From Halorubrum xinjiangense (GTDB taxonomy: Archaea; Halobacteriota; Halobacteria; Halobacteriales; Haloferacaceae), in contig NZ_FNBO01000006.1 in assembly GCF_900102375.1 (NCBI RefSeq), positions 1-64,000 on the forward strand: 64,000 bases of DNA. The letters are read 5' to 3'. Position numbers and translations under genes: made by a program. This document shows positions 1 through 64,000 of this stretch, one piece after another. The notes beneath the pieces were generated by a model. It had not been told where the DNA came from and did not search any database. It was given only the letters and a program-made list of their open reading frames with translations. The first letter of the stretch is position 1; every line of letters begins with the position of its first letter.

Positions 1-139
1 TCCCACCTGTTATTTTTGCCAGCAGGTGAGTCGCCGACACTTCGACGGACTTGGAGGTATCTTTGGGCTTGCTCGACCAACAGGCACAGACGAACGCTTC
101 TGGCATTCGCGTTCACCGTGTTGGTGTTTCGGATATTGT

Positions 140-345
140 CTCATTAGCGGCGGCGAGGCCGCCTCCGAAGGCCGTTCGGAATCGCTCCGTTCCGACCTGA
201 CCTTACCCTCAGATACGAATTGACACCACTTGAAACTGCGGACTTTGGAAACTCGGGGATACCACCGGACAGTGGTTCGTGTAGAGTTCTGTCGGATTCA
301 TCCTGCGGCTAAAGCCGCAGGTATTCTCCTCGAATCTGTATAACC
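140..345. mobile_element. IS200/IS605-type element end (relic)
   Basis: Positions 302-321 form a perfect hairpin, arms CCTGCGGC and GCCGCAGG around TAAA, in the context seen at the ends of haloarchaeal IS200/IS605 (IS1341-type) elements. A GC-rich hairpin-prone stretch lies at about 150-215 (GCGGC-GAG-GCCGC and neighbours), as expected for the region that would specify the omega RNA past the end of tnpB. No recognisable TnpA or TnpB frame is present in the window; the 65-codon open frame at 26-223 shows no TnpB motif. I infer a solo end or the terminus of an element whose body lies left of the window. The TATA-like stretch near 337-343 could serve the downstream MaoC gene. Confidence 0.4.
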
Positions 346-395
346 CCCCAGTAAAGAGCGGTACCGATTTCACGCCGCCGGTCGACCAGCGCGTC

Positions 396-893
396 ATGCC
401 CGGACTGTACTACGAGGAGTTCGAGGTCGGCGAGACCATCGAGCACGCGAAGCGACGGACGATAAGCGAGGCCGACAACCAGCGCTTCTGTGACATGACG
501 ATGAACCAGCAGCCGCTCCACCTCGACGCCGACTTCGCCGCCGACACGCAGTTCGGCGAGCGCCTGGTCAACGGCCTCTACACCATGTCGCTCGCGGTCG
601 GGGTCTCCATCCCGGAGACGACCGACGGCACAATCGTCGCGAACCTCTCGTACGACGGCGTCGAACACCCCAACCCGGTGTTCCACGGCGACACGATCCG
701 CGCGCGGTCGACGGTGACCGACAAGCGGGAGACGAGCGACGGCGAGCGCGGCGTCGTCACCATGCGTGTGGAGGCGTTCAAGGTCGTCGACGGCGACGAC
801 GACGTCCTCGTCTGCGAGTTCGAGCGGACCGTTCTCTCGAAAAAGCGGCCCGCGGACGACGGGAGCGACGCAGACAACGGGGCCGCGCCGTAG
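396..893 (+). CDS. MaoC family (hotdog-fold) dehydratase
   Basis: The 165-residue product is a single hotdog-fold protein of the MaoC/(R)-specific enoyl-CoA hydratase group. The active-site segment sits near residues 37-62, with N-Q-Q-P-L-H-x-D followed by the G-E-R-L-V-N-G-L turn; family members use the Asp/His pair to hydrate enoyl-CoA thioesters. Length fits stand-alone bacterial and archaeal MaoC proteins. The last 15 residues are an acidic tail typical of halophiles. The start follows a GC-rich leader about 50 bases from a TATA-like stretch near 340. The physiological substrate cannot be told from sequence; acyl-CoA metabolism is the likely setting. It converges on the CYTH gene 12 bases downstream. 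Confidence 0.85.
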   Translation: MPGLYYEEFEVGETIEHAKRRTISEADNQRFCDMTMNQQPLHLDADFAADTQFGERLVNGLYTMSLAVGVSIPETTDGTIVANLSYDGVEHPNPVFHGDTIRARSTVTDKRETSDGERGVVTMRVEAFKVVDGDDDVLVCEFERTVLSKKRPADDGSDADNGAAP

Positions 894-905
894 CCCCCGC
901 CGCAG

Positions 906-1508
906 TCAGTCGCTTTTGCCCGCCAGCAGCAGTCCGAGATACGAGGTCCGGACCTGTTCGTCCGCGTCGAGGCCGAGTCGGTCGAGCGCCTCGACCGCCG
1001 CGTCGCGCGCCGCGTCGACCTCGCGTTCCGCCTCGACTTCCCGCTCGATCTCGACGTACTCATCGAGTCCGGTGACGGCGTCGAGCGTCACCGTGAACCC
1101 GTCGTACGACCAGAACTCCCGCCGCTTTTCCACCGTTGCGGCCGGCTCGAAGCCGAGCCCCGAGAGGACCGCGGCGAGCGCCTCGCCGTCGTCGACGCCC
1201 GTCTCGTGCTCGGTGCGCGTCTTCGAGGCCTCCTCGAGGAGCGGTCCCTTGTAGGTGACCGTCGCCGCCGGGTCGGGCGGTCCCTCCGACAATCCTCCGT
1301 CATCTCCTGCCGACGACCCGCCGCCTCCCGCCAGCGGCGTCTCGCGACGAATCCGGAGCGCCTCGTCGGTCTCGGCGAACTCGCGGTGCGGCGCGTCGTA
1401 GTAGGTGTCGCGCTGTCGCTTGGCGGCGACGCGCTCGGCGCCGACCTCCCGGAGGCGCTCCCGCGTCGCGTCCAGGTCGGCCGGGACCTTGATCTCGACC
1501 TCGTACAT
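906..1508 (-). CDS. CYTH domain protein (class IV adenylate cyclase / thiamine-triphosphatase-like)
   Basis: The 200-residue product begins with the CYTH signature ExExK (Y-E-V-E-I-K-V) and continues with alternating charged strands (RIR, TYKGP, EIERE) that line the triphosphate tunnel in this superfamily. Members bind triphosphorylated substrates with divalent metal and include CyaB-type cyclases and inorganic or thiamine triphosphatases; which activity applies is not decidable here. I start at the ATG before Tyr-Glu-Val because homology begins there; an in-frame ATG at 1535 would add nine residues, and the open frame extends to 1577. A Gly/Ser-rich insertion near residues 70-85 is probably a flexible loop. 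Confidence 0.85.
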   Translation of the reverse strand: MYEVEIKVPADLDATRERLREVGAERVAAKRQRDTYYDAPHREFAETDEALRIRRETPLAGGGGSSAGDDGGLSEGPPDPAATVTYKGPLLEEASKTRTEHETGVDDGEALAAVLSGLGFEPAATVEKRREFWSYDGFTVTLDAVTGLDEYVEIEREVEAEREVDAARDAAVEALDRLGLDADEQVRTSYLGLLLAGKSD

Positions 1509-1708
1509 GCCCGAGGGTGCGTCCGGGGCGTTCATAAGGGGCCCGGGACTCCGCGAGGGTTCACGACGGCCCGCCAAGTGGGGCTTCGCGACGGCCTGCC
1601 GACACCCGTTCGGCGGCCGCGGCCCCCAGAACCGCCGCTCTCCTCCGTTCGTCGGCGGCCTTCGGGCCGAACCGTGCTTCTTAAGGGTGTAACAGGTGAC
1701 CTTCAGGT

Positions 1709-2644
1709 ATGAGCGATCAGGAGCAAGCGGACGCGGCCGACGAGGCCGAGGAGACCGAGACCGAGACTGACGCCGACGGACTCGAAGACGGCGACTTCGT
1801 CCGCGTCGCGTACACGATCCGAACGGCCGACGACGGCCGTGTTATCGACACGACCGACAAGGAGACGGCCGAAGACGCCGAGATCGACGTCGACGAGTAC
1901 GAGTTCGAGCCCCGCATCATCGCGCTCGGCGCCGGCCACGTGTTCCCTTCCGTCGAGGAGGCGTTCGTCGGCGGCGCCGTCGGCGACGAGGGCACGGTCG
2001 ACGTCCCCGCCGACGACGCCTTCGGCGAGTACGACCCCGACGAGGTCGAGACGGTCAAGGCCGATAAGATCCCGGAGGACGACCGCTACCCCGGCGCGCA
2101 GATCCAGATCGACAACCGCCAGGGCCACCTCGAGACGATCATCGGCGGCCGCGCCCGCGTCGACTTCAACCACCCGCTGGCCGGTGAGGACCTCGAGTAC
2201 GAGTACGAGATCCTCGAGGCGATCGACGACCGCGAGGAGCAGGCGTCCGGCATGCTCGGAATGTACCTCCAGGAGGCCCCGGAGGTCCGCATCGAGACGG
2301 TCACCGAGGAAGAGGAGACCGTCACCGAGGACGACGACGGCGAGGAGACCGTCGAGACCGAGGAGGTCGAGAAGGACGTCCTCTACGTCACGGCGACGCA
2401 GGCGATGCAGATGAACCAGCAGTGGATGTTCCAGAAACAGCAGATCGCCCAAGACCTCATGAGCCGCCTCGACCTCGACCGCGTGGTCGTCGAGGAGGTC
2501 ATCGAGGGCGGCGGCATGGGCGGTCTCGGCGGCATGATGGGCGGCATGGGCGGCGCCGGCGCGGGCGACGTCGACATCGAGGAGGCGCTCGAGGACGTCG
2601 ACGTCGACGCCGACGAGATCGTCGACGAGATCGACGAAGAGTAG
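1709..2644 (+). CDS. FKBP-type peptidyl-prolyl cis-trans isomerase (SlyD-like)
   Basis: The 311-residue cytosolic protein has an acidic N-terminal tail (1-25) and then an FKBP domain with the flap insert (IF domain) typical of SlyD and archaeal long FKBPs, residues about 28-175 (G-A-G-H-V-F-P-S-V-E-E-A-F, then A-F-G-E-Y-D-P). A C-terminal region of about 100 residues follows, as in archaeal FKBP26-type proteins. Residues about 267-289 are a Gly/Met-rich run, followed by an Asp/Glu-rich tail. It should catalyse prolyl isomerisation and hold unfolded chains; the Met-rich run could bind metal or act as a flexible linker (inference). ATG lies just after the T-rich stretch near 1680. Confidence 0.9.
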   Translation: MSDQEQADAADEAEETETETDADGLEDGDFVRVAYTIRTADDGRVIDTTDKETAEDAEIDVDEYEFEPRIIALGAGHVFPSVEEAFVGGAVGDEGTVDVPADDAFGEYDPDEVETVKADKIPEDDRYPGAQIQIDNRQGHLETIIGGRARVDFNHPLAGEDLEYEYEILEAIDDREEQASGMLGMYLQEAPEVRIETVTEEEETVTEDDDGEETVETEEVEKDVLYVTATQAMQMNQQWMFQKQQIAQDLMSRLDLDRVVVEEVIEGGGMGGLGGMMGGMGGAGAGDVDIEEALEDVDVDADEIVDEIDEE

Positions 2645-2793
2645 TCGACGTCGCGTCTACCGACTCCCTACTTCTGCCGTTTTCGCTGTCCGGCGAGCGA
2701 CTGCTGCCCCGCGAGCGACAGCCGTGACCGGTGAGCGACAGCCACGACCGGCGAACGGATCCCTTTTGCCCGCCGACCCGTCCAACACCGAGT

Positions 2794-3054
2794 ATGGAGA
2801 TCGAACGGGCACGCGAGGACGCGCTCGTCGCCGGCGTCGCGGGCGCGGCGACGGTCGCGATCGCGCTGCTGTCGAGTTTCACTGGCGTCGTCTCGGCGGC
2901 GACGCTCCCGACGCTGGCGCCGCTCGCCGTCTACGCGCTGTACCTCTTCTCGCGGAAGGGCGGGCCGTACGGGGCGTTCGACGCCGCGCGGAACTGGGCG
3001 GTCGCGGCGGCCGTCGTCGGCGCGCTCGTCCTCCTCGTGTCCGTCGTGCTGTAG
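2794..3054 (+). CDS. Small two- to three-helix membrane protein
   Basis: This 86-residue hypothetical protein has an N-terminal charged stretch (M-E-I-E-R-A-R-E-D) followed by hydrophobic segments at about residues 10-30, 36-52 and 66-85, so it is predicted to be an integral membrane protein with two or three helices. I chose the ATG at 2794 because a T-rich promoter element (CCCTTTT, from 2761) lies about 30 bases upstream, fitting a leaderless transcript; the open frame extends upstream to 2731. No family function is recognised. It converges on the RecA-like gene. Confidence 0.75.
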   Translation: MEIERAREDALVAGVAGAATVAIALLSSFTGVVSAATLPTLAPLAVYALYLFSRKGGPYGAFDAARNWAVAAAVVGALVLLVSVVL

Positions 3055-3079
3055 GCTCGAAACCAAATGAACGAGAGCG

Positions 3080-3700
3080 TCAGGCGATGTCGCGGCTCGT
3101 GTCGACGGCGACCTCGTCTGTGAGCTTCAGCTTCAGCGGCTCTTCGAGGGCGGCGCCGCCCCGGAACTTGGGGACGACGAGGCGGTTCGCGATCTCCGTC
3201 CCGGTGACGGTCGTGCGGAGGTCGAACACCACGTCCGCGACCTGCTCCGTGACGCGTCGCGTCTCCGGGTCCTCGCCGCCGCGGAGCGCGTGGAGCAGCG
3301 CGACGCCGCCGGCGTCGACGGCCCGTGACCGCACCCCGTCGAGAAACTCGGCGTACGCGGCCGGTGACGCGCCTTCCTCCAGCGGCTCCACGGAGTCGAC
3401 GATCAGCGTGCCGTCCTCCGGGATGTCGCCGACCAACGACGCCGCCTCGTCGAGGTCGCCGATGTCGTCCGTCGCCTCGACGGTCGTCTCCTCGTCGCCG
3501 TCGCGGCTGAGCGCGGCCTCCACCGCGTCGGCCGAGCGGACGGTCGTGAGGTAGCGGCACCGGCGAACGCGGGCGAACCGGTTCAGGATGAGCTCTGACT
3601 GGCTGTCGGGGTTCGCCTTCAACACGACGACGCTACCGCTCGGGAGCCCTCCGCCGAACTGCCGGTCCAGCACCGAGATCCCAGTCGGGAGCGTCTCCAT
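3080..3700 (-). CDS. RecA/KaiC-superfamily protein with defective P-loop
   Basis: The 206-residue protein has the layout of haloarchaeal single-domain RadA/KaiC-like (RAD55-type) ATPases: the opening L-P-T-G-I-S-V-L-D-R-Q-F-G-G-G-L-P-S-G-S matches the KaiC/RadA lead-in, and a Walker B strand (T-L-I-V-D-S) is present. The expected Walker A G-x-P-G-x-G-K-T is replaced by A-N-P-D-S-Q-S-E, lacking the catalytic Lys, so ATP hydrolysis is doubtful. Upstream on the same strand, 104 bases away, lies a MinD-like ATPase, and the two may be co-transcribed. Start at 3700 is chosen because homology begins at M-E-T-L-P-T-G; the frame is open further upstream without similarity. Confidence 0.8.
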   Translation of the reverse strand: METLPTGISVLDRQFGGGLPSGSVVVLKANPDSQSELILNRFARVRRCRYLTTVRSADAVEAALSRDGDEETTVEATDDIGDLDEAASLVGDIPEDGTLIVDSVEPLEEGASPAAYAEFLDGVRSRAVDAGGVALLHALRGGEDPETRRVTEQVADVVFDLRTTVTGTEIANRLVVPKFRGGAALEEPLKLKLTDEVAVDTSRDIA

Positions 3701-3804
3701 ACGATCGCTGCCGCCTGTGGACGTTTGGGTCTGTCGATGGCGGCCCTCTCGGCCGGTCGCACCCCCGTCCTCGGCCGTTCCGGCGTCGCCGGTGGGCGCG
3801 ATCC

Positions 3805-4527
3805 TCACGCGATCTGCCACCCGCTCGCCGCCGCGGTCTCGCCGAGCCGCGAGGCGAGGTCGTCGTACGCGGTCCGGACGGCCGGGTCGGACAGCGGAGC
3901 GGCCCCGCCGTCGGGGATCGCCCCGAGGACGGGACACCCGAGCAGCGTCGCCACCCGGTCCGGCACGCTCGCCTCGCCGATCACCACCGCGCCGACCGGC
4001 GGGCAGTCGAGCCGGCGGGCGATCGCCGCCGTCTTCGCCGCGTCGCGGAGCGCGGCGCGCCGGAGCGGCGTCGCGATCAGCGCACGGTCGGCCGCCCGTA
4101 GGGGCGCGGCCACGTCCGGTGACGCGCCGGCCGGGCTGTCGAGCAGAACGGGTGCGCCGTCGGGCGTCGCGCCGTCGAGCGCGCCGAACGTCGCGCCCGC
4201 GTCGACCGACCGGGGCGCGTCCGGAGCCGCGAGGACCGTCGGTGCCGACCGATCGGGACGGATCAGCTCCGGCCCGCGGACCGCGTCGAGGACCGTCCGC
4301 GCGTTCGTCCCGTCAGCACGACGTTCGGCGCCGACCGGCGGGCGTTCACTTCCGATCTCCGTTGGGGCTTCGGGCTTCGTTTCTGCGGCCAGCCGCGCGA
4401 GGTTCGGGAGGTCCCAGTCGGCGTCGGCCGCGACCACCGGCGCACCGCGCCGCGAGAGTGCCCGAGCGAGCCCGAGAGTGGTCGTGGTCTTTCCGCTTCC
4501 GCCCTTGCCGCCGGCGACGGCTATCAC
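3805..4527 (-). CDS. MinD/ParA-family P-loop ATPase
   Basis: The 240-residue protein starts with the deviant Walker A of the MinD/ParA/Mrp group, G-G-K-G-G-S-G-K-T at residues 6-14, followed by a switch I-like D-A-D-W-D-L-P-N and a Walker B-like V-L-L-D-S-P-A-G near residue 125. Such ATPases dimerise on ATP and position proteins or DNA at membranes. GTG at 4527 is preferred: it directly precedes I-A-V-A-G-G-K-G and lies about 27 bases from an excellent TATA element at 4549-4560. Halophile-specific Ala/Pro-rich insertions are seen near residues 50-75. It precedes the P-loop-defective RecA-like gene. No amphipathic MinD tail is evident. Confidence 0.85.
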   Translation of the reverse strand: MIAVAGGKGGSGKTTTTLGLARALSRRGAPVVAADADWDLPNLARLAAETKPEAPTEIGSERPPVGAERRADGTNARTVLDAVRGPELIRPDRSAPTVLAAPDAPRSVDAGATFGALDGATPDGAPVLLDSPAGASPDVAAPLRAADRALIATPLRRAALRDAAKTAAIARRLDCPPVGAVVIGEASVPDRVATLLGCPVLGAIPDGGAAPLSDPAVRTAYDDLASRLGETAAASGWQIA

Positions 4528-4548
4528 GGCGGGCGTGGGTCGGTATCT

Positions 4549-4560
4549 GATATAAAAAGT
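4549..4560 (-). promoter_or_regulatory. TATA box of the MinD-like gene
   Basis: The minus strand reads ACTTTTTATATC about 25-30 bases before the GTG at 4527, an archaeal TATA element in an otherwise GC-rich setting. The distance implies a leaderless transcript and fixes the start of the ATPase. Confidence 0.7.
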
Positions 4561-4621
4561 CGGCCGCAGCCGCCTCGCGGCTCGGCACCCGATCCGCCGC
4601 CACGGCGGTCGCGGACCGTCG

Positions 4622-4996
4622 TCAGTCCTGGCAGCAGCCGCCGGCCTCGCCGCCGAAGTCGACGGCGAGCGGCTCGGAGATGGCCTCGTTGACCGCTTCG
4701 AGCGTGTCCTCAAGCTCGTCTTGCGCGTCGAGGTACTCGCTCATCACCGGCATCGAGTGGAGCTCGTCTTGCGCCTCCTGGACGCGCCGGAGCCCGTCGT
4801 TCGTCGCCTGCCCGGTCTGGCGGGCCTGCATGAACTCCGCGCGAAGCTGCTCGAACTCGTCGATCCGCTCTTGGACCTCCGCGTCACGCTGGACCGCGGC
4901 TCTCGCCTCCTCGAAGCGCTCGTACTCCGGGGTTTCGGCGATCCGCTCGCCGAGCTCTCGGCCGAGGTCCTCGATGGAGACCTGTTCGACGCTCAT
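4622..4996 (-). CDS. YlbF/YmcA-family protein
   Basis: This 124-residue, mostly helical, highly charged protein matches the YlbF/YmcA (Com_YlbF) fold: an N-terminal L-G-x-x-I-A-E-T-P-E-Y-x-x-F segment, then long helices with heptad-like E/Q/L spacing to about residue 105. In bacteria YlbF and YmcA form a complex that modulates RNA processing and development; the archaeal role is unknown. The C terminus ends Gly-Gly-Cys-Cys-Gln-Asp, a vicinal cysteine pair that is unusual for the family and could coordinate metal or an Fe-S cluster. It stands alone downstream of the esterase on the same strand. Confidence 0.85.
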   Translation of the reverse strand: MSVEQVSIEDLGRELGERIAETPEYERFEEARAAVQRDAEVQERIDEFEQLRAEFMQARQTGQATNDGLRRVQEAQDELHSMPVMSEYLDAQDELEDTLEAVNEAISEPLAVDFGGEAGGCCQD

Positions 4997-5065
4997 ATCC
5001 GGACATCGTGGCCGAGCGGTTTGAACCTGCCGGAGCCGGGGCTCGGAGGTGACTTCCGGTGCCCG

Positions 5066-5725
5066 CTACGCCGCCCGCGACGCGACGAACTCGACGACCG
5101 CCTCGAGCTCCTGCGGGCCGATGCCGTGGCCGCCCGGGAAGCTCCCGTGGGTGACGTCGGCGCCGACGGCTTCGAGCCGGTCGACGGCCGCCGTCGTCCG
5201 CGACTCGGGGATCACGCGGTCGCCGGCGCCGGCGCCGACGAAGACCGGCTTGCCCTCGATCCCGTCCGGGTCGAGGTCCGCGTGCGACTCGGCGAGGTAG
5301 CCGTGGAGCGCGACGACCCACGCGTAGCGGTCGGGCTCCTCTAACAGGAGCGAGAGGCTGGTGATCGCGCCCTGGCTGAACCCGAGCAGGCCGATCCGGT
5401 CGGCGTCGAGGCCGTGGGCGTCGACCGCGGCCTCGACGCTCTCGACGATCAGATCGAGGCTCCGGCGGAAGTCCTCGGCGTCGGGCTGGCTCGACTCCAG
5501 CCCGCCGGCCGAGAGGTCGAGCTCGTACCAGGTGTACCCGCCCTGAAGCGGGTCTGGCGCGCGCAGGCTGACGACGTGGTGGTCGTCCGGCAGCTCGGCG
5601 GCGACGGGGAGTAAGTCCTCCTCGTCGGCGCCGCGGCCGTGGAGGACGAAGACGGCCGGCGCGGGCTCGCCGTCGGGACTGTCGTCGGGCGCGACGTGGA
5701 CGTGCTCGAGCGGAATGTCGGTCAT
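5066..5725 (-). CDS. Alpha/beta hydrolase, phospholipase/carboxylesterase family
   Basis: The 219-residue protein is a compact single-domain serine hydrolase of the carboxylesterase/acyl-protein thioesterase-like family. Landmarks are the oxyanion-hole segment L-H-G-R-G-A-D-E-E-D near residues 28-37, the nucleophile elbow G-F-S-Q-G around residue 115, an acid-bearing G-A-G-D-R-V-I-P segment, and the C-terminal G-G-H-G-I that supplies the catalytic His. It probably hydrolyses small carboxylic or acyl esters in the cytoplasm; no signal peptide is visible. Start at 5725 is where similarity begins; the frame is open upstream to 5779. It is divergent from dph2. Confidence 0.88.
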   Translation of the reverse strand: MTDIPLEHVHVAPDDSPDGEPAPAVFVLHGRGADEEDLLPVAAELPDDHHVVSLRAPDPLQGGYTWYELDLSAGGLESSQPDAEDFRRSLDLIVESVEAAVDAHGLDADRIGLLGFSQGAITSLSLLLEEPDRYAWVVALHGYLAESHADLDPDGIEGKPVFVGAGAGDRVIPESRTTAAVDRLEAVGADVTHGSFPGGHGIGPQELEAVVEFVASRAA

Positions 5726-5831
5726 CGGCCGTCGGTTGGCGGGGACGGCCGTTAGGTCCGTCGGCCGCGGCAGGCACACGAAGACGCTCGGCGAGATCGA
5801 ACACCGGCCGACGCCGCCGACCTCGGATCTA

Positions 5832-5849
5832 GTAACCGGGAGCGGTTAC
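5832..5849. promoter_or_regulatory. Inverted repeat in the esterase/dph2 divergent region
   Basis: GTAACC and GGTTAC are perfect inverted 6-base arms separated by 6 bases, in the gap between two divergent genes and about 55-72 bases before the dph2 start. The symmetry suits a dimeric regulator; no regulator is identified. Confidence 0.3.
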
Positions 5850-5903
5850 ACCAGCCGTCGCCGAACGCGCCGTTTAACCGTCCTGCCGCACAATTCGGTC
5901 CGT

Positions 5904-6947
5904 ATGAGCGGCTCCACGGAGGGCGACCTCACGAAGACGGGGATGGCCCTGAAACACGACCGCGAGTGGGACTACGAACTCGATCGGATTCTCGAGGCCA
6001 TCGAGGAGCGCGACGCGTCGAAGGTCGGCTTACAGTTCCCCGAGGGGCTCAAGCGCCGCGGCCCGAAGGTCGCCGACGACCTCCGCGAGGTCGCGCCCGA
6101 CGACGTCACCTTCATGCTCTCCGGGCAGCCCTGCTACGGCGCCTGCGACCTCGACACGTACCTGATGCGCCGGACGGACGTGTTCGTCCACTTCGGCCAC
6201 ACGCCGATGAAGGAGTCCGACAGCATCGTCTATGTCCCCCTCTTCTCGAACGTCGACCCCTTCCCGATCATGGAGGACGCGCTGGCGGAGGAGCTGGCGC
6301 CCCCCGAGGAGGACGCCGACGTGGGGCTCGTCACCACGGCCCAGCACATGAACCGCTTCGAGGAGATGACGGACTGGCTCGAAGAGCGCGGCTACGAGGT
6401 CCACACCCGTCGGGGCGACGACCGCCTCACGAAGGAGGGCCAGGTGCTCGGCTGCAACTACGCCTCCGCGGACATCGACGCCGAACAGGTGCTGTACGTC
6501 GGCGGCGGGAAGTTCCACCCGGTCGGGCTCGCGATGGAGCACCCGGACAAGCGCGTCGTCATCGCCGACCCGGTCAACAACGCGGTGTCGGTCGCGGAAC
6601 ACGACCAGTTCCTCAAGCAGCGCTACGCCTCGGTCCACAAGGCGATGGGCGCCGAGAAGTGGGGCGTCATCTTCTGTACGAAGATCGGCCAGGGCCGCTG
6701 GGAGAAGGCCCAGGAGATCGTCGAGAACAACGAGAACGCCTACCTGATCACGATGGACGAGGTGACGCCGGACCGCCTCCGCAACTTCGACATGGACGCG
6801 TTCGTCAACACCGGCTGCCCGCGGATCACGACCGACGACGGCCCGCGGTTCCACAAGCCGATGCTGACGCCCGGCGAGTACGAGGCCGCGATCGGCGAGA
6901 AGCCGCTCGACTCGATCGAGTTCGACACGTTCCACGACACCTGGTAG
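5904..6947 (+). CDS. dph2: Diphthamide biosynthesis enzyme Dph2 (radical 3-amino-3-carboxypropyl synthase)
   Basis: The 347-residue product is archaeal Dph2, which as a homodimer transfers the 3-amino-3-carboxypropyl group of SAM to the conserved His of elongation factor 2. The three cysteines of its unusual [4Fe-4S] cluster are visible in G-Q-P-C-Y-G-A-C-D, L-G-C-N-Y-A and N-T-G-C-P-R, one per domain, along with the domain-1 phrase L-Q-F-P-E-G-L. Length is standard. The ATG at 5904 has a TTTAA element about 30 bases upstream (near 5872), consistent with a leaderless transcript. Confidence 0.96.
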   Translation: MSGSTEGDLTKTGMALKHDREWDYELDRILEAIEERDASKVGLQFPEGLKRRGPKVADDLREVAPDDVTFMLSGQPCYGACDLDTYLMRRTDVFVHFGHTPMKESDSIVYVPLFSNVDPFPIMEDALAEELAPPEEDADVGLVTTAQHMNRFEEMTDWLEERGYEVHTRRGDDRLTKEGQVLGCNYASADIDAEQVLYVGGGKFHPVGLAMEHPDKRVVIADPVNNAVSVAEHDQFLKQRYASVHKAMGAEKWGVIFCTKIGQGRWEKAQEIVENNENAYLITMDEVTPDRLRNFDMDAFVNTGCPRITTDDGPRFHKPMLTPGEYEAAIGEKPLDSIEFDTFHDTW

Positions 6948-6999
6948 GGCGCGACCCAGCGCAGCACGCTGATTTTCTCCGATTTCACCGCGACACCCC

Positions 7000-7215
7000 C
7001 TACGTCTCGTTTGGTGGATGCCAGAACAGACCGTCGACTATGAGCGCCGCCGCCGCGAGCGACGCGCCCGCCACGGGCGCCGCGTACCCTCCGGCGAGGA
7101 GCGATCCGACCGCGTACACGGCGCAGAACGCGAGCGGGATCGCGAGCAGTATGAGGTCAGCGCGTTCGACCTCCGCGAGACCCATCGACTGTGCTTCCCC
7201 GTGTCCTCCGCTCAT
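7000..7215 (-). CDS. Small membrane protein coupled to an RHH regulator
   Basis: This 71-residue protein has a polar N terminus (about 20 residues) and two hydrophobic helices at about 21-41 and 44-64, so a two-helix membrane protein is predicted. Its ATG overlaps the stop codon of the upstream ribbon-helix-helix gene by four bases, indicating translational coupling in a two-gene operon. No family was recognised. The regulator-plus-membrane-protein arrangement recalls toxin-antitoxin pairs, but the protein shows no known toxin motif and could equally be a housekeeping small membrane protein. Confidence 0.7.
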   Translation of the reverse strand: MSGGHGEAQSMGLAEVERADLILLAIPLAFCAVYAVGSLLAGGYAAPVAGASLAAAALIVDGLFWHPPNET

Positions 7216-7412
7216 TCCATGTACCCCAGGTCCTGAAGCTTCTGGGCGATCTGTTTCGCCTCGCTCTCGGAGATCCCGTCGTCGGACTCCATCTCCTGGA
7301 CGACGACGTGTTTCACGAACTCCTTCACCGAACCGAACGGCTCGTCTTCGATGTACTCCTCGACGTCCGCGACGAACTCCTTCCGCAGCGAGATGGTGGT
7401 GTAGTCGCTCAT
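7212..7412 (-). CDS. Ribbon-helix-helix (CopG/Arc-like) DNA-binding protein
   Basis: The 66-residue protein begins M-S-D-Y-T-T-I-S-L-R-K-E-F, the short beta strand that inserts into the DNA major groove in RHH dimers, followed by helices to about residue 45 (V-K-E-F-V-K-H-V-V) and a C-terminal acidic helix (S-E-S-E-A-K-Q-I-A-Q-K-L). It should act as a dimeric transcription factor, probably controlling its own operon: a direct repeat TAATTAC-atc-TAATTAC (7448-7464) overlaps its promoter next to a TATA-like TTAAAATTTAT near 7440-7450. The downstream membrane-protein gene overlaps it by four bases. Confidence 0.85.
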   Translation of the reverse strand: MSDYTTISLRKEFVADVEEYIEDEPFGSVKEFVKHVVVQEMESDDGISESEAKQIAQKLQDLGYME

Positions 7413-7447
7413 TGCCGAGTCCCTCTCGCGACGGGCTGATAAATTTT

Positions 7448-7464
7448 AATTACATCTAATTACC
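7448..7464. promoter_or_regulatory. Direct repeat, candidate RHH operator
   Basis: TAATTAC occurs twice with a 10-base period (one helical turn), just upstream of the predicted TATA box of the RHH gene and within the divergent gap to the MetE-like gene. RHH proteins commonly bind tandem half-sites in this way, so autoregulation is plausible. Confidence 0.4.
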
Positions 7465-7531
7465 AGTCGCTGGCCGCCGGCGCTTCCGGGTCCTCCGTTC
7501 TTTTTGCGGGAGCGCCACGTCGATCGGATCG

Positions 7532-8686
7532 ATGACGACGAACGACGGCCACATCTCCACCACGCACATCGGTAGCCTGCCGCGACCCCCGGAACTGCTC
7601 GACCTGCTCACCCGCCGCCAGGACGGCGAGGCGGTCGACCCCGACGAGTGGGACGAGACGGTCGCGGACGCCACCCGCGACGTCGTCGACCGGCAGGTCG
7701 AGGTCGGCCTGGATTCGATCAACAACGGCGAGCAGTCCCGCGTCTCGTTCAACTGGTACGTCGCGGACCGGCTGAGCGGCATCGACGGCAAGCGGGAGAC
7801 CGAGCTGTGGGCCGACCTCCAGGAGTTCCCCTCCTACGCCGAGGAGACGTTCAAGACCGACGTGATCGACCTCTCGATGCACCCGGTCGTCACCGAGGCG
7901 ATCGAGTACACCGGCCGCGAGGAGGCGGAAGCAGAGATCGACGAGTTCACCGACGCGCTCGCGGCCGCGGACCGCGACGTCGACGACGCGTTCATGACCG
8001 CGGCGTCGCCGAGCGTCGTCACCGCCACGCACGTCGACGACCACTACGGCGACTACGAGGAGTACCTGTTCGCGGTCGCGGAGGCGATGAAGACCGAGTA
8101 CGAGCTCGTCGCCGACGCGGGCCTCACGCTCCAGATCGACGCCCCGGAGCTGCTGACGGTCGGCCACACCGCGGCGTACGCCGAGAAACCGCTGGCGGCC
8201 GCGAAGGACGCGACGCGGCTCCACGTCGAGGCGCTCAACGAGGCGCTCGCGAACGTGCCCGCCGAGCAGGTCCGGCTCCACACCTGCTGGGGCAGCTACG
8301 AGGGGCCCCACCACCTCGACACCGACCTCGCCGAGATGCTGCCTTTGATCTACGAGGCCGACATCACCGGGCTCAGCGTCGAGCAGGCGAACCCGCGCCA
8401 CCAGCACGAGTACCGCGCGTTCGCGGAGCACCCCGTTCCCGACGGCTGGACGCTCATGCCGGGGGTCGTCGACGTGAAGACGAACATCATCGACCACCCC
8501 GAGACGATCGCGGACCGCTTGGAGCGCGTCGCGGACGCGGTCGACGACGGGACCCCGCTCGTCGCCGCGCCCGACTGCGGCTTCGGCACGCAGGCCGGCC
8601 TCGGCATGGTCGACCCCGAGATCGCGTGGGCGAAGCTCGAAGCGCTCGTCGAGGGCGCGGAGATCGCGAGCGACCGACTCGCCTGA
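7532..8686 (+). CDS. Cobalamin-independent methionine synthase-like (MetE C-terminal family) protein
   Basis: The 384-residue protein is the stand-alone catalytic barrel of the MetE/UROD superfamily (YxjG-like). It opens T-T-H-I-G-S-L-P-R-P and carries the zinc-site residues His250 and Cys252 (L-H-T-C-W-G) and Cys349 (P-D-C-G-F-G-T), with acidic residues in L-S-V-E-Q-A-N. Homologues transfer a methyl group to homocysteine or act on coenzyme M-type thiols; archaeal short forms are thought to use a methylcorrinoid protein or unknown donor rather than folate (inference). No full-length MetE N-terminal domain is present. It is divergent from the RHH operon and shares its short promoter region. 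Confidence 0.88.
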   Translation: MTTNDGHISTTHIGSLPRPPELLDLLTRRQDGEAVDPDEWDETVADATRDVVDRQVEVGLDSINNGEQSRVSFNWYVADRLSGIDGKRETELWADLQEFPSYAEETFKTDVIDLSMHPVVTEAIEYTGREEAEAEIDEFTDALAAADRDVDDAFMTAASPSVVTATHVDDHYGDYEEYLFAVAEAMKTEYELVADAGLTLQIDAPELLTVGHTAAYAEKPLAAAKDATRLHVEALNEALANVPAEQVRLHTCWGSYEGPHHLDTDLAEMLPLIYEADITGLSVEQANPRHQHEYRAFAEHPVPDGWTLMPGVVDVKTNIIDHPETIADRLERVADAVDDGTPLVAAPDCGFGTQAGLGMVDPEIAWAKLEALVEGAEIASDRLA

Positions 8687-8793
8687 ACGGGCCGCGGGCG
8701 GCGCGGTACGGCGCGAGTCATGTGCCCGTCTGACGCGTTTCAAGCTAACGTTTATCACCCAAGCGTACGCCCGTTGGGTGAGGGTTCCCCGGG

Positions 8794-9870
8794 ATGTCCG
8801 CTCCAAGGAGTTCGATCGCCGTCGTCTTGGTCGCGAGTACGCGGGACCAAGCGGCGGAGTTCAAGACGTCTCTGGAGCGCGCCGACGACCGCCTCGTCGT
8901 TGAGTCGGTCGGGGCGGTCGACGCGGCCTTGGACATCCTCCGGGACTCGCCCGTCGACTGTCTGGTCGCGGTCGGGCGGCCCGCGGAGCCCACCGGCCTC
9001 CCCGCCGTCGAAGCGGTCCGCAACCACCACTCGTCCCTCCCGATCGTGTTCTGTCCCGTCGAGCCGCTCGACGCGTCGGCTGTGGCCGAGGCGTTCGAGG
9101 CAGGCGCCACCGACGTCGCCCGGACGCACGCCGACTCGGACCGAACCCCCGCTCTCGTCCACCGAATATCGAACGCCGTCGCGTCTGCCCGCGCTGTCGC
9201 GGAGGCTGAGCGACAGCGCGACCGCCTCGAGCGGCTCGTTCACGGGATCTCTCACGACCTTCGGAACCCGCTCAACGTCGCGCAGGGGCGGCTCGAACTG
9301 GCGCGGAACGAGAGCGACCCCGACCACGTCGACGCCGCGGCGTCCGCGGTCGACCGCACGCTCGAACTGATAAGCGACCTGTTGACGCTCGCGAAGCAGG
9401 GCGAGAAGCCGGGGGAGCTCGAACCAGTCGAGCTGTCCGCCCTCGCTGACGAGTGCTGGGCAAACGTCGCGAGCGGCGACGCGACGCTCGTCGTCGACAC
9501 CGACCGGCGGATCCTCGCGGACCGTGGGCGCCTGAAGCGCCTGCTGGAGAACCTGTTCCGAAATGCTGTCGACCACGGCGCCGATGACGTGACCGTCGTC
9601 GTCGGGGACATCTCGCCGATGTACACGACGACGCGCGCCGGCGCCGTCCTCCCGTCCGGCTTCTTCGTGGCGGACGACGGCCCGGGCATCCCCGCCGAGG
9701 AGCGCGAGCGCGTGTTCGAGGTGGGGTACACGACGGACGCGAACGGGACCGGGTTCGGCCTCAACATCGTCTCGGAGGTCGCCAGCGCCCACGGGTGGGA
9801 GATCGACGTCTCGGAGAGCTCGCGCGGCGGGGCCAGGTTCGAGATAACGGGCGTCGAGTACGACGACTGA
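8794..9870 (+). CDS. Sensor histidine kinase with pseudo-receiver N-terminal domain
   Basis: The 358-residue cytosolic kinase has an N-terminal receiver-like domain (about 5-120), a short coiled linker, and a kinase core: phospho-acceptor H-box H-G-I-S-H-D-L-R-N with His154, N-box L-L-E-N-L-F-R-N-A-V-D-H-G near residue 250, G1 A-D-D-G-P-G-I-P, and G2 G-T-G-F-G-L-N-I-V. In the receiver part the usual L-x-x-x-D-x-x-M-P phosphorylation strand reads C-L-V-A-V-G-R-P, so the acceptor Asp is absent. No transmembrane segment is seen, so the signal is probably intracellular. No response regulator is adjacent. Confidence 0.9.
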   Translation: MSAPRSSIAVVLVASTRDQAAEFKTSLERADDRLVVESVGAVDAALDILRDSPVDCLVAVGRPAEPTGLPAVEAVRNHHSSLPIVFCPVEPLDASAVAEAFEAGATDVARTHADSDRTPALVHRISNAVASARAVAEAERQRDRLERLVHGISHDLRNPLNVAQGRLELARNESDPDHVDAAASAVDRTLELISDLLTLAKQGEKPGELEPVELSALADECWANVASGDATLVVDTDRRILADRGRLKRLLENLFRNAVDHGADDVTVVVGDISPMYTTTRAGAVLPSGFFVADDGPGIPAEERERVFEVGYTTDANGTGFGLNIVSEVASAHGWEIDVSESSRGGARFEITGVEYDD

Positions 9871-9904
9871 CCGGACCGAGACCGGCGGCCGACCCTGCCG
9901 GGGG

Positions 9905-10354
9905 TCAGTCGGTCCAAGCGACGCGCTCGACGTACTCCACCGCCGCCGCGGGCGAATCGACGGCCTCGACGCCGTCGACGTCGTGCGTGTCGAGTCCCGC
10001 CACGGGGCGACCCTGCGCGAGCGCGAGGCCGATCTCCGAGAGCGTGCCGCCCGCGCCGTCGACCGCGACCGCGGCGTCGCCGTTCATGACGACGAGCGCG
10101 TTGCGCGCGTGGCCCATCCCGGTCGCGATCGGCACCGTGACGTGCGGGTTCGCGTCCCCGCGGTCGTCCGTCGGCAGGATCCCGATCGTCTCGCCGTCGG
10201 CAGCGCGGGCGCCGCGACAGACCGCCTCCATGACGCCGCCGAGGCCGCCGCAGACGACGGCGTGACCGCGCTCCGCGAGGCGCTCGCCGAGCGCTTCCGC
10301 GACCGCCGCCGTCTCCTCGTCGATCGAGCTGCCGCCGATGACGCTGATTCGCAT
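9905..10354 (-). CDS. LOG/TIGR00725-family Rossmann-fold protein
   Basis: The 149-residue protein has the lysine-decarboxylase-like (LOG) nucleotide-binding fold: M-R-I-S-V-I-G-G-S-S at the N terminus, C-G-G-L-G-G-V-M-E-A near residue 35, and G-G-A-G-G-T-L-S-E-I near residue 103, which corresponds to the P-G-G-x-G-T-x-x-E motif. Plant and bacterial LOG enzymes are cytokinin-nucleotide phosphoribohydrolases, but the shorter TIGR00725 branch has no assigned activity. Start at 10354 is set by similarity and by a TATA-like GGTTTTACC (about 10380-10386) roughly 28 bases upstream. Divergent from a HAD hydrolase gene. Confidence 0.85.
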   Translation of the reverse strand: MRISVIGGSSIDEETAAVAEALGERLAERGHAVVCGGLGGVMEAVCRGARAADGETIGILPTDDRGDANPHVTVPIATGMGHARNALVVMNGDAAVAVDGAGGTLSEIGLALAQGRPVAGLDTHDVDGVEAVDSPAAAVEYVERVAWTD

Positions 10355-10405
10355 GGCTCGCCCCACGCTCGGGCGGCAGGTAAAACCGACCGATAGGGAC
10401 TGATT

Positions 10406-10418
10406 GTTCTCGGAGAAC
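10406..10418. promoter_or_regulatory. Perfect palindrome between LOG and HAD genes
   Basis: GTTCTC-G-GAGAAC is a perfect 13-base palindrome located between two divergent starts, upstream of the TATA element of the LOG-family gene. It is a candidate operator for a dimeric regulator; no regulator is known. Confidence 0.35.
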
Positions 10419-10492
10419 GGCCGCAACACGTCGATTCTCGCCGTTGAGAGCGTCACTGAAACGCTTATCCCTGCCGGCCGTGAATGGGGGCT

Positions 10493-11149
10493 ATGACGTA
10501 CGATACCGTCGTGTTCGACAACGACGGTGTCCTCGTGGGCCGCACGCGCTTCGACGTGCTCCGGGATGCGACCCGGAACGCGTTCGAGGAGTGCGGCGTC
10601 GAGGAGCCCGATCCGGACGACGTAGAGCAGATGACCATCGGTGCGACACCCGGCAGCGTCGGCACCGTCTGTCAGACGTACGACCTCGATCCGGGGTCGT
10701 TCTGGCGGACGCGCGACGACGTGGTGTCGCGGGCCCAACAGCAGGAGGCCCGCGAGGGCCGCAAGACCCCGTACGACGACCTCGACGAGCTCCAGGACCT
10801 CGACGTCCAGATGGGGATCGTCTCGTCGAACCAGCAGGCGACCGTCGACTTCCTCGTCGACCACTTCGACGGCTTCGACCGCATGGGCGCCGCCTACGGC
10901 CGCGAGCCGACGATCCACTCGCTCCAGCTCCGCAAGCCGAACCCCCACTACATCGAGCAGGCGCTCGGCGACCTCGACGCGGGCAACGCCCTCTTCGTCG
11001 GCGACAACGAGTCGGACGTCCGCGCGGCCGAGAACGCGGGGATCGATTCGGCGTTCATCCGCCGCCCCCACCGCCGGGACTGGGAGCTGAACGTCTGGCC
11101 GACCTGGGAGATCGACCGGCTCTCCGACCTCCACGACATCGTGGAGTGA
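10493..11149 (+). CDS. HAD-superfamily hydrolase
   Basis: The 218-residue protein shows all HAD motifs: motif I D-N-D-G-V-L-V near residue 9, where D-x-D supplies the nucleophile and acid; motif II S-S-N (G-I-V-S-S-N-Q-Q); the Lys of motif III in R-K-P-N-P; and motif IV G-D-N-E-S-D. A helical cap lies between motifs I and II, as in phosphoglycolate-phosphatase-like (C1 cap) members. It is probably a small-metabolite phosphatase; the substrate is unknown. ATG at 10493 is preferred over the in-frame ATG at 10484 because the TATA-like GCTTATCC is centred about 27 bases upstream of it. Confidence 0.88.
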   Translation: MTYDTVVFDNDGVLVGRTRFDVLRDATRNAFEECGVEEPDPDDVEQMTIGATPGSVGTVCQTYDLDPGSFWRTRDDVVSRAQQQEAREGRKTPYDDLDELQDLDVQMGIVSSNQQATVDFLVDHFDGFDRMGAAYGREPTIHSLQLRKPNPHYIEQALGDLDAGNALFVGDNESDVRAAENAGIDSAFIRRPHRRDWELNVWPTWEIDRLSDLHDIVE

Positions 11150-11261
11150 GGCCGGCTCGTCCCCGTCCGCGCGCCGTCCGGCAGCGACGCGTCGGCGGCG
11201 CCGACTGCGGCCCGCTGCCGGCGATGAAGCGTTTAAATCGCATGGCGCGTAACTCGCTCTC

Positions 11262-13655
11262 GTGACCGACTCGCCCCCGTGGGCCGACCTCTTCGGCCAC
11301 CCCGAACCCTACCCCGAGCAGGCCGACGGCATCGACGCAGCCGTCGACGCCGCCGAGGACGGCGGCTTTCTCGCCCTCGAGGGCGCCTGTGGGACGGGAA
11401 AGACGATGCTCGCGCTCACCGCCGGGCTCGACCGCGTCCGCGACCCCGACTCCGACTTCGAGCGCGTCTTCGTCCTCACCAGCGTCAAACAGCAGTTGCG
11501 CCAGTTTGAGACGGACCTCCGGGCGATAAACGACGACCTCCCCGACGGCTACGACCCCGTCTCCGGGCTCACGCTCGTCGGGAAGGCGGACGTCTGCCCG
11601 TACGCGCGAGAGAACCGCGGCGGGATCGATCCCGAGAACGTGTACGAGCGCTGCGAGGGGCTCCGCGAGCGCACCCGGAACCTCGTCGGCGACGGCGGCG
11701 CGACGACGACCTCGAACCTCGTGAGCGAGGCGCGGAGCCAGCAGGTCGGGCTCATGGACTCCGGCTCGGCGGGACCCGCCGGCGCGGCCGCCGGCGACGG
11801 CTCGTCCGCCGACGGCTCCGGCGCCGCCGACTACCTCAGCGTCGACGGCGAGCCCACGCCGTACCGGCCGGACACCGAGGCGTACGACGACGTCGAGTTC
11901 TGCCCGTTCTACGCCGGCTTCCTCGACGACCTGCCGGAGGACGGCGACCCCGCGGAGGCGGTCCCGTTCGACGTGACCGAGCTCGGCCACGTCGACGCCG
12001 ACGAGCTCGTCCGGCTCGCGGCGGGCCACGGCTCGTGTCCCCACTCGATCATGGGCGCGCTCGTGCCGGAGGTCGAGGTCGTCATCGGCAACTACTACCA
12101 CGCGTTTGACCCCGTGACCACCGGGACCTTCACCGGCGCGCTGCTGGACGACTCCACGTTCGTGGTCTGCGACGAGGCGCACATGCTCGAACCGCGCGTT
12201 CGGGACCTCGTGAGCGACGCGGTCGCGGACGCGAGCCTCCGCGACGCCGAGAACGAGCTCACCCGCGTCGTCCAACCGCTCTCGTTCGAGTCGGCGGGCG
12301 CGGAGTCCGACGACGCCGCGCTCGTCCGCGGCGAACTGGAGGACGCCGACGTGACGATCGAGGAGATCGAGGCGGTCCGGGAGTTCTACGCCGACCTCCG
12401 CGGCGAACTCGACCGGCGCGTCACCGCGTACCTCGACCGCGAGCGCCCGGACTGGCGGGCGTCGATGCGCGAGCTCGACGATACGGAGATCCCGCTGCGC
12501 GACCCGGAGGAGCCGGGCGAAGACGAGATCACCGACTGGGCGGACGGCGAGGGGTACGGCGAGCGCGTCTGGGCGCGCGCCGAGCAGGTCGGCGCGGTCG
12601 TCAAGCGCGTCCTCGACTCGCTGGAAGAGGAGGACAAGCAGCGCGCGGCGCCCGGCGTCGGCCGCACCCTCAACGCTTGGTACCGCGAGGGCCACACCGA
12701 CTTCTTCCGGGCGATCGAGCTCGAACGCACGTTCGACGAGACGGAGCCCCCGGACTCGTGGCGGCGGGCGTACAACGCGCGCCTCGCGCTCCACAACTGC
12801 CTGCCGAGCGAGCCGATCGGGGACCGCCTCGCCGACTTCGGCGGCGGCGTCCTCATGAGCGCGACGCTGGAGCCGATGGACCTGTTCCGGGAGGTGACCG
12901 GGCTCGACCACCTGGCGGAGCGCGGCCGTCCGGTCGTCGAACGGACGTACGGCCTCTCCTTCCCCGCGGCGAACCGCGCGAGCCTCGCGGTCGACGCGCC
13001 GAAGTTCACCCACCAGAACCGCGGCGCGCCGGGCGAGGAGAACCCGACGCGGCTCGCGCACATCGACGCGACGGCTGCGGTCGCGCGCCGCGACGGGAAC
13101 GTCCTCGTCGGGACTCCGAGCTACGCGGAGGCGACGTGGATGGCGGAGTCGCTCGCCGACCGACTCGACAAGCCGGTCCTGCTCGACGAGTCGTCGGGCG
13201 ACCGCGAGACGGAGTCGCTGAAGGACGACTTCTTCGCCGGCGACGGCAAGGTGTTGGTGACGAGCCTCCGCGGCACGCTCACGGAGGGCGTCGACTACCG
13301 CGGCGACCGGCTCTCCGCGGCCGTCGTCTGCGGCGTTCCGATCATCAACACGGCGCGGCCGCAGACCCGCGCGGTGATCACCGCCTACGACCGCCGGTTC
13401 GAGTCGGGCTTCGAGACGGCGCTCACCGTCCCGGCAGTGCGGAAGGCCCGACAGGCGGTCGGCCGCGTCATCCGCGGGCCGGACGAGCGCGGCGTCCGCG
13501 TCCTGCTCGACGCCCGGTACGCCCGCGACTCCTGGAACGGCGTCAGGGAGTACCTACCCGAACACGAGCGGGAGGAGTATCAGCCGGTCAGCCCGGACAT
13601 GTTGGAGGTCGCGCTCGACCGGTTCGAGTCGCGGCGCCCCGCGACGAGCGAGTGA
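11262..13655 (+). CDS. XPD/Rad3-related (DinG-like) Fe-S DNA helicase
   Basis: The 797-residue superfamily 2 helicase has Walker A G-A-C-G-T-G-K-T near residues 40-47, an Fe-S domain with four candidate ligands Cys111, Cys131, Cys214 and Cys259, and D-E-A-H at 304-307. The C-terminal RecA lobe carries L-M-S-A-T-L-E-P, S-L-R-G-T-L-T-E-G-V-D-Y and the arginine-finger motif Q-A-V-G-R-V-I-R-G. It should unwind DNA 5' to 3' in repair. A halophile-type Gly/Ala/Ser-rich insertion of about 45 residues (around 165-195) sits between the second and third cysteines. GTG at 11262 lies about 27 bases after GTTTAAAT (11231-11238), giving a leaderless start. Confidence 0.93.
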   Translation: MTDSPPWADLFGHPEPYPEQADGIDAAVDAAEDGGFLALEGACGTGKTMLALTAGLDRVRDPDSDFERVFVLTSVKQQLRQFETDLRAINDDLPDGYDPVSGLTLVGKADVCPYARENRGGIDPENVYERCEGLRERTRNLVGDGGATTTSNLVSEARSQQVGLMDSGSAGPAGAAAGDGSSADGSGAADYLSVDGEPTPYRPDTEAYDDVEFCPFYAGFLDDLPEDGDPAEAVPFDVTELGHVDADELVRLAAGHGSCPHSIMGALVPEVEVVIGNYYHAFDPVTTGTFTGALLDDSTFVVCDEAHMLEPRVRDLVSDAVADASLRDAENELTRVVQPLSFESAGAESDDAALVRGELEDADVTIEEIEAVREFYADLRGELDRRVTAYLDRERPDWRASMRELDDTEIPLRDPEEPGEDEITDWADGEGYGERVWARAEQVGAVVKRVLDSLEEEDKQRAAPGVGRTLNAWYREGHTDFFRAIELERTFDETEPPDSWRRAYNARLALHNCLPSEPIGDRLADFGGGVLMSATLEPMDLFREVTGLDHLAERGRPVVERTYGLSFPAANRASLAVDAPKFTHQNRGAPGEENPTRLAHIDATAAVARRDGNVLVGTPSYAEATWMAESLADRLDKPVLLDESSGDRETESLKDDFFAGDGKVLVTSLRGTLTEGVDYRGDRLSAAVVCGVPIINTARPQTRAVITAYDRRFESGFETALTVPAVRKARQAVGRVIRGPDERGVRVLLDARYARDSWNGVREYLPEHEREEYQPVSPDMLEVALDRFESRRPATSE

Positions 13656-13741
13656 GGACGGCCGCGTTTCGCGCCGCCTAACGACTCGTTACCCGGGAGC
13701 AAGCGGTTCGTAACTATGCCGTCGGAAGGGGTGTCGAGCGC

Positions 13742-13894
13742 ATGGACGCCGCCACACGCAGCGAACGGTACCACCTCGTCTGCCGCGACTGCTCCCTCGA
13801 ACGCCTGTGTGACGTTCCCGAGGACGCGGAGGGAATCAGCCGCGACCACGCGGTCGAGACCGGACACCGCGTCGCGGTCGAGCGGGTCGAGTGA
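13742..13894 (+). CDS. 50-residue protein with a Cys-x2-Cys knuckle
   Basis: A short ORF encodes 50 residues beginning M-D-A-A-T-R-S-E-R-Y-H-L-V-C-R-D-C, with a third Cys at residue 23 and a His-containing C-terminal half (D-H-A-V-E-T-G-H-R-V). The strong GC3 bias and the zinc-knuckle look resemble the many short zinc-finger proteins of haloarchaea, and a helix ending in His after a CxxC turn could complete a metal site. A TATA-like GTTCGTAACTA lies about 35 bases upstream. No family name can be assigned. It follows the helicase by 86 bases on the same strand. Confidence 0.65.
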   Translation: MDAATRSERYHLVCRDCSLERLCDVPEDAEGISRDHAVETGHRVAVERVE

Positions 13895-13954
13895 CAGAGC
13901 GACGGGGCGGAGCGACGTGACGGTGCGGCGAGCGCCTCCGGCGACGGGGCTCGC

Positions 13955-15130
13955 TCAGACGACGTTGGAATCGATGTCACGCGGGAAGTTGGTGAGTCGT
14001 TCCGTTCCCGACTCGGTGATCGCGACCGTGTCGGAGTGGCGGTAGCCGTACTCGTCGGTGTAGAGGCCGGGTTCTATCGTGTACACGTGACCGGGCGCCA
14101 TCACGGCGTCGTCGCCGTCGTAGCGCTCGCCCCAGCCGCGGTCGATGTACGGCGGCTCGTGGGCGCCGAGACCGATGTTGTGGCCGACGTGGTGTTGCGC
14201 GAGGTCGGTCACCCCCTGCTCCTCGAAGTACTCCCAGACGACCTCGTCGACCTCGGCGACCCGGACGCCCGGGCCCAAGGCGTCGATCGCGAGCGTCTGC
14301 GCCTCCAGCATGAGCTCGAAGTAGTGCTCCTGCTCGTCGGAGTAGTCGCCGACGAACATCGTCCGTTCCAGCTCGGAGCGGTAGCCGTCGACGTTGGCGG
14401 TCGCGCCGGTGACGAGCACGTCGCCCTCGGAGAGCCGCTCGTTCGGGGTGTGGCCGTGCGGCAGCGCGGTCTCCTCGCCGGAGATGTAGCCGGCGTGGAC
14501 CGGGCCGTCGCCGCGGACGCGGACGCTGTAGGCGTCCCCGAGCGCGTCGAGCATGGCGCGGGAGGCCTCGGTCGACGCGCGCTGCGAGACGGTCGCCGGG
14601 TGCGCGCCCGGCTCGGAGAAGTCGGCGAGGTAGCGGTGGCCGAGGTTCGCCCACTTCGCCGACTCGCGGATCAGGTCGACCTCGGCGTCGGACTTCGCCC
14701 AGCGCATCCGGTCGACCCACGACTGCGTCTCGACGTCGAGGGACTCGGAGAACGCCGGACCTTCGTACCCCATTACGCCAGGCGGCCCGTCCACGTCGGC
14801 CGCGATCGCGTCGACGCCGAGGCCGTCGAGCATCTCGACGGCGACCGAGACGGGCTCGCCGCCTGGGTAGTCGAAGTAGTGATGGACGGCGTCGATCCGC
14901 GGATTCGGCTCGACGCGCTCGACCTCCAGTCTCGGCACCGTGACCTCGACGCGGTCGTCGGTGACCGCGAGGACGACGGGCCGCTCCGTCTGGATGTGGT
15001 GGAAGCCGGTGAGGTACTCTATCGCCGTCGCGCCGACCCACGTCGCGGCGTCGGCGTCGGTGTCGGCGAGTCGGTCTCGGACGGCAGCGAGCCGGTCGTC
15101 GAAGGCCGACTCGGGGAGTCGCGTGGCCAT
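13955..15130 (-). CDS. M24-fold (creatinase/aminopeptidase P-like) protein with altered metal site
   Basis: The 391-residue protein has the two-domain layout of Xaa-Pro peptidases and creatinases: an N-terminal creatinase-type domain (to about 150) and a pita-bread domain. H-H-V-G-H-N-I-G (His ligand region) and Y-T-I-E-P-G (Glu) are conserved, but where peptidases have I-D-x-G and S-D-x-T-R-T this protein has V-T-G-A-T and S-E-L-E-R-T, and the usual R-I-E-D reads R-H-S-D. Three of the five dinuclear metal ligands are therefore changed, as in metal-free creatinase-type hydrolases. I infer a non-peptidase hydrolase or a pseudo-peptidase. The TATA-like GTTTATCC lies 25-30 bases before the ATG. 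Confidence 0.85.
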   Translation of the reverse strand: MATRLPESAFDDRLAAVRDRLADTDADAATWVGATAIEYLTGFHHIQTERPVVLAVTDDRVEVTVPRLEVERVEPNPRIDAVHHYFDYPGGEPVSVAVEMLDGLGVDAIAADVDGPPGVMGYEGPAFSESLDVETQSWVDRMRWAKSDAEVDLIRESAKWANLGHRYLADFSEPGAHPATVSQRASTEASRAMLDALGDAYSVRVRGDGPVHAGYISGEETALPHGHTPNERLSEGDVLVTGATANVDGYRSELERTMFVGDYSDEQEHYFELMLEAQTLAIDALGPGVRVAEVDEVVWEYFEEQGVTDLAQHHVGHNIGLGAHEPPYIDRGWGERYDGDDAVMAPGHVYTIEPGLYTDEYGYRHSDTVAITESGTERLTNFPRDIDSNVV

Positions 15131-15218
15131 GGCTCAGGATACGCGAACGCGCGGATAAACGGTCGGGTAGCGGAACGCCGGAGATGGGGCGCAACGAGGC
15201 GGCCCCCGTCGCGACCGC

Positions 15219-15830
15219 TCAGTTCTCGCGGCGGGCGAACGCGAGGTTGCCGGAGACGTTCTTGATGTAGGCGGTCACGGTCTCACCCTCCTGTGCGCCG
15301 GGGACGAAGATGGTGTACTCGCCGCGCTCGGCGACGCCGTCGCCCTTGCGGCCGGTGCCGACGATCTCGAGTTCGTAGGTGTTGCCCGACTCGACGGCGT
15401 CCTCCTGCCGCTGGGTGTTGGAGGTGTTCTGCTTCGCGACCGGGCGGAACGCACCGCAGGCCTCACAGCGGAGCATCGGCGTCCGGTTCTCGGTCTCCAG
15501 TCGCGTGTCGGGGAGGCCGCACTCCGAGCAGGTGACGAACGACTCGATGTACGAGTCGATCGCGGCCTGGAAGTCGCGCTCGCGGAAGTTCCCGCTGTAG
15601 CGGGCGCGGCCGTCCTCGTACTGGCCCGCGGTCCCGAGCTCCTGCTGGATCTTCGAGTGGACGTGCTCGGGGTCGCGGCTCAGGGCGTCGGCGATTCCGG
15701 AGAGGTTCGTCAGACGGGTGAACGCCCCGTCCTTCTGTGTTTCGGGGTCCGGAACGGACAGCCGCTCGTCCGAGCCGCCCAGATCCGGTACCTCCTCCAT
15801 CGCGCGGTCGAGGCTCGATTCGTAATCCAT
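15219..15830 (-). CDS. eif2b: Translation initiation factor aIF2 subunit beta with C-terminal TRAM domain
   Basis: The 203-residue protein is archaeal IF2 beta: an N-terminal helix that docks on the gamma subunit, a central alpha-beta domain (about 25-95: S-G-N-F-R-E-R-D-F) and a C4 zinc ribbon C-S-E-C ... C-E-A-C beginning at residue 100. Residues about 140-203 form a TRAM-type beta barrel (L-E-I-V-G-T-G-R-K-G-D-G-V-A, then F-V-P-G-A-Q-E-G-E-T-V), an RNA-binding extension found in haloarchaeal versions. aIF2 delivers Met-tRNAi to the small subunit, and the initiator tRNA gene itself lies 121 bases upstream on the same strand. Confidence 0.96.
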   Translation of the reverse strand: MDYESSLDRAMEEVPDLGGSDERLSVPDPETQKDGAFTRLTNLSGIADALSRDPEHVHSKIQQELGTAGQYEDGRARYSGNFRERDFQAAIDSYIESFVTCSECGLPDTRLETENRTPMLRCEACGAFRPVAKQNTSNTQRQEDAVESGNTYELEIVGTGRKGDGVAERGEYTIFVPGAQEGETVTAYIKNVSGNLAFARREN

Positions 15831-15951
15831 ACGCGAGGAAACGACAGCGCGACGGAAATCGCTTCCGGGTTCGGTGGCAGCGGCTCCGCAACACGGAGAC
15901 GGTGGTAGGAGGGTAGCAGTCGGTCAGGAGTCGGTCGGCTTCGACAAAAGA

Positions 15952-16026
15952 TAGCGGGAGGTAGATTTGAACTACCGATCTCCGGGTTATGAGCCCGGCG
16001 GAATCTCCTGGCTATCCCATCCCGCT
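15952..16026 (-). tRNA. Initiator tRNA-Met (CAT), intron-less
   Basis: The minus strand folds into a complete cloverleaf: acceptor AGCGGGA/TCCCGCT with discriminator A, anticodon arm with loop CTCATAA, and T arm GGTAG-TTCAAAT-CTACC. The A1:U72 pair and the three consecutive G:C pairs flanking the anticodon loop (GGG/CCC) are archaeal initiator hallmarks. The haloarchaeal elongator tRNA-Met usually carries an intron, and none is present here. CCA is not encoded. A TATA-like CCCTTAAC (16051-16058) lies about 28 bases upstream, and a T-rich stretch (TCTTTT on the minus strand) follows the 3' end as probable terminator. Confidence 0.96.
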
Positions 16027-16145
16027 ATCGTAGCAAAATCGCGTGCGACTGTTAAGGGTTCTGATCCCGACGCCGGTGTGCGATTCGTCCACGCGTCCGC
16101 GGCGGTCGGGTTCCCTCGCGCGGACGGCTGAAATCGGTCCGCTCG

Positions 16146-16385
16146 TCACTCCTCATCCTCGTCTTCGTCGCCCTCCGACCGCGCCGCGACGGCCTTCGTG
16201 CGGATCCGAAGCGCGAGCACCGCGATGGCGGCGAACCCGACCGGGACGGCGACGTCGGCCGGGTCGCCGGAAAGCGCTCGCTGCGCGGTGAGTCCGGCCA
16301 TCAGCGCGAACATGAACGCCAACAGCCCCGCGATCGGAACCACGTATCCCTCCGAGAATGCCGACCCGCCGGACTCGTCGCTCAT
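16146..16385 (-). CDS. Small two-helix membrane protein
   Basis: This 79-residue protein has a polar N terminus of about 12 residues, hydrophobic helices at about 14-33 and 42-60, a basic stretch R-I-R-T-K after the second helix, and an acidic C-terminal tail. The positive-inside rule puts the tail in the cytoplasm. A TATA-like CCTTTTCA lies roughly 27 bases before the ATG. No domain or family is recognised; the divergent neighbour is an acyl-CoA synthetase. Confidence 0.72.
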   Translation of the reverse strand: MSDESGGSAFSEGYVVPIAGLLAFMFALMAGLTAQRALSGDPADVAVPVGFAAIAVLALRIRTKAVAARSEGDEDEDEE

Positions 16386-16484
16386 TTCTCACCTATCCGC
16401 GACCGACCGTGAAAAGGCTCCCGCGACCGCCCCTCCCTTGCGTCGGCCGCAAACGATTTCACACATCATCGATAGTGATAGACG

Positions 16485-18101
16485 ATGCACAAGCCGCTGT
16501 TGACGACGGACTTCCTGGACCGGGCGCGGCGACACTACGCCGACGAAGAGGCCGTCCTCGCGGTCGACGGGACGCGATACACGTACGCCGAACTCGGCGA
16601 GCGCGCCGACCGCTTCTCCGCCGCGCTTCAGGAGCGCGGGATCGAGAAGGGCGACCGGGTCGCGGTGTTGGACCCGAACACGCATTACCACCTGGAGGCC
16701 GCCTATGGCGCGATGCAGGTCGGCGCGATCCACGCGCCGCTGAACTACCGGCTCACGCCCGACGACTTCTCGTACATGCTCTCGGACGCCGGCGTCGACG
16801 CCATCTACGCCGACGCCGAGTACGCGGGGAACGTTGAGGCGATCCGCGACGAGGTGCCCACCGAGACGTTCCTCACGAACGACGCCGACGCGGTCGAGGG
16901 CGAGTGGGAGTCGTTCGACGCCGCGCTCGACGCCGCGGACCCGGACGCCTACGAGCGGCCGGAGATGGACGAGGACGACGTCATCACGATCAACTACACC
17001 TCGGGAACGACGGGCGATCCGAAGGGAGTCTGCCGCACCCACCGCGCCGAGACGCTCCACGCCTACCTCATCTCGATCCACCAGGAGATCACCGACGACG
17101 ACGTCTACCTCTGGACGCTGCCGATGTTCCACGTCAACGGGTGGGGCCACATCTACGCGATCACGGGGGCGGGCGCCCGACACGTCTGTACCCGGGGAGT
17201 CGACGTCGCGGATGCGTTCGATCAAATTCGTACCGAGGACGTCTCGTACTTCTGTGCGGCGCCGACCGTCCTCAACATGCTCGGCGACTATCACGCCGAA
17301 CACGGCGGCGCCACGACCGGCGCGAACGACGTGCGGGTCGCCACCGCGGGGGCGGCGCCGCCGGAGGCGACGATCCGCACCGTCGAAGCGGAGTTCGGCT
17401 GGGAGCTCAAACACGTGTACGGCGCGACCGAGACGGGCCCGCTGATCACCACCTCGGACGCGAAGCGCCACTTCGACGAGGGGGCCGACGACCGCTTCGC
17501 GGTCAAGAAGACGCAGGGGATCGGCTACCTCGGTACGGACGTGCGCGTCGTCGACGAGAACGGCGAGGACGTGGCCGCCGACGGCGAGACGATCGGCGAG
17601 ATCGTCGTCCGCGGCAACCAGGTGATGGACCGCTACTGGAACAAGCCCGAGGCCACCGAGGCGGCGTTTTCGGAGCGGCTGGAAGGGTACTACCACATGG
17701 GCGACCTGGCGGTCGTCGACGAGGACGGGTTCGTCTCGATCCAGGACCGGAAGAAGGACATCATCATCTCCGGCGGGGAGAACATCTCCTCGATCGAGTT
17801 AGAGGATACCCTCTTCGAACACGACGTCGTCTCCGACGTGGCCGTCATCCCCGCCCCCGACGAGCGCTGGGGGGAGACGCCGAAGGCGTTCGTCGTCCCG
17901 GAGAGCGGCGACCCAGACGACGCGGGCGCGACGCCCGAGGAGCTCAAGGCGTTCGTCCGCGAGCGCGTCGCCGACTACAAGACGCCCGGCGAGGTGGAGT
18001 TCGTTGCGGAGCTCCCGACGACCGCGACCGGGAAGATACAGAAGTACGAGCTGCGCGAGCGCGAGTGGGACGAGGAAGACCGGATGGTCGGCGAGGGGTA
18101 G
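16485..18101 (+). CDS. AMP-forming acyl-CoA synthetase (fatty-acid--CoA ligase family)
   Basis: The 538-residue enzyme belongs to the ANL adenylate-forming superfamily. It has the P-loop Y-T-S-G-T-T-G-D-P-K-G-V near residue 170, the A5 motif Y-G-A-T-E-T-G-P, the hinge D-x-x-K-D-I-I-I-S-G-G-E-N-I-S-S-I-E, and the catalytic C-terminal lysine in P-T-T-A-T-G-K-I-Q-K. It activates a carboxylic acid to acyl-AMP and then acyl-CoA; the subgroup resembles medium- or long-chain or branched-acid ligases, but the chain length is not determinable. It ends nine bases before the convergent DUF5779-like gene. Confidence 0.9.
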   Translation: MHKPLLTTDFLDRARRHYADEEAVLAVDGTRYTYAELGERADRFSAALQERGIEKGDRVAVLDPNTHYHLEAAYGAMQVGAIHAPLNYRLTPDDFSYMLSDAGVDAIYADAEYAGNVEAIRDEVPTETFLTNDADAVEGEWESFDAALDAADPDAYERPEMDEDDVITINYTSGTTGDPKGVCRTHRAETLHAYLISIHQEITDDDVYLWTLPMFHVNGWGHIYAITGAGARHVCTRGVDVADAFDQIRTEDVSYFCAAPTVLNMLGDYHAEHGGATTGANDVRVATAGAAPPEATIRTVEAEFGWELKHVYGATETGPLITTSDAKRHFDEGADDRFAVKKTQGIGYLGTDVRVVDENGEDVAADGETIGEIVVRGNQVMDRYWNKPEATEAAFSERLEGYYHMGDLAVVDEDGFVSIQDRKKDIIISGGENISSIELEDTLFEHDVVSDVAVIPAPDERWGETPKAFVVPESGDPDDAGATPEELKAFVRERVADYKTPGEVEFVAELPTTATGKIQKYELREREWDEEDRMVGEG

Positions 18102-18110
18102 TGGCCGGGC

Positions 18111-18521
18111 TCAGCGCTCGTCAGCGGGTGCGTCCGAACCGGCAACCTCGCGGTCGGCGTCGTTCCCTCCGTGTGCCTCCGACTCGCCTCCCTCCGCTTC
18201 GTTCCCCTCCGCCTCGTCGTCGTCCGAGTCGCTCAGCCGATCGGTGTCGATGCTCACGCCGGGCGGGGTGACGACGAGGAAGCCGCGAAAGTGCATCAGC
18301 TCGCCGTCCATGTCCTTCACGTCGCGCGCGAAGGGGGCGGCGAGCTCGTTGAGGTCGCCCTCGATCGACAACACCAGCGTGTTCCCGTAGTCGACGCTGC
18401 GGACCCACTCCTCCGGGTCGGTCGTGCCGTCCAAGACGCCGAGGACGACGTCGCCCGCCGCCGCGAACGCCTCGTCCATCTTCGCCTCGGCGTCCCGCAG
18501 GTCGAGGTCCCAGTCGCTCAT
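18111..18521 (-). CDS. Conserved haloarchaeal protein (DUF5779-like)
   Basis: The 136-residue protein has a folded part of about 95 residues: an acidic helix (M-S-D-W-D-L-D-L-R-D-A-E), then G-V-L-D-G-T-T-D-P-E-E-W and strands L-V-L-S-I-E-G-D-L-N and L-M-H-F-R-G-F-L-V-V-T-P-P-G-V. This pattern recalls a family of uncharacterised haloarchaeal proteins that I believe is DUF5779; the name is from memory. The last 40 residues are an extended Asp/Glu/Gly tail that looks disordered. ATG at 18521 is where similarity begins; the frame stays open far upstream without it. Cytosolic; no function known. Confidence 0.78.
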   Translation of the reverse strand: MSDWDLDLRDAEAKMDEAFAAAGDVVLGVLDGTTDPEEWVRSVDYGNTLVLSIEGDLNELAAPFARDVKDMDGELMHFRGFLVVTPPGVSIDTDRLSDSDDDEAEGNEAEGGESEAHGGNDADREVAGSDAPADER

Positions 18522-18635
18522 ACGTGGGCGTCGACAGGCGGCGGCAAAAGCGTTCGGGAGCGGGGCGGCCGCACGCGACGACGCCCCTCGCCCGGTCGCG
18601 GAGCGGTTAAGTGCGCGCCGACCCCACCAGGCGAT

Positions 18636-19304
18636 ATGGAACGCACGCGGCGGTCCCTGCTCGCGGCCGGAGCGACGGTCAGCGTCGTCGGCGTCGCCGG
18701 CTGCCTCGGCGGGGGGAGCGATGGCGGCGAGAGCGCGATCGACACCGGCGAGTACGACTGCTCTCTCTCGGAGCCGACGGACCCGAATCTCGACTACCGG
18801 CCGACCCTCGGAAACCCCGACGCCGACGTGACCGTTCAGGCGTTCGAGGACTTCACCTGCGGCCACTGCGCGACGTACAAGCTCGACCACTTCCCGACGA
18901 TCCGCGAGGAGTACATCGACCCCGGCGATGTCCACTACCAGCACTGGGACTTCCCGCTCCCGGTCAACGAGACCTGGGCGGTCCCGGTCGCCAGCGCGGC
19001 ACGCGGCGTCGGCGCCCGGAACGGCGACGAGGCGTTCTTCGAGTTCGCCTCGGCCGCCTACGAGTCGCAGGGAGACTACAGCGGCGAGGCGCTCGGCGCG
19101 GCCGCGGAGGCCGCCGGCGCGGACCCCTGCGCGGTCCTCTCTGACGCGGAGTTCACGGCGTACGAGGAGGCCGCCCAGAGCGACAAGTCCGAGGGCGAGT
19201 CGATGGGCGTCTCCGGGACGCCGACGATATTCGTCAACGGGAGCCCGGTCGAAGAGGGGTACGCGGCAGAGTCGATCGCCGCGGCGATCGACGCCGAACT
19301 CTGA
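18636..19304 (+). CDS. DsbA-like thiol oxidoreductase, Tat-exported lipoprotein
   Basis: The 222-residue protein starts M-E-R-T-R-R-S-L-L-A-A, a twin-arginine signal, followed by a lipobox V-A-G-C with Cys23, so it is probably exported folded by Tat and lipid-anchored outside the cell. The mature part is a thioredoxin-fold DsbA domain with active site Cys75-Gly-His-Cys78, a helical insertion, and the cis-proline loop S-G-T-P-T. It would form or isomerise disulfides in exported proteins. The ATG at 18636 is about 30 bases after GGTTAAG. The MFS gene downstream has its own promoter region. Confidence 0.92.
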   Translation: MERTRRSLLAAGATVSVVGVAGCLGGGSDGGESAIDTGEYDCSLSEPTDPNLDYRPTLGNPDADVTVQAFEDFTCGHCATYKLDHFPTIREEYIDPGDVHYQHWDFPLPVNETWAVPVASAARGVGARNGDEAFFEFASAAYESQGDYSGEALGAAAEAAGADPCAVLSDAEFTAYEEAAQSDKSEGESMGVSGTPTIFVNGSPVEEGYAAESIAAAIDAEL

Positions 19305-19381
19305 GACGGGGGGGACGCGACCGCCCGTCCGAACCGCGAGCGGCGACACGCCCCGGAGCGCGGATCTTTTGCCCGTTCGAC

Positions 19382-19396
19382 CCGTTTTATAAACGG
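19382..19396. promoter_or_regulatory. Perfect palindrome abutting the MFS start codon
   Basis: CCGTTT-TAT-AAACGG is a perfect inverted repeat ending one base before the ATG. A separate TATA-like CTTTTG lies near -30, so the palindrome would cover the transcription start and is a good candidate operator. The central TTTATAAA could itself act as a TATA element, but then no in-frame start follows at a suitable distance. Confidence 0.45.
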
Positions 19397-20698
19397 ATGA
19401 GCGACGCCGACCGGTCCGCCGAGGATTCCGCCTCCGTCGATCTCGATACCTCCGGGGCCGACGCGGACGCGGCCGACCGCCGCCGGCTCGGCGCGGTCGT
19501 CCTCGCGGTCCTGATCTCGCAGGTCCTCCTCTATCCCGGGGTCCCGGCCCTCGTCGTCGCGCTCGGCGCGCCCGCGGGCATCGACGCCGGGATGTGGTTC
19601 CTCGTCGCCGAGTTCGGGGCGTTCGTGACGTTCGCGGTCGTCTGGGGGGCGCTCTCGGACGCGCTCGGGACGCGGGTCCCGCTGATCGTCACCGGCGCGC
19701 TCGGCGGCGCGGCGTCGTACGTCGCGCTCGCGTCGCTGCCGGGGCTCGGCCTCGGCTTCGAGGCCGCGCTCCTCGTCAGGGTCGTCGGGGGGGCGCTCAC
19801 CATCGGCGCGTTCTCGCTCTCGATCACGCTCCTGATGGACTTACGCGGCGGCAACGGCCGCAACATGGGGACTGCGGGGCTCGCCATCGGGCTCGGCGCC
19901 GCGGTCGGCTCGGTCGTCGGCGGGGCGCTCGCCGACCTCGGCGCGCTCTACCCGGTGTACGCCGGCGCCGTCGTGCTGGCCGCGGCGGGGGTGCTCGCGG
20001 CGACCGTCGGCGACCGGGCGGCGACGGCCTCGACGGAGCGAGAAGCCGACTCCGAGACGCCGGACGAGGTCGGCTTCCGCGACGTGCTCGCCCGCGCCCG
20101 GACGACCCCCGGCCTCCTCGTCCCCCTCGCGTTCGGCTTCGTCGACCGCCTGACGGCGGGCTTCTTCGCCTTGGTCGGCGTCTACTACTTCCAGGACCCG
20201 GCCACGTTCGGGCTCTCGGCGGCCGGCGCGGGCGCGACGCTCGCGCTCTTTTTCGTCCCGTTCGCGCTGCTCCAGTCGCCGTTCGGGGCTCTCTCGGACC
20301 GGATCGGGCGCTTCCTCCCCGTGGTGGCCGGCTCGCTCGCGTACGGCGTCGTCACCATCGGCGTCGGCGTCGCGCCGGCCTACCCCGTCGCCGCGGGGCT
20401 GATGGTGTTCGTCGGCGTCTGCGGCGCGCTGATGGCGCCGGCGACGATGGCGCTCGTCACCGACCTCGTCGAGCCGGAGGTCAGGGGCGCGGCGATGGGG
20501 CTGTTCAACGTGTTCGGCTCGCTCGGCTTCCTCACGGGCTTCCTCATCGGCGGGAGCACCACGGAGGCGTTCGGCTACACCCCCGCGTTCCTCGCGGTCG
20601 GCGGGCTGGAGCTGGCCATCGCGCTCGCGCTGCTGCCGGCGGTCCGGTCCATCTCGCCCGGCACGGGCGTGGTCGGTCGGCTCGGCGCAGAGGGGTGA
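19397..20698 (+). CDS. Major facilitator superfamily transporter
   Basis: The 433-residue protein has an acidic N-terminal tail of about 30 residues and then about 12 hydrophobic helices in two six-helix bundles with a charged central loop (T-E-R-E-A-D-S-E-T-P-D-E). MFS loop motifs are visible: G-A-L-S-D-A-L-G-T-R after helix 2 and G-A-L-S-D-R-I-G-R-F in the second half, both forms of G-x-x-x-D-R-x-G-R. Helices are rich in Gly/Ala, as in drug/proton antiporters of the DHA1 type, but the substrate is unknown. A palindrome at the start codon suggests regulated expression. Confidence 0.9.
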   Translation: MSDADRSAEDSASVDLDTSGADADAADRRRLGAVVLAVLISQVLLYPGVPALVVALGAPAGIDAGMWFLVAEFGAFVTFAVVWGALSDALGTRVPLIVTGALGGAASYVALASLPGLGLGFEAALLVRVVGGALTIGAFSLSITLLMDLRGGNGRNMGTAGLAIGLGAAVGSVVGGALADLGALYPVYAGAVVLAAAGVLAATVGDRAATASTEREADSETPDEVGFRDVLARARTTPGLLVPLAFGFVDRLTAGFFALVGVYYFQDPATFGLSAAGAGATLALFFVPFALLQSPFGALSDRIGRFLPVVAGSLAYGVVTIGVGVAPAYPVAAGLMVFVGVCGALMAPATMALVTDLVEPEVRGAAMGLFNVFGSLGFLTGFLIGGSTTEAFGYTPAFLAVGGLELAIALALLPAVRSISPGTGVVGRLGAEG

Positions 20699-20787
20699 GC
20701 CCGGACGGACCACCGAAGACCTCTCGGCGCCTCCCCGCCCCGAGGCGAGTCCTTTTAACCGGCGCGTCACCTGCGTTCCCGTAACCG

Positions 20788-21555
20788 ATGGACCTCCTCG
20801 TGGTCGGCGCCGGCGAGATCGGACGCTGGGTCGCCGACACCGCCGACGCCGCGCCGGTCGACGCGAGCGTCGCGTTCGCCGACCGCGATCCGGCAGTCGC
20901 AGCCGACGCCGCAGCGGGGCGCGACGCCCGGACGGTCGACGTCGACGGGGACACGACGCACGACCTCGTCTGTCTCGCGGTGCCGATGTCGGCGGTGCCC
21001 GCGGCGGTCGAGGCGTACGCGCCGCGCGCGGAGCGGGCGATAGTCGACGTCTCGGGGGAGATGACCGACGCGCTCGCCGCGATGCGCGAGCACGCCCCCG
21101 ACCTCGAACGCGCGAGCTACCACCCGCTCTTCGCCCCGCCGCGCGTGCCCGGCAACGTCGCGGTCGTCGTCGACGAGGACGGGCCGGCGGTGGAGTCGCT
21201 CTCGGCCGCCATCGAGGCCGGCGGCAACGACGTCTTCGAGACGACCGCGGCCGAACACGACGAGGCGATGGAGACCGTTCAGGCGGGGGCGCACGCGGCG
21301 GTGCTCGCGTGGCGGCTCGCCGCGGACCCGGTCCGCGAGGAGTTCCACACCCCCGTCTCGGCCGCGCTCGACGAGGTGGCCGACACCGTCACCGAGGGGT
21401 CGCCCGCGGTGTACGCCGAGATACAGCGCGCCTTCGACGGCGCCGAGGACGTGGCCGACGCCGCGGCGGCGATCGCGGACGCCGACGACGAGGCGTTCGC
21501 CGCCCTCTACGAGCGCGCCCGCGGCGACGGCGAGGGGCGGGACCGACTGGAGTGA
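20788..21555 (+). CDS. tyrA: Prephenate dehydrogenase-like protein
   Basis: The 255-residue protein opens with a Rossmann fold, M-D-L-L-V-V-G-A-G-E-I-G-R-W (G-x-G-x-x-G), and has D-V-S-G-E-M-T before the hallmark S-Y-H-P-L-F-A-P-P, equivalent to the H-P-M-F-G substrate segment of TyrA enzymes. The C-terminal helical dimerisation part is present. It should oxidise prephenate to 4-hydroxyphenylpyruvate in tyrosine synthesis. It is shorter than bacterial TyrA because no chorismate mutase or ACT domain is attached. The TATA-like CTTTTAACC lies 30-35 bases before ATG. The Rsm22-like gene starts 26 bases downstream, suggesting co-transcription. Confidence 0.85.
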   Translation: MDLLVVGAGEIGRWVADTADAAPVDASVAFADRDPAVAADAAAGRDARTVDVDGDTTHDLVCLAVPMSAVPAAVEAYAPRAERAIVDVSGEMTDALAAMREHAPDLERASYHPLFAPPRVPGNVAVVVDEDGPAVESLSAAIEAGGNDVFETTAAEHDEAMETVQAGAHAAVLAWRLAADPVREEFHTPVSAALDEVADTVTEGSPAVYAEIQRAFDGAEDVADAAAAIADADDEAFAALYERARGDGEGRDRLE

Positions 21556-21581
21556 GACGACCCGAGGCAGACGAGAACCCA

Positions 21582-23039
21582 ATGATCGACAGAACCGCGG
21601 TCCGGAACAACGCGAACTACCTGCGCAACGTCAGACCGATCGACCCCGAGGAGATCGCCGAGTACATCGAGGGGACCCCCCACCCGGCGGTCGTCCGCGA
21701 GACGCTCCGCGAGGAGGCGTTCGGCCTCCGGCTCCGGGAGCGCGAGGACGGCGCCTTCGTCCCCGTCGAGGAGAGCCCGGTCGACCCGCCGGGCTGGGCG
21801 CCGGCGGCGCTGCCGGAGGCGTACGCGTTCGCGGTCGAGGACCTGTTGGTCCGCGAGTACGGCGCGAACTGGCACCGCGGCGAGTCCGGCGACGAGATCC
21901 GCGAGCGCGTCCGCCGGCTGAAGACGGACTACCTCTACGAGAACGAGGTCGAGTACGACCGCGTCGCAGCGCTCGGCTACGCGATATACCACCTGCCGGC
22001 GTATTACGCGACAGTCGGGTACGTCCTCGACGACCTGACCGAGAACGGCCTGCTCGACCGGACGCTCCGCGTCCTCGACGTGGGCGCGGGCGTGGGCGGC
22101 CCCGCGCTCGGACTCCACGACTACCTCCCCGACGACGCCGTCGTCGAGTACCACGCCGTCGAGCCGAGCGCCGCGACCGCGGTCCTCGACCGAATGCTTG
22201 AGGAGACCGGCCGCAACTTCCGGACGACGGTCCACGAGACGACGGCCGAAGCGTTCCTCGGGCTCGACGAGGAGGAAGGACCTGCCTCCGACACGGACGA
22301 CTCCTTCGACCTCGTGCTCTTCGGCAACGTCCTCTCGGAGCTCGCCGACCCGGTCGCGGTCGCGGACGCCGCGCTCGACGCGCTCGCGCCCGACGGGAGC
22401 CTCGTCGCGTTCGCGCCGGCCGACCGGAACACCGCGATCGGGCTCCGGCGGGTCGAGCGCGAGGTCGTCGCGTCCGGCGGCGACCCGGGACGCGACGCCG
22501 AGATCTACTCGCCGGCGCTGCGGCTGTGGCCCGACGCGGTCCCGAGCGACCCGGGCTGGTCGTTCGACGTCGCGGCCGACCTCGCGGTCCCGCCATTCCA
22601 GCGACGGCTCGACGAGGCGACGGCGCGCGGCGAGACCGACGAGCCGGGCGAGTTCGTCAACGTCGACGTCCAGTTCGCCTACTCGATCCTGCGCCCCGAC
22701 GGGAAGCGGCGCGTCGACATCGAGGCGAGCGCGGAGCGGTGCGCGCGCATGGCCGAGTCGGAGCGGCACGTCACCGACCGGGTGAACCTGCTCGCGGTGA
22801 AGCTGAGCCACGACTTAAGCGAGGGCGACAACGCGCTCTACCGCGTCGGCGACGGCTCGCAGGCGACGGACCACTACCTCGTCTGTACCCGCGAGACCGC
22901 GCTGAACCGCGACCTCCGCGAGGCCGGCTACGGCTCGGTCGTCTTCGTCGAGAACGGGCTCGTCCTCTGGAACGAGGACGAGGGCGCGTACAACGTCGTC
23001 GTCGACGACGAGACGGTCGTCGACCTGGTCGCGCCCTGA
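21582..23039 (+). CDS. Rsm22-like small-ribosomal-subunit methyltransferase
   Basis: The 485-residue protein has an N-terminal helical region and a class I SAM-binding fold with motif I V-L-D-V-G-A-G-V-G-G-P-A near residue 165 and the strand D-L-V-L-F-G-N-V-L-S-E-L. The C-terminal part contains Q-F-A-Y-S-I-L-R, the sequence context of Rsm22 proteins, which associate with the mitochondrial or bacterial small ribosomal subunit. The metal-binding cysteines of eukaryotic Rsm22 are not obvious; only Cys in E-R-C-A-R-M is near. I infer an rRNA or assembly methyltransferase. It lies 26 bases after tyrA. Confidence 0.8.
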   Translation: MIDRTAVRNNANYLRNVRPIDPEEIAEYIEGTPHPAVVRETLREEAFGLRLREREDGAFVPVEESPVDPPGWAPAALPEAYAFAVEDLLVREYGANWHRGESGDEIRERVRRLKTDYLYENEVEYDRVAALGYAIYHLPAYYATVGYVLDDLTENGLLDRTLRVLDVGAGVGGPALGLHDYLPDDAVVEYHAVEPSAATAVLDRMLEETGRNFRTTVHETTAEAFLGLDEEEGPASDTDDSFDLVLFGNVLSELADPVAVADAALDALAPDGSLVAFAPADRNTAIGLRRVEREVVASGGDPGRDAEIYSPALRLWPDAVPSDPGWSFDVAADLAVPPFQRRLDEATARGETDEPGEFVNVDVQFAYSILRPDGKRRVDIEASAERCARMAESERHVTDRVNLLAVKLSHDLSEGDNALYRVGDGSQATDHYLVCTRETALNRDLREAGYGSVVFVENGLVLWNEDEGAYNVVVDDETVVDLVAP

Positions 23040-23107
23040 GTTCCGCGGCCGCGGTCGTGCGCCGACCGCGCTGAGCCGCGGCGAACCCCTCCGCCGGCGG
23101 TCGCCGC

Positions 23108-23845
23108 TCAGTCGCCGGCGACGGGCTCGATCAGGTCCGGCGCGTCGACGCTCGGCGAGTTCACCCGCGTCGACACCGGATGCGCGGCGAGGTCGTCGCT
23201 CGGATACGGGTCGAGGAGGCCGGCGGCCTCGTCCGCGTCGCCCCGAAGCCACGTCTCCTCCTCGCCCGCGTCGGGGTCTAAGATTACCGCCATCCGGTGG
23301 TGGAGGTCCGCGACGAGGTCGTTCGGCTCGGTGGTGACGATCGCGAACGTCTCGATCACGTCCTGGTCGTCGGCACCCCCGTCGCGGTCCTCACCCCCGC
23401 TTCCGCCGCCGAACGCGCCGAGCCCAGTCTGGGTCGTCTCCGGCGTCGGCGGCTCCCAACGCTCGTATATCCCGGCCATCGCGAACGGGCGATCGTCCTC
23501 GAAGGCGACGCGGTAGGGGGTTTTTCCGGACCCACGCTCGCCGCCGACCCACTCGTAGAAGCCGTCGGCTGGGACGAGACAGCGCCGGCGCTCGAAGGCG
23601 TCGGCGAAGCTCCGCTTCTCGCGGACCGTCTCCCCGCGGGCGTTGATCAGGTCGAACGACTCGTCGGCCCACGAGGGGGTGAGCCCCCACTCCATCCGCG
23701 TCGCTTCCGTCGGTTCCTCGTCCGCGATCACCGGGAGCGACTGCCCGGGCGCGCAGTTGTAGCTCGGCTCGCGGTCGCCGAAGTCGGCGCCGAAGCGGGC
23801 TTCGAGATCGTCGGTCGGGGTGAAGAGGGTGTAGCGGCCGCACAT
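23108..23845 (-). CDS. SOS-response-associated peptidase / HMCES-YedK family
   Basis: The 245-residue protein has the full SRAP active site: Met1-Cys2-G-R-Y at the N terminus (Cys2 becomes the nucleophile after Met removal), N-A-R-G-E (Asn), G-F-Y-E-W (Glu), and L-H-H-R-M (His). Family members form a thiazolidine link to abasic sites in single-stranded DNA and protect them during replication. A Gly/Asp-rich insertion of about 25 residues near 150-172 is lineage-specific. Start is fixed at 23845 because Cys2 must follow Met1; the frame is open upstream to 23935. Confidence 0.93.
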   Translation of the reverse strand: MCGRYTLFTPTDDLEARFGADFGDREPSYNCAPGQSLPVIADEEPTEATRMEWGLTPSWADESFDLINARGETVREKRSFADAFERRRCLVPADGFYEWVGGERGSGKTPYRVAFEDDRPFAMAGIYERWEPPTPETTQTGLGAFGGGSGGEDRDGGADDQDVIETFAIVTTEPNDLVADLHHRMAVILDPDAGEEETWLRGDADEAAGLLDPYPSDDLAAHPVSTRVNSPSVDAPDLIEPVAGD

Positions 23846-24025
23846 ACGCGACCGTCGGCGCGAACCGGCTTCAATTCGACGCAGGCGAGTCAGTTTCCCC
23901 GCGGCGGGCGCCGGCCGCCTCGCGGACGTCGTCACGGCCCGTCGACGTGTTTATCGACCGGATTCCGCTTCGCACACCATTATATGTCTCTAATATTCAT
24001 GACTGACCTACGGTCATCAGTAACT

Positions 24026-25777
24026 ATGAACAGAAACACGCTCGTACTGTTTGGAATCGCGCTCGCGCTGGTACTCCTCGGCGGCGTCGTCGGCTGGTGG
24101 GGACACACCGCCGGCGGCGACGTGACGATTCAGGAGACGCAGATAGAGACCGAAGGGGGAACGATCGACGCGTACCTCTACGTCCCGCCCGGGGTCAGCG
24201 CCGACGACCCGGCGCCGGGCGTGCTGGCGACCCACGGGTACATCAACAGCAAGGAGACGCAGGCGCCGTTCGCGATCGAGTTGGCCAGGCGCGGCCACGT
24301 CGTGTTGGCGATCGACCAGACCGGTCACGGCTACTCCGACCCGCCGGCGTTCTCGCAGGGATGGGGCGGTCCGCCCGCGCTCGCATATCTCTCCGAGCAC
24401 GAACTCGTCGACGAGGACCAGATCGCGCTCGAAGGCCACTCGATGGGCGGTTGGGCGTCCGTCGCGGCGGCCGCGACGTATCCGGACCGGTACGAGTCCA
24501 TGGTCCTCGCCGGCTCGTCGACCGGCTCGGCCGGTGCGCCGCCGGGTAACGCGACGTTCCCGCGGAACCTCGGCGTCGTGTACGCCGAGTACGACGAGTT
24601 CCACCAGCTGATGTGGGAGACTGGGACCGCGCCGGCGACCCCGGAAAGCGAGAAGCTCCAGTCCGTGTTCGGCACCGACGAGGCGATCGAGACCGGCGCG
24701 GTGTACGGCGACTTCGAGTCGGGGACCGCACGGGCGCTGTACCAGCCCGGCACGACGCACCCCGGAACGCACCACTCGCCGACCGCGGTCGGACAGACCG
24801 TTCAGTGGATCGAGCGGACGACGGGCGGCGAGACGTCGCTCGACCCGAGCGACCAGATCTGGCACTGGAAGGAGCTGGGGACCGCCGTCGCGCTGCTCGG
24901 CGGCTTCCTGTTCCTCTTCCCGACGATCGGGACGCTCTCGGAGGCGGGCGCGCTCTCCGCGGCGACGCGGTCCGTTCCGGAGCCGGTCGCCGAGCGCGAC
25001 CTCGGTTGGGGGCTCTCGGTCGCGCTGACCGCCCTGCTCCCCGTCGCGACCTACTATCCGTTGATGCTCCTCGGGGGCCAACTGATACCGCTGACCGCGG
25101 TGACGCCGCAGAACGAGACGAACAGCATCGTCGCGTGGATCCTGGGGAACGCGGCGATCATCGCCCTCCTGCTCGGCGTCTGGCATCTCCGTAGCGACCG
25201 GACGTTCGCGGAGGCGCGCGCCCGGTACGGGCTGGACGCGGGCGGCGGCGCGGGAACGCTGGCTCGGTCCGTCGCTATCGCCGGCGGGACCGCGCTCGCG
25301 CTGCTCGGGCTGCTGCTGGCGTTCGACGCCGTCTTCACGCTCGACTTCCGCGCGTGGATCCTCGCGTTGAAGCCACCGAGCGCGCTCCACGTCCGGATCG
25401 GGATCGGCTACTTCCCGGCGTTCCTCGCGTTCTTCCTCGCGCTCGAACTGCTGCTCCACGGCCGGCTGCGCACCCCGGCGGCGACCCACTCCCTGCGCCG
25501 GGCGATCGCTGGCAACGTCGGCCTGCTCGCCGGCCCGTTCGTCGGGTTCCTCGCGGTTCAGTACGGCTGGCTGTTCGCGACCGGCGCGCTGCCACTGCCG
25601 GCCACGGCGCTCCAGACGATCATCGCCTTCCAGTTCGTCGGCGTGCTGATCGGCGTCGGCGCCGTCTCGACGTACAGCTTCCACCGCACCGGCCGGGTGT
25701 GGGTCGGTGCCGTCCTCAACGCCCTGCTCGTGACGTGGCTCGTCGTCGCCTCGCAGGCGACGCACCTCCCGCTCTGA
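24026..25777 (+). CDS. Membrane-anchored alpha/beta hydrolase with C-terminal multi-helix domain
   Basis: The 583-residue protein starts with one helix (about 5-26), then an extracytoplasmic alpha/beta hydrolase domain (about 35-275) with A-T-H-G-Y (oxyanion His-Gly), nucleophile elbow G-H-S-M-G-G near residue 143, and a C-terminal His in T-H-H-S. Residues about 290-583 hold eight or so transmembrane helices. The fusion suggests a membrane-tethered lipase or peptidase coupled to a transport or sensing module (inference). ATG at 24026 is chosen over upstream in-frame ATGs at 23984 and 23999 because TAATATT (23991-23997) is about 30 bases upstream of it. Confidence 0.82.
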   Translation: MNRNTLVLFGIALALVLLGGVVGWWGHTAGGDVTIQETQIETEGGTIDAYLYVPPGVSADDPAPGVLATHGYINSKETQAPFAIELARRGHVVLAIDQTGHGYSDPPAFSQGWGGPPALAYLSEHELVDEDQIALEGHSMGGWASVAAAATYPDRYESMVLAGSSTGSAGAPPGNATFPRNLGVVYAEYDEFHQLMWETGTAPATPESEKLQSVFGTDEAIETGAVYGDFESGTARALYQPGTTHPGTHHSPTAVGQTVQWIERTTGGETSLDPSDQIWHWKELGTAVALLGGFLFLFPTIGTLSEAGALSAATRSVPEPVAERDLGWGLSVALTALLPVATYYPLMLLGGQLIPLTAVTPQNETNSIVAWILGNAAIIALLLGVWHLRSDRTFAEARARYGLDAGGGAGTLARSVAIAGGTALALLGLLLAFDAVFTLDFRAWILALKPPSALHVRIGIGYFPAFLAFFLALELLLHGRLRTPAATHSLRRAIAGNVGLLAGPFVGFLAVQYGWLFATGALPLPATALQTIIAFQFVGVLIGVGAVSTYSFHRTGRVWVGAVLNALLVTWLVVASQATHLPL

Positions 25778-25822
25778 CGGCGACGAGGAGGCACCTCGGG
25801 GCCCCGTCGCTTCGGTTCCGAC

Positions 25823-26509
25823 CTAAAACAGGTCCCACCGGTCGGCGATGACCCCGTCGACCCCGGCCGCGAGGAGCCGCGCCGCGTCCTCGCGGTCGGT
25901 CGCGGTCCACGCGTTCACGGCGAGTCCGGCCTCGTGTACCGTCTCGACGAACCCCGGATCGGTCGCGAGATCGATCGGCGGATGGACCGCGACGCAGCCG
26001 AGGTCGGTCGCCGTCTCGACCGCACGCTCCGGAGTTCCGTCTGCGACGAGCAGCGCGCGGTCCGTCGTCGGATCGCGGTCACGCAGCGTCACCAACCCCT
26101 CGGGGTAGAACGAAGAGAACAGCGCGTCGTTTTCCGCCCGACGGGCCGCATCGAGCGCGTCGCTCGCGGCGTCCGGCTCCTTGATCTCGACGTTGACGAG
26201 AAGGTCGTCGGGCGCAGCCGCGAGCGCCTCGCCGAGCCGCGGGACCGGCTCGTCGGAGTCGAGGACCGTCAGTTCGCGGAGGTCGCCCCAAGCGGCCTCC
26301 GCGACGCGCCCGGACGCGCCGGTCAGCCGGTCGAGTTCTGCGTCGTGGAAGACGACGAGTTCGCCGCTCCCGCAACGGCGCACGTCCACCTCGACCGCGT
26401 CGACGTGCGGCGCCGCGCGCTCGACCGCGGCGACCGTGTTCTCCGGGTACTGCCCGGCGCAGCCGCGGTGGCCGACGAGCGTGACGTCGGCCGGGTCCGC
26501 CCGGCTCAT
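25823..26509 (-). CDS. Glycerophosphodiester phosphodiesterase
   Basis: The 228-residue TIM-barrel enzyme shows the GDPD signature: G-H-R-G near residue 13, P-E-N-T-V-A-A-V, E-V-D-V (metal ligands), F-H-D (second catalytic His), then N-V-E-I-K and a C-terminal G-V-D-G-V-I-A-D. It hydrolyses glycerophosphodiesters to glycerol 3-phosphate and an alcohol using a divalent metal. No signal peptide is visible, so it is probably cytosolic. Length is typical of minimal prokaryotic enzymes. It is divergent from the exonuclease gene. Confidence 0.93.
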   Translation of the reverse strand: MSRADPADVTLVGHRGCAGQYPENTVAAVERAAPHVDAVEVDVRRCGSGELVVFHDAELDRLTGASGRVAEAAWGDLRELTVLDSDEPVPRLGEALAAAPDDLLVNVEIKEPDAASDALDAARRAENDALFSSFYPEGLVTLRDRDPTTDRALLVADGTPERAVETATDLGCVAVHPPIDLATDPGFVETVHEAGLAVNAWTATDREDAARLLAAGVDGVIADRWDLF

Positions 26510-26655
26510 CTCGCCGGTTCCACTTCTCTCGTCGGTCGAATCGGTCGGTCGGTCACGATCGCGTCTCCGCGTCGAACCCTGTTAGCACTTCTCCCCTTCC
26601 CGGCCCCGCGGCCGTTCCCGTCGGCTTTTTCCCCGCGCGTCGCTCCGGGACGGAC

Positions 26656-27426
26656 ATGCGCATCGAGAACAGCTTCATCCCCGTCGAGGGGGTGGGCGAG
26701 ACGACCGAACGGCGCCTCTGGGAGCGAGGGGTCACGACGTGGGAGGAGTTCGACCCCGCGGTCGACGTCGCGGGCGTGGGGACGACGACCGCCGAACGGA
26801 TCGAGTCGTTCATCGCAGAGGCGCTCGCGCGGCTCGACGACGGCGATTCCGCGTACTTCGACCGGGAGTTCCCGTCGGGCGAGCGCTGGCGGCTCTACGA
26901 GAACTTCCGCGAGGAGACCTGCTTTTTCGACATCGAGACGACCGGCCTCGACGAGCGGCGCGACCGGGTGACGACCGTGAGCTTCCATCAGGGCGGCGAG
27001 ACGACGACGCTCGTCGCGGGCGAGAACCTCACCGCGCGGCGGCTCCGCGAGCAGTTCGCGGACGCGAGCCTGCTCGCGACGTTCAACGGCGCGCGCTTCG
27101 ACGTGCCCTTCCTCGAGACCTCCTTCGACGTCGAAATCGACACGCCGCACCTCGACCTGATGTACCCGGCGAAGCGGATCGGGCTCTCCGGCGGGCTGAA
27201 ACCGATCGAGAAACAGCTCGGGATCGACCGCGACCGCCCGGACATCTCCGGCCGCGACGCGGTCCGGCTCTGGCACGAGTACGAGCGCGGGAGCGACGAG
27301 GCCCTCGAGACGCTCGTCTCGTACAACCGAGAGGACACCGTGAACCTCCGGACGCTCGCCGACGCGGTCTGCGAGGCGCTGGACGAGCAAGTGTTCGTCG
27401 GGGCCCCGGAGAGGGACGGCGACTGA
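26656..27426 (+). CDS. RNase H-like DEDDy 3'-5' exonuclease with N-terminal helix-hairpin-helix
   Basis: The 256-residue protein has an N-terminal HhH-like DNA-binding segment (V-E-G-V-G-E-T-T-E-R-R-L-W and V-A-G-V-G-T-T-T-A-E-R-I, residues 12-50) and then a YprB-like exonuclease fold. Catalytic motifs are F-F-D-I-E-T-T-G-L (exo I), N-G-A-R-F-D-V-P-F-L (exo II) and Y-N-R-E-D-T-V-N-L (exo III, with Tyr, hence DEDDy). It should degrade single-stranded nucleic acid 3' to 5' in repair or RNA turnover. The TATA-like GGCTTTTTCC lies about 30 bases before the ATG. Confidence 0.88.
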   Translation: MRIENSFIPVEGVGETTERRLWERGVTTWEEFDPAVDVAGVGTTTAERIESFIAEALARLDDGDSAYFDREFPSGERWRLYENFREETCFFDIETTGLDERRDRVTTVSFHQGGETTTLVAGENLTARRLREQFADASLLATFNGARFDVPFLETSFDVEIDTPHLDLMYPAKRIGLSGGLKPIEKQLGIDRDRPDISGRDAVRLWHEYERGSDEALETLVSYNREDTVNLRTLADAVCEALDEQVFVGAPERDGD

Positions 27427-27535
27427 TCGGATCCGATAGGCCCCGAACCACCGGGATACGCCGTCGCCACGGGTCGTCGAAGCGGTTTCCGACCTCGGAC
27501 TGGGCAACCGGTTCCGACGCCGAATTCGCTCGCGC

Positions 27536-28705
27536 TCAGGACTCGTCTTCGGAGGTCGCGTCCGCCGTCATCGGCGCGGCCTCCTCGGCGGTCGCCTCCG
27601 CTTTGTCGGCTTCGTCGTCGTCGGCTTCCTCGGTGGTCGCCTCCTCGTCGGCTTCCACTTCCTCTCCGTCATCGTCCGCCGGCGACTCGTTTTCGACCGG
27701 CTCGTCGTCCGGCTCTGAGTCGCTGTCGTCGCTATCGATGTCGGCGGCGTCGACGTCGTCAGTGTCGGTCTCGTTCGCCTCGTCAGGGTCGGCCTCGTTC
27801 TCCTCGTCAGCGTCCGCCTCGTTCTCCTCGTCAGCGTCCGCCTCGTCCGCGTCGTCGACCGCTCCTTCCGTCTCTTGGATCAGCTTCATCTCGCCGCGCG
27901 CCCGGAGGGTGCCCTGAATCTCCGCGCCGTCGTACACCACCAGATCGCCGGCGGAGACGTCGCCGAGGACGCGCGCGCCGCCCTCGACGGTCACGGTGCC
28001 GCCCCGGGTCGTCACGTCGCCGTGAATGACCGTGTCGGCGCCGACGGTGACGTCCTCGCGGGCGCGCAGCGAGCCGAACACCTCGTTGCGCTCGCCGACG
28101 CGGATCGACGTCGCGCGGAGGTTGCCGTGGAGGCGGCAGTCGTCGCCGACGGTCGCCGGAGTCGACACGCGCCAGGCGTCGTCGGATATCTCGGCGCTGC
28201 GCGGGATCAGCAGGGGGTCGCGGACGTCGTCGCCGTCGGCGAGCGCCTCCGCCAGCTCGTCGGCCGCGTCGGTCTCGCCGACGCGCAGCAGCTGCGAGAG
28301 AACGATGAAGTAGAAGACGATGGTGGGGACGGGGTTGCGGATGACGATCCAGCCGTTGGCCTCGAACCCCTCCTCGATCGTCACGTCGTCGCCGATGTCG
28401 AGGTCGCCCGACACCATCAGGCGGCCGGTGACGGTCACTCGCTCGCCGAGGTACGCGTCCTCGCCGACAAGCACGTTGCCGTCGACGGAACACCAGGTGT
28501 CGAGCCGGCAGTCGCCCTCGGCCTCGATGTCGTTGGCGACGCGCACGCGCTCGCCGACCGCGACGTTGCGACCGCGGACGCCGAGCTTGACCGTCGACTG
28601 CCCGCCCACGAGCACGTCGCCGTCGACGACGACGTCGTGCTCCTCGACGGTCGTCCCCGAGGGGATAGCGAGCTCCTCTATTGGGCCGTCTCCTCGCAGC
28701 GACAC
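27536..28705 (-). CDS. Bactofilin-like polymer-forming cytoskeletal protein with acidic tail
   Basis: The 389-residue protein is largely a right-handed beta-helix: short repeats of the type G-D-V-L-V-G, V-A-V-G-E-R-V and G-N-L-R-A at 5-8 residue spacing run from about 20 to 110 and again from 165 to 275, matching the bactofilin (polymer-forming) family. A hydrophobic segment I-V-F-Y-F-I-V-L-S-Q-L-L near residue 130 interrupts the helix and may touch the membrane. From about residue 280 a tail of over 100 residues is almost entirely Asp/Glu/Ala, with tandem D-A-D-E-E-N-E-A units. Haloarchaeal bactofilin homologues (halofilins) affect cell shape. TATA-like GTTTATACC precedes the start. Confidence 0.87.
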   Translation of the reverse strand: MSLRGDGPIEELAIPSGTTVEEHDVVVDGDVLVGGQSTVKLGVRGRNVAVGERVRVANDIEAEGDCRLDTWCSVDGNVLVGEDAYLGERVTVTGRLMVSGDLDIGDDVTIEEGFEANGWIVIRNPVPTIVFYFIVLSQLLRVGETDAADELAEALADGDDVRDPLLIPRSAEISDDAWRVSTPATVGDDCRLHGNLRATSIRVGERNEVFGSLRAREDVTVGADTVIHGDVTTRGGTVTVEGGARVLGDVSAGDLVVYDGAEIQGTLRARGEMKLIQETEGAVDDADEADADEENEADADEENEADPDEANETDTDDVDAADIDSDDSDSEPDDEPVENESPADDDGEEVEADEEATTEEADDDEADKAEATAEEAAPMTADATSEDES

Positions 28706-28869
28706 ACCGGGAGCAGTCGCCCCGCGGGTATAAACGGTACGGGGCGTCGGACGAGCGTCGGACGCGAACGGGTTCCGCCGCCCGCAGCGTCCACTACGCC
28801 CGCGAGTGAATCGCTATCGCACGGGATCGCGGTCGCCGCGCTTTTCAGTGCGCCGCCGAAGGAACGCTC

Positions 28870-29046
28870 ATGGGATTCGGATCGTACGACGAGAGCGAAC
28901 AGAAGGACCAGGACGTCGACACCGACGAGGACGACGCGGTGAACGTCCACGAGAACGACCACGACGGCGAGGTCTCCATCGAGGGCGACGCCGACACCGA
29001 CGACCTCGTCGGCCGCCTCTCGGAGATGCGCGACGACGACGACTGA
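28870..29046 (+). CDS. 58-residue acidic protein (DUF5786-like)
   Basis: The short ORF encodes M-G-F-G-S-Y-D-E-S-E-Q-K-D-Q-D-V, an acidic middle with H-E-N-D-H-D-G-E-V, and a C-terminal helix D-D-L-V-G-R-L-S-E-M. The opening and the H-E-N-D-H-D-G-E segment are characteristic of a widespread haloarchaeal mini-protein family that I recall as DUF5786 (name from memory). The TATA-like GCTTTTCAG is about 32 bases upstream. No function is known. It is the first of three mini-genes on this strand. Confidence 0.8.
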   Translation: MGFGSYDESEQKDQDVDTDEDDAVNVHENDHDGEVSIEGDADTDDLVGRLSEMRDDDD

Positions 29047-29060
29047 AGCGTCCCTTTCCT

Positions 29061-29076
29061 GCGGGATTTCTCCCGC
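29061..29076. terminator. Hairpin after the DUF5786-like gene
   Basis: GCGGGA-TTTC-TCCCGC forms a perfect 6-base-pair stem 15 bases after the stop codon. There is no following T run on the plus strand (a T run precedes the stem), so it may stabilise the 3' end of the transcript rather than terminate it. Confidence 0.3.
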
Positions 29077-29171
29077 GAAACGCGGCCTACTGGCGAGCAC
29101 CCGGGTATCGGTGTGCGTATCGTTCGCACAGCCGGTTCGGATTTATTATCGACTGAGGCGTGTGCTACTAT

Positions 29172-29432
29172 ATGCCACGGAGGCACGGCCGACCGAACCG
29201 TTCCGGCCGCCCGACGCGGAAGAGTCGCCGGAGGCGGACACGCCGTATCGATCGCTCCGACGCCGCTGACGACGACAGCGCCGACGGCGCAGACGAGTCC
29301 GACGGAGTCACCACCTCGGCGGCGACGGTCGCGCTCGCTCGGCGGCTCTGCGCAAACGGGAACGAACAGGCGTGCGAAACGCTCGAACGGCTCTGCGATT
29401 CCGGACACGACGCCGCGTGTAAGGCCATCTGA
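29172..29432 (+). CDS. Basic/Cys-rich small protein with two SLR-like half repeats
   Basis: The 86-residue protein has an Arg-rich N-terminal half (P-R-R-H-G-R-P, then R-K-S-R-R-R-R-T-R-R), an acidic linker, and a C-terminal pair of repeats R-L-C-A-N-G-N-E-Q-A-C-E-T-L and R-L-C-D-S-G-H-D-A-A-C-K-A-I. The repeat R-L-C-x-x-G-x-x-x-A-C resembles one arm of Sel1-like helical repeats and gives four cysteines that could form disulfides or bind metal. ATG at 29172 is supported by TTATTAT (about 29142-29148) near -27. The family is unknown to me; a nucleic-acid role is suggested only by the basic half. Confidence 0.7.
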   Translation: MPRRHGRPNRSGRPTRKSRRRRTRRIDRSDAADDDSADGADESDGVTTSAATVALARRLCANGNEQACETLERLCDSGHDAACKAI

Positions 29433-29537
29433 CGGCGGTTGCGCTGCGTCCGTCGCAGGTGCCCCGCGTCACGCGCCGCGTCGCCGTCGGCTCCGGGGTG
29501 CGTGCCGCTTATCATCTCGCGCGGAGTAGCCGGAAGC

Positions 29538-29735
29538 ATGAGTACCGAGCTGACGTTCACCGACCGCGGGGTCGACGTCGTCTACGAGGGGACCGAGTTC
29601 GAACTGGAGAAGACGCTGATCGAGGAGGCCACCGGGAAGTCGTACCGGGACGTTACCGACCACGAGGTCCTAACAATCGTCGCCGAGGACCCAGAACTGG
29701 ACGGCGAGCCGGTCCGAATCGGCGACGTGCTGTGA
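29538..29735 (+). CDS. 65-residue protein (DUF5800-like)
   Basis: The protein reads M-S-T-E-L-T-F-T-D-R-G-V-D-V-V-Y-E-G-T-E-F, then L-I-E-E-A-T-G-K-S-Y-R-D-V-T-D-H-E-V-L and ends P-V-R-I-G-D-V-L. This matches my recollection of the haloarchaeal DUF5800 family: a small alpha-beta protein of unknown role. A TATA-like CGCTTATCATC (about 29507-29517) precedes the ATG. It ends 23 bases from the convergent PQQ-propeller gene. Confidence 0.8.
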   Translation: MSTELTFTDRGVDVVYEGTEFELEKTLIEEATGKSYRDVTDHEVLTIVAEDPELDGEPVRIGDVL

Positions 29736-29758
29736 CCGACGACTCGGAGGACTCTTTC

Positions 29759-31063
29759 TCACTCCGCGGCGACGAGCTTGTAGCCGCCGCCGTCGGTGTC
29801 GTCGCCGTGCGGGTCCGGCGCCCGCTCGGCGTAGTAGATGTCGCCGTCGACGACGCGGGGCGTGCTCGTCACCCACCCGTCGTGTTCGACCCGCCACACC
29901 TCGTCGCCGGAGTCTGCCTCCAGCGCGTAGAGTGACCCGTCCTTCGAGCCCGTCAACACGCGGTCGCCCGTGGTCGTCGCGCAGCCGGTGAGCGGGCGGC
30001 CGGTCCGGAAGCGCCACTCCATCTCGCCCGTCGACACGTCGAGCGCGTAGAGGTGGTCGTCGTGGCTCCCCATGTACACGACGTCGCGCTCGGGGTCGAT
30101 CGCGGGCCCCGTCATCGAGAGGTCGCCCGTCTCGAAGCGCCAGTCCTCCTCGCCCGTCGCTAGGTCCACACGGTACACGCTGAAGTCCCACGAGCCGAAG
30201 AAGGCGGCGCCGTCGTACGTCGCGATCGGCCCCTTGATCTCGCCCTGGTTCGACTCCGGCGGGTCGGTCGCGAACCGCCACTGGAACTCTAGGTCCGGGA
30301 AGCTCCAGCAGTAGAGGTAGCCGTCGTTCGACCCGCACACCATCCGGCCGGCGTCGAGCGAGACGGCGGGCGAGGAGTGCGGGTGGTCTGTGGGCCGGTG
30401 GTCGGGCTCCTCCCAGGTGACGTCGCCCGTCTCCGCGTCGACCGCGAACAGCCGGCCCTCGGGGTCCGGGAACTCGACGGAGACGTACAGCTCGCCGTCG
30501 AGGTACAGCGGGCTCGACCCGATCGAGCCGCCGAGGTTCGTCGACCACTCCAGGTCGCCGGAGTCGAGCGCGAACGCGTAGCAGACACCGTCGTACGCGC
30601 CGACGTACGCGCGGCCGTCCGCGACCGCCGGCGTCCCGTGGAGCCCGCGGCCCTCCATGTCGGTCTCGCCGCGCCAGCGGACGTCGCCGTCGGCCGTGAT
30701 CGCGAGGAGCTCGCCGGTGTCGCCCGGGAGGACGATCCCGCCGTCGGGGGTCGGCACGGCGCTCGCCTTCGCGGCGCTGTGTTCGCCGGTGTTCACCTCC
30801 GGGATCCGCCACGCCTCCTCGACCGCGTCGGGCACCGTCTCGTCGGGGTAGTATCCCCACCGCTCCAGCGACCCGCGGAACTGCGCGACGCCCGGAGGAA
30901 TCGTCTGCGGCGTCGGATCTCCCGTGCCGGGGTCCACGTCCGGGGCCTCCCGCTCCTCGTCGTCGACGGGCGGACTGTCGAGGGAGGCGCAGCCGGCCGT
31001 GGCGGCGGTCGTCGCCGCGCCGACCGCGGCGAGCCACTCGCGTCGAGAGCGGGCGTCGGTCAT
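29759..31063 (-). CDS. PQQ-like beta-propeller lipoprotein
   Basis: The 434-residue protein begins with a twin-arginine signal (S-R-R-E-W-L-A-A-V) ending in a lipobox A-G-C, so it should be exported by Tat and lipid-anchored on the cell surface. The mature part, after a Pro/Asp-rich linker, is a beta-propeller of PQQ/BamB-like blades marked by repeated L-Y-A-L-D-x-x-T-G-x-x-x-W-R-F elements (at least six). No PQQ-dehydrogenase active site is evident, so it is more likely a binding or scaffold protein than an oxidoreductase. It has no obvious operon partner. Confidence 0.9.
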   Translation of the reverse strand: MTDARSRREWLAAVGAATTAATAGCASLDSPPVDDEEREAPDVDPGTGDPTPQTIPPGVAQFRGSLERWGYYPDETVPDAVEEAWRIPEVNTGEHSAAKASAVPTPDGGIVLPGDTGELLAITADGDVRWRGETDMEGRGLHGTPAVADGRAYVGAYDGVCYAFALDSGDLEWSTNLGGSIGSSPLYLDGELYVSVEFPDPEGRLFAVDAETGDVTWEEPDHRPTDHPHSSPAVSLDAGRMVCGSNDGYLYCWSFPDLEFQWRFATDPPESNQGEIKGPIATYDGAAFFGSWDFSVYRVDLATGEEDWRFETGDLSMTGPAIDPERDVVYMGSHDDHLYALDVSTGEMEWRFRTGRPLTGCATTTGDRVLTGSKDGSLYALEADSGDEVWRVEHDGWVTSTPRVVDGDIYYAERAPDPHGDDTDGGGYKLVAAE

Positions 31064-31173
31064 CGGGGTAGCCGTCGCGTCGGGGTCGCTTTAGTGTGGC
31101 GGCCGCGCCGGTCGCGGCCGGGGTCGCGCGGTTCGACCGGACGACTTTTTCCGTCGCTGCCCGAAGCGAGAGT

Positions 31174-31374
31174 ATGGAGATCGGATTCGACCTCGGCGCG
31201 AACGTCCCGTCCGGCGTGTTTGCGCTCCACGCCGTCATCGCCCTCGTGTTCCTGGGTCTCGCGGGCGTGAACGGTTCGAACGGCGAAATAATCGGGCTGG
31301 GGATCTACCTCGCGATGGCGGGCATGATCGCGCTCGTCGGTGTGATGGCCGCGCGGATCGTGGCGCGTCGGTAG
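31174..31374 (+). CDS. Small two-helix membrane protein
   Basis: The 66-residue protein has hydrophobic helices at about 16-33 and 39-61 separated by N-G-S-N-G-E and ends in the basic R-I-V-A-R-R, which places the C terminus inside. ATG at 31174 lies about 28 bases after GACTTTTT, a good leaderless promoter, supporting a real gene. No family recognised. The AT-rich accessory stretch begins about 100 bases downstream. Confidence 0.72.
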   Translation: MEIGFDLGANVPSGVFALHAVIALVFLGLAGVNGSNGEIIGLGIYLAMAGMIALVGVMAARIVARR

Positions 31375-31575
31375 TTGGAAGCCGAATCGAATTTTCGACG
31401 CCGCTGACCGGTCGACGAGCCCGTTCCTGTCCGTCGAGTACGCTTCTTTTCCCCTACTCCGATCCCGAGCGTCTTCCGTTGGAACCGACTGACGAGGAGT
31501 GAGCCATGCCTCACACAGACTAAGCACACCGAACCTATCCGTTTCTACGTGTCCCAACGAAGTCCAAGCTGAATG

Positions 31576-31815
31576 TCACCGCTCTCTGAATTTGACCGTG
31601 TAGCCGTTATTGCGGAGTGCTTCAACGAGGTCGTCTCCACGCTCGATCGTGAACTCGTGGAACGAGTTAGTGGGGCTGTCTGCCGAATACAGCTCTGAGT
31701 CGATATTCTCTGGAATTTCGTTTTGATGGGTATCTTCTTGGACAACAACGGGCTGGCTGGGTACGTGGGTAGAACTGCTATCTTCTGACATTCGGACATC
31801 CCATGTTACAACCAT
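31576..31815 (-). CDS. Small hypothetical protein, atypical composition
   Basis: A 79-residue ORF (an alternative ATG at 31791 gives 71 residues) with a polar N-terminal half and a C-terminal segment F-H-E-F-T-I-E-R-G-D-D-L-V-E-A-L-R-N-N-G-Y-T-V-K-F that could form a beta-alpha-beta unit. Third codon positions are much less GC-rich than in neighbouring genes, suggesting recent acquisition. It lies in the AT-rich stretch that ends at tRNA-Trp. No homology is recognised and it could be a decayed fragment. Confidence 0.45.
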   Translation of the reverse strand: MVVTWDVRMSEDSSSTHVPSQPVVVQEDTHQNEIPENIDSELYSADSPTNSFHEFTIERGDDLVEALRNNGYTVKFRER

Positions 31816-32082
31816 TCGGGCATTTGAATTCCGATTCTGATTTCTAGTGAGAGAGCTATCTGTTATCTATACCTCTCACGGTGTTTTTGCCAGAATAGGG
31901 TGGAGAGCTTAGGCGCATTGAGGACGCTCAAGATAGTCTACTTTCGCTTTACATCTTGTTTCCAAATCGTATCATGGCGCGTCTCATCATCCCCTGATCG
32001 AATGAAATATAACTATCCTCGGAGGCGGAGAATTTAACGAACAGGTCCTCTGCTGCCAATTACAGAGTGTTTCGGAGTAATA
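31816..32082. other. AT-rich non-coding stretch beside tRNA-Trp
   Basis: This 267-base gap is clearly poorer in GC than the rest of the window and contains no convincing gene on either strand. It includes an inverted repeat (GTGAGAG near 31847 and CTCTCAC near 31873) and several TATA-like runs. Composition and position next to a tRNA gene suggest the remnant of an integrated element. Confidence 0.5.
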
Positions 32083-32190
32083 TGGGGCCGGAGGGATTGT
32101 GAACCACGCGGACTTCGCTCCGCTCGTCCGCTGGGTTCAAATCCCTCCTCAGCACGTCGCCGTCGCTCGTGGTGTTGCTCGCGACGGCAG
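32083..32190. repeat. tRNA-Trp-derived palindrome and second hairpin (attachment-site-like)
   Basis: Positions 32083-32105 repeat the 3' end of the neighbouring tRNA-Trp gene (16 identical bases, then one inserted G, then six more). Positions 32133-32148 (GGGTTCAAATCCCTCC) are an exact inverted copy of its T arm. Together they build a long hairpin whose stem continues through GCGGAC/GTCCGC, around a loop of about 12 bases. A second hairpin, GCCGTCGC (32159-32166) with GCGACGGC (32181-32188), follows. Duplicated tRNA 3' ends are the usual trace of integrase-mediated insertion. Confidence 0.6.
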
Positions 32191-32194
32191 GAAG

Positions 32195-32369
32195 TGGGGC
32201 CGGAGGGATTTGAACCCCCGATCGACTGATATCTCCGGTGCGCCTCGGAACTCCAGAGGGTCGTCAACGCGACCGATGATCAGTCGGCCGCTCGGTATAT
32301 CAGTCTGGAGTGTCGTCCCGGGCGCAAGCCTCTGGAGTCAGTCGCCATGCCTGGCTTGGCCACAGCCCC
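32195..32369 (-). tRNA. tRNA-Trp (CCA) with a 101-base intron
   Basis: On the minus strand the gene starts GGGGCTGTGGCCAAG and ends GGCCCCA. Exon 1 is 32332-32369 and exon 2 is 32195-32230; the anticodon CCA is at 32335-32333. The spliced molecule has acceptor pairs GGGGCTG/CGGCCCC (one G-U), anticodon stem ACTGA/TCAGT and T arm GGGGG-TTCAAAT-CCCTC. The intron sits between positions 37 and 38, the canonical archaeal place, where flanking sequence forms the bulge-helix-bulge cut by the tRNA endonuclease. A TATA-like element (CTTTATCC on the minus strand, near 32403-32410) precedes it. Confidence 0.96.
32231..32331 (-). ncRNA. Box C/D guide RNA within the tRNA-Trp intron
   Basis: The intron has two guide segments that obey the N-plus-5 rule. 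CTCTGGAGT before the box-D-like CCGA pairs with ACTCCAGAG around the anticodon and puts C34 opposite the fifth base from the box. GACTGATAT before an internal CCGA (D') pairs with ATATCAGTC of exon 2 and puts U39 at the fifth base. C-type boxes (for example TTGACGA before the second guide) are degenerate. In other haloarchaea this intron is known to direct 2'-O-methylation of C34 and U39 with L7Ae, Nop5 and fibrillarin, so the call rests on sequence and precedent. Confidence 0.88.
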
Positions 32370-32487
32370 GCGTGATCTCGCATCAGACCGTTGCCGAAAC
32401 GCGGATAAAGGGGTTTCGATCGACGGCGTTCGGGGGACGCGACGGCGACGACCGAAAGCGCGTGACGCCTCGGCGATCCGACGGGCG

Positions 32488-32712
32488 CTATGACCGGTCG
32501 TCGTCGCTCCAATCGCAGTCCTGGCACTTGTAGCCGGTGACGAACTCGGTCACGCTCGGCATATACCCGACCGAGATGACGTCGCCGCCGCACTCCGGAC
32601 AGTCGCGGTCGGCGTCCGCGATCGACTCGGCCTCCAGCACGGACTCCCCTTCGACCAGCTCTGCGAGCTTCTCTGGCGTCACCATCCGCCCCTGAACGAC
32701 GCGGTTCGACAT
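32488..32712 (-). CDS. Zinc-ribbon protein (DUF5795-like)
   Basis: The 74-residue protein begins M-S-N-R-V-V-Q-G-R-M-V-T-P-E-K-L and carries a four-cysteine ribbon C-P-E-C ... C-Q-D-C separated by V-G-Y-M-P-S-V-T-E-F-V-T-G-Y-K. This arrangement fits the haloarchaeal family I recall as DUF5795. A role in nucleic-acid or protein binding is only a guess from the ribbon. ATG at 32712 lies about 27 bases from a GGGTTTAGG element. A multi-helix membrane protein of the co-occurring DUF5794-like type is encoded just upstream on the same strand. Confidence 0.82.
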   Translation of the reverse strand: MSNRVVQGRMVTPEKLAELVEGESVLEAESIADADRDCPECGGDVISVGYMPSVTEFVTGYKCQDCDWSDDDRS

Positions 32713-32817
32713 ACCCGCCGTTCGGCGCCGAGCACCTAAACCCCCGCGACACGTTCGGCCCCCGCCGCGACGAACGGCGTGGGGCGACACGCGGTGCCCG
32801 CGGTCGACGGCCCCCGA

Positions 32818-33831
32818 TCACAGCCAGGGCGCTCGGGAGTCGTCGTCCGTGAAGGGGTCGGAGTCGTCGTCGGTCTCGCGCCCCTCTCCCCCGTTCGCGA
32901 GGACGGCGACGTCGTCGTCGACGATGGGCGAGGGCCCCTCCGGCGGCGCGTCGAGCGGCGGATCGCTCGGCGCGTCGGCGTCCGACTCCTCGCCGGAGTC
33001 GCTCGGGCCGTCGTCCAGCGCGTCCGTTCCGTCGGCGGAACCGTCCGGGGCGTCGTCGTCGTCGGGAGCGTCATCGTCGACACTTCCCGGTCCGGTCGCG
33101 TTCGGGTCGTACGCGAAGAGGGCGGTCACGGCGAGGACCGCGAGCGCGACCGGCGCCTCGGTTTGCATGAGGTCGAACGGACCGAGCAGGATCGGCAGCG
33201 CGAGCACGCCCAACGCGACCGCGGAGCCGAACCGGAACCGGTCGATGTCGACGCGGCCGCGGAGGTGCGGGGACAGCAGCGCGATCGACAGCGCGAACGC
33301 CACGCCCACGCCGGCGGCCGCGGTGCCGTTGACCACGTACTCGGTCGACGTCTCCCAGGCGAAGCCCGACGGGTTGAAGCTCGCGACGAGGCCGAGCCCG
33401 ATGATTACGCCCGGGCTCGGCAGGTACTCGCCGACCTCCGAGCTGGCGGTCTTGGCGGCGATGGTCAGGATGACGAGCCCGGCGAACCGCTCGAAGACGG
33501 GGAGATCGAGGACCCCTTGGAGGGTCGGCGCCAAGGCGGCCTCAACGGCGGCGACCGGAATGATCACCGCGCCGATTAGTAGCACTGAGGTGACCATCTC
33601 CCGCCGCGAGCCGTCCATCTCCGCGAGGATCACCGCCGCGGTCGCGGAACCGCCGAAGATGAGGATCCCGGTCTCGACGACGCCCGTGGCCGATCCGAGG
33701 ACGCCGGCGACGACTAAGGCGGGGAAGATGCCGTCGATGAGCGGCAGAGCCATTACGGTCGCGAGCAGCCTCGTCGCGCTCCCGACCTGCTGTTCGAGCC
33801 GTAGGGCGACCGGGTGGCGTGACGTGCTCAT
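32818..33831 (-). CDS. Polytopic membrane protein (DUF5794-like) with acidic tail
   Basis: The 337-residue protein has about seven hydrophobic segments in the first 245 residues (for example L-P-L-I-D-G-I-F-P-A-L-V-V-A-G-V-L and A-V-A-L-G-V-L-A-L-P-I-L-L-G) and then a tail of about 90 Asp/Ser/Pro-rich residues on the cytoplasmic or disordered side. I recall the fold as haloarchaeal DUF5794; no function is known. Its ATG is immediately preceded by the TAA of a 68-residue ORF (TAA-ATG), so translation may be coupled. The DUF5795-like zinc-ribbon gene follows 105 bases downstream. Confidence 0.8.
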   Translation of the reverse strand: MSTSRHPVALRLEQQVGSATRLLATVMALPLIDGIFPALVVAGVLGSATGVVETGILIFGGSATAAVILAEMDGSRREMVTSVLLIGAVIIPVAAVEAALAPTLQGVLDLPVFERFAGLVILTIAAKTASSEVGEYLPSPGVIIGLGLVASFNPSGFAWETSTEYVVNGTAAAGVGVAFALSIALLSPHLRGRVDIDRFRFGSAVALGVLALPILLGPFDLMQTEAPVALAVLAVTALFAYDPNATGPGSVDDDAPDDDDAPDGSADGTDALDDGPSDSGEESDADAPSDPPLDAPPEGPSPIVDDDVAVLANGGEGRETDDDSDPFTDDDSRAPWL

Positions 33832-34038
33832 TTAGGGACGATAGCCCTGACCGGCGGGGTGGCGGTGGGACGCGTGCGACTCGCGATGGTCGGGGGACCA
33901 GCACGCGGAGTCCACGCCGCGGGAGGTCCGACGAGCCCATGTAAAGGGTTTGCGCGGATTGCCGGCTGTAAAGCGGACGCCGAGGACGGCGTTCGGCTGG
34001 CCGGCGATGCGCGCGTTCACGGGACTGTCGGAGTCCAT
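33832..34038 (-). CDS. 68-residue ORF abutting the DUF5794-like gene
   Basis: The ORF starts M-D-S-D-S-P-V-N-A-R-I-A-G-Q-P-N-A-V and ends exactly one codon before the ATG of the downstream membrane-protein gene. GC3 bias is strong over the first 40 codons, and a TATA-like CCTTTAAC (about 34063-34070) lies 28 bases before the ATG, so this is where transcription of the pair probably begins. The C-terminal third is rich in His, Ser and Arg and looks less protein-like. I recognise no family; it may be a real small protein or a translated leader. Confidence 0.45.
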   Translation of the reverse strand: MDSDSPVNARIAGQPNAVLGVRFTAGNPRKPFTWARRTSRGVDSACWSPDHRESHASHRHPAGQGYRP

Positions 34039-34200
34039 ACCTGATATACGTGTTTCGGTCGCGTTAAAGGTTGTGTGAGACATGTCCGCACGACACGAAG
34101 GATCGACGACGAACGCCCACATTCGACGACGATACGTCGACGGTTTCCGACCTTCTCCGATCATCTCTCGGTGGCCGTGCCCGCGACCGCCGATCGCCTC

Positions 34201-34296
34201 TGGGCGGCAAGCCATCGTCCCCGGGTGGGAAGTCATCGCCCCGGGCGGAAAGCCATCGCCCTGGGCGGCAAGTCATCGTCCCCCGGCGGCGAGTAG
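34201..34296. repeat. Imperfect 20-21-base tandem repeat upstream of guaB
   Basis: Four full copies and one partial copy of the consensus GGGCGGNAAGYCATCGYCCC occur head to tail between 34201 and 34296. The region has no gene that I can support; three overlapping plus-strand frames through it give low-complexity Gly/Ser/Pro/Arg products. The rest of the 34039-34435 gap holds divergent promoters. Confidence 0.75.
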
Positions 34297-34435
34297 CTGT
34301 TCGAGCCCTCGCGCGCCGCGCGCGGTTTTCCCATAAATGACCACGATCGTGGATGCAACACGGACTTGGATGTGACCAACAACCACGTCCGTGCCGTCTC
34401 GCAACGCTTTTCATCGGCCGTTCGTGACGGATTAT

Positions 34436-35923
34436 ATGGCGACAGATTCTGGCCGATTCTCGGCGAAGCTCGAGGTTCCGGAAGCGCTGACGTTCGACGA
34501 CGTGTTGCTCCGCCCCAAGGAGAGCCGGGTCGAGCCCGACGACGCGGACCTCTCTACCCGCGTGTCCAAGCGTGTCGAACTCACCGTTCCCGTGCTGTCG
34601 GCGGCGATGGACACCGTCACCGAGAGCGACCTCGCGATCGCCATGGCGCGCGAGGGCGGTCTCGGCGTCCTCCACCGCAACATGACCGTCAAGGAGACGG
34701 CCGCCGAGGTCGAGCGCGTCAAGCGCGCCCACGAACTCGTCATCCGGCGCGAGAACGTCGTCACCGTCTCGCCGGACGACACCGTCCGCGAGGCCGACGC
34801 CGTGATGGAGCGACAGGGCGTCTCCGGGGCCCCCGTCGTCGACGAGGACGACGCCGTCCTCGGGATCATCTCCGGCACCGACATCCGCCCGTACCTGGAG
34901 GTCGGCGAGGACGACGCCGTCCGCGAGGCAATGACGGACGAGGTCATCACGGCGCCGGAGGACGTCGAGGCCCGCGAGGCGCTCGAACTGATGTACGAAC
35001 ACAAGATCGAGCGCGTCCCCATCGTCGACGGCGGCGACCGGCTCGTCGGACTGGTGACGATGCAGGGCATCCTCCAGCGCCGCGAGCACGAGGAGGCTGC
35101 CCGAGATGAGCGCGGGCGCCTGTTGGCCGGCGTCGCCGTGGGCCCCTTCGAGGAAGAGCGCGCCGTCGCGGCCGACGAGGCCGGCGTCGACGTCATCTTC
35201 ATCGACTGCGCGCACGCGCACAACCTCAACGTCTTGGACTCCGCGGAGGCGATCAAGGCGACCGTCGACGCCGACGTCGTCGTCGGGAACGTCGGCACGC
35301 GCGAGGCCGCAGAGGCCGCGGTCGACTTCGCCGACGGGCTGAAGGTCGGCATCGGGCCGGGATCGATCTGTACCACGCGCGTCGTCAGCGGCGCTGGCAT
35401 GCCCCAGATGACCGCGGTGGCGGAGGTCGCGGACGTCGCCGCCGACCACGGCGTGCCAGTGATCGCCGACGGCGGCATCCGCTACTCCGGCGACGCGATC
35501 AAGGCGCTCGCGGCGGGCGCCGACGCGGTGATGCTCGGCTCCTACTTCGCCGGCACCGACGAGGCCCCGGGCCGCGTCATCACGATGAACGGGAAAAAGT
35601 ACAAGCAGTACCGCGGGATGGGCTCGGTCGGCGCGATGAAGTCCGGCGGCGGCGACCGCTACCTCAAAGAGGAGGACGAAGACGAGGAGTTCGTCCCCGA
35701 GGGCGTCGAGGCGGCGACCCCGTACAAGGGAAGCCTCGCCTCCGAGCTCCACCAGCTCACCGGCGGGATGCGCTCCGGGATGGGGTACGTCGGCGCGGAG
35801 ACCGTCCCGGACCTCCACGAGCGCGCGGAGTTCGTCCGCGTCTCCTCGGCGGGCCAGAGCGAGAGCCACCCGCACGACGTGATGATCACGGACGAGGCGC
35901 CCAACTACAGCCCGGGCGAGTAA
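34436..35923 (+). CDS. guaB: Inosine-5'-monophosphate dehydrogenase
   Basis: The 495-residue enzyme converts IMP to XMP with NAD, the committed step of GMP synthesis. The TIM barrel opens [11 protein letters not shown], two CBS domains interrupt it at about residues 105-225, and the catalytic loop G-P-G-S-I-C-T-T carries Cys312. The IMP-phosphate segment [10 protein letters not shown] and the flap [10 protein letters not shown] are intact. A Glu/Asp-rich insertion (K-E-E-D-E-D-E-E-F) lies in the flap region. ATG at 34436 has the TATA-like CGCTTTTCA about 30 bases upstream. Confidence 0.97.
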
Positions 35924-36103
35924 CCACGGTCGATCGCCGGCCGGAGGGGTCCGGGTTCGGTCCCGTCCCAGTGTCCGGCCTCGCCGCCAGTTGAGGAACC
36001 CGCCCGTTGAACACCCGTTTGGACGGCGCGTCGAAGAGGTATTTTAATATAGCCAGCGGCGAGACGAAACGTGTGAGCGAACACCCCCTCGCTCCGGTCA
36101 TCC

Positions 36104-36691
36104 ATGAGTGAGCAACCGCCGCTGGTCCTCGTGGTCGAGGACGAACCCGATCTGGCCGACCTGTACGCCGCTTGGCTCGGCGACGAGTACCGCGTTCGAA
36201 CCGCGTACGGCGGCCGCGAGGCGCTGGACCAGCTGGACGAGGCCGACAACGAGGTCGACGCGATACTCCTCGACCGCCGGATGCCCGGTCTCTCCGGCGA
36301 CGAGGTCCTCACCGCCGTCCGCGACCGCGGCATCGACTGCCGGGTCGCGATGGTCACCGCCGTCGAGCCGGATTTCGACATCTTAGAGATGGGGTTCGAC
36401 GACTACCTCGTCAAACCCGTCACGAGCGACACGCTCCGCGAGACCGTCGAGGGGCTGTTGCGGCGCGGCGAGTACGACTCGGAGGTACAGGAGCTGTTCT
36501 CGTTGACCTCGAAGAAGGCGATGCTGGAGGCCGAAAAGAGCGCCACGGACCTCGCGGACAACGCGGAGTACCAGCGGCTCACCGATCGGATCGAGGAGCT
36601 CCGCGAGCGGGCCGACAAGTCCCGCGACGCGGTCGCGACCGACGACGACGACTACGAGAAGCTCTTCCAGGACTTCGACACCGACGCGTAG
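36104..36691 (+). CDS. HalX-domain response regulator
   Basis: The 195-residue protein has a canonical receiver domain (about 7-120): the acidic pocket V-V-E-D-E-P, phosphoacceptor Asp57 in L-L-D-R-R-M-P-G, a Thr switch in M-V-T-A, and the K-P-V lysine. A HalX domain follows (about 125-190), a charged helical hairpin found almost only in haloarchaea whose output is unknown; no DNA-binding domain is present. A TATA element GTATTTTAATATAG (about 36039-36052) lies some 55 bases before the ATG, so this transcript may have a short leader. No kinase gene is adjacent. Confidence 0.92.
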   Translation: MSEQPPLVLVVEDEPDLADLYAAWLGDEYRVRTAYGGREALDQLDEADNEVDAILLDRRMPGLSGDEVLTAVRDRGIDCRVAMVTAVEPDFDILEMGFDDYLVKPVTSDTLRETVEGLLRRGEYDSEVQELFSLTSKKAMLEAEKSATDLADNAEYQRLTDRIEELRERADKSRDAVATDDDDYEKLFQDFDTDA

Positions 36692-36696
36692 CGGTC

Positions 36697-36748
36697 GCCG
36701 ACGCCGAGGGGGTATTTCCGCCGACGCCGTAGGGGTATTTCCGCCGAC
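36697..36748. repeat. 23-base tandem duplication
   Basis: GCCGACGCCG followed by an A/TA, a G run and TATTTCC occurs at 36697-36719 and 36720-36742, with the first six bases repeated again at 36743. It fills most of the gap between the response-regulator stop and the helicase promoter (ACTATTTATC, about 36747-36756). It could alter spacing or termination between the two genes. Confidence 0.7.
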
Positions 36749-36781
36749 TATTTATCACCGGTCCCGCCGAACGAGCGGTAC

Positions 36782-38749
36782 ATGCGCGTCCGGGACCTGC
36801 CGCTGTCTCAGCCCGTCGTCGACCACTTCGCCGAGCGCGGCGTGCGCGAGCTGTACCCCCCGCAGCGCGACGCGGTCGACGCGGGCGTCTGCGAGGGCGC
36901 CGACGTCGTCGCGGCGGTGCCGACCGCCTCGGGCAAGACGTTTATCGCGCAGCTCGCGCTGCTGACCGCAAACGGTCCCGGCCTGTACGTCTGCCCGCTT
37001 CGCGCGCTCGCCCGCGAGAAGTACGAGACGTTCGCGGCCCTTCCCGGGGTCGACGTCGGTATCTCCACCGGCGACTTCGACGCCACCGGCGAGGCCCTCG
37101 CCGGCAACGACGTCGTCGTCGCGACGAGCGAGAAGGTCGACTCGGCGATCCGCAACGGCGCCTCGTGGGTCGACGAGCTGGCCTGCGTCGTCGTCGACGA
37201 GGTCCACCTGCTGGGCGCGAAGCGTCGCGGGCCCACCCTCGAAGTGACGCTGGCGACGCTCCGGCGCCGGAACCCCGACCTCCAGACGGTGGCGCTGTCG
37301 GCGACCGTCGACAACCCCGACGCGATCGCCGACTGGCTCGACGCCGCCCTCGTCGAGTCCGCGTGGCGCCCGGTCGACCTCCGGACCGGCGTCGCCGTGG
37401 GCGGCGAGGTCGCGTTCGACGACGGCACGAGTCTTTCCGTCGACGTCGCCGAAACCGAAGTCGGCGAAGATAGTTCGGGCGAAGAGGACGGAACCGACCC
37501 GACCGAGGCTACGGCCGCCCTGGTCGCCGACGCGGTCGCCGACGGCGGCCAGTGTCTCGCGTTCGTCCGCTCCCGGCGCGAGGCGGTCGACCTCGCGGAG
37601 CGGCTCGCGGACGACGGCCTCGCCGCGGCGCTGGGGGTCGAAGACGCGGCCGCCGCGGCGGCCGAGGAGGTCACCGACGTGGACGGTACGCTCACCGGCC
37701 GACAGCTCGCCGACTGCCTGCGGGCGGGGGTCGCGTTCCACCACGCCGGGCTCCGCTCCGGCCACCGCGCGGTCGTCGAGTCGGCGTTCCGCGAGCGCGA
37801 CGTTGCCTGTATCTGTGCCACGCCCACGCTGGCTGCGGGGGTCAACGTGCCGGCCCGGCGGGTCGTCGTCCGCGACCAGCGGCGGTACGGGGAGGGCGGC
37901 ATGTCGTGGATCCCGACGCTCGAGGTCCACCAGATGTGCGGCCGCGCGGGGCGCCCGGGGCTCGACCCGCACGGCGAGGCGGTCCTCGTCGCCGACGCGG
38001 ACACGCGCGAGGAAGTCCACAAGCGGTACGTCGAAGGGGAGCCGGAGGCCGTCGAGTCGCAGCTCGCGGACCCGGCCGCGCTCCGGACGCACGTCCTCGC
38101 GGCGATCGCGACGGGGTTCGCGGCCACCGAGACGGAGATCCTCGACGTGTTCGAGGGGACGTTCTACGCGCGGGAGACGGGCGCGGGCGGCCTCGCGGAC
38201 GCGGTCGCGGTCGCGGTCGACGACCTCGTCGCGGCCGGGATGGTCGCCCGGGAGACGGGCGGCGTCGAGGACTACCGGCTCGTCGCGACCGCCGTGGGCG
38301 AGACGACCTCGAAGCAGTACGTGCGCCCCGAGACCGGCGAGCGGATCGTCGCCGGGCTTCGCGCGGCGGCCGGCCTCCCGGAGGCGACGACGCTCACCGC
38401 ATTCGAGGTGATCTGCGACACGCCGGACATGCAGGACACCTACCTCGGGAACGCCGAGCGCGCCGAGATATACCGGTTCGCGCGGAGCAACGCCGCGCAC
38501 CTCACCACGGACATGACCGAGCCGGACGACTTCGAGGGGTGGCTGGAGTCGGTGAAGACGGCGCGGATCTTAGACGAGTGGATCGGCGGCGCGACCGTCG
38601 AGGAGCTCGTCGAGCGCTACCGGATCGGGCCCGGCGACCTCGACTCGCGGGTTGAGCGCGCGGAGTGGCTGCTGAGCGCGGCCGAGGCGCTCGGGGAGAC
38701 GACCGGCGTGCGCGTCCCCGCGGTGTCGCGGGCGCGGTCGCGGCTGTGA
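36782..38749 (+). CDS. Ski2-like (Hel308-related) superfamily 2 helicase
   Basis: The 655-residue protein has the Ski2/Hel308 motif set: Q-motif region L-Y-P-P-Q-R-D-A-V, Walker A T-A-S-G-K-T near residue 50, D-E-V-H (motif II), L-S-A-T-V-D-N (III), F-V-R-S-R-R-E (IV), T-P-T-L-A-A-G-V-N-V-P (V) and Q-M-C-G-R-A-G-R-P-G (VI), then a winged-helix and ratchet region. It is shorter than typical Hel308 and lacks a clear C-terminal HhH, so it may be a second Ski2-type helicase. It should be a 3'-5' DNA or RNA unwinding enzyme for fork repair or RNA processing. A TATTTATC promoter lies about 30 bases upstream. Confidence 0.9.
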   Translation: MRVRDLPLSQPVVDHFAERGVRELYPPQRDAVDAGVCEGADVVAAVPTASGKTFIAQLALLTANGPGLYVCPLRALAREKYETFAALPGVDVGISTGDFDATGEALAGNDVVVATSEKVDSAIRNGASWVDELACVVVDEVHLLGAKRRGPTLEVTLATLRRRNPDLQTVALSATVDNPDAIADWLDAALVESAWRPVDLRTGVAVGGEVAFDDGTSLSVDVAETEVGEDSSGEEDGTDPTEATAALVADAVADGGQCLAFVRSRREAVDLAERLADDGLAAALGVEDAAAAAAEEVTDVDGTLTGRQLADCLRAGVAFHHAGLRSGHRAVVESAFRERDVACICATPTLAAGVNVPARRVVVRDQRRYGEGGMSWIPTLEVHQMCGRAGRPGLDPHGEAVLVADADTREEVHKRYVEGEPEAVESQLADPAALRTHVLAAIATGFAATETEILDVFEGTFYARETGAGGLADAVAVAVDDLVAAGMVARETGGVEDYRLVATAVGETTSKQYVRPETGERIVAGLRAAAGLPEATTLTAFEVICDTPDMQDTYLGNAERAEIYRFARSNAAHLTTDMTEPDDFEGWLESVKTARILDEWIGGATVEELVERYRIGPGDLDSRVERAEWLLSAAEALGETTGVRVPAVSRARSRL

Positions 38750-38797
38750 GAAACGGGCGGGGAAAACCGGCGACGACCGGCGTCGGAGCGCGGCGCC

Positions 38798-39859
38798 TCA
38801 GTCCGCCGAGCCGACGGCGCGGTGGAACGGTGTCCGGGCGATCGTCTGCCGCAGCTCCGCGAGCGAGTCGCGGCCCACGTCGCTCGCCGCGGACATCACC
38901 GCGAACACCTCCTGTCTGGACACCTTCACGCCGGTCTCGGTGAGCGCGTCCTCCGGGCGGCTCCCGAGCTCGCGGAGGGTGCCGACCGCGAGCAGGTACG
39001 GGACCGTCCACGCCTCCATCGTGTTCCCATTCGAGAGGGGCATCGTCTCTAAGTACGCCTGCGCGTCGTCGAGGAACGAGCGGGCGTAGTCGGCGGTGCG
39101 GCCGACGACGCGCGCGGACGACTCGCGGTTCTCCGGGTGGACGACGCGCTCCTGGTCGACACCCTCGGCCTCCAGCCACTCGGCGGGGAGGTAGACGTTG
39201 TTCTCCTCGGTGTAGTCGTCGTAGACGTCCTTCGAGACGTTCACGAGCTGGAGGAGGAGCCCGAACTCTTCGGCGGTCTCCCGCAGGCGCCTCGCGCGCT
39301 CCTCGCCGATGTCGCCGCGGGTGAGCAGGTTCGTGATGAGGTTGCCGACGGTGCCGGCCGCGTAGTAGCAGTACTGCTCTAACTCGTCGCGGTCGTCGAT
39401 GCGGAGGCCGCCCTCGGTGGCGTGGCGGTCGACGAACATCGCCATCCCGTCGACCATTTCCAACACGGGCGGGACGATGGCTGCCTGCGCCTCCGGATCG
39501 AGCTCCGCGAACGTCGCGGCGATGGTTGGCGCCTCGGCGACGACGGTCCAGTCGTCGTCGCGCTCGGCGGGCAACCATTCGTCGACCGCCTCGCGGAACT
39601 CGCCGATGTCGGTCTCGTCGTCGGGGTCGATCGCCCGCCGGTACGTCCGCAACACGTCGCTCTGGGCGTCCGGCGGGATGTGGCCGGCGTCCTCGACCGT
39701 ATCGGCGACGCGACAGAGGAGGTAGCCGACGCAGATCTGCGAGGCCATCGGTTCCTCTAACACGTCGACCGTCAGCGCGAAGGTCCGCGAGACCCCCTGG
39801 ACCGCCTCGTGACACCACTCGAGGTCGGCCTCGCCGGGGCCGTGTTCTCGTCCGCTCAT
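38798..39859 (-). CDS. Squalene/phytoene synthase family enzyme (squalene-synthase-like)
   Basis: The 353-residue prenyltransferase has both aspartate-rich motifs: D-T-V-E-D in V-G-Y-L-L-C-R-V-A-D-T-V-E-D (about residues 45-57) and D-V-Y-D-D in N-V-S-K-D-V-Y-D-D (near 220). The D-T-V-E-D form and V-S-R-T-F-A opening are closer to squalene synthases (head-to-head farnesyl diphosphate condensation) than to CrtB, so I favour squalene formation for membrane isoprenoids; phytoene synthesis cannot be excluded. No transmembrane helix is obvious. A GGGTTTTTATG promoter element lies about 28 bases upstream. Confidence 0.88.
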   Translation of the reverse strand: MSGREHGPGEADLEWCHEAVQGVSRTFALTVDVLEEPMASQICVGYLLCRVADTVEDAGHIPPDAQSDVLRTYRRAIDPDDETDIGEFREAVDEWLPAERDDDWTVVAEAPTIAATFAELDPEAQAAIVPPVLEMVDGMAMFVDRHATEGGLRIDDRDELEQYCYYAAGTVGNLITNLLTRGDIGEERARRLRETAEEFGLLLQLVNVSKDVYDDYTEENNVYLPAEWLEAEGVDQERVVHPENRESSARVVGRTADYARSFLDDAQAYLETMPLSNGNTMEAWTVPYLLAVGTLRELGSRPEDALTETGVKVSRQEVFAVMSAASDVGRDSLAELRQTIARTPFHRAVGSAD

Positions 39860-40036
39860 TCAGTTGCCCGTGTTTACGGCACAACGCATAAAAACCCTCG
39901 TGGAACGCCGGCCGACTGTCGCTCGCCGTCCGGGGCGGTGAAACCGCACGACTCGGTCCCTGTCCGCGCCGACGAACCGTCGACCCGTGTACAACCGTGT
40001 GGAAACGGCTAAGTCCGCCCGGCCGAACGCTCCACC

Positions 40037-41182
40037 ATGGAGTTCACGCTCACCGAAGAGCAGCGTCAGATCCGCGACACGGTCGCGGAGTTCGTCGACG
40101 AGGAGGTCGTCCCGCGCGCGGCCGAGATCGACGAGACCGACGAGTTCCCAGCGGACCTGGTCGAGGAGATGGCCGACCTCGGGCTCATGGGCATGCCGTT
40201 CCCGGTCGAGTACGAGGGCGCCGGCCTCGACTACCACAGCTACGCGATCGGGCTCGAGGAGATCTCCCGCGGCTCCGGGGGGCTCGGGACCGTCGTCGCC
40301 GCCCACACCTCGCTCGCCGGCAACATGCTCTACGAGTTCGGCGACGAGGCCCAGAAGGAGGAGTACCTCACCGCCCTGAACACCGCCGAGGACATCGGCG
40401 CGTTCGCGCTCTCGGAGGCCGAGGCCGGCTCGGACGTGCCGGCGATGTCGACCACTGCTGAGCGCGACGGCGACGGCTACGTCGTCAACGGCGGGAAGCT
40501 CTGGATCTCGAACGGCTCCGTCGCGGACACGGTCACGCTGTTCGCCAAGACCGACCCGGACGCCGGCCGGAAGGGCATCTCCTCGTTCGTCGTGCGGCCC
40601 GAGGCGGACGACGGGTTCGTCGTCGAGGGGACCGAGGACAAGCTCGGCGACAAGGGGTGTCCGACCGCGGAGCTGCGGTTCGACGACATGTGGATCCCCG
40701 AGGAGCGGCGGCTCGGCGAGGAGGGCGAGGGATTCGTCCACGCGCTGAAGACGCTCAACGGCGGCCGGATCACCATCGCGGCCCGGTCGGTCGGCATCGC
40801 CCGCGCCGCCCTCGACGAGGCGAAGGATTACGCCCAGGAGCGCGAGCAGTTCGACCGCCCCATCAGCGACTTCCAGGCCATCCAGCACAAGCTCGCCGAC
40901 ATGGACACGAAGGCCCGCGCCGCGGAGCTACTGATGCACGAGGCGGCCGACCTGAAGATGCGCGACGAGGACTACATCAAGGAGGCCGCACAGGCGAAGC
41001 TGTATGCCTCGGAGATCGCCCGCGAGGTCGCCAACGAGGGGATCCAGATCCACGGCGGCTACGGCTACACCAAGGACTTCCCCGCCGAGCGCTTCTACCG
41101 CGACGCGAAGCTCTCGGAGATCTACGAGGGAACGAGCGAAGTGTTGCGGAACACGATCGCCAAACAGCTGCTCGACGAGTAG
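40037..41182 (+). CDS. Acyl-CoA dehydrogenase
   Basis: The 381-residue flavoprotein has the three-domain ACAD fold: helical N-terminal domain (L-T-E-E-Q-R-Q-I-R-D-T-V), the FAD-stacking beta domain with A-L-S-E-A-E-A-G-S-D, and the C-terminal helical domain ending G-G-Y-G-Y-T-K-D-F-P-A-E-R-F-Y-R-D-A. The catalytic base expected in short- and medium-chain enzymes lies in S-E-I-Y-E-G-T-S-E (Glu of Y-E-G-T). It desaturates acyl-CoA at C2-C3 and passes electrons to electron-transfer flavoprotein. Length is standard; substrate class unknown. It is divergent from the squalene-synthase-like gene. Confidence 0.94.
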   Translation: MEFTLTEEQRQIRDTVAEFVDEEVVPRAAEIDETDEFPADLVEEMADLGLMGMPFPVEYEGAGLDYHSYAIGLEEISRGSGGLGTVVAAHTSLAGNMLYEFGDEAQKEEYLTALNTAEDIGAFALSEAEAGSDVPAMSTTAERDGDGYVVNGGKLWISNGSVADTVTLFAKTDPDAGRKGISSFVVRPEADDGFVVEGTEDKLGDKGCPTAELRFDDMWIPEERRLGEEGEGFVHALKTLNGGRITIAARSVGIARAALDEAKDYAQEREQFDRPISDFQAIQHKLADMDTKARAAELLMHEAADLKMRDEDYIKEAAQAKLYASEIAREVANEGIQIHGGYGYTKDFPAERFYRDAKLSEIYEGTSEVLRNTIAKQLLDE

Positions 41183-41200
41183 CGCAGTCAGCCGCGCGGT

Positions 41201-43246
41201 TCAGTCACGCGAGCCGGCGGTGTCGTCGTTCGCGGGGCCGTCGTCTGCGTCGTCGGCGTCCGCCCGTTCGTCCTCGTTGCGGTCGCCGTTCGTTCCGTCT
41301 CCGTCCCGGTCCTCTTCCGTCTCGTCCGGGTCGCCCGCTTCGTTGGCTCGGGGGCCGTGAGCGACGTCGGCGTCCGACGGGTTCTGGTCGACGGCGTACC
41401 CGCCCGTGTCGATCCGCTCTGCCGGCTCTGAGTAGTCGCGACCGCTCGGCGAGAAGTCCGGGCGGACGACGCCGTCGTCGGGGACGTCGAGGTCGTCCTC
41501 GTCGGGTTCCTCGGTCACCGTGTCGTCCGCCTCCGCGTTGACGACCGCGTCCTCGACGGGGCCGCCTCCGCCGGCCGCCTCGGCGCTGGTCGTCTCGCCG
41601 CCGGCCGCGTCGACGCCGGCCGCCTCGCCGCGAGCCGCCTCGTCGCGGTCGACTTCTCCGTCCCCGCCGGTCCGTCCGCTACGGACGACTCCCTCCTCTC
41701 CCCCGATGTCTTCATCGAGCCACTCGAACGAGTCGGTTCCGCCGCTCCGCCGCTCCGCAACGGCGGTCGCGAGCCGCTCTGTGAGCGTCTCCTTCAGCGC
41801 CTCGGCCTCACCGACCTCGAAGTCGACGGCTGCGGCGTCGCTGCCGGTCAGCGAACTGGTCCCCGCCGTGTCGGCGACGATCGTCGCGACGCCCCACCGG
41901 CGCTGGAAGGCGGTGCGGCTGTCGATCACGTTCTGGATCCGGTAGTACGGGACGACCGCGACGGTGCGGCCCCAGAACCCGTTGCGCGTGAGCAGGTGGT
42001 CCTCGCCGACCCAGTAGCCGCGGTGTTTCCACTTCAGGTGCGCCGCGGGCGGGACGACGACGAGGAGCGCGGCGACGCCGTACCACGGGAGCGACGGGGA
42101 GACGTACCAGTTCACCCCGTACGCGATCCCGGTGAGGACGCCGACGATCATCGCGTACCGGATGACGTACCGCCACCTGATCCGCTTTGGCGGCCGACTG
42201 AACTCCGGCGTTCCGAACGACTCGATCTCGTGTGCGAGCCGGTAGACGCGCTCGGTCGCGGCGATCGGCACGGCGGACTGGTTGCCGGACTCCGGGCCCT
42301 GTCCGGGGGCGTACCCCGCGGTCTCGATGGAGAGGCTCGCGTAGCCGAGCGCGCGCTTCGCCGGGTTGTCAGTGATCCGCAGCGCTTGGACCTTTTCGGT
42401 CGGGATCGAGCCGCTGTACCGGCGGAACAGCCCGCGCTCGTAGCGTAGCTCGTCGCCGGCGCGAGCGAGCCGGAACCCGTAGTAGTTCGAGAACGCGAGC
42501 CCCGCGCCGATGAGCCACGACGCGATGAAAAGCGCCGCCACGCCGACGAACGCCGTCGCGGTGAGCGCGGCGGCCGACGTCTCCGGCAGGAAGCTTGACA
42601 GCACCGGGAACGACCCGGAGCTCAGGAACGCTAAGAGCCCGATCAGGCGCCCGTCGAACGACAACGCCCCGACAAGGGCGAGCTCGCTCGGCGAGATGGC
42701 GAACAGCTCCTCCTCGTCCGGCGCGAACGCGTCGTCGCGGCCGGCGTCGACCGCCTCGGCATCGGTGCCCGCCGCCTCGCTGTCGGCGCCCGCCGCCTCG
42801 CCGTCATCGTCCCGACGGGTTGCCGCCGACTTCCGCCGCTGGACCTCGCGCTGGAGCCGCGTCGCTTCCTCGGGCGTGACGAACCGGATCGACCCCTCCG
42901 TGCTGGAGCCGCCGGCGGTCTCTAAATCGACTGCGGCGACGCCGATCGCGCGCTGGACGACGCCGCGGCTCACGTCGACGTTCTGGATCCGCCGGTACGG
43001 GATCTCCCGCTCGCGCCGGGAGATGACGCCGGAGGAGATGTCGAGCGTGTCCGCGGTGAGGACGTACTCGAACCGGCGGTAGTACGCGATCTCGTAGGCG
43101 AAGGTGACGAGCAGGACCGCGGCCCCGCCGCCGACCGCGAACGGGAGGCCGAACCCGCCACTGTTCACGATCACGAACAGCGCAACGGCGGTCCCGGCCG
43201 CCTTCTGGAGCGCCCGGTACGGGACCGACTGCGGCGCCAGCTTCAC
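41201..43246 (-). CDS. Membrane protein with tandem bacterial PH (DUF304) domains and long acidic tail
   Basis: The 681-residue protein resembles YdbT-type proteins: pairs of transmembrane helices alternate with bacterial PH (bPH2/DUF304) domains, recognisable by R-R-E-R-E-I-P-Y-R-R-I-Q-N-V-D-V, I-P-T-E-K-V-Q-A-L-R-I and V-V-P-Y-Y-R-I-Q-N-V-I-D-S, so three such domains are likely. Residues from about 505 form an Asp/Glu/Gly/Ala-rich disordered tail. The GTG start at 43246 overlaps the stop of the upstream single-PH gene (GTGA), as in bacterial YdbS-YdbT pairs. Function unknown; YdbS/T were linked to resistance to certain toxins in Bacillus. Confidence 0.87.
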   Translation of the reverse strand: MKLAPQSVPYRALQKAAGTAVALFVIVNSGGFGLPFAVGGGAAVLLVTFAYEIAYYRRFEYVLTADTLDISSGVISRREREIPYRRIQNVDVSRGVVQRAIGVAAVDLETAGGSSTEGSIRFVTPEEATRLQREVQRRKSAATRRDDDGEAAGADSEAAGTDAEAVDAGRDDAFAPDEEELFAISPSELALVGALSFDGRLIGLLAFLSSGSFPVLSSFLPETSAAALTATAFVGVAALFIASWLIGAGLAFSNYYGFRLARAGDELRYERGLFRRYSGSIPTEKVQALRITDNPAKRALGYASLSIETAGYAPGQGPESGNQSAVPIAATERVYRLAHEIESFGTPEFSRPPKRIRWRYVIRYAMIVGVLTGIAYGVNWYVSPSLPWYGVAALLVVVPPAAHLKWKHRGYWVGEDHLLTRNGFWGRTVAVVPYYRIQNVIDSRTAFQRRWGVATIVADTAGTSSLTGSDAAAVDFEVGEAEALKETLTERLATAVAERRSGGTDSFEWLDEDIGGEEGVVRSGRTGGDGEVDRDEAARGEAAGVDAAGGETTSAEAAGGGGPVEDAVVNAEADDTVTEEPDEDDLDVPDDGVVRPDFSPSGRDYSEPAERIDTGGYAVDQNPSDADVAHGPRANEAGDPDETEEDRDGDGTNGDRNEDERADADDADDGPANDDTAGSRD

Positions 43247-43707
43247 ACCGCGTCCTCCCCGTCGGCGCGGATCGCCAGCCGCTTCAGCTCCTCGCGGAGG
43301 TCGCTCGCGCCGTCCGGCGTCAGCCCCGGTATTCGGACGTCCGCGCCCCGCGATCCGGCGGTGTACACCACGCAGGAGGCGAGCCCGACGCTCCGCTCGA
43401 TCGGGCCGCGCCGGGAGTCGACGTGCTGGATCCGCACCAGCGGCACCGTCGTCCGCACCTGCGTGATCACGCCGCGGTCGAGGTAGATCGCGTCCTCGCG
43501 GATCTCGTAGCTCCAGCGGCGGTAGCGGAGCAGCGCGTGCGCGACCGTGAGCGTCAGGGCGACGGCCCCGACGGCGACCGGTGCCCACCGCGGGAGGTAC
43601 TCGAGGTACGCGCCGCCGGCGAACGGGGCGGTGACGAGCGCCGAGAGCAGCACCGCGCGGAGGACCCACACGACCTGGACTCGGGGGTGGAGCGTCTGTG
43701 CCGTCAT
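43243..43707 (-). CDS. Single PH-domain (DUF304/YdbS-like) membrane protein
   Basis: The 154-residue protein has two N-terminal transmembrane helices (about 12-32 and 38-58) followed by one bPH2 domain with D-A-I-Y-L-D-R-G-V-I-T and T-V-P-L-V-R-I-Q-H-V-D-S-R-R-G. It matches YdbS, the small partner of YdbT-type proteins. Its stop codon overlaps the GTG start of the triple-PH gene by four bases, so the products are presumably made together and may form a membrane complex. ATG at 43707 is chosen as the start nearest to the first helix. Confidence 0.85.
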   Translation of the reverse strand: MTAQTLHPRVQVVWVLRAVLLSALVTAPFAGGAYLEYLPRWAPVAVGAVALTLTVAHALLRYRRWSYEIREDAIYLDRGVITQVRTTVPLVRIQHVDSRRGPIERSVGLASCVVYTAGSRGADVRIPGLTPDGASDLREELKRLAIRADGEDAV

Positions 43708-43878
43708 CGACGGTCCCCCGTCTCGCGTCCGTGTGTCATGGCCGGCGATTGACGCCCCCGACGTATAAGTCCGGCCGGACACGCCGAAGAAAAACGGGTG
43801 AAAAACCGTGATACATATTCTCTCCCGATGGCGATACTTGCCGAAACCGATATCACGGGTGATCGAGTCGTGCCAGCC

Positions 43879-45168
43879 ATGGCCGACGATCCGTTCGAGA
43901 ACATGCTCGCCCAGATGGACCGCGCCGAGGAGTACGCAGACGTGGATCACGGGGTGTTCGAGCGGCTCAAACACCCCGAGCGTACGCTGAAGGTGACGCT
44001 CCCGGTCGAGCTGGAGTCCGGCGAGGTCGAGGTGTTCGAGGGGTACCGTTGCCAGTTCGACAGCGCGCGCGGCCCATTTAAAGGCGGCGTCCGGTTCCAC
44101 CCCTCGGTCACCCAGCGCGAGGTGGAGGCGCTCGCCGGGTGGATGACCTGGAAGACGGCGCTGGTCGACCTCCCATACGGCGGCGCGAAGGGCGGCGTGA
44201 TCTGCGAGCCCAAGGACCTCACCGAGCGCGACCTCGAACGGCTCACCCGCCGGTACACCGAGGGGATCCGCCGGATGATCGGCCCAGAGACCGACGTGCC
44301 GGCCCCGGACATGAACACGAACCCGCAGACGATGGCGTGGATGATGGACACCTACTCGATGTACGAGGGGCACTCCATCCCGCAGGTCGTCACCGGGAAG
44401 CCGCTGGAGATCGGCGGGACGCCCGGCCGCGTCGAGGCAACCGGCCGCGGCGTCTCGCTCGTCACCGAGCGGCTCTTCGAGTACCTCGACCGCGACCTCT
44501 CCGACGCCTCCATCGCGATTCAGGGGTTCGGGAACGTCGGGTCGAACGCGGCCCGGCTCCTCGACGAGTCGGGCGCGAACGTGGTCGCCACCTCGGACGT
44601 CACCGGCGCGGCGTACGACCGCGACGGGCTCGACGTGGCGGCGCTCGGCGCGCACGTCGACGCCGGCGGGCTGATCGAGGAGTACGTCGCGGGCGAGTAC
44701 CGGGGCGGCGCGGACGGGTCCAGCTGGGACAACCCGGACGCGATCACCAACGCGGAACTGTTGACGCTCGACGTCGACGTGCTCATCCCGGCCGCCGTCG
44801 AGGGCGTGATCACCGACGAAAACGTCGGCGACCTCCGGGCGTCCGCGATCGTCGAGGCCGCCAACGGTCCGACGACGGTGGCCGCCGACAAGGCCCTCAC
44901 TGAGCGCGACATCCAAGTCGTGCCGGACATCCTCGCGAACGCGGGGGGCGTTATCGTCTCGTACCTGGAGTGGGTCCAGAACGCCCAGGAGTTCTCGTGG
45001 CCGCTGGAGACCGTCAACGCCGAGCTTGAGCGCCGCATCGGCACCGCGTTCGACGAGACAATCGAGCAGTACGACGCGAAGGACCTGCCCGACCTGCGCA
45101 CCGCCGCGTACACGCTCGCCTTGGAGCGCACGGCGAAGGCCCACGAGTATCGCGGGCTGTTCCCGTGA
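43879..45168 (+). CDS. gdhA: Glutamate dehydrogenase (Glu/Leu/Phe/Val dehydrogenase family)
   Basis: The 429-residue enzyme has the substrate domain with G-P-F-K-G-G-V-R-F-H and catalytic lysine in L-P-Y-G-G-A-K-G-G-V, the phrase P-A-P-D-M-N-T, and the nucleotide-binding domain with A-I-Q-G-F-G-N-V-G-S. It interconverts glutamate and 2-oxoglutarate plus ammonia. Haloarchaea carry several paralogues; NAD or NADP preference is not clear, so the symbol is provisional. ATG at 43879 is where similarity begins; upstream in-frame ATGs at 43798 and 43828 would add up to 27 residues. Confidence 0.94.
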   Translation: MADDPFENMLAQMDRAEEYADVDHGVFERLKHPERTLKVTLPVELESGEVEVFEGYRCQFDSARGPFKGGVRFHPSVTQREVEALAGWMTWKTALVDLPYGGAKGGVICEPKDLTERDLERLTRRYTEGIRRMIGPETDVPAPDMNTNPQTMAWMMDTYSMYEGHSIPQVVTGKPLEIGGTPGRVEATGRGVSLVTERLFEYLDRDLSDASIAIQGFGNVGSNAARLLDESGANVVATSDVTGAAYDRDGLDVAALGAHVDAGGLIEEYVAGEYRGGADGSSWDNPDAITNAELLTLDVDVLIPAAVEGVITDENVGDLRASAIVEAANGPTTVAADKALTERDIQVVPDILANAGGVIVSYLEWVQNAQEFSWPLETVNAELERRIGTAFDETIEQYDAKDLPDLRTAAYTLALERTAKAHEYRGLFP

Positions 45169-45213
45169 GCGAACCGACCGCTGCCGGGCTTCCCGCGGAC
45201 TCCCCGCCGGCCC

Positions 45214-45948
45214 TCAGACTCGCCTGATCCGGTCCGCGGTGACCGCGATCGGCTCGCCGTAGTGGAGCACCGGGTCGCCTTCGGGAGCCTCGAAGCCGTT
45301 GGCCGCGAACAGCGTGTTCGCCCGGATCTCCGCCGCCGCGGGTCGCAGCGTCCACGGATCGTGGTCGATCTCGCCGACGTACAGTCGGCCACCCGAACCG
45401 GCGGTGTAGAACCGGTAGTTCTCCAGCAGGAATGCGGGCAGCGACCCCGGCTCGGGGGTAAACGCCTCGCCGGCCGGCGCGTAGGTCGCGTCGAAGCGCG
45501 CGTGCGGGGCGCCCCTGTGGACGCGGCGGCTCGCGAAGCGGACGGCGTCGCCCTCGTCCGTGTCGACGCCCCGGCGGCCGAGCCCGTCGCCCGCTGCGGT
45601 GCGCCGAACGTCGGTCTCGGCGCGGTAGTACGGGAGCCGGAACAGCCCGCGAGCGACCGCGACGCCGAGCCGGTCGTCGGCGTCGAGGCTGTGGAAGTAG
45701 ACGCCCGGGCCGTCCGGCCCGTCGACGTAGGTCCGGAGGTTGAGCTCGGGAAACGACAGCCCCATCGGCACTCCGCGCGGCCGGATGTCGTCCATCACGA
45801 ACGGGACGACCCCGAGGTAGGCGTCGCCGTCGTGGGTCGCGACCGAGAGCGCGTCGGGGAGCGACGCGGCGACAGTCGCCGGGTCGACGGGCCAGTGGGC
45901 GAACAGTCCGTCCCGCCACGTCATCTCCAGCCAGCGGCGACCGAGCAT
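45214..45948 (-). CDS. DUF2071 (YqjF-like) family protein
   Basis: The 244-residue protein shows the DUF2071 pattern: M-T-W-R-D-G-L-F-A-H-W-P-V-D-P near the start, F-P-E-L-N-L-R-T-Y-V in the middle, G-V-Y-F-H-S-L-D-A-D and E-N-Y-R-F-Y-T. The family has an acetoacetate-decarboxylase-like beta fold without known activity. The start at 45948 is supported by a TTTTGTCC element about 26 bases upstream; upstream in-frame codons to 45984 are possible. It converges on the glutamate dehydrogenase gene. Confidence 0.88.
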   Translation of the reverse strand: MLGRRWLEMTWRDGLFAHWPVDPATVAASLPDALSVATHDGDAYLGVVPFVMDDIRPRGVPMGLSFPELNLRTYVDGPDGPGVYFHSLDADDRLGVAVARGLFRLPYYRAETDVRRTAAGDGLGRRGVDTDEGDAVRFASRRVHRGAPHARFDATYAPAGEAFTPEPGSLPAFLLENYRFYTAGSGGRLYVGEIDHDPWTLRPAAAEIRANTLFAANGFEAPEGDPVLHYGEPIAVTADRIRRV

Positions 45949-46014
45949 ATTCGGAAGTAGGGTCCGGAGGGACAAAACCCGCACGCAGCCGGCGGTTTCG
46001 GACCTCCCGTCCGG

Positions 46015-46980
46015 TCACTCTCGCGGGCCTGCGTCGCCGCCGCGAGCGCCCGACGTCCCCGAAGGGTCCGACCCCTCCGGCGCGTCCTTCCACTCTCCCA
46101 GCCCGGAGGGGTCGAGGTGGACGTGGACGTCGCCGACGTCCTCCAGCGCGCGGAGGGTCGTGACCAGCTCCGTCTCCACGTCGTGGGCCTCGCGGAGCGT
46201 CATCTCGCCGTCGACCTCGACGTGGACCTCGACCTCTAGGTCCGTCCCGTCGTAGAACACTGTGAGGTCGTGGACGCCCTCGACGGCGGAGTTATCGCGG
46301 AGCGCGGCGACGACGCGTTCCCGGTCGCCCGGCGGCGGGGCCCCGCCAACGAGGTAGGTGACGTTCTCGCGGCCGATCTCGACCCCCTGGTAGACGACGA
46401 GGACGCTGACGAGCGCGCCGGCGACCGGGTCGAGGATCGGGACGTCGAGGAACACGCCGAACACGCCGACGAGGGCGGCGATCGTGGTGTAGATGTCGTT
46501 GAGGCAGTCGACCGCGAGCGCGGTGAGCGCGGTCGAGCCGAGGTCGGCGTTGACCCGCTCGGTGTACCAGTACAGCAGGTACATGTCCGCCATCGCGAAC
46601 AGCAGCGCGGCGACGAGGAGGAGGCTCTTCCGGGGCGGGCTGTGCGCTCCGAGCAGTCCGAGGACCGACTCGCGCAACAGGAGGAGCCCGAGGATGACGA
46701 TGGTCGCGCCGACGAGCAACGCGGTCAGCGGCTCGATGCGCTGATGGCCGTGCGGGTGCGTCTCGTCGGCGCTCTCGTACCGCGAGCCCCCCCAGACGAA
46801 CACGACCGCGCTCGCGACGAGGTCGGCGACCGAGTGGGCGGCGTCGGCCACCAGCGCCACGCTGCCGAACGCGATCCCCGCCGCCCCCTCCACGGCGATC
46901 TTCACCGCGTTGCCGGCGACGTTGACCGCTGCCGCCCGCTGGAACCGAGCGCGGTCGCCGCTTCCGAAGGGGCTCGACAT
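46015..46980 (-). CDS. Cation diffusion facilitator (CDF) metal exporter
   Basis: The 321-residue protein has six transmembrane helices and a cytosolic C-terminal CDF domain (about 220-305) with a His/Asp-rich ending (D-V-H-V-H-L-D-P). Metal sites are D-A-A-H-S-V-A-D in helix 2 and D-C-L-N-D in helix 5. The D-x3-D in helix 5, rather than H-x3-D, argues against a plain zinc exporter and may mean manganese or iron (inference). A short His-rich loop H-P-H-G-H is present. ATG at 46980 fits CTTAAC about 29 bases upstream; an alternative ATG at 46989 adds three residues. Confidence 0.88.
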   Translation of the reverse strand: MSSPFGSGDRARFQRAAAVNVAGNAVKIAVEGAAGIAFGSVALVADAAHSVADLVASAVVFVWGGSRYESADETHPHGHQRIEPLTALLVGATIVILGLLLLRESVLGLLGAHSPPRKSLLLVAALLFAMADMYLLYWYTERVNADLGSTALTALAVDCLNDIYTTIAALVGVFGVFLDVPILDPVAGALVSVLVVYQGVEIGRENVTYLVGGAPPPGDRERVVAALRDNSAVEGVHDLTVFYDGTDLEVEVHVEVDGEMTLREAHDVETELVTTLRALEDVGDVHVHLDPSGLGEWKDAPEGSDPSGTSGARGGDAGPRE

Positions 46981-47173
46981 AGACGACATTGCGCTCGCGA
47001 CCCTGTTAAGGGTCCCGCGTCGCGGCGGCGCTCGTCTCTCCCCTCGCGGGAGGGCCGCCCGCGCTCCCGACGTCCGCCGCATCTCCGGCGGGAGACTCCG
47101 TCGTAACGCCTAAGACCGAAACGCTCCTCGGTGACGGTAATGAATCACGATCTTTTCGCCCGAGGTGGTCCCC

Positions 47174-47866
47174 GTGGGCGTCGAAATTAAGGAAACGGAG
47201 GTGAGCGACGAGGATTTCGAGGAGATGAAAGGGTTCGTCCGCGACTACCTCGCGGCCAGCGTCGAGAGCGAGGACGACGGCGGCCGGATGCGCTGGTACC
47301 CGTGGCACTCGGCGTCGTACCGGTTCAACCACATCCTCAACGTCGTCGACCTCGCGACGGAGATCGCGGAGGCCGAGGGCGCCGACGTCGACGTGGTCCG
47401 GGTCGCGGCCGTCTTCCACGACGTCGCCAAGCTGGAGGCCGAACAGGACGTCCACGCGGAGGCCGGCGCGCGCGTCACCCGCGAGTACCTCCAGAGCCGC
47501 GGCAACTACCCCGAGTCTTTCATCGAGGAGGTGTGCGGAGCGGTCGTCGACCACTCGTACACCGGCGACCTCGACGACGTCCCCTTGGAGAGCCGGTGTC
47601 TGATCGAAGCCGACGTGCTCGACAAGGTCGGCGCCAACGGCGCCGTCCTCATGCTGTTGCGGATGGGGTACGAGTCGCGCACGCACATGGACGCCGCCAA
47701 GATGGTCGACCGCGTGCTCGAACGCGCCCGCGACCACACCGAGCGCGTCGTCTCCGACACCGCCGAGAGCATCGCGCACCAGCGCATCAAGCGCGTGAAG
47801 TGGCTCCGCGAGTGGCTCGAAGAGGAGGTGTCCCGGATGGACGCCGAGGGCGTCACCGACCGCTGA
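47174..47866 (+). CDS. HD-domain phosphohydrolase
   Basis: The 230-residue protein carries the HD metal site: H in F-N-H-I-L-N-V, the H-D pair in V-F-H-D-V-A-K, a further His (V-D-H-S-Y-T) and Asp in E-A-D-V-L-D-K. HD proteins of this size hydrolyse nucleotides or other phosphate esters; the substrate is not identifiable. The start is uncertain: GTG at 47174 is about 23 bases after a GATCTTTT element, and GTG at 47165 would add three residues. Downstream, the convergent TetR gene begins 34 bases after the stop. Confidence 0.87.
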   Translation: MGVEIKETEVSDEDFEEMKGFVRDYLAASVESEDDGGRMRWYPWHSASYRFNHILNVVDLATEIAEAEGADVDVVRVAAVFHDVAKLEAEQDVHAEAGARVTREYLQSRGNYPESFIEEVCGAVVDHSYTGDLDDVPLESRCLIEADVLDKVGANGAVLMLLRMGYESRTHMDAAKMVDRVLERARDHTERVVSDTAESIAHQRIKRVKWLREWLEEEVSRMDAEGVTDR

Positions 47867-47900
47867 CGGCACTCGCGTCCGTCGGCCGCGGCTTCGGCCG

Positions 47901-48632
47901 CTACCCCTCGGAACCGGTCGTCTCGACGAGCGGCAGCATCGTCTCTAGGTAGCGGTCGATCCCGGCACGGGAGTCCGCGACCCACGCCCGCTCGTTCGTC
48001 GTCGCCCAGCGGAACATCCCGCCCGTCGCGAACGTCTGGAGCGTCGCGGCCACCTCCGCCGCGGCCACGGTCCGCTCGTCGTCCGCCGCCTCGGCGCCCT
48101 CACCGGAGACGTCGACCGCCGCCTCGCGGACGAGCCGTTCGAGGTACTCGCCGAAGACCCGGTCGCTTCGGTCGAAGTGGTCGCGGTACGCCTCGTCGCT
48201 CGCGGCCTGCGAGCGCAGCTCGGTCATCACCGTGACGAACCGCGCGTCGGGGGCGTACGGATCGTCGAGCGACGCGGGGTCGACGGCCGCCGTGAGGTAG
48301 CCGTCGAGCTGCTCCCGCGCCGAGCGGTCGAAGGCCTCCTCGGGAGCCACCTCGGGCACGTCGCTCGCGGCCGCCGCGCCGTCGTCCCGCGGCCCCGCGA
48401 CGCCCCCGTCCCCGATGGACGCCTCGAACTCGTCGAGCAGGAACCCGAGGAGGTCGATCAACAGCTCGTCTTTCCCGTCGTAGTGGTGGTACACCAGCGA
48501 CGGGCTCTTGTCGAACTCGTCGCCGATCCGCTGGATCGTGACGTTCGCGTAGCCGTGTTCACAGAGCGCGCGGAACGCCGCGCCGAGGATCGCCTGTCGG
48601 GTGTTCGACGGCTCCGCGAACGGGTCGTTCAT
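47901..48632 (-). CDS. TetR/AcrR-family transcriptional regulator
   Basis: The 243-residue protein has an N-terminal TetR helix-turn-helix (about 10-57: A-I-L-G-A-A-F-R-A-L-C-E-H-G-Y-A-N-V-T, then L-V-Y-H-H-Y-D-G-K-D-E-L) and a helical ligand domain with an acidic, Ala-rich insertion near residues 75-95. It is divergent from the surface-protein and RND exporter genes, and a palindrome TGAACGTTCA with extra TTCAA sits in the shared promoter, so it probably represses both itself and the exporter operon and is released by a small molecule or lipid the exporter handles (inference). Confidence 0.92.
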   Translation of the reverse strand: MNDPFAEPSNTRQAILGAAFRALCEHGYANVTIQRIGDEFDKSPSLVYHHYDGKDELLIDLLGFLLDEFEASIGDGGVAGPRDDGAAAASDVPEVAPEEAFDRSAREQLDGYLTAAVDPASLDDPYAPDARFVTVMTELRSQAASDEAYRDHFDRSDRVFGEYLERLVREAAVDVSGEGAEAADDERTVAAAEVAATLQTFATGGMFRWATTNERAWVADSRAGIDRYLETMLPLVETTGSEG

Positions 48633-48669
48633 ACGCCGCCTAGAGGAGTCCGGTATATATCCCTCCTGA

Positions 48670-48685
48670 TTGAACGTTCATTCAA
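48670..48685. promoter_or_regulatory. TetR-type operator in the divergent promoter
   Basis: TTGAACGTTCATTCAA contains the perfect 10-base palindrome TGAACGTTCA and a further TTCAA, a form typical of TetR-family sites. It lies 38-53 bases before the regulator gene and directly upstream of the TATA-like CGCTTATG (48688-48695) that serves the plus-strand operon, so a bound regulator would block TBP/TFB. Confidence 0.6.
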
Positions 48686-48718
48686 CACGCTTATGCCGCC
48701 GGCGCCTGACAGAGACGT

Positions 48719-48802
48719 ATGACTCGACCCGACGCGTCACGGTACGACCGGTCGCTCCGCGCGACCAGACCCTCCCACCGGTCCGGCGGAGGGGATCGAT
48801 GA
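48719..48802 (+). CDS. Candidate 27-codon leader ORF
   Basis: An ATG about 27 bases after the TATA-like CGCTTATG opens a 27-codon Arg-rich frame (M-T-R-P-D-A-S-R-Y-D-R) whose TGA overlaps the ATG of the surface-protein gene (ATGA). In a leaderless transcript this would be the first codon translated, and termination-reinitiation would couple it to the next gene. Short frames arise easily in GC-rich DNA, so this is a candidate only. Confidence 0.35.
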   Translation: MTRPDASRYDRSLRATRPSHRSGGGDR

Positions 48803-50517
48803 GTCGGTCGGCGCGGCTCGCGACCGCCGCGCTCGCCCTCGTCGCGGTGACCGCGCTGCTCGTCGGCGTCTCGCTCGCCGGTGCCGCGGCCACGAGCGCG
48901 GGGACGGCGGACGGCGGCGACGCCGCGGCGCTCTCCGGAATCGACGGCCCGATCGCCGACGGCGTCGTCGCGCAGGCAGGCACCGAATCGGACCCGACTG
49001 ACAGACAGGTCCGCGGGTCGCCCGTGCTGGAACTCTTCGCCTCGCAGCGGTCGGTCCCGAGCGGCGCCGAGTCGACCGTCACGGTCGACATCGTCAACAC
49101 CGGGGAGATGACGATCGGCAACCAGCTCGACTCCCGGGTCACGACCGCGCGCGGGCTCACCCTCGAGATCGACGACGGCGGCGTGCCGATCGACGTCGAG
49201 GACGGCGAGATCCCGGTCGGCGACGTGCCGACCTCCGCGAGCCCGGTCTCCGTCCCGCTCGACGTGACCGTGCCCGACGACGTACCCGACGGGAGGTACG
49301 AGGTGGAGGCAACCGCTCGGTACCGGTACACCTTCGAGGTAATCCCCGAGTTCAACGACCACAAGGACCGGCGCGGCATCGACCGCTTCGACCTGACCAT
49401 CGTCGTCGACGACGGCGCGCGGTTCGCCGTGCTGGAGACCGACACCGACGCGCAGGTGGGTGGGGGTGGCGACGTGACCGTCACGATGGCGAACGTGGGC
49501 GACGAGACCGCCCGCGACGCGGTGGTCTCCGGGACCACGACCAGCCCGGGGGTCCGGCTCGGGTCCGGCGAGGGCGGCGGCCAGTCGTTCGTCGGCGACT
49601 GGGCGCCGGGTGAGAACCGGACGGTGACGTTCGACTCCTCGGTCGGCGAGTCGTTCGGCGAGGGCGCGTACGCGCTCTCCTCGACGGTCGACTACCGCGA
49701 TCCCGACGGCGTCGACGCGACCGCGGCGGCCGCGCGCGCCGGCGTCGTCCCGGTCCGCGAGCAGTCGTTCTCGCTCGACGGCGTCTCCGGCACGCTCGAG
49801 GTCGGGTACTCCGGGACGGTCACCGGCACCCTCACGAACGAGGGGCCGCTCGACGTCGAGGACGCGGTCCTCGTCGCCGACTCCGGCAGCAACCGGGTGA
49901 GCCTCGGCGAGAGCCGGTACGCGCTCCCGACGATCCCCGCCGGCGAGTCGGCGAACTTCACCTTCGACGCCGACGTGAGCGGGAGCGCCGACCCCGGCCC
50001 CCGGCAGTTCCGGTTCACGACGGAGTACGAGAGCGGCGACGCGACGCTCACGGTCGAGGAGACCCGTCGCGTCGAGGTGGCGCCCCGGCAGCCCGAGTTC
50101 GAACTCGCGGTCGAGAACGCCACGATCCCCGCCGGCGAGACGCGGCGGATCAACGCCACGATCACGAACCGGCGGCCGGAGACCCTCGCGTCGATCAACG
50201 CCGGCCTCTACGCCGACAGCCCGCTGACGGCGGTCAACGACGAGGCGTTCGTCGACGAGCTCGAACCCGGCGAGTCCGAGGATATCTGGTTCGAGGTGTC
50301 CGCCGCGGGGAGCGCGAGCGTCGAGGACCACCCGATCGAGATCGACTTCCGGTACGACGACGAGCGGGGCAACGACCGCATCTCGGACGTCACACAGGTC
50401 CCGGTGTCGGTGACCGCGCCCGTCGACGACGGCGGCACGCCGACCGGGCTGATCGCCGTCGGCGTTCTCCTGGTCGTCGCCGCGGTCGGCGGCGCCGTCT
50501 GGTACCGACGGCGGTGA
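48799..50517 (+). CDS. CARDB/S-layer-like surface protein with C-terminal membrane anchor
   Basis: The 572-residue protein has an N-terminal signal-like helix (about 5-30), then four or so immunoglobulin-like (CARDB, COG1361-type) modules with N-T-G-E-M-T, N-V-G-D-E-T, N-E-G-P-L-D and N-R-R-P-E-T turns, and ends with a helix and W-Y-R-R-R stop-transfer. Most of it would therefore lie outside the cell. COG1361-type proteins are often encoded directly upstream of MMPL exporters in haloarchaea, as here, and may act as the extracytoplasmic partner. It lies behind a TetR-type operator and overlaps a 27-codon ORF. Confidence 0.86.
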   Translation: MSRSARLATAALALVAVTALLVGVSLAGAAATSAGTADGGDAAALSGIDGPIADGVVAQAGTESDPTDRQVRGSPVLELFASQRSVPSGAESTVTVDIVNTGEMTIGNQLDSRVTTARGLTLEIDDGGVPIDVEDGEIPVGDVPTSASPVSVPLDVTVPDDVPDGRYEVEATARYRYTFEVIPEFNDHKDRRGIDRFDLTIVVDDGARFAVLETDTDAQVGGGGDVTVTMANVGDETARDAVVSGTTTSPGVRLGSGEGGGQSFVGDWAPGENRTVTFDSSVGESFGEGAYALSSTVDYRDPDGVDATAAAARAGVVPVREQSFSLDGVSGTLEVGYSGTVTGTLTNEGPLDVEDAVLVADSGSNRVSLGESRYALPTIPAGESANFTFDADVSGSADPGPRQFRFTTEYESGDATLTVEETRRVEVAPRQPEFELAVENATIPAGETRRINATITNRRPETLASINAGLYADSPLTAVNDEAFVDELEPGESEDIWFEVSAAGSASVEDHPIEIDFRYDDERGNDRISDVTQVPVSVTAPVDDGGTPTGLIAVGVLLVVAAVGGAVWYRRR

Positions 50518-50521
50518 TCCG

Positions 50522-50581
50522 ATGAGCGGACACGCCACCGAACGCCGAGCGAGCACGCGCCGGACAGCGGGGCACCGGTGA
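50522..50581 (+). CDS. Candidate 19-codon ORF between the surface protein and the exporter
   Basis: An ATG four bases after the stop of the surface-protein gene opens a 19-codon Arg-rich frame (M-S-G-H-A-T-E-R-R) whose TGA overlaps the GTG start of the exporter (GTGA). With the similar ORF at 48719-48802 it suggests a chain of termination-reinitiation. It may also be chance. Confidence 0.3.
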   Translation: MSGHATERRASTRRTAGHR

Positions 50582-53076
50582 CCGCGGCCGACCGGCTGAT
50601 AGAGGAGATCGACCGCGTCGTCACGGAGCGCCCGCTGGCGGTCCTGGCGATCTTCCTCCTCGTCACCGTCGCGTTCGCCGGGGGACTGACCGGCATCGAG
50701 ACGAGCGCGGGCGCGGACCAGTTCACGCAGGACATTCCCGCACAGCAGGCGCTCGACGACATCGACGAGGAGTTCGAGACGTCGATCGGCGGCTCCGCGA
50801 CGTCGGCGCAGGTGATCGTCTCCGACGATAACGTCCTCTCCCGCGACGCCTTGGTCCGGACGCTGGAGACCCAACATCGGCTGGAGTCGCGCTCGACGCT
50901 CCGGGTCGCGTCGACGTCGAGCCACGCGGACGCGATCGCGCGGCAACTGGACCCGGACGCGGCGGACGCGGGAGAGCGCCGCGACGCCGTGGCCGAGGCG
51001 ACGCCGGCCGAACTGCGGGCGGCGATCGACGACGCCGACGAGACGGGGGCGATCGCGTCGCAGGTGTCCGTCGACTACAACCCCACTGCCCAGGCGGCGG
51101 ACACCGCCATCGTGGGGATCACCTACGACCTACCGGACGCGGCGACGACGGCGCGGGTGACTGAGCTCCAGACGCGCAGCGTCGGCGTCGTCGACTCGGT
51201 GCCGGGGAACGAGGCGGGCGAGAACGCGATCCTCTTCGGCGACGGCGTCCTCCAGTCGGAGATCACCGCGCTGCTGACGGACACCGCGATCATCGTCTTT
51301 CCGGCGGCGCTCATTCTGATCGTCGGCTTCCTGATCTTCGCCTACCGCGACCCGATCGACATGGCGATCGGCATCTCCGCGCTGCTCATCTCGCTCCTCT
51401 GGACGTTCGGGTTCATGGGGTACGCCGGGATCCCCTTCTCCGACTCGCTGGTGACGGTCTTCCCGCTCCTGCTCGCGGTCGGGATCGACTTCGGGATCCA
51501 CATCGTCAACCGCTACCGCGAGGAGCGGGCGACCGGGACCGGGATCGAGCGGTCGATGCGGACCACCACCGACCAGCTGCTCATCGCCTTCCTGCTCGTG
51601 ACGATCACCACGGTGTTCGGGCTCGTCTCCAACGTGGTGAGCCCCTTCGATCCCAACCGCGACTTCGGGATCGTCGCGGCCGCCGGGATCACGTTCACGC
51701 TGCTGGTCTTCGGCGTCTACCTCCCGGCCGCGAAGGTGCTCGCCGACCGGTGGCGCGAGCGCCTCCCGATCCCCGAGTTCGGAACGACCGCGCTCGGCTC
51801 CGGCGGCTCGCGGCTCGCCCGGGTCCTCCACGTGGGCGTCGACCTCTCGCGGATCGCCCCCGTCGCGGTGGTCGCTCTCCTCCTCGTCGGCGGCGCGGTC
51901 GGCGGCGCCTACGGCACCGGCGTGAACACGGAGTTCTCGGAGGAGGCGTTCTTTCCGGACGAGGAGCGACTGGAGACGTACGCGGACCTCCCGGAGCCGT
52001 TCGCGCCGACGGAGTACACGTTCCTCGACGTGTTGACCCTCTTCGAGGAGGAGTTCGAACAGGACTTCGTGGGATCGGTGACGCTGTACGTCGACCAGTC
52101 GGTCAGAGACGACGACGCCTTGGAGCTGATCGACCGGACGACGCGGAACCCGCCGGACACCTTCGCGACGACCGACGAGCGCCGCGCGCAGGCGACGAGC
52201 ATCGTTACGGTGATCGAGGATCGTGCGGAGCGGGACCCCGAGTTCGCCGCGCTCGTCGAGCGCAACGACCGCCTCGGCAACGGCGTTCCCGACCGGAACG
52301 TCGACGAGGTGTACGACGCGCTCTTGGACTCCTCCGCGGAGGGGCAAGCGCGCGGGTACGTGGCGGCCGACCGCGGCAGCGCGCGCATCGACTACACGAT
52401 CGAGCCGGGCGTCGACAACTCGGAGGCGGTCGCGGACGTGCGCGACCTCGCCGAGCGCACCCCGCTCGAAGCCGTGCCGACCGGCGACCTCGTCGTCAAC
52501 GAGGCCGTGATCGACCTGTTGACCGAGTCGGCGATCCGGAGCCTCTTCGCCGCCTTCGGGCTCACAGCGCTGTTCTTGGCGCTGTCGTACGCGTACCTCG
52601 AGGGGAAGGCCGTCTACGGCCTCTTGAACCTCGTTCCCGTCCTCGTCACGGTCGGGCTGCTCGTCGGGTCGATGCGGCTGTTCGACATCCCGTTGACGCC
52701 GATCAACGCGCCGATCCTCTCCGTCTCGATCGGGCTCGGCGTCGACTACACCGTCCACTTCGTCCACCGCTTCGTCGACGAGTACAAGGCGGGCCTGCCG
52801 ATCGACGAGGCGCTCGACGTCACCATCGCCGGGACGGGCGGGGCGCTCACCGGCAGCATGCTCACCACGGTCTCCGGGCTCGGCGTCCTGTGGCTCGCCG
52901 TGATCCCCCTGCTCCGCGACTTCGGCATCCTGCTCGCGCTGGGCGTGTTCTACGCGTACCTCTGTTCGATCCTGCTCGTCCCGTCGCTCGTCGTCGTGTG
53001 GGACCGGTACGGCGCGCGCGTCGGCCTCGGCCTCGACGGTGGGCTCCGCGGCTCGGACACCGAGGCCCGACGTTGA
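50578..53076 (+). CDS. RND-family exporter of the MMPL/SSD type
   Basis: The 832-residue protein has two repeats, each with one helix, a large extracytoplasmic domain (about 35-225 and 430-640) and five or six further helices. The second helical group of each repeat carries V-G-I-D-F-G-I-H-I-V-N-R and L-G-V-D-Y-T-V-H-F-V-H-R, the D-(F/Y) motif of proton-coupled MMPL/HpnN and patched-like transporters. It probably exports lipids or hydrophobic compounds. GTG start overlaps a tiny upstream ORF. Co-transcription with the surface protein and control by the divergent TetR are likely. Confidence 0.92.
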   Translation: MTAADRLIEEIDRVVTERPLAVLAIFLLVTVAFAGGLTGIETSAGADQFTQDIPAQQALDDIDEEFETSIGGSATSAQVIVSDDNVLSRDALVRTLETQHRLESRSTLRVASTSSHADAIARQLDPDAADAGERRDAVAEATPAELRAAIDDADETGAIASQVSVDYNPTAQAADTAIVGITYDLPDAATTARVTELQTRSVGVVDSVPGNEAGENAILFGDGVLQSEITALLTDTAIIVFPAALILIVGFLIFAYRDPIDMAIGISALLISLLWTFGFMGYAGIPFSDSLVTVFPLLLAVGIDFGIHIVNRYREERATGTGIERSMRTTTDQLLIAFLLVTITTVFGLVSNVVSPFDPNRDFGIVAAAGITFTLLVFGVYLPAAKVLADRWRERLPIPEFGTTALGSGGSRLARVLHVGVDLSRIAPVAVVALLLVGGAVGGAYGTGVNTEFSEEAFFPDEERLETYADLPEPFAPTEYTFLDVLTLFEEEFEQDFVGSVTLYVDQSVRDDDALELIDRTTRNPPDTFATTDERRAQATSIVTVIEDRAERDPEFAALVERNDRLGNGVPDRNVDEVYDALLDSSAEGQARGYVAADRGSARIDYTIEPGVDNSEAVADVRDLAERTPLEAVPTGDLVVNEAVIDLLTESAIRSLFAAFGLTALFLALSYAYLEGKAVYGLLNLVPVLVTVGLLVGSMRLFDIPLTPINAPILSVSIGLGVDYTVHFVHRFVDEYKAGLPIDEALDVTIAGTGGALTGSMLTTVSGLGVLWLAVIPLLRDFGILLALGVFYAYLCSILLVPSLVVVWDRYGARVGLGLDGGLRGSDTEARR

Positions 53077-53122
53077 GAGCGGGGGACCTTCGACGAGCGG
53101 ACGGACGCAGAAACGGACGAGT

Positions 53123-53578
53123 TCAGCCGACGACGCCGACGACCAGCTGGACGGTGACGAGGACGAGGAACGCGGCGCCGGTCGCTAAGGTCCCGGCGGC
53201 GACGCCGTGGGCGTTACCGAGTCCGCGGCTCCGCGTCGCAAAGTAGGCGCCGAGGAAGACGAAGCCGACGAGGAGCAGGCCGACGACCAGGTACGCGACG
53301 TTCACCAGCGTCCCGGCGAGCCCTTCCGGGATCCCGAAGCTCCCGACGCCGAGGAGGATGCTCCCGCCGACGAGGACGGTGATGCCGACGAACGAGACCG
53401 CCCACACGACCGGCGTTCGGGCGACCTCGCCGAGGGCCCCGACGATCGCCTCGTAGCGCCCGCCCGCCTCGTCGTCGCCGGGAGCGACCCGCTTCGCCCC
53501 GATCTCGGCGACCGCGACGAACGTGGCGACGACGAGGAGCCCCATCAGCCCCGTACTCAAGAGGGTGAGTGATGTCAT
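53123..53578 (-). CDS. Four-helix membrane protein near the oxidase genes
   Basis: The 151-residue protein has hydrophobic helices at about 8-25, 55-78, 85-108 and 122-148 separated by a charged cytosolic loop (K-R-V-A-P-G-D-D-E-A-G-G-R-Y). It is divergent from coxB across the repeat-bearing gap. No family motif is recognised; proximity to the oxidase genes suggests but does not show an assembly or accessory role. Confidence 0.7.
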   Translation of the reverse strand: MTSLTLLSTGLMGLLVVATFVAVAEIGAKRVAPGDDEAGGRYEAIVGALGEVARTPVVWAVSFVGITVLVGGSILLGVGSFGIPEGLAGTLVNVAYLVVGLLLVGFVFLGAYFATRSRGLGNAHGVAAGTLATGAAFLVLVTVQLVVGVVG

Positions 53579-53733
53579 GGATATCCGTTGTTATGGCGTC
53601 CGTTCGCGCGTACAAATACCCTTCGACGCGTCCGCTTCGGCTCGTCGGTGCTCCCGGCGCACCCGCGCCGACGGACGAATCCGCGGATTCGGTTTGGGGA
53701 ATGAGAGACGTCGCGGGGTTCGATTGGAAGACG

Positions 53734-53875
53734 GGTACCGCCGCGAGGAACGCTCCCGGAGGCGGGTGCCGCCGCGGGGCACGCTCCGGCAAGCGGTCCG
53801 CGTCGCGAGGCACGCTCCGGGAGGCGGTCCGCGTCGCGAGGCACGCTCCGGGAGGCGGTCCGCGCCGCGTTCGGA
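53734..53875. repeat. 30-31-base tandem repeats upstream of coxB
   Basis: Units starting at 53734, 53765, 53795, 53826 and 53857 share the core GGTCCGCGTCGCGAGGCACG and continue CTCCGGGAGGC; copies 3 and 4 are identical over almost the full 31 bases, copies 1 and 2 are diverged, and copy 5 is partial. The GC-rich array lies in a 395-base gap without a supportable gene; minus-strand frames through it are low-complexity Arg/Pro/Ala. There are no unique spacers, so it is not CRISPR. Confidence 0.8.
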
Positions 53876-53973
53876 CGGCCATCTCGACGCCTCGACGGCC
53901 CCTTTCCCCCGCCCCGCTACACAAGAGATAAGTGTACCATCGCCAAGGGAGTTACAAGAGCAGACAGACGAAC

Positions 53974-54750
53974 ATGATAGACCCAGTTATCCTACAACAG
54001 GGGGGCGACTGGCGCGCACAGGCGGAGGTCTTCGACGAGATCTTCTTCGTCTTCCTCGCGCTCGGTACCCTCGTCGGCACCATCGTCGTGGCGTACACGC
54101 TGTGGAACGTGTACAAGTACCGCGACGACGGGAACCGGTCGGACGAGGAGTTCGACGCACCGGTCGTCGGCGAGCTCCCAACGGGACAGGGCGGTCCGAA
54201 AGCGAAGAAGCTCTTCCTCTCGTTCGGGTTGAGCGCGATCGTCGTCATCAGCCTCGTCGTGTACGCGTACGGGCTGCTCCTCTACGTCGAGCAGGGCCCG
54301 GACACGGACGGTGAGGGCGACATCGAGATCATGGTCGAAGGCTACCAGTACGGCTGGGACTACGAGTACCCGAACGGCCACACCGAAACGGGCGAACTGA
54401 TCGTGCCGGCCGACCAGCGGATCGACCTCAACATCACGTCGAGGGACGTCTGGCACAACTTCGGTTCATCAGACTTACGGATAAAATCCGACGCGATCCC
54501 CGGAGACTACAACGAGAACTGGTTCTTGGTGAGCTCCGAGGACGTCGAGGCGCAAGGCGGGGAGGCGACCTACCGCGTCGAGTGCTTCGAGCTGTGCGGT
54601 GCGGGCCACTCCGCCATGAAGGGCCAGGTAACCGTCATTCCGCAAGACGAGTGGGAAGAGTGGTACGCTAACACAGGCAACAGCTCCGAGAGCGCCAGCA
54701 TCCAGGCCTCCGGGCTCGAAGCCGCGGCGCAGAGCGGGGTGAGCGCATGA
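53974..54750 (+). CDS. coxB: Cytochrome c oxidase subunit II (CuA protein)
   Basis: The 258-residue protein has two N-terminal transmembrane helices (about 25-45 and 80-102) and an external cupredoxin domain. The CuA ligands are all present: His161 (D-V-W-H-N-F), Cys204, Cys208 and His212 in C-F-E-L-C-G-A-G-H, and Met215. It takes electrons from a soluble donor such as a halocyanin and passes them to heme a in subunit I. Its stop overlaps the start of the subunit I/III fusion (ATGA). The region just upstream has an inverted repeat TACAC-n9-GTGTA (53918-53936) around a GAGATAAG element. Confidence 0.96.
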   Translation: MIDPVILQQGGDWRAQAEVFDEIFFVFLALGTLVGTIVVAYTLWNVYKYRDDGNRSDEEFDAPVVGELPTGQGGPKAKKLFLSFGLSAIVVISLVVYAYGLLLYVEQGPDTDGEGDIEIMVEGYQYGWDYEYPNGHTETGELIVPADQRIDLNITSRDVWHNFGSSDLRIKSDAIPGDYNENWFLVSSEDVEAQGGEATYRVECFELCGAGHSAMKGQVTVIPQDEWEEWYANTGNSSESASIQASGLEAAAQSGVSA

Positions 54751-57245
54751 GCGGACTCCCGCCGACGACCTCCGTGAAGCGCTGGTTCGTCACGACCAAC
54801 CACAAGGACGTCGGTATCCTGTACACGATTACGGCGCTGTTCTTCCTGCTGTTCGGCGGCGTGATGGCGCTGCTCATCCGCCTCCAGCTGTGGGACCCGA
54901 CGAGCCAGATCCTCTCCGGACTGGCGTACAACGAGGCCGTCACCGCCCACGGGCTGATAATGGTGTTCTGGTTCCTCTCGCCGTTCGCGTTCGGCTTCGC
55001 GAACTACTTCGTCCCGCTTCAGATCGGCGCGGACGACCTCGCGTTCCCGCGGCTCAACGCCTTATCCTACTGGCTCTACCTCGGTTCGGGTCTCCTGCTC
55101 GCGGTCAGCTTCTTCCAGGGCGGGACGCTCTCCGCGGGGTGGACGATATACGCCCCGCTCAACGTGCCGATGTACACGCCGAGCATCGGGTCGACCGGTG
55201 CGGTGCTCGCGCTCGCGATGTTCGTCACCGGCACCACGGCGTCGACGGTGAACTTCCTCACGTCCATCCATCACTCCCGGGCCGAAGGGATGGGGATCAT
55301 GGACATGCCGATGTTCACCTGGTCGATGCTCGCGACCGTGTGGATGATGCTGTTCGCGTTCGCCGCGCTGCTTGCGGTCGGGCTGATCCTCGCGGCCGAT
55401 CGCGTCCTCGGGAGCGTCTACTTCTCGGCGACCGAAGGCGGCTCCCTCCTGTGGGGGCACCTGTTCTGGTTCTTCGGCCACCCGGAGGTGTACATCGTCT
55501 TCTTCCCGGCGCTCGGCGTCATGCTGGAGCTGTTCCAGACGTTCTCCGGGCGTCGCCTCGTCGGTCGGAAGTGGGTGATCATCTCCATCTGTCTGATCTC
55601 CGTCCAGTCGTTCCTCGTGTGGATGCACCACATGTTCCTGACGACGATCAACCTGGAGATCAAGACGCTGATGATGGCGACGACCATCGGGATCTCACTT
55701 CCCTTCGACCTGGTCGTCTTCTCGCTGATCTACACGCTGATCAAGGGGCGGATCCAGTTCACGACGCCGTTCCTGTTCGCGTTCGGCGCGCTGCTGCTGT
55801 TCATCCTCGGCGGCATCACCGGGGTGTTCCTCGGCGCTATCGTGCTCGACTACGAGTTCCGCGGCACCTACTGGGTGGTCGCGCACTTCCACTACGTGAT
55901 GTTCGGTGGCGCGACGGCGCTGTTCGGCGGGGCCTACTACTGGTTCCCGAAGATAACGGGGAAGATGTACGACGAGTTCCTCGGGAAGCTCCACTTCGTG
56001 GTGTTCTTCCTCGGGTTCAACGCCGTCTACTTCTCGATGTTCCTCGGCTGGGAGACCCCCCGCCGGGTGTTCGAGTACAACCCCGAGTTCCAGATATACC
56101 ACCAGTTCGGGACGATCGGGGCGTTCGTGCTCGGGCTTTCGTTCTTCATCATGTTCTACAACTTCGCGAAGTCCTACGTCTCCGGCGAGCCCGCCGGCGA
56201 CAACCCGTGGGACTACTCGCGGACCGCGGAGTGGGCGGTCTCCTCGCCCCCGCCGCTTGAGAACTGGCCGAACCGGCCGTCGTACGCCTCCGGGAAACTG
56301 GAGTTCGTGAAAGACTACGTGCCGGACGGCGGGCCCGCGATGAAGACCGACGACAACGGCGACGTCGCCACCGACGGCGGCGACAGCCACTCGGCGCACA
56401 TCTCCGAGTACCCGTACTGGGACAAGCACGCGAGCCACGCCAGTATCTGGCCGTTCGCGCTCTCGCTGGCGCTCGGCGTCACGCTGTTCGGCTTCTCCGG
56501 GTTCGCCGACGCGGTCACCGTCGAACTGGGTGAGACGGCGCTCCAGAGCGACGTCGTCATCTCCAACGCGCTCTACCCGATCGCGATTGTGGCCGGAATG
56601 CTCGGGCTCCTCTACACCGGCGTGAAGTGGGGCTTAGAGGACTTCTACGCGCCTCCGTCCGAGTTCGCCGAGCGCTGGCCGTTCAACGGCGTCGAGAAGG
56701 TGAAGCTGGGGATGTGGTTCTTCCTCGCCTCCGACGTCATCGTCTTCGGCGCGTTCCTCTCGGCGGCCATCTTCGTCCGCTACAACGCGGGCTGGATGAC
56801 TTGGTCGCCGCTGACGGAGTCGCTACCGGGGCTTATCAACACGTTCGTGTTGATCACGTCCTCGTTCACCGTGATCTTAGCGCTGGTCGCGGCCCGCCGC
56901 AAGAGCCGGCAGGGGCTGCTGGCGACGCTCGGGGCGACCATCCTGCTCGGGTTCACGTTCATGGCGATCAAGCTGTGGGAGTGGAACCACGAGATCTTCG
57001 ACCGCGGCGTGACAATCTCCGCGAACGCCCACGGCGATCCGATCCAGGCGTCGATCTACTACGTCACGACCGGGCTCCACGGGATCCACGTGCTGCTCGG
57101 CTTGGTGATCGCCATCTTCCTGTTCGTCCGGGCGTACCAGGGCCACTACCTCGACGACGAGCGGCCGATCGAGTACTTCGGCCTCTACTGGCACTTCGTG
57201 GACATCGTCTGGGTGTTCATCTTCCCGCTGTTCTACCTCTTCTGA
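54747..57245 (+). CDS. coxAC: Cytochrome c oxidase subunits I and III as one polypeptide
   Basis: The 832-residue protein fuses COX1 (about 1-520, twelve helices) to COX3 (about 610-832, including L-H-G-I-H-V-L-L-G and Y-W-H-F-V-D-I-V-W). COX1 ligands are intact: His68 (heme a), His245 in G-H-P-E-V-Y with cross-link partner Tyr249, His294-His295 (CuB), and His380/His382 (heme a3 and heme a). The linker (about 485-560) is acidic and His-rich. It is the heme-copper core that reduces oxygen and pumps protons. The four-base overlap with coxB ensures co-translation. Confidence 0.96.
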   Translation: MSGLPPTTSVKRWFVTTNHKDVGILYTITALFFLLFGGVMALLIRLQLWDPTSQILSGLAYNEAVTAHGLIMVFWFLSPFAFGFANYFVPLQIGADDLAFPRLNALSYWLYLGSGLLLAVSFFQGGTLSAGWTIYAPLNVPMYTPSIGSTGAVLALAMFVTGTTASTVNFLTSIHHSRAEGMGIMDMPMFTWSMLATVWMMLFAFAALLAVGLILAADRVLGSVYFSATEGGSLLWGHLFWFFGHPEVYIVFFPALGVMLELFQTFSGRRLVGRKWVIISICLISVQSFLVWMHHMFLTTINLEIKTLMMATTIGISLPFDLVVFSLIYTLIKGRIQFTTPFLFAFGALLLFILGGITGVFLGAIVLDYEFRGTYWVVAHFHYVMFGGATALFGGAYYWFPKITGKMYDEFLGKLHFVVFFLGFNAVYFSMFLGWETPRRVFEYNPEFQIYHQFGTIGAFVLGLSFFIMFYNFAKSYVSGEPAGDNPWDYSRTAEWAVSSPPPLENWPNRPSYASGKLEFVKDYVPDGGPAMKTDDNGDVATDGGDSHSAHISEYPYWDKHASHASIWPFALSLALGVTLFGFSGFADAVTVELGETALQSDVVISNALYPIAIVAGMLGLLYTGVKWGLEDFYAPPSEFAERWPFNGVEKVKLGMWFFLASDVIVFGAFLSAAIFVRYNAGWMTWSPLTESLPGLINTFVLITSSFTVILALVAARRKSRQGLLATLGATILLGFTFMAIKLWEWNHEIFDRGVTISANAHGDPIQASIYYVTTGLHGIHVLLGLVIAIFLFVRAYQGHYLDDERPIEYFGLYWHFVDIVWVFIFPLFYLF

Positions 57246-57281
57246 GGCGGCTCGCGGTACGGTTTTTTCGCCTTCGTCACC

Positions 57282-57761
57282 TCACGCGCCGTCGGCATCG
57301 CCCAGCGGCTCCGCACACCACTGACAGAAGTCGACCGCGGGGTCCGTCTCCTTGCCGCACGCCGGACAGCGCACCGTCCCGTCTCCGGCCGTCGTCTCCG
57401 CGGAGGCCGCGGTCGTCGTATTCGCGGTCCCGTCGTCAGTCGAGTCCGTGGCGTCCGTCGCGCCCGTCTCGCCGCGTTCCCGCTCGTACGCCCGGTTGTT
57501 TCGGAGCGCGACGACGTAGGCGTCGATCACGCTGGCGCCGACGACAGCGGCGGCGGGCGCGACCTCTCGGACCGCCGGCGGGTCGCCGGCGAACGCGCCG
57601 GAGATGGCGGACTCGGGGACGAACGCGACCACGGCCGCGGTGACGGCCAGGTACCAGCCGAGCGCGCGGGCCCATCGGCGGAGGTACGCGTGGCCCAGCC
57701 CGGAGACGACGAGCGCGAGCAGGGCGGCGAGCCAGGGTCGCCGGCGACTGCGTTCAGTCAT
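57282..57761 (-). CDS. Membrane protein with C-terminal zinc ribbon
   Basis: The 159-residue protein has helices at about 10-27, 32-50 and 68-86, a Thr/Ala/Asp-rich linker, and a C-terminal four-cysteine ribbon C-P-A-C ... C-Q-W-C of the zinc-ribbon type. The N-terminal part (L-V-S-G-L-G-H-A-Y-L-R-R-W-A-R-A) resembles the short hydrophobic domain seen in several haloarchaeal zinc-ribbon membrane proteins. Function unknown. It converges on the coxAC gene. Confidence 0.8.
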   Translation of the reverse strand: MTERSRRRPWLAALLALVVSGLGHAYLRRWARALGWYLAVTAAVVAFVPESAISGAFAGDPPAVREVAPAAAVVGASVIDAYVVALRNNRAYERERGETGATDATDSTDDGTANTTTAASAETTAGDGTVRCPACGKETDPAVDFCQWCAEPLGDADGA

Positions 57762-57839
57762 GCGCGGCCGTACGACCTCCCGGCCCGAGAAGCTACCCCC
57801 TCTCGGAGCGTTTATGTGGCGGACGCGCCGAACTCGGGT

Positions 57840-57980
57840 ATGTTCGGCGTTCCGCTCGGCGAGTTCCTCTCCGGAGTCGCGGTCGCGATGTTCGGCGTCG
57901 GGACTTGGGGGATCGGCCTCGGGGTCGCGTACCTCCTGTACCGCCGGTGGCGCGGCGACGGTCCCCGCGACGACGACTGA
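57840..57980 (+). CDS. 46-residue single-helix membrane protein
   Basis: The short ORF encodes M-F-G-V-P-L-G-E-F-L-S-G-V-A-V-A-M-F, one helix to about residue 33, and a basic then acidic end (Y-R-R-W-R-G-D-G-P-R-D-D-D). The ATG has a GTTTATG element (57810-57816) about 27 bases upstream, a good leaderless promoter, which is the main support. It is followed 59 bases later by the epimerase gene. No family is recognised. Confidence 0.65.
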   Translation: MFGVPLGEFLSGVAVAMFGVGTWGIGLGVAYLLYRRWRGDGPRDDD

Positions 57981-58039
57981 GCCGGCCCGTCGCGTTCCGG
58001 TTCGGCCACGCTTTTCACCTCGCTCGACCGATCCCGGGT

Positions 58040-59032
58040 ATGACAGACTCGGCGCTCGTCGTCGGCGGGACGCGTTTCATCGGTCGACACACGGTCGAGG
58101 AACTGCTGACACACGACTACGAGGTCGCGATATTCAACCGGGGGAACCACGAGAACCCCTTCACGGGCGACGACCGCGTGACCCACGTCGAGGGCGATCG
58201 CAAAGACGAGACCGCGTTGCGCGCCGCGAAGCTGTCGGTCGACCCGGATATCGTCATCGACTGCGTCGCCTACCAGCCGGCCGACGTGGAGACCGCGACC
58301 GAGATATTCGCCGACGTCGACGGCTACGTGTACATCTCGTCGGGCTCCAGCTACGCCGCCGAGGAGATTCCCAAGCGAGAAGGCGAGACGCCGCTGGAGC
58401 CGTGTACCGACGCGCAGGCGACCGACGACTCCGGCGCGACGTACGGCAACCGGAAGGCCGAGGGCGATCGCGCGGTGTTCGCGGCCGCCGAGGAGGGCGT
58501 CGCGGCGATGGCCGTCCGCCCGTGTATCGTCTACGGCCCGCACGACTACACGGAGCGGCTCGACTACTGGATCGACCGCGTGCTCTCGCACGACCGCGTG
58601 GTCGTCCCCGGCGACGGGCAGAACCTCTGGCACCGGGCGTACGTCGAGGACGTCGCGAGCGCGCTGCGGATCGTCGCCGAGCGCGGCGATCCGGGCGCGG
58701 CGTACAACGTCGGCGACCGGCGCGCGCTCACCCTGCGAGAGACGCTGGAGACGATCGCCGACGTCGCGGGCGTCGACTGCGAGTTCGTCACGGCGAGCGC
58801 GGACGCGCTGGCGGCCGGCGGGCTCGAACCCGACGACTTCACCCTCTACCGCGAGTACCCGCACCTGCTCGACACCTGCGCGCTCGCCGACCTCGGCTGG
58901 GAGTCGACGCCGGTCGACGAGGCGATGGAACGGACCGTCGAGGAACACCGCGAGTCGGACCGCGACGGGAGCGAGTGGGACCCCGGCCGCGAGGCCGAGG
59001 AACGCGTCATCGGCGTGAAAGAGACCCTTTAA
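58040..59032 (+). CDS. NAD-dependent epimerase/dehydratase family protein
   Basis: The 330-residue protein is an extended short-chain dehydrogenase: G-G-T-R-F-I-G (NAD motif), D-C-V-A-Y-Q-P near the cofactor, S-S-G-S-S-Y-A for the catalytic Ser/Thr, and Y-G-N-R-K as the Y-x3-K pair, followed by R-P-C-I-V-Y-G-P. The C-terminal substrate domain is complete. Sugar-nucleotide epimerase or RNA-binding atypical SDR (CSP41-like) are both possible because R-F-I-G and W-H-R-A-Y-V-E-D-V fit either. The stop TAA is followed by a GC-rich intergenic run. Confidence 0.88.
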   Translation: MTDSALVVGGTRFIGRHTVEELLTHDYEVAIFNRGNHENPFTGDDRVTHVEGDRKDETALRAAKLSVDPDIVIDCVAYQPADVETATEIFADVDGYVYISSGSSYAAEEIPKREGETPLEPCTDAQATDDSGATYGNRKAEGDRAVFAAAEEGVAAMAVRPCIVYGPHDYTERLDYWIDRVLSHDRVVVPGDGQNLWHRAYVEDVASALRIVAERGDPGAAYNVGDRRALTLRETLETIADVAGVDCEFVTASADALAAGGLEPDDFTLYREYPHLLDTCALADLGWESTPVDEAMERTVEEHRESDRDGSEWDPGREAEERVIGVKETL

Positions 59033-59065
59033 ATACAACAGTCGCGGCGGCGGGGTCGAACGACG

Positions 59066-59815
59066 TCAGTAGGCCGCGTCCCACCGCGTCGGTTTCCGGC
59101 GGTTCCCGCAGTCGCGACACTCCATCCGGTCCATGGTGTCGATCGCGATGTCCGTTCCCTCGCAGTTGCCACAGAGGTAGCCGTAGCGTCGCCCGTGGTC
59201 CGGGTCGGCGTACGCGACGTAGAACGGGGCCTGCGAGCCGCGGTCGCTCTCGTCGAACGCGACGTGGACTGCCTCGCCCTCCTCGGTCTCGTAGATCGCC
59301 TCGGAGATACCCGTGAGCCGGCCGACCTGCTTCCGGTACTCCCGCTCCGCGAACGTCTGGCCGCCGATGTCGACGTCGCGCTCGCCGGCGAGCTCGTACC
59401 CCTCGCGCTCGTAGAACGCCGTGCCCGCCTCGTTGTCGGCGAGCACGCGCGCCTCGATGCGGTCGACGTCGGCCGACCGGAGCGCGGACTCGACGCGTTC
59501 GAGGAGGGCGGAGCCGATGCCCGACTCCCGGTGGTCCGGGTGGACGTGGAGCCAGTCGATCTCGCCGACGCGCTCGCGGCGGCCGACGACGTAGCTCTCC
59601 GCGAAGCCGACGACGACGCCGTCGACGACGGCGACCGGGAACACCGCGTCGTCGTCGTCGACGTCGTCGCCGAGGTCGCCGGCGTCGTACCACTCCTCGA
59701 CGGCCTCGTCCAACAGCTCCTCGTCGACGGCGTGTCCGTACGACGCCACGAGCGATTCGCGGGCGACCGACCGGACCGCGTCGACGTCTTCGGCGGTTGC
59801 GGCACGTAGGTCCAT
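59066..59815 (-). CDS. GNAT acetyltransferase with C-terminal zinc ribbon
   Basis: The 249-residue protein has an N-terminal GNAT domain (about 1-165) with the acetyl-CoA loop H-P-D-H-R-E-S-G-I-G-S-A-L and F-Y-E-R-E-G-Y-E near the end. The final 70 residues form a separate module with C-G-N-C-E-G and C-R-D-C-G-N, a four-cysteine zinc ribbon. Combination of an acetyltransferase with a ribbon suggests a protein or RNA substrate (inference). Start at 59815 is the residue where similarity begins; the frame is open to 59872. Confidence 0.87.
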   Translation of the reverse strand: MDLRAATAEDVDAVRSVARESLVASYGHAVDEELLDEAVEEWYDAGDLGDDVDDDDAVFPVAVVDGVVVGFAESYVVGRRERVGEIDWLHVHPDHRESGIGSALLERVESALRSADVDRIEARVLADNEAGTAFYEREGYELAGERDVDIGGQTFAEREYRKQVGRLTGISEAIYETEEGEAVHVAFDESDRGSQAPFYVAYADPDHGRRYGYLCGNCEGTDIAIDTMDRMECRDCGNRRKPTRWDAAY

Positions 59816-59902
59816 GTGGGCAGATATCACTCCGACTACTAAAAACTCGGTCGGGATTTCCACCGCGCGCAACGGGCGTCGGCTCCGGGTTCGTCTCCGT
59901 CC

Positions 59903-60562
59903 TCACACCGTCCACGTCTCCCGGGTGTAACACATCTCCCAGAACGCGTGTTCGAGGCGGGCACTCCGGAGGAACGCCGCCCGCATGGCGTCGCGCTCGC
60001 CCGGGTACGCCTCCCCGTACCGGTCCACGAGGTCGCGCATCCACGCGACCGTCTCGCGGAACGCGTCGCTCGTGTACTTCTCGATGAACGGGGTGTACCG
60101 GTGGTCCGCCGTCGCGAGCGCCGCCATGTGGTCGGCGACGTCGAGGTAGCCCTGTCCGCAGGGGTAGACGGCGGCCGCGATCTCCGCGACGGAGCCCTCG
60201 TGGGCCGTCCGGACGAGGAAGTCGGTGTACGCGGCGCAGGTCGGCGCCTTCTCGACGGCCTCCAGGTCCGCGGGCGAGAGCCCGTAGTCGGCGGCGAACG
60301 ACCGGTGGAGGTCCATCTCGTCGGCGAGCGTGCCGTGCGCGGTTCCGATGAGCCGCCGCGTCGTCTCCTCGTCGTCGGCCTTCGTCCCCGCGACCGCGAA
60401 GACGCGCGCGTAATCGAGCAGGTACCGGTAGTCCTGTTTCACCCAGTGACGGAACGCCGCCTCGTCGAGGGTGCCGTCCGCGAGTTCGACGACGAACGGG
60501 TGCTCCTTCTGTGCGTCCCATACCTCCGATCCGGCTTCGAGGAGACGGTCGCTGAATCCCAT
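59903..60562 (-). CDS. tenA: TenA-family aminopyrimidine aminohydrolase (thiaminase II)
   Basis: The 219-residue all-helical protein fits TenA: D-Y-R-Y-L-L-D-Y near residue 45, the catalytic-cysteine segment Y-P-C-G-Q-G-Y with Cys135, and the terminal E-H-A-F-W-E-M. TenA hydrolyses degraded thiamin pyrimidines to salvage HMP. An AT-rich promoter region lies just upstream: TTAGTTATATCC about 30 bases before the start. No thi gene is adjacent and no TPP riboswitch was recognised. Confidence 0.92.
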   Translation of the reverse strand: MGFSDRLLEAGSEVWDAQKEHPFVVELADGTLDEAAFRHWVKQDYRYLLDYARVFAVAGTKADDEETTRRLIGTAHGTLADEMDLHRSFAADYGLSPADLEAVEKAPTCAAYTDFLVRTAHEGSVAEIAAAVYPCGQGYLDVADHMAALATADHRYTPFIEKYTSDAFRETVAWMRDLVDRYGEAYPGERDAMRAAFLRSARLEHAFWEMCYTRETWTV

Positions 60563-60723
60563 CTCGTCTGCCGCTCGTTCCGCGCCCGGATATAACTAAC
60601 TAATATCACCTAGTAATACACCGGTGGCGAGCCGGCGGCCCAGGGACGAACGTCAAACAGGAGGAAGCGGGGTCGCAGTGGCGGTGGCGCGCCGCGGAAA
60701 AGCGGCCGGAGAAACGCGGGTCG

Positions 60724-60999
60724 CTACGAGATGGAGTACGTCGCGGCCGCCATCAGCAGCATGGTGAGCGCGAGCGCGAGCCCCATCAGGTAGGTCAAAG
60801 AGCGGTTCTCCCACCGGAGGTGCTGGAAGTACGCGACGATGAGCAGGGTCTTGACCGTCGCGATCACCAGCGTGCCGCCGAGCGCCTGCGCGTACGTGAA
60901 CTCGACGATGGTCGACTCGAAGAGGAGGAAGTTCAGCGTCGCCGCTGCGAGAAGGGCGACGTATATCGCCGTATACAGCTTTACGGAGTCGTGCGCCAT
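60724..60999 (-). CDS. Cytochrome c oxidase subunit IV-like protein
   Basis: The 91-residue protein has three transmembrane helices (about 8-25, 35-55, 66-88) with Y-F-Q-H-L-R-W-E between helices 2 and 3, the layout of caa3-type subunit IV (CoxD/CyoD-like). It likely stabilises the COX1-COX3 fusion, although it lies 3.5 kb away on the other strand. Start at 60999 is 20-28 bases after a CTTTAAGC element; an upstream GTG at 61011 is possible. Identification rests on topology and the short loop motif. Confidence 0.85.
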   Translation of the reverse strand: MAHDSVKLYTAIYVALLAAATLNFLLFESTIVEFTYAQALGGTLVIATVKTLLIVAYFQHLRWENRSLTYLMGLALALTMLLMAAATYSIS

Positions 61000-61156
61000 C
61001 TTACCTCCCACTTCGTCCCGGCGCTTAAAGAATTAACCATCCGGAACCCCCCGTCGTCAACACCGAACGGACCGGAAGCGGGGTTCGGATCCCGAAACGC
61101 ATATCCGCGCGACGGCCGCAGTCGCTTTCAGTCGCAGCACGCGACGGGTACCTTCC

Positions 61157-61690
61157 GTGACTCCGCTCGAACCGACGGACGACCTGCTCGAATCGCTGTA
61201 CGTCGTCAACAAGGTCGCCAAGCAGTTCGCCGACGAGGCCACCGCTGCCTACGAGCGCGGCGACGTCACCGAGAGCAACGTGCGTTCGGCGCGGAAGGAC
61301 GCCCTCTACCGGCTCAAGACCGCCGTCCTCTCGCGGGTCGTCGCGTACGACGCCGACGGCGTCACCGGCGAGTACCACGCCATCAACGGCGACGTCTGGC
61401 TGTTCCTCACGGTCGGCGACTGGCACTTCCACCAGCCGCCGCACGCGATCGGCGGCGAGCTCACCGACGCGATCGCGATCTCGAACTCGCGGGCGAACCC
61501 GATCGACGCCCCCTACGAACGCGATTCCGCCGTGAAGCGCTCGGACCGCACGCTCGAGGAGGCGCTGTCGCGGCTCGCCGAGATCGGCGCCAACGCTAAC
61601 GACCACCTCGCGCGGCCGACGGTCACCAGCGAACACGACCGGATCGTCGACGTCCGGTGGTCGTTCCTCTCGTCGGTACCCCGAGACTGA
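61157..61690 (+). CDS. Conserved haloarchaeal hypothetical protein
   Basis: The 177-residue GTG-started protein has an N-terminal helical half (D-D-L-L-E-S-L-Y-V-V-N-K-V-A-K-Q-F-A-D-E, then R-K-D-A-L-Y-R-L-K) and a beta-rich half with G-D-V-W-L-F-L-T-V-G-D-W-H-F-H-Q-P. The His-Pro cluster H-F-H-Q-P-P-H could bind metal. No family is recognised. It lies at the edge where sequence composition changes to the less GC-rich right-hand stretch, and its antisense strand carries a long open frame that is rejected as coding. Confidence 0.65.
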   Translation: MTPLEPTDDLLESLYVVNKVAKQFADEATAAYERGDVTESNVRSARKDALYRLKTAVLSRVVAYDADGVTGEYHAINGDVWLFLTVGDWHFHQPPHAIGGELTDAIAISNSRANPIDAPYERDSAVKRSDRTLEEALSRLAEIGANANDHLARPTVTSEHDRIVDVRWSFLSSVPRD

Positions 61691-62065
61691 GACGGCCGCG
61701 CCGAGGGCGAACCCAACGCCGACGAGCGCGACGACGCCGGCCGTGGAGAGGGGTTGTCCGTCGTAGATGGTAAACTCCGGAACCGCGAGTGGTGCCGGCG
61801 CGAGCGCGAGAGCTGCTCCCAGCGGGATGAGCAACAGGGCGGCCAACGCGAGGAGATACCGGCGACCGCCCGACGCTATCGGCGCAGTCAGCCGGACCTT
61901 CCGCCACCAGCCCAGCCAGGCGACCAAGCCGACGACGAGTGCGACGAACAGCCAGCTGACGACGACACGGATACCGATGACGGAGAGACCGGGCGCCAGC
62001 GTCTCGACCGTGGGCCTGGCGAGCACGCCGAACGCCAGCATCGCCGCGAGAACACCGACGTACAA
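61691..62065 (-). pseudogene. Truncated polytopic membrane protein (CPBP-like N-terminal remnant)
   Basis: From 62065 the minus strand encodes M-Y-V-G-V-L-A-A-M-L and three or four hydrophobic helices (A-P-G-L-S-V-I-G-I-R-V-V-V, Y-L-L-A-L-A-A-L-L-L-I-P, V-V-A-L-V-G-V-G-F-A-L) to about residue 110, then runs as an unrelated antisense frame through the neighbouring gene. No E-E-x-x-F-R-G catalytic segment appears. I read this as the 5' part of a membrane protein gene, possibly CPBP protease, cut at about 61690. The open continuation to 61025 is antisense overlap and not counted. Confidence 0.5.
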
Positions 62066-62108
62066 CTGCCCCGGGCACGATTGGAAATACCTCGGTTTTA
62101 TCTCCCGA

Positions 62109-62882
62109 TCACGCTCCGAGCGCGGCGAGCAGCGCCAAGCTGAAACTGATCGCGTTGATCAGGCTGTGAATTACGATGACCACGACGAGGTTTCGCGTGC
62201 GCTCGTAGATCGCACCGAGGACGACCGATCCGGCGGCGATGCTCAGGAGGGCGAAGAAAACGCCCAGCGAGAGGAGATCCGATCCGCCGATCCAGTAGCT
62301 CGGAACGTGTCCCAGCGCGAAGCCGACGGAAACGATGGCGATGGCCGCTACCGGCCCCATTTGTTCGCGGAGTCGGCCCTGAACGATCCCCCGGTAGAAG
62401 TACTCCTCGATGGGGCCGATGATGAACAGCGCGCCAACGATCGCTAGGCCGTAGATTAAAACCGGCCGTTCAGCGGCCGCAGCGGCACTGAAGTTGGTTG
62501 GTGGTACTACATTGAGTACCTGCATCCCGACGCCGATCAGGATCGCGGCGACGAACGAGATGGCGATACCCGCGACGACCCAGCCGCCCTCGCGCAACGT
62601 CGGGAGCCGTCGCGGCACGTGGACGGTAACCGGTCGGAGGCGGTGGTACGCAACGCCGATCAGGCCGATCGCTATCGTCGCGAGGAGACCTCCGCCGACA
62701 AACGTGACCGCGAGGTCTCCACCGTACCCGAACTGCGCCTGTACGAGCTTGAAGCCCTCAACGATCGCTAACGGGGGAATAGCTGCGGCAAACAGTAGCC
62801 CGAGAGCGACGAGAATCGCCCGTCGGGGGCTATCGATACCGCGGGACTGTGCGTCTGCCTGACTGTGGATAGTAGTGGACAT
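62109..62882 (-). CDS. CPBP-family intramembrane metalloprotease (Rce1-like)
   Basis: The 257-residue protein has eight or so transmembrane helices and the CPBP catalytic motifs: I-E-E-Y-F-Y-R-G (E-E-x3-R), F-A-L-G-H-V (His) and V-I-H-S-L-I-N-A (His/Asn). Related eukaryotic Rce1 removes the AAX tail of prenylated proteins; prokaryotic members have diverse or unknown substrates and often occur with small membrane peptides or ABC transporters. GC3 is lower than in core genes. The promoter candidate is about 100 bases upstream (TATTTAAG, 62982-62989). Confidence 0.88.
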   Translation of the reverse strand: MSTTIHSQADAQSRGIDSPRRAILVALGLLFAAAIPPLAIVEGFKLVQAQFGYGGDLAVTFVGGGLLATIAIGLIGVAYHRLRPVTVHVPRRLPTLREGGWVVAGIAISFVAAILIGVGMQVLNVVPPTNFSAAAAAERPVLIYGLAIVGALFIIGPIEEYFYRGIVQGRLREQMGPVAAIAIVSVGFALGHVPSYWIGGSDLLSLGVFFALLSIAAGSVVLGAIYERTRNLVVVIVIHSLINAISFSLALLAALGA

Positions 62883-62954
62883 GAGGAACGCAGCGAAGAG
62901 ACGCGACGCTTCTGTTTCGCTTGCTTCTGACTATGTGAGTATCAGTAGTGAAGC

Positions 62955-62967
62955 GGTACGCCGTACC
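62955..62967. promoter_or_regulatory. Perfect palindrome near the CPBP transcription start
   Basis: GGTACG-C-CGTACC (13 bases) sits about 20-25 bases after the TATA-like TATTTAAG on the minus strand, where transcription of the CPBP gene should begin, leaving a leader of about 75 bases. It is a candidate operator. The rest of the 62883-63152 gap holds no supportable gene. Confidence 0.35.
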
Positions 62968-63152
62968 AGTCCGTGTCTTAAATACGTCAATCGTGATCTG
63001 GAACTCACGACGGTGCGACCAGACCGCGGAATCGTGTCGCTTCGACTCGTACTTTTGAAACTATCCGAGATTACCGCGCGTTTCAGAGAAGTCACGCCTC
63101 GCTTTTCCGGTAGTGAATCGCTCAGTACAGGGGATGTGGTCAGCAGCGAACA

Positions 63153-63335
63153 TCAAGCCGAGCCAGTTTGCCAACCGATGAACTTCTCGAATCCATACGT
63201 GAATCCAAGGAAGATAACGGCGAACACGAACCAACGAAATACGTCGAACGTGCCCGTGAAGGCGAGGACGTTGAAAATGTACGACAACGACGCCCCGACA
63301 AACGCGGCCACGTAGAGGTTGCGCCGGAGATTCAT
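63153..63335 (-). CDS. Small two-helix membrane protein
   Basis: A 60-residue protein with helices at about 6-26 and 34-54, a basic N terminus (M-N-L-R-R-N), and ending W-Q-T-G-S-A. A GTG at 63344 would add three residues. Third positions are mixed rather than GC-rich, as in the adjacent CPBP gene. No family is recognised. It could be a partner or substrate of the nearby protease, which is speculation based on position. Confidence 0.55.
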   Translation of the reverse strand: MNLRRNLYVAAFVGASLSYIFNVLAFTGTFDVFRWFVFAVIFLGFTYGFEKFIGWQTGSA

Positions 63336-63436
63336 AGAGAACACTCAACCGAATTCGCGTTAACTCTTTTCACAGTCAAGCTTAACCCCTCTCTCAGATC
63401 AATCCCGTCTCACAACGCCGAAAGCATCAATTACAA

Positions 63437-63462
63437 CCGGCTTCAGCCGGAGGGGGATGTCA
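63437..63462. mobile_element. IS200/IS605-type terminal hairpin (relic)
   Basis: CCGGC-TTCA-GCCGG forms a hairpin followed by AGGGGGATGTCA, a context typical of the right ends of haloarchaeal IS200/IS605 (IS1341-type) elements. No transposase or TnpB frame is in the surrounding 63345-63542 gap, where I see nothing else, so it is a solo end or a decayed element. Confidence 0.4.
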
Positions 63463-63542
63463 ATCTACGCTAATCGGCGGGTCACGGAACCGGGACGCCA
63501 TCTGGGCAGCGCGAATACGAGAGTGAAAGCAGGCCGATCCGA

Positions 63543-64000
63543 TCAGAGGTCTGCGGCGGCGAAGCTGCGGTAGCCGAGCGCCAGCGGAACGACGAGCCAG
63601 AGCACAAGCACGGCGACGCTGGCCCATCCCGTGAGGTAGAACGGAACCGGGCCGTCCAGCATTCCGCCGAGGGTCAGGGCTGCCGCGGTACCGTCACCGA
63701 GGAACCATCCGAGGGCGTTCTGGTAGGCGGCCGACGGCGTGACGACGTTGAGGAACGCGTACCAGCCCGGTACCGTCTCGAGTCCGCCGAAAGAGAACCC
63801 GTTCACGACGAACATGACCGCCGGAGCCAGGAGATCGCCGAGGAACTCGAGCAGGATGAACACGCCGACCCCGAACGCCATCGCCCGCCCGCCGCTCCCG
63901 GTCGTCGCGGAGACGGCGACCATGATCCCCACGTACACGAGGGCAAACAGGAGCGTAACCGCGGCGAAGATCGCGTAGTCGACCGGCGAGAACGTCGGGA
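63543..64000 (-). CDS. ABC-2-type transporter permease, 5' end outside the window
   Basis: The frame runs off the right edge; the visible 151 residues begin P-T-F-S-P-V-D-Y-A-I-F-A-A-V-T and contain five hydrophobic stretches, with G-V-G-V-F-I-L-L-E-F and W-A-S-V-A-V-L-V-L-W-L-V-V-P-L-A-L-G-Y, and end with F-A-A-A-D-L. The pattern matches the NosY/ABC-2 permeases encoded beside oxidase and heme-synthesis genes in haloarchaea. The partner ATPase would be expected just outside the window. Partial gene, so function is tentative. Confidence 0.75.
   Translation of the reverse strand, partial: PTFSPVDYAIFAAVTLLFALVYVGIMVAVSATTGSGGRAMAFGVGVFILLEFLGDLLAPAVMFVVNGFSFGGLETVPGWYAFLNVVTPSAAYQNALGWFLGDGTAAALTLGGMLDGPVPFYLTGWASVAVLVLWLVVPLALGYRSFAAADL

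Follow-up and report, generated by a model that had tools for sequence, protein, structure and literature searches.

Two very short open reading frames (ORFs) of 27 and 19 codons, lying ahead of the two main genes of an operon in Halorubrum DNA, are probably peptide-independent translational couplers: the first (mini-ORF1) a leaderless loader, the second (mini-ORF2) a relay across a gap. We give this reading, under which both ORFs are predicted to be translated, a probability of about 0.8. The operon encodes a surface protein and an exporter, is divergent from a tetR gene, and lies within the 64,000-nt stretch analysed here (the window; Table 1). Sequence comparison shows a conserved architecture, the keeping of reading frame, peptides that look neutral and the joint loss of TetR and its putative operator. 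That frames are kept across related species though the peptides drift suggests that these ORFs hand on ribosomes and do not make useful peptides. From these features we infer a transcription start, translation, reinitiation and repression as follows. The mRNA would begin at the mini-ORF1 ATG, and a ribosome loaded by leaderless initiation would read 27 codons, stop at ATGA and restart on the surface-protein gene. Past the stop of that gene it would restart 4 nt on, at mini-ORF2, which would bridge a 60-nt gap too wide for direct reinitiation, and it would then stop at GTGA and restart on the exporter. Selection would maintain the start codon, an uninterrupted frame and the overlap of stop with start, leaving the peptide free to change, and TetR bound to a palindrome would repress both the operon and tetR by blocking both promoters. 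Coupling by short ORFs has been described in mycobacteria (Shell et al., 2015; PMC4633059), and coupling measured in Haloferax volcanii is reported to fall to about zero at 22-23 nt (PMC10666635).

Table 1. Features of the locus, in window coordinates.
Feature	Position	Strand	Remarks
TetR-family regulator gene, 243 aa	47901..48632	-	Pfam TetR_N E 1.1e-09; predicted leaderless
TATA box of tetR promoter (predicted), TATATA	48654..48659	-	about 27 nt upstream of tetR ATG, read from sequence
Predicted TetR operator, 20-bp imperfect palindrome	48666..48685	.	between both TATA boxes
TATA box core of the mini-ORF1/surface/exporter operon	48691..48694	+	TTA[TA] 28 nt 5' of mini-ORF1 ATG
Mini-ORF1, 27 codons, predicted leaderless first cistron	48719..48802	+	ATGA overlap with surface-gene ATG at 48799
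SD-like GGAGG within mini-ORF1	48788..48792	+	6 nt 5' of surface-gene ATG
Surface-protein gene, 572 aa	48799..50517	+	weak CARDB and NEW3-type matches
SD-like GGTGATC preceding mini-ORF2	50513..50519	+	overlaps surface-gene stop; sequence
Mini-ORF2, 19 codons, predicted relay cistron	50522..50581	+	4 nt past surface stop; GTGA overlap with exporter GTG at 50578
RND/MMPL-type exporter gene, HAE3-like, 832 aa, GTG start	50578..53076	+	Pfam MMPL 6.1e-33

The TetR_N domain of the regulator scores 38.4 bits against a Pfam cut-off of 24, which places the protein in the TetR family; its nearest solved sequence is 3crj. The surface protein, in whose translation we read hydrophobic stretches at both termini, matches Pfam CARDB (1.2e-07) and NPCBM_assoc (1.2e-05) over the whole protein, no stretch passing singly. 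The exporter is a relative of the HAE3 family (NCBIfam TIGR00921, E 3.8e-62) and is not filed as a member, its 210.4 bits falling below the cut-off of 351.9; solved relatives are MmpL5, MmpL3 and HpnN.

The comparison covered 47 loci of the Halorubrum clade, namely the window, L032-L060, L066, L070, L073, L074, L076, L107-L116, L120 and L129, three of which carry other names (L049 'Halobellus captivus', L058 'uncultured archaeon A07HR60' and L076 'Halobacteriales archaeon SW_8_68_21'). L085, in which most of the operon is deleted, and 13 duplicates (L117-L119, L121-L128, L141, L142) were set aside. Starts were set by hand for mini-ORF1 of L116 and L058 and for mini-ORF2 of L076, where the surface frame is shifted. 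The patterns for TATA boxes, SD sites and slippery sites are our own assumptions, an SD-like match being at least four letters of an assumed consensus.

The placement of mini-ORF1 is nearly invariant. The distance from TTA[TA] to its ATG is exactly 28 nt in 45 of the 47 loci, from which the mRNA is predicted to begin at this ATG; the initial annotation had supposed, as a condition, a transcription start near 48719, and nothing seen here suggests one past 48750. The possibility that the surface gene or the exporter has its own promoter was considered and rejected, a TATA-like box lying 22-35 nt upstream of the start in just 1/47 and 0/47 loci, respectively. The overlap with the surface gene is -4 in 45 loci, where it takes the RTGA form that marks coupled small ORFs, and -1 in one (L054). 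In the remaining locus (L047) the junction stop is lost and the ORF continues for 115 codons into the surface gene. Outside the clade, L064, L065, L071 and L072 have a promoter-placed mini-ORF with no -4 or -1 overlap, the overlap being about 11 nt by our reading of the DNA, and L137 shows no mini-ORF1 at its start; outgroup TATA spacing was scored without L130-L139. A 46-codon mini-ORF listed before the paralogous surface gene L140 was treated as chance because an apparent promoter lies directly 5' of that gene's own start. By our reading of its upstream DNA and junction, this paralogous operon, from the same genome, has neither device.

Mini-ORF2 is held as tightly. Its ATG stands 4 nt past the surface-gene stop in 46 of the 47 loci, and its end overlaps the exporter start in 46, the exception being L043, where a 46-nt tandem duplication removes the exporter from tight coupling. 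Spacings of -4 (mini-ORF1/surface), +4 (surface/mini-ORF2) and -4 (mini-ORF2/exporter) are those expected of termination-reinitiation pairs, for which overlaps of -4, -1 or -8 or very short gaps are typical. The two ORFs first noticed in the window, with their ATGA and GTGA overlaps, thus persist among close relatives (tight in 46/47 each), and the accompanying suggestion of reinitiation-coupled translation gains support from the conserved frames, overlaps and TATA spacing, although it stays a prediction. The exceptions L043 and L047 indicate that coupling is not absolutely required or that the genes can also self-start, and SD-like matches upstream of the surface gene (43/47) and the exporter (19/47) make some de novo initiation possible; mini-ORF2 is itself preceded by one in 34/47.

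Both ORFs vary in length and keep their frame. Parsimony on the surface-protein tree requires no fewer than 15 changes of length in mini-ORF1, each a multiple of 3, and no fewer than 31 in mini-ORF2, frame-keeping save in L043, so that frame is preserved in 45 of 46 inferred changes. Stops are absent from the mini-frames (0/1622 codons in mini-ORF1, 0/1412 in mini-ORF2), against 21/3152 and 24/2730 in the other two frames of the same regions (45 in total), counts that do not amount to a probability because the loci are related; L047 is excluded from the mini-ORF1 stop and GC counts. Chance ORFs without a role in a GC-rich leader and spacer can arise in one genome. Indeed, 183 of 415 called genes have TGA at bases 2-4, and coupled mini-ORFs numbered 4 where the TATA distance was correct and 0-1 at each of five decoy distances, so that a TATA-placed coupled ORF within one genome is not very unlikely and the weight comes from conservation in the 47 loci. 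In a 400-kb sample plus the window, 86 junctions of 12-200 nt are TATA-less, of which 6 contain a relay chain and 80 lack one, and no chain occurs at the 39 junctions that have a TATA-like box, a rough figure since the gene starts come from our own simple caller; coupling as a general rule was rejected on these numbers. Shuffled spacers give 1.52 relays expected, 1.0 of which is due to a single junction whose frame the shuffle is unable to test. Given the preserved frames, the missing stops, the fixed TATA spacing and the repetition of the pattern at other genes, chance is a very unlikely explanation.

If frame is kept, the peptides might be what is kept, either as small proteins or as leader peptides with a regulatory or attenuating role. 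Both are Arg-rich, as the initial annotation had observed (7/27 and 5/19 residues by our count); the read frame of mini-ORF2, pooled over loci, has 30% Arg and is the richest of the three (others 20% and 16%), whereas that of mini-ORF1 has 20% against 14% and 28%, an unread frame being richer. The first two codons of mini-ORF1, ATG ACT, are invariant in the 27-codon group (17 loci), but the fixed start may reflect a leaderless start context, and the similar end coincides with the SD-like site. Otherwise the peptides look neutral. Median dN/dS in mini-ORF1 is 0.98 in codons 7-21 and 0.83 for the entire ORF, while the first 27 codons of the surface gene give 0.48 (135 pairs, 17 loci); it was computed for these two alone, and for mini-ORF2 neutrality is judged from GC by codon position. 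GC1/2/3 is flat in mini-ORF1 (0.73/0.74/0.72) and mini-ORF2 (0.75/0.79/0.72), and 0.71/0.52/0.96 in the window's surface gene. Mini-ORF2 moreover ranges from 14 to 82 codons, and its sequences and peptides differ between clades. The linkage is conserved and the peptide is not, as in some of the mycobacterial leaderless coupled ORFs, and we judge a functional peptide quite unlikely.

Nor are the mini-ORFs likely to be the true 5' ends of the main genes, whether joined by a -1 frameshift or as N-terminal extensions. The -1 phase does link mini-ORF2 to the exporter frame, and the exporter itself begins, in most outgroup loci, with an ATG in the position of the mini-ORF2 start. However, the main-gene frame contains 18 stops in the mini-ORF1 regions and 13 in the mini-ORF2 regions, and in-frame slippery heptamers occur in only 1/46 and 5/47 loci. 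The base preceding TGA is A or G at all tight -4 junctions (45 and 46), which a start codon there requires; of the 4108 TGA triplets across these loci, 35% follow a C or T. Such a fusion is therefore very unlikely. A leader serving simply as a 5'-UTR, through RNA structure or spacing, with the main genes initiating de novo at SD sites, would suit the frequent SD-like matches before the surface gene, but an open frame of variable length would then be unneeded. SD sites are reportedly unused at 5'-UTRs in Haloferax volcanii (PMC3986360), and the window's leader and junctions gave no signal of unusual folding (z -0.2, -1.5 and 0.3, against mononucleotide shuffles only). We regard this 5'-UTR account as unlikely.

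The palindrome that had been placed upstream of the operon's TATA box is present, but its extent is greater than first described. The inner element TTGAACGTTCATTCAA (48670-48685) is part of a palindrome of about 20 bp, CTGATTGAACGTTCATTCAA, symmetric at 8 of 10 positions, and since this lies between both TATA boxes it can serve tetR too. Similar tetR-type TATA boxes were read in many relatives (uncounted). Apart from its first letter, the 20-mer is identical in 40 of the 47 loci (39 in register; L066 off by one base), has near copies in five and is missing from L043 and L074; in the outgroup, L064 and L071 have it, by our reading, as a perfect dyad. The inner 16-mer occurs in exactly one copy in 40 of 52 genomes, against 0 for the control. 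No TetR match was found in the fetched flank of L043 and L074, the loci that lack the operator, and L085 retains TetR, operator and mini-ORF1 despite its deletion. This joint retention and loss supports the suggested link between TetR and palindrome and the reading of the latter as a TetR operator of about 20 bp, to which binding is predicted.

Partial counterparts exist elsewhere. The leaderless coupled small ORFs of mycobacteria (PMC4633059) likewise combine a 5'-terminal short ORF with an RTGA overlap, on an mRNA that is leaderless, as is predicted for Halorubrum, and that source states for some cases that the linkage is conserved and the peptide is not. They are bacterial, and the example shown there compares two species, with expression data; in the archaeon Halorubrum, the evidence is from sequence and comprises 47 loci, a test of frame and neutrality, and internal relays. 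Overlapping pairs in Haloferax volcanii (Huber et al., 2019, PMC6728339; 2023, PMC10666635) show -4/-1 overlaps, SD-assisted restart and strong distance dependence, but as described there they join protein genes, whereas in Halorubrum the partner lying upstream is a very small cistron whose peptide is not conserved. According to a review (PMC12548453), mycobacterial MIRU elements also couple a short ORF to a gene by -4 spacing; they are apparently mobile repeats, while mini-ORF2 varies between clades and has its ATG where most outgroup exporters start. Salmonella mgtQ, an intergenic short ORF between mgtC and mgtB (PMC8092293), promotes translation of a downstream transporter, but is reported to need specific acidic residues and a stem-loop, where the Halorubrum peptide looks neutral. 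The uORFs of the haloarchaeon Haloferax volcanii (PMC4983044), of 15-31 aa, also precede main genes; in that account they were sought in 5'-UTRs of 150-250 nt and have low isoelectric points, and overlap coupling is not among the features it describes, as far as the source was available.

If translated, the mini-ORFs would be a case of short cistrons retained for their frame alone. This would affect small-protein surveys, as an ORF may be conserved and translated without its peptide having a function, and would bear on archaeal start-codon annotation and on whether post-termination ribosomes scan.

By the same reading of sequence, the predicted leaderless mini-ORF and the relay both recur at other Halorubrum genes; the names used for these, eno, rpsB, HalX, Bat-like and FAH, are presumed. 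There is perhaps an even chance that haloarchaeal operons carry unannotated, non-protein 'relay mini-ORFs', occurring alone or as short chains, with the sole job of keeping ribosomes on the message at coupling-breaking gaps; on this reading each would originate from the downstream shift of a gene start, the former start codon being retained as that of the relay. At HalX (L237 left out, its alignment beginning at residue 33) the mini-ORF is lost outright in two loci. For eno/rpsB, L182, L186 and L187 gave no match, and L175 and L180, without a relay of -4 overlap, end in -8 by our reading. At the FAH junction GTG starts were allowed, L266 and L267 using them, as were restart gaps of up to 8 nt; L253 and L268 were left out because the upstream-gene motif is missing. 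Relays here span each of the 14 scored gaps of 21-81 nt, and the 9 others measure at most 7 nt (a raw count), which makes this junction a natural test of the view that ribosomes do not scan.

In the window, which belongs to a Halorubrum genome, a TetR-family gene stands divergent to an operon that comprises a first small ORF (mini-ORF1), the gene for a surface protein that matches CARDB/NEW3 weakly, a second small ORF (mini-ORF2) and an RND/MMPL-type exporter. The coordinates assigned to this unit by the initial annotation proved correct on re-reading of the sequence; the palindrome described there is also present, and its extent is better given as about 20 bp. A paralogous surface/exporter operon of the same genome (L140) has neither mini-ORF by our reading, and its exporter starts directly after the surface-gene stop.

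Coordinates of the features in the window
Feature	Position	Strand	Remarks
Putative operator	48666-48685		palindrome
mini-ORF1	48719-48802		27 codons
Surface-protein gene	48799-50517
mini-ORF2	50522-50581		19 codons
Exporter gene	50578-53076
Further mini-ORF	43704-43739	(-)	11 codons; leaderless-placed; ATGA overlap with small gene
Small gene	43243-43707	(-)

Across 47 loci of the Halorubrum clade, the window included, the distance from the TTA[TA] box to the mini-ORF1 ATG is exactly 28 nt in 45 (23 and 29 nt in the other two), and this fixed spacing predicts that the ATG is the first codon of the mRNA. Leaderless mRNAs are reported to make up 72% of the protein-coding transcripts of Haloferax volcanii (PMC4983044). 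Persistence of the mini-ORF1 frame and overlap in close relatives, on which the initial annotation had staked its proposal, is borne out: the junction with the surface gene is a -4 overlap (ATGA or GTGA) in 45/47 and a -1 overlap in L054, and mini-ORF1 runs on past the junction only in L047, whose surface gene begins with ATGG. Leaderless-placed mini-ORFs with a -4 overlap also occur in Halohasta (L061, L063), L062, Natrinema (L067-L069) and a Natronomonas bin (L086), which makes it likely that the device predates the genus; among the outgroup loci scored for mini-ORF1, the tight overlap is absent in L064, L065, L071 and L072.

The same persistence had been proposed for the second mini-ORF. 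Its ATG lies 4 nt past the surface-gene stop in 46/47 loci (L076 has a shifted surface frame). At its other end an overlap between its stop and the start of the exporter is present in 46/47 (45 GTGA, one ATGA); its length ranges from 14 to 82 codons. The sole exception to the exporter overlap is L043, whose spacer carries a 46-nt tandem duplication that may reflect either genuine decay or misassembly; it disrupts the relay frame before the exporter, at a locus that also lacks TetR and operator. The exporter of L073 falls into two overlapping tblastn matches (residues 1-482 and 449-826), and is therefore probably broken in that genome.

In one gene pair of H. volcanii, a gap of 13 nt is reported to have cut reinitiation by 60%, and with gaps of 22-23 nt reinitiation dropped to about zero in each of the three pairs examined (PMC10666635). 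The surface-exporter gap across the clade is 45-249 nt; mini-ORF2, beginning just past one gene and ending on the start of the next, would bridge it. Of 21 outgroup rows (L131 and L132 duplicate L061 and L063), 19 have by our reading an exporter start 0-3 nt past the surface stop; in L134 and L135 the distance is 15 nt. Because these exporters start right after the surface stop, we infer that the mini-ORF2 start is probably the former exporter start, put out of frame and retained as a relay.

By parsimony on the surface-protein tree, mini-ORF1 has changed length 15 times or more, always by a multiple of three, and mini-ORF2 at least 31 times, each by a multiple of three except in L043. No stops occur in the mini-frames (0/1622 and 0/1412 codons, respectively), against 21/3152 and 24/2730 in the other two frames of these regions. 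GC content differs little between the three codon positions (0.73/0.74/0.72 in mini-ORF1, 0.75/0.79/0.72 in mini-ORF2), in contrast to 0.71/0.52/0.96 in the surface gene. Among the 17 loci with a 27-codon mini-ORF1, median dN/dS is 0.83 for the entire ORF and 0.98 for codons 7-21, compared with 0.48 for the first 27 surface-gene codons. A kept frame with an apparently unconstrained peptide is what a coupler predicts, rather than a functional peptide; against a peptide-independent coupler, however, arginine is richest in the read frame of mini-ORF2 (30%, versus 20% and 16% in the other frames).

Mycobacteria are known to have leaderless small ORFs that are coupled to a main gene and whose peptides are not conserved (PMC4633059), a review presents the idea of "ribosome delivery" and MIRU ORFs (PMC12548453), and short uORFs are reported from haloarchaeal 5'-UTRs (PMC4983044). 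Among the matches listed from the open-licence literature, by titles and abstract openings, we found no report of archaeal overlap-coupled leader or relay ORFs.

The arrangement recurs at other genes. The leaderless-placed mini-ORF before the small minus-strand gene is kept in 24/24 Halorubrum loci, the window's own counted (19 codons and GTGA in L202). A Bat-like regulator, found in 7/29 genomes searched, has one in 8/8 loci, including the query's own, and a HalX-like response regulator in 21/24, two having lost it and one being unscored. At L224 and L230 the HalX-like gene, without leader mini-ORF, itself stands at TATA distance, a naturally occurring exchange of a coupled start for a directly leaderless one. 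A 7-codon relay (in the region L160:13629-14456 (-) and in L170-L179) overlaps both flanking genes, which we take to be eno and rpsB, in 9/10 fetched Halorubrum loci; in ten loci of other genera there is a direct -4 overlap in six, no match in three and a different arrangement in L180. At the FAH-family gene junction, scorable in 23/25 loci, gaps are -4 to +7 nt in nine, and all 14 remaining gaps (21-81 nt) are bridged by mini-ORFs, two in tandem in L247, L249, L255, L258 and L259. In a sample made up of the window and 400 kb from a relative, 6 of the 86 TATA-less junctions that measure 12-200 nt hold a relay, against a shuffle expectation of 1.52; the eno/rpsB junction, at which shuffling provides no test of frame, accounts for 1.0 of this expectation. 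Since most such junctions have none, relays are a recurrent device and not a rule.

The putative operator lies between two TATA boxes and adjoins both, which suggests repression of both promoters. Its inner 16-mer occurs exactly once per genome in 40/52 genus genomes; the reversed 16-mer, as control, had no occurrence in the genus genomes searched. Twelve genomes are without the 16-mer: G004 (L043) and G014 (L074) keep the operon, with operator absent and no TetR match within the fetched flank; G018, G026, G030, G031, G035 and G041 have only weaker, paralogue-like exporter matches; and the other four carry a near copy at the locus by our matching. At L085 (2480-2900), which agrees with G021 in coordinates, the surface and exporter genes are for the most part deleted; TetR and operator remain, as does, by our reading, a 28-codon mini-ORF1 with its ATGA.
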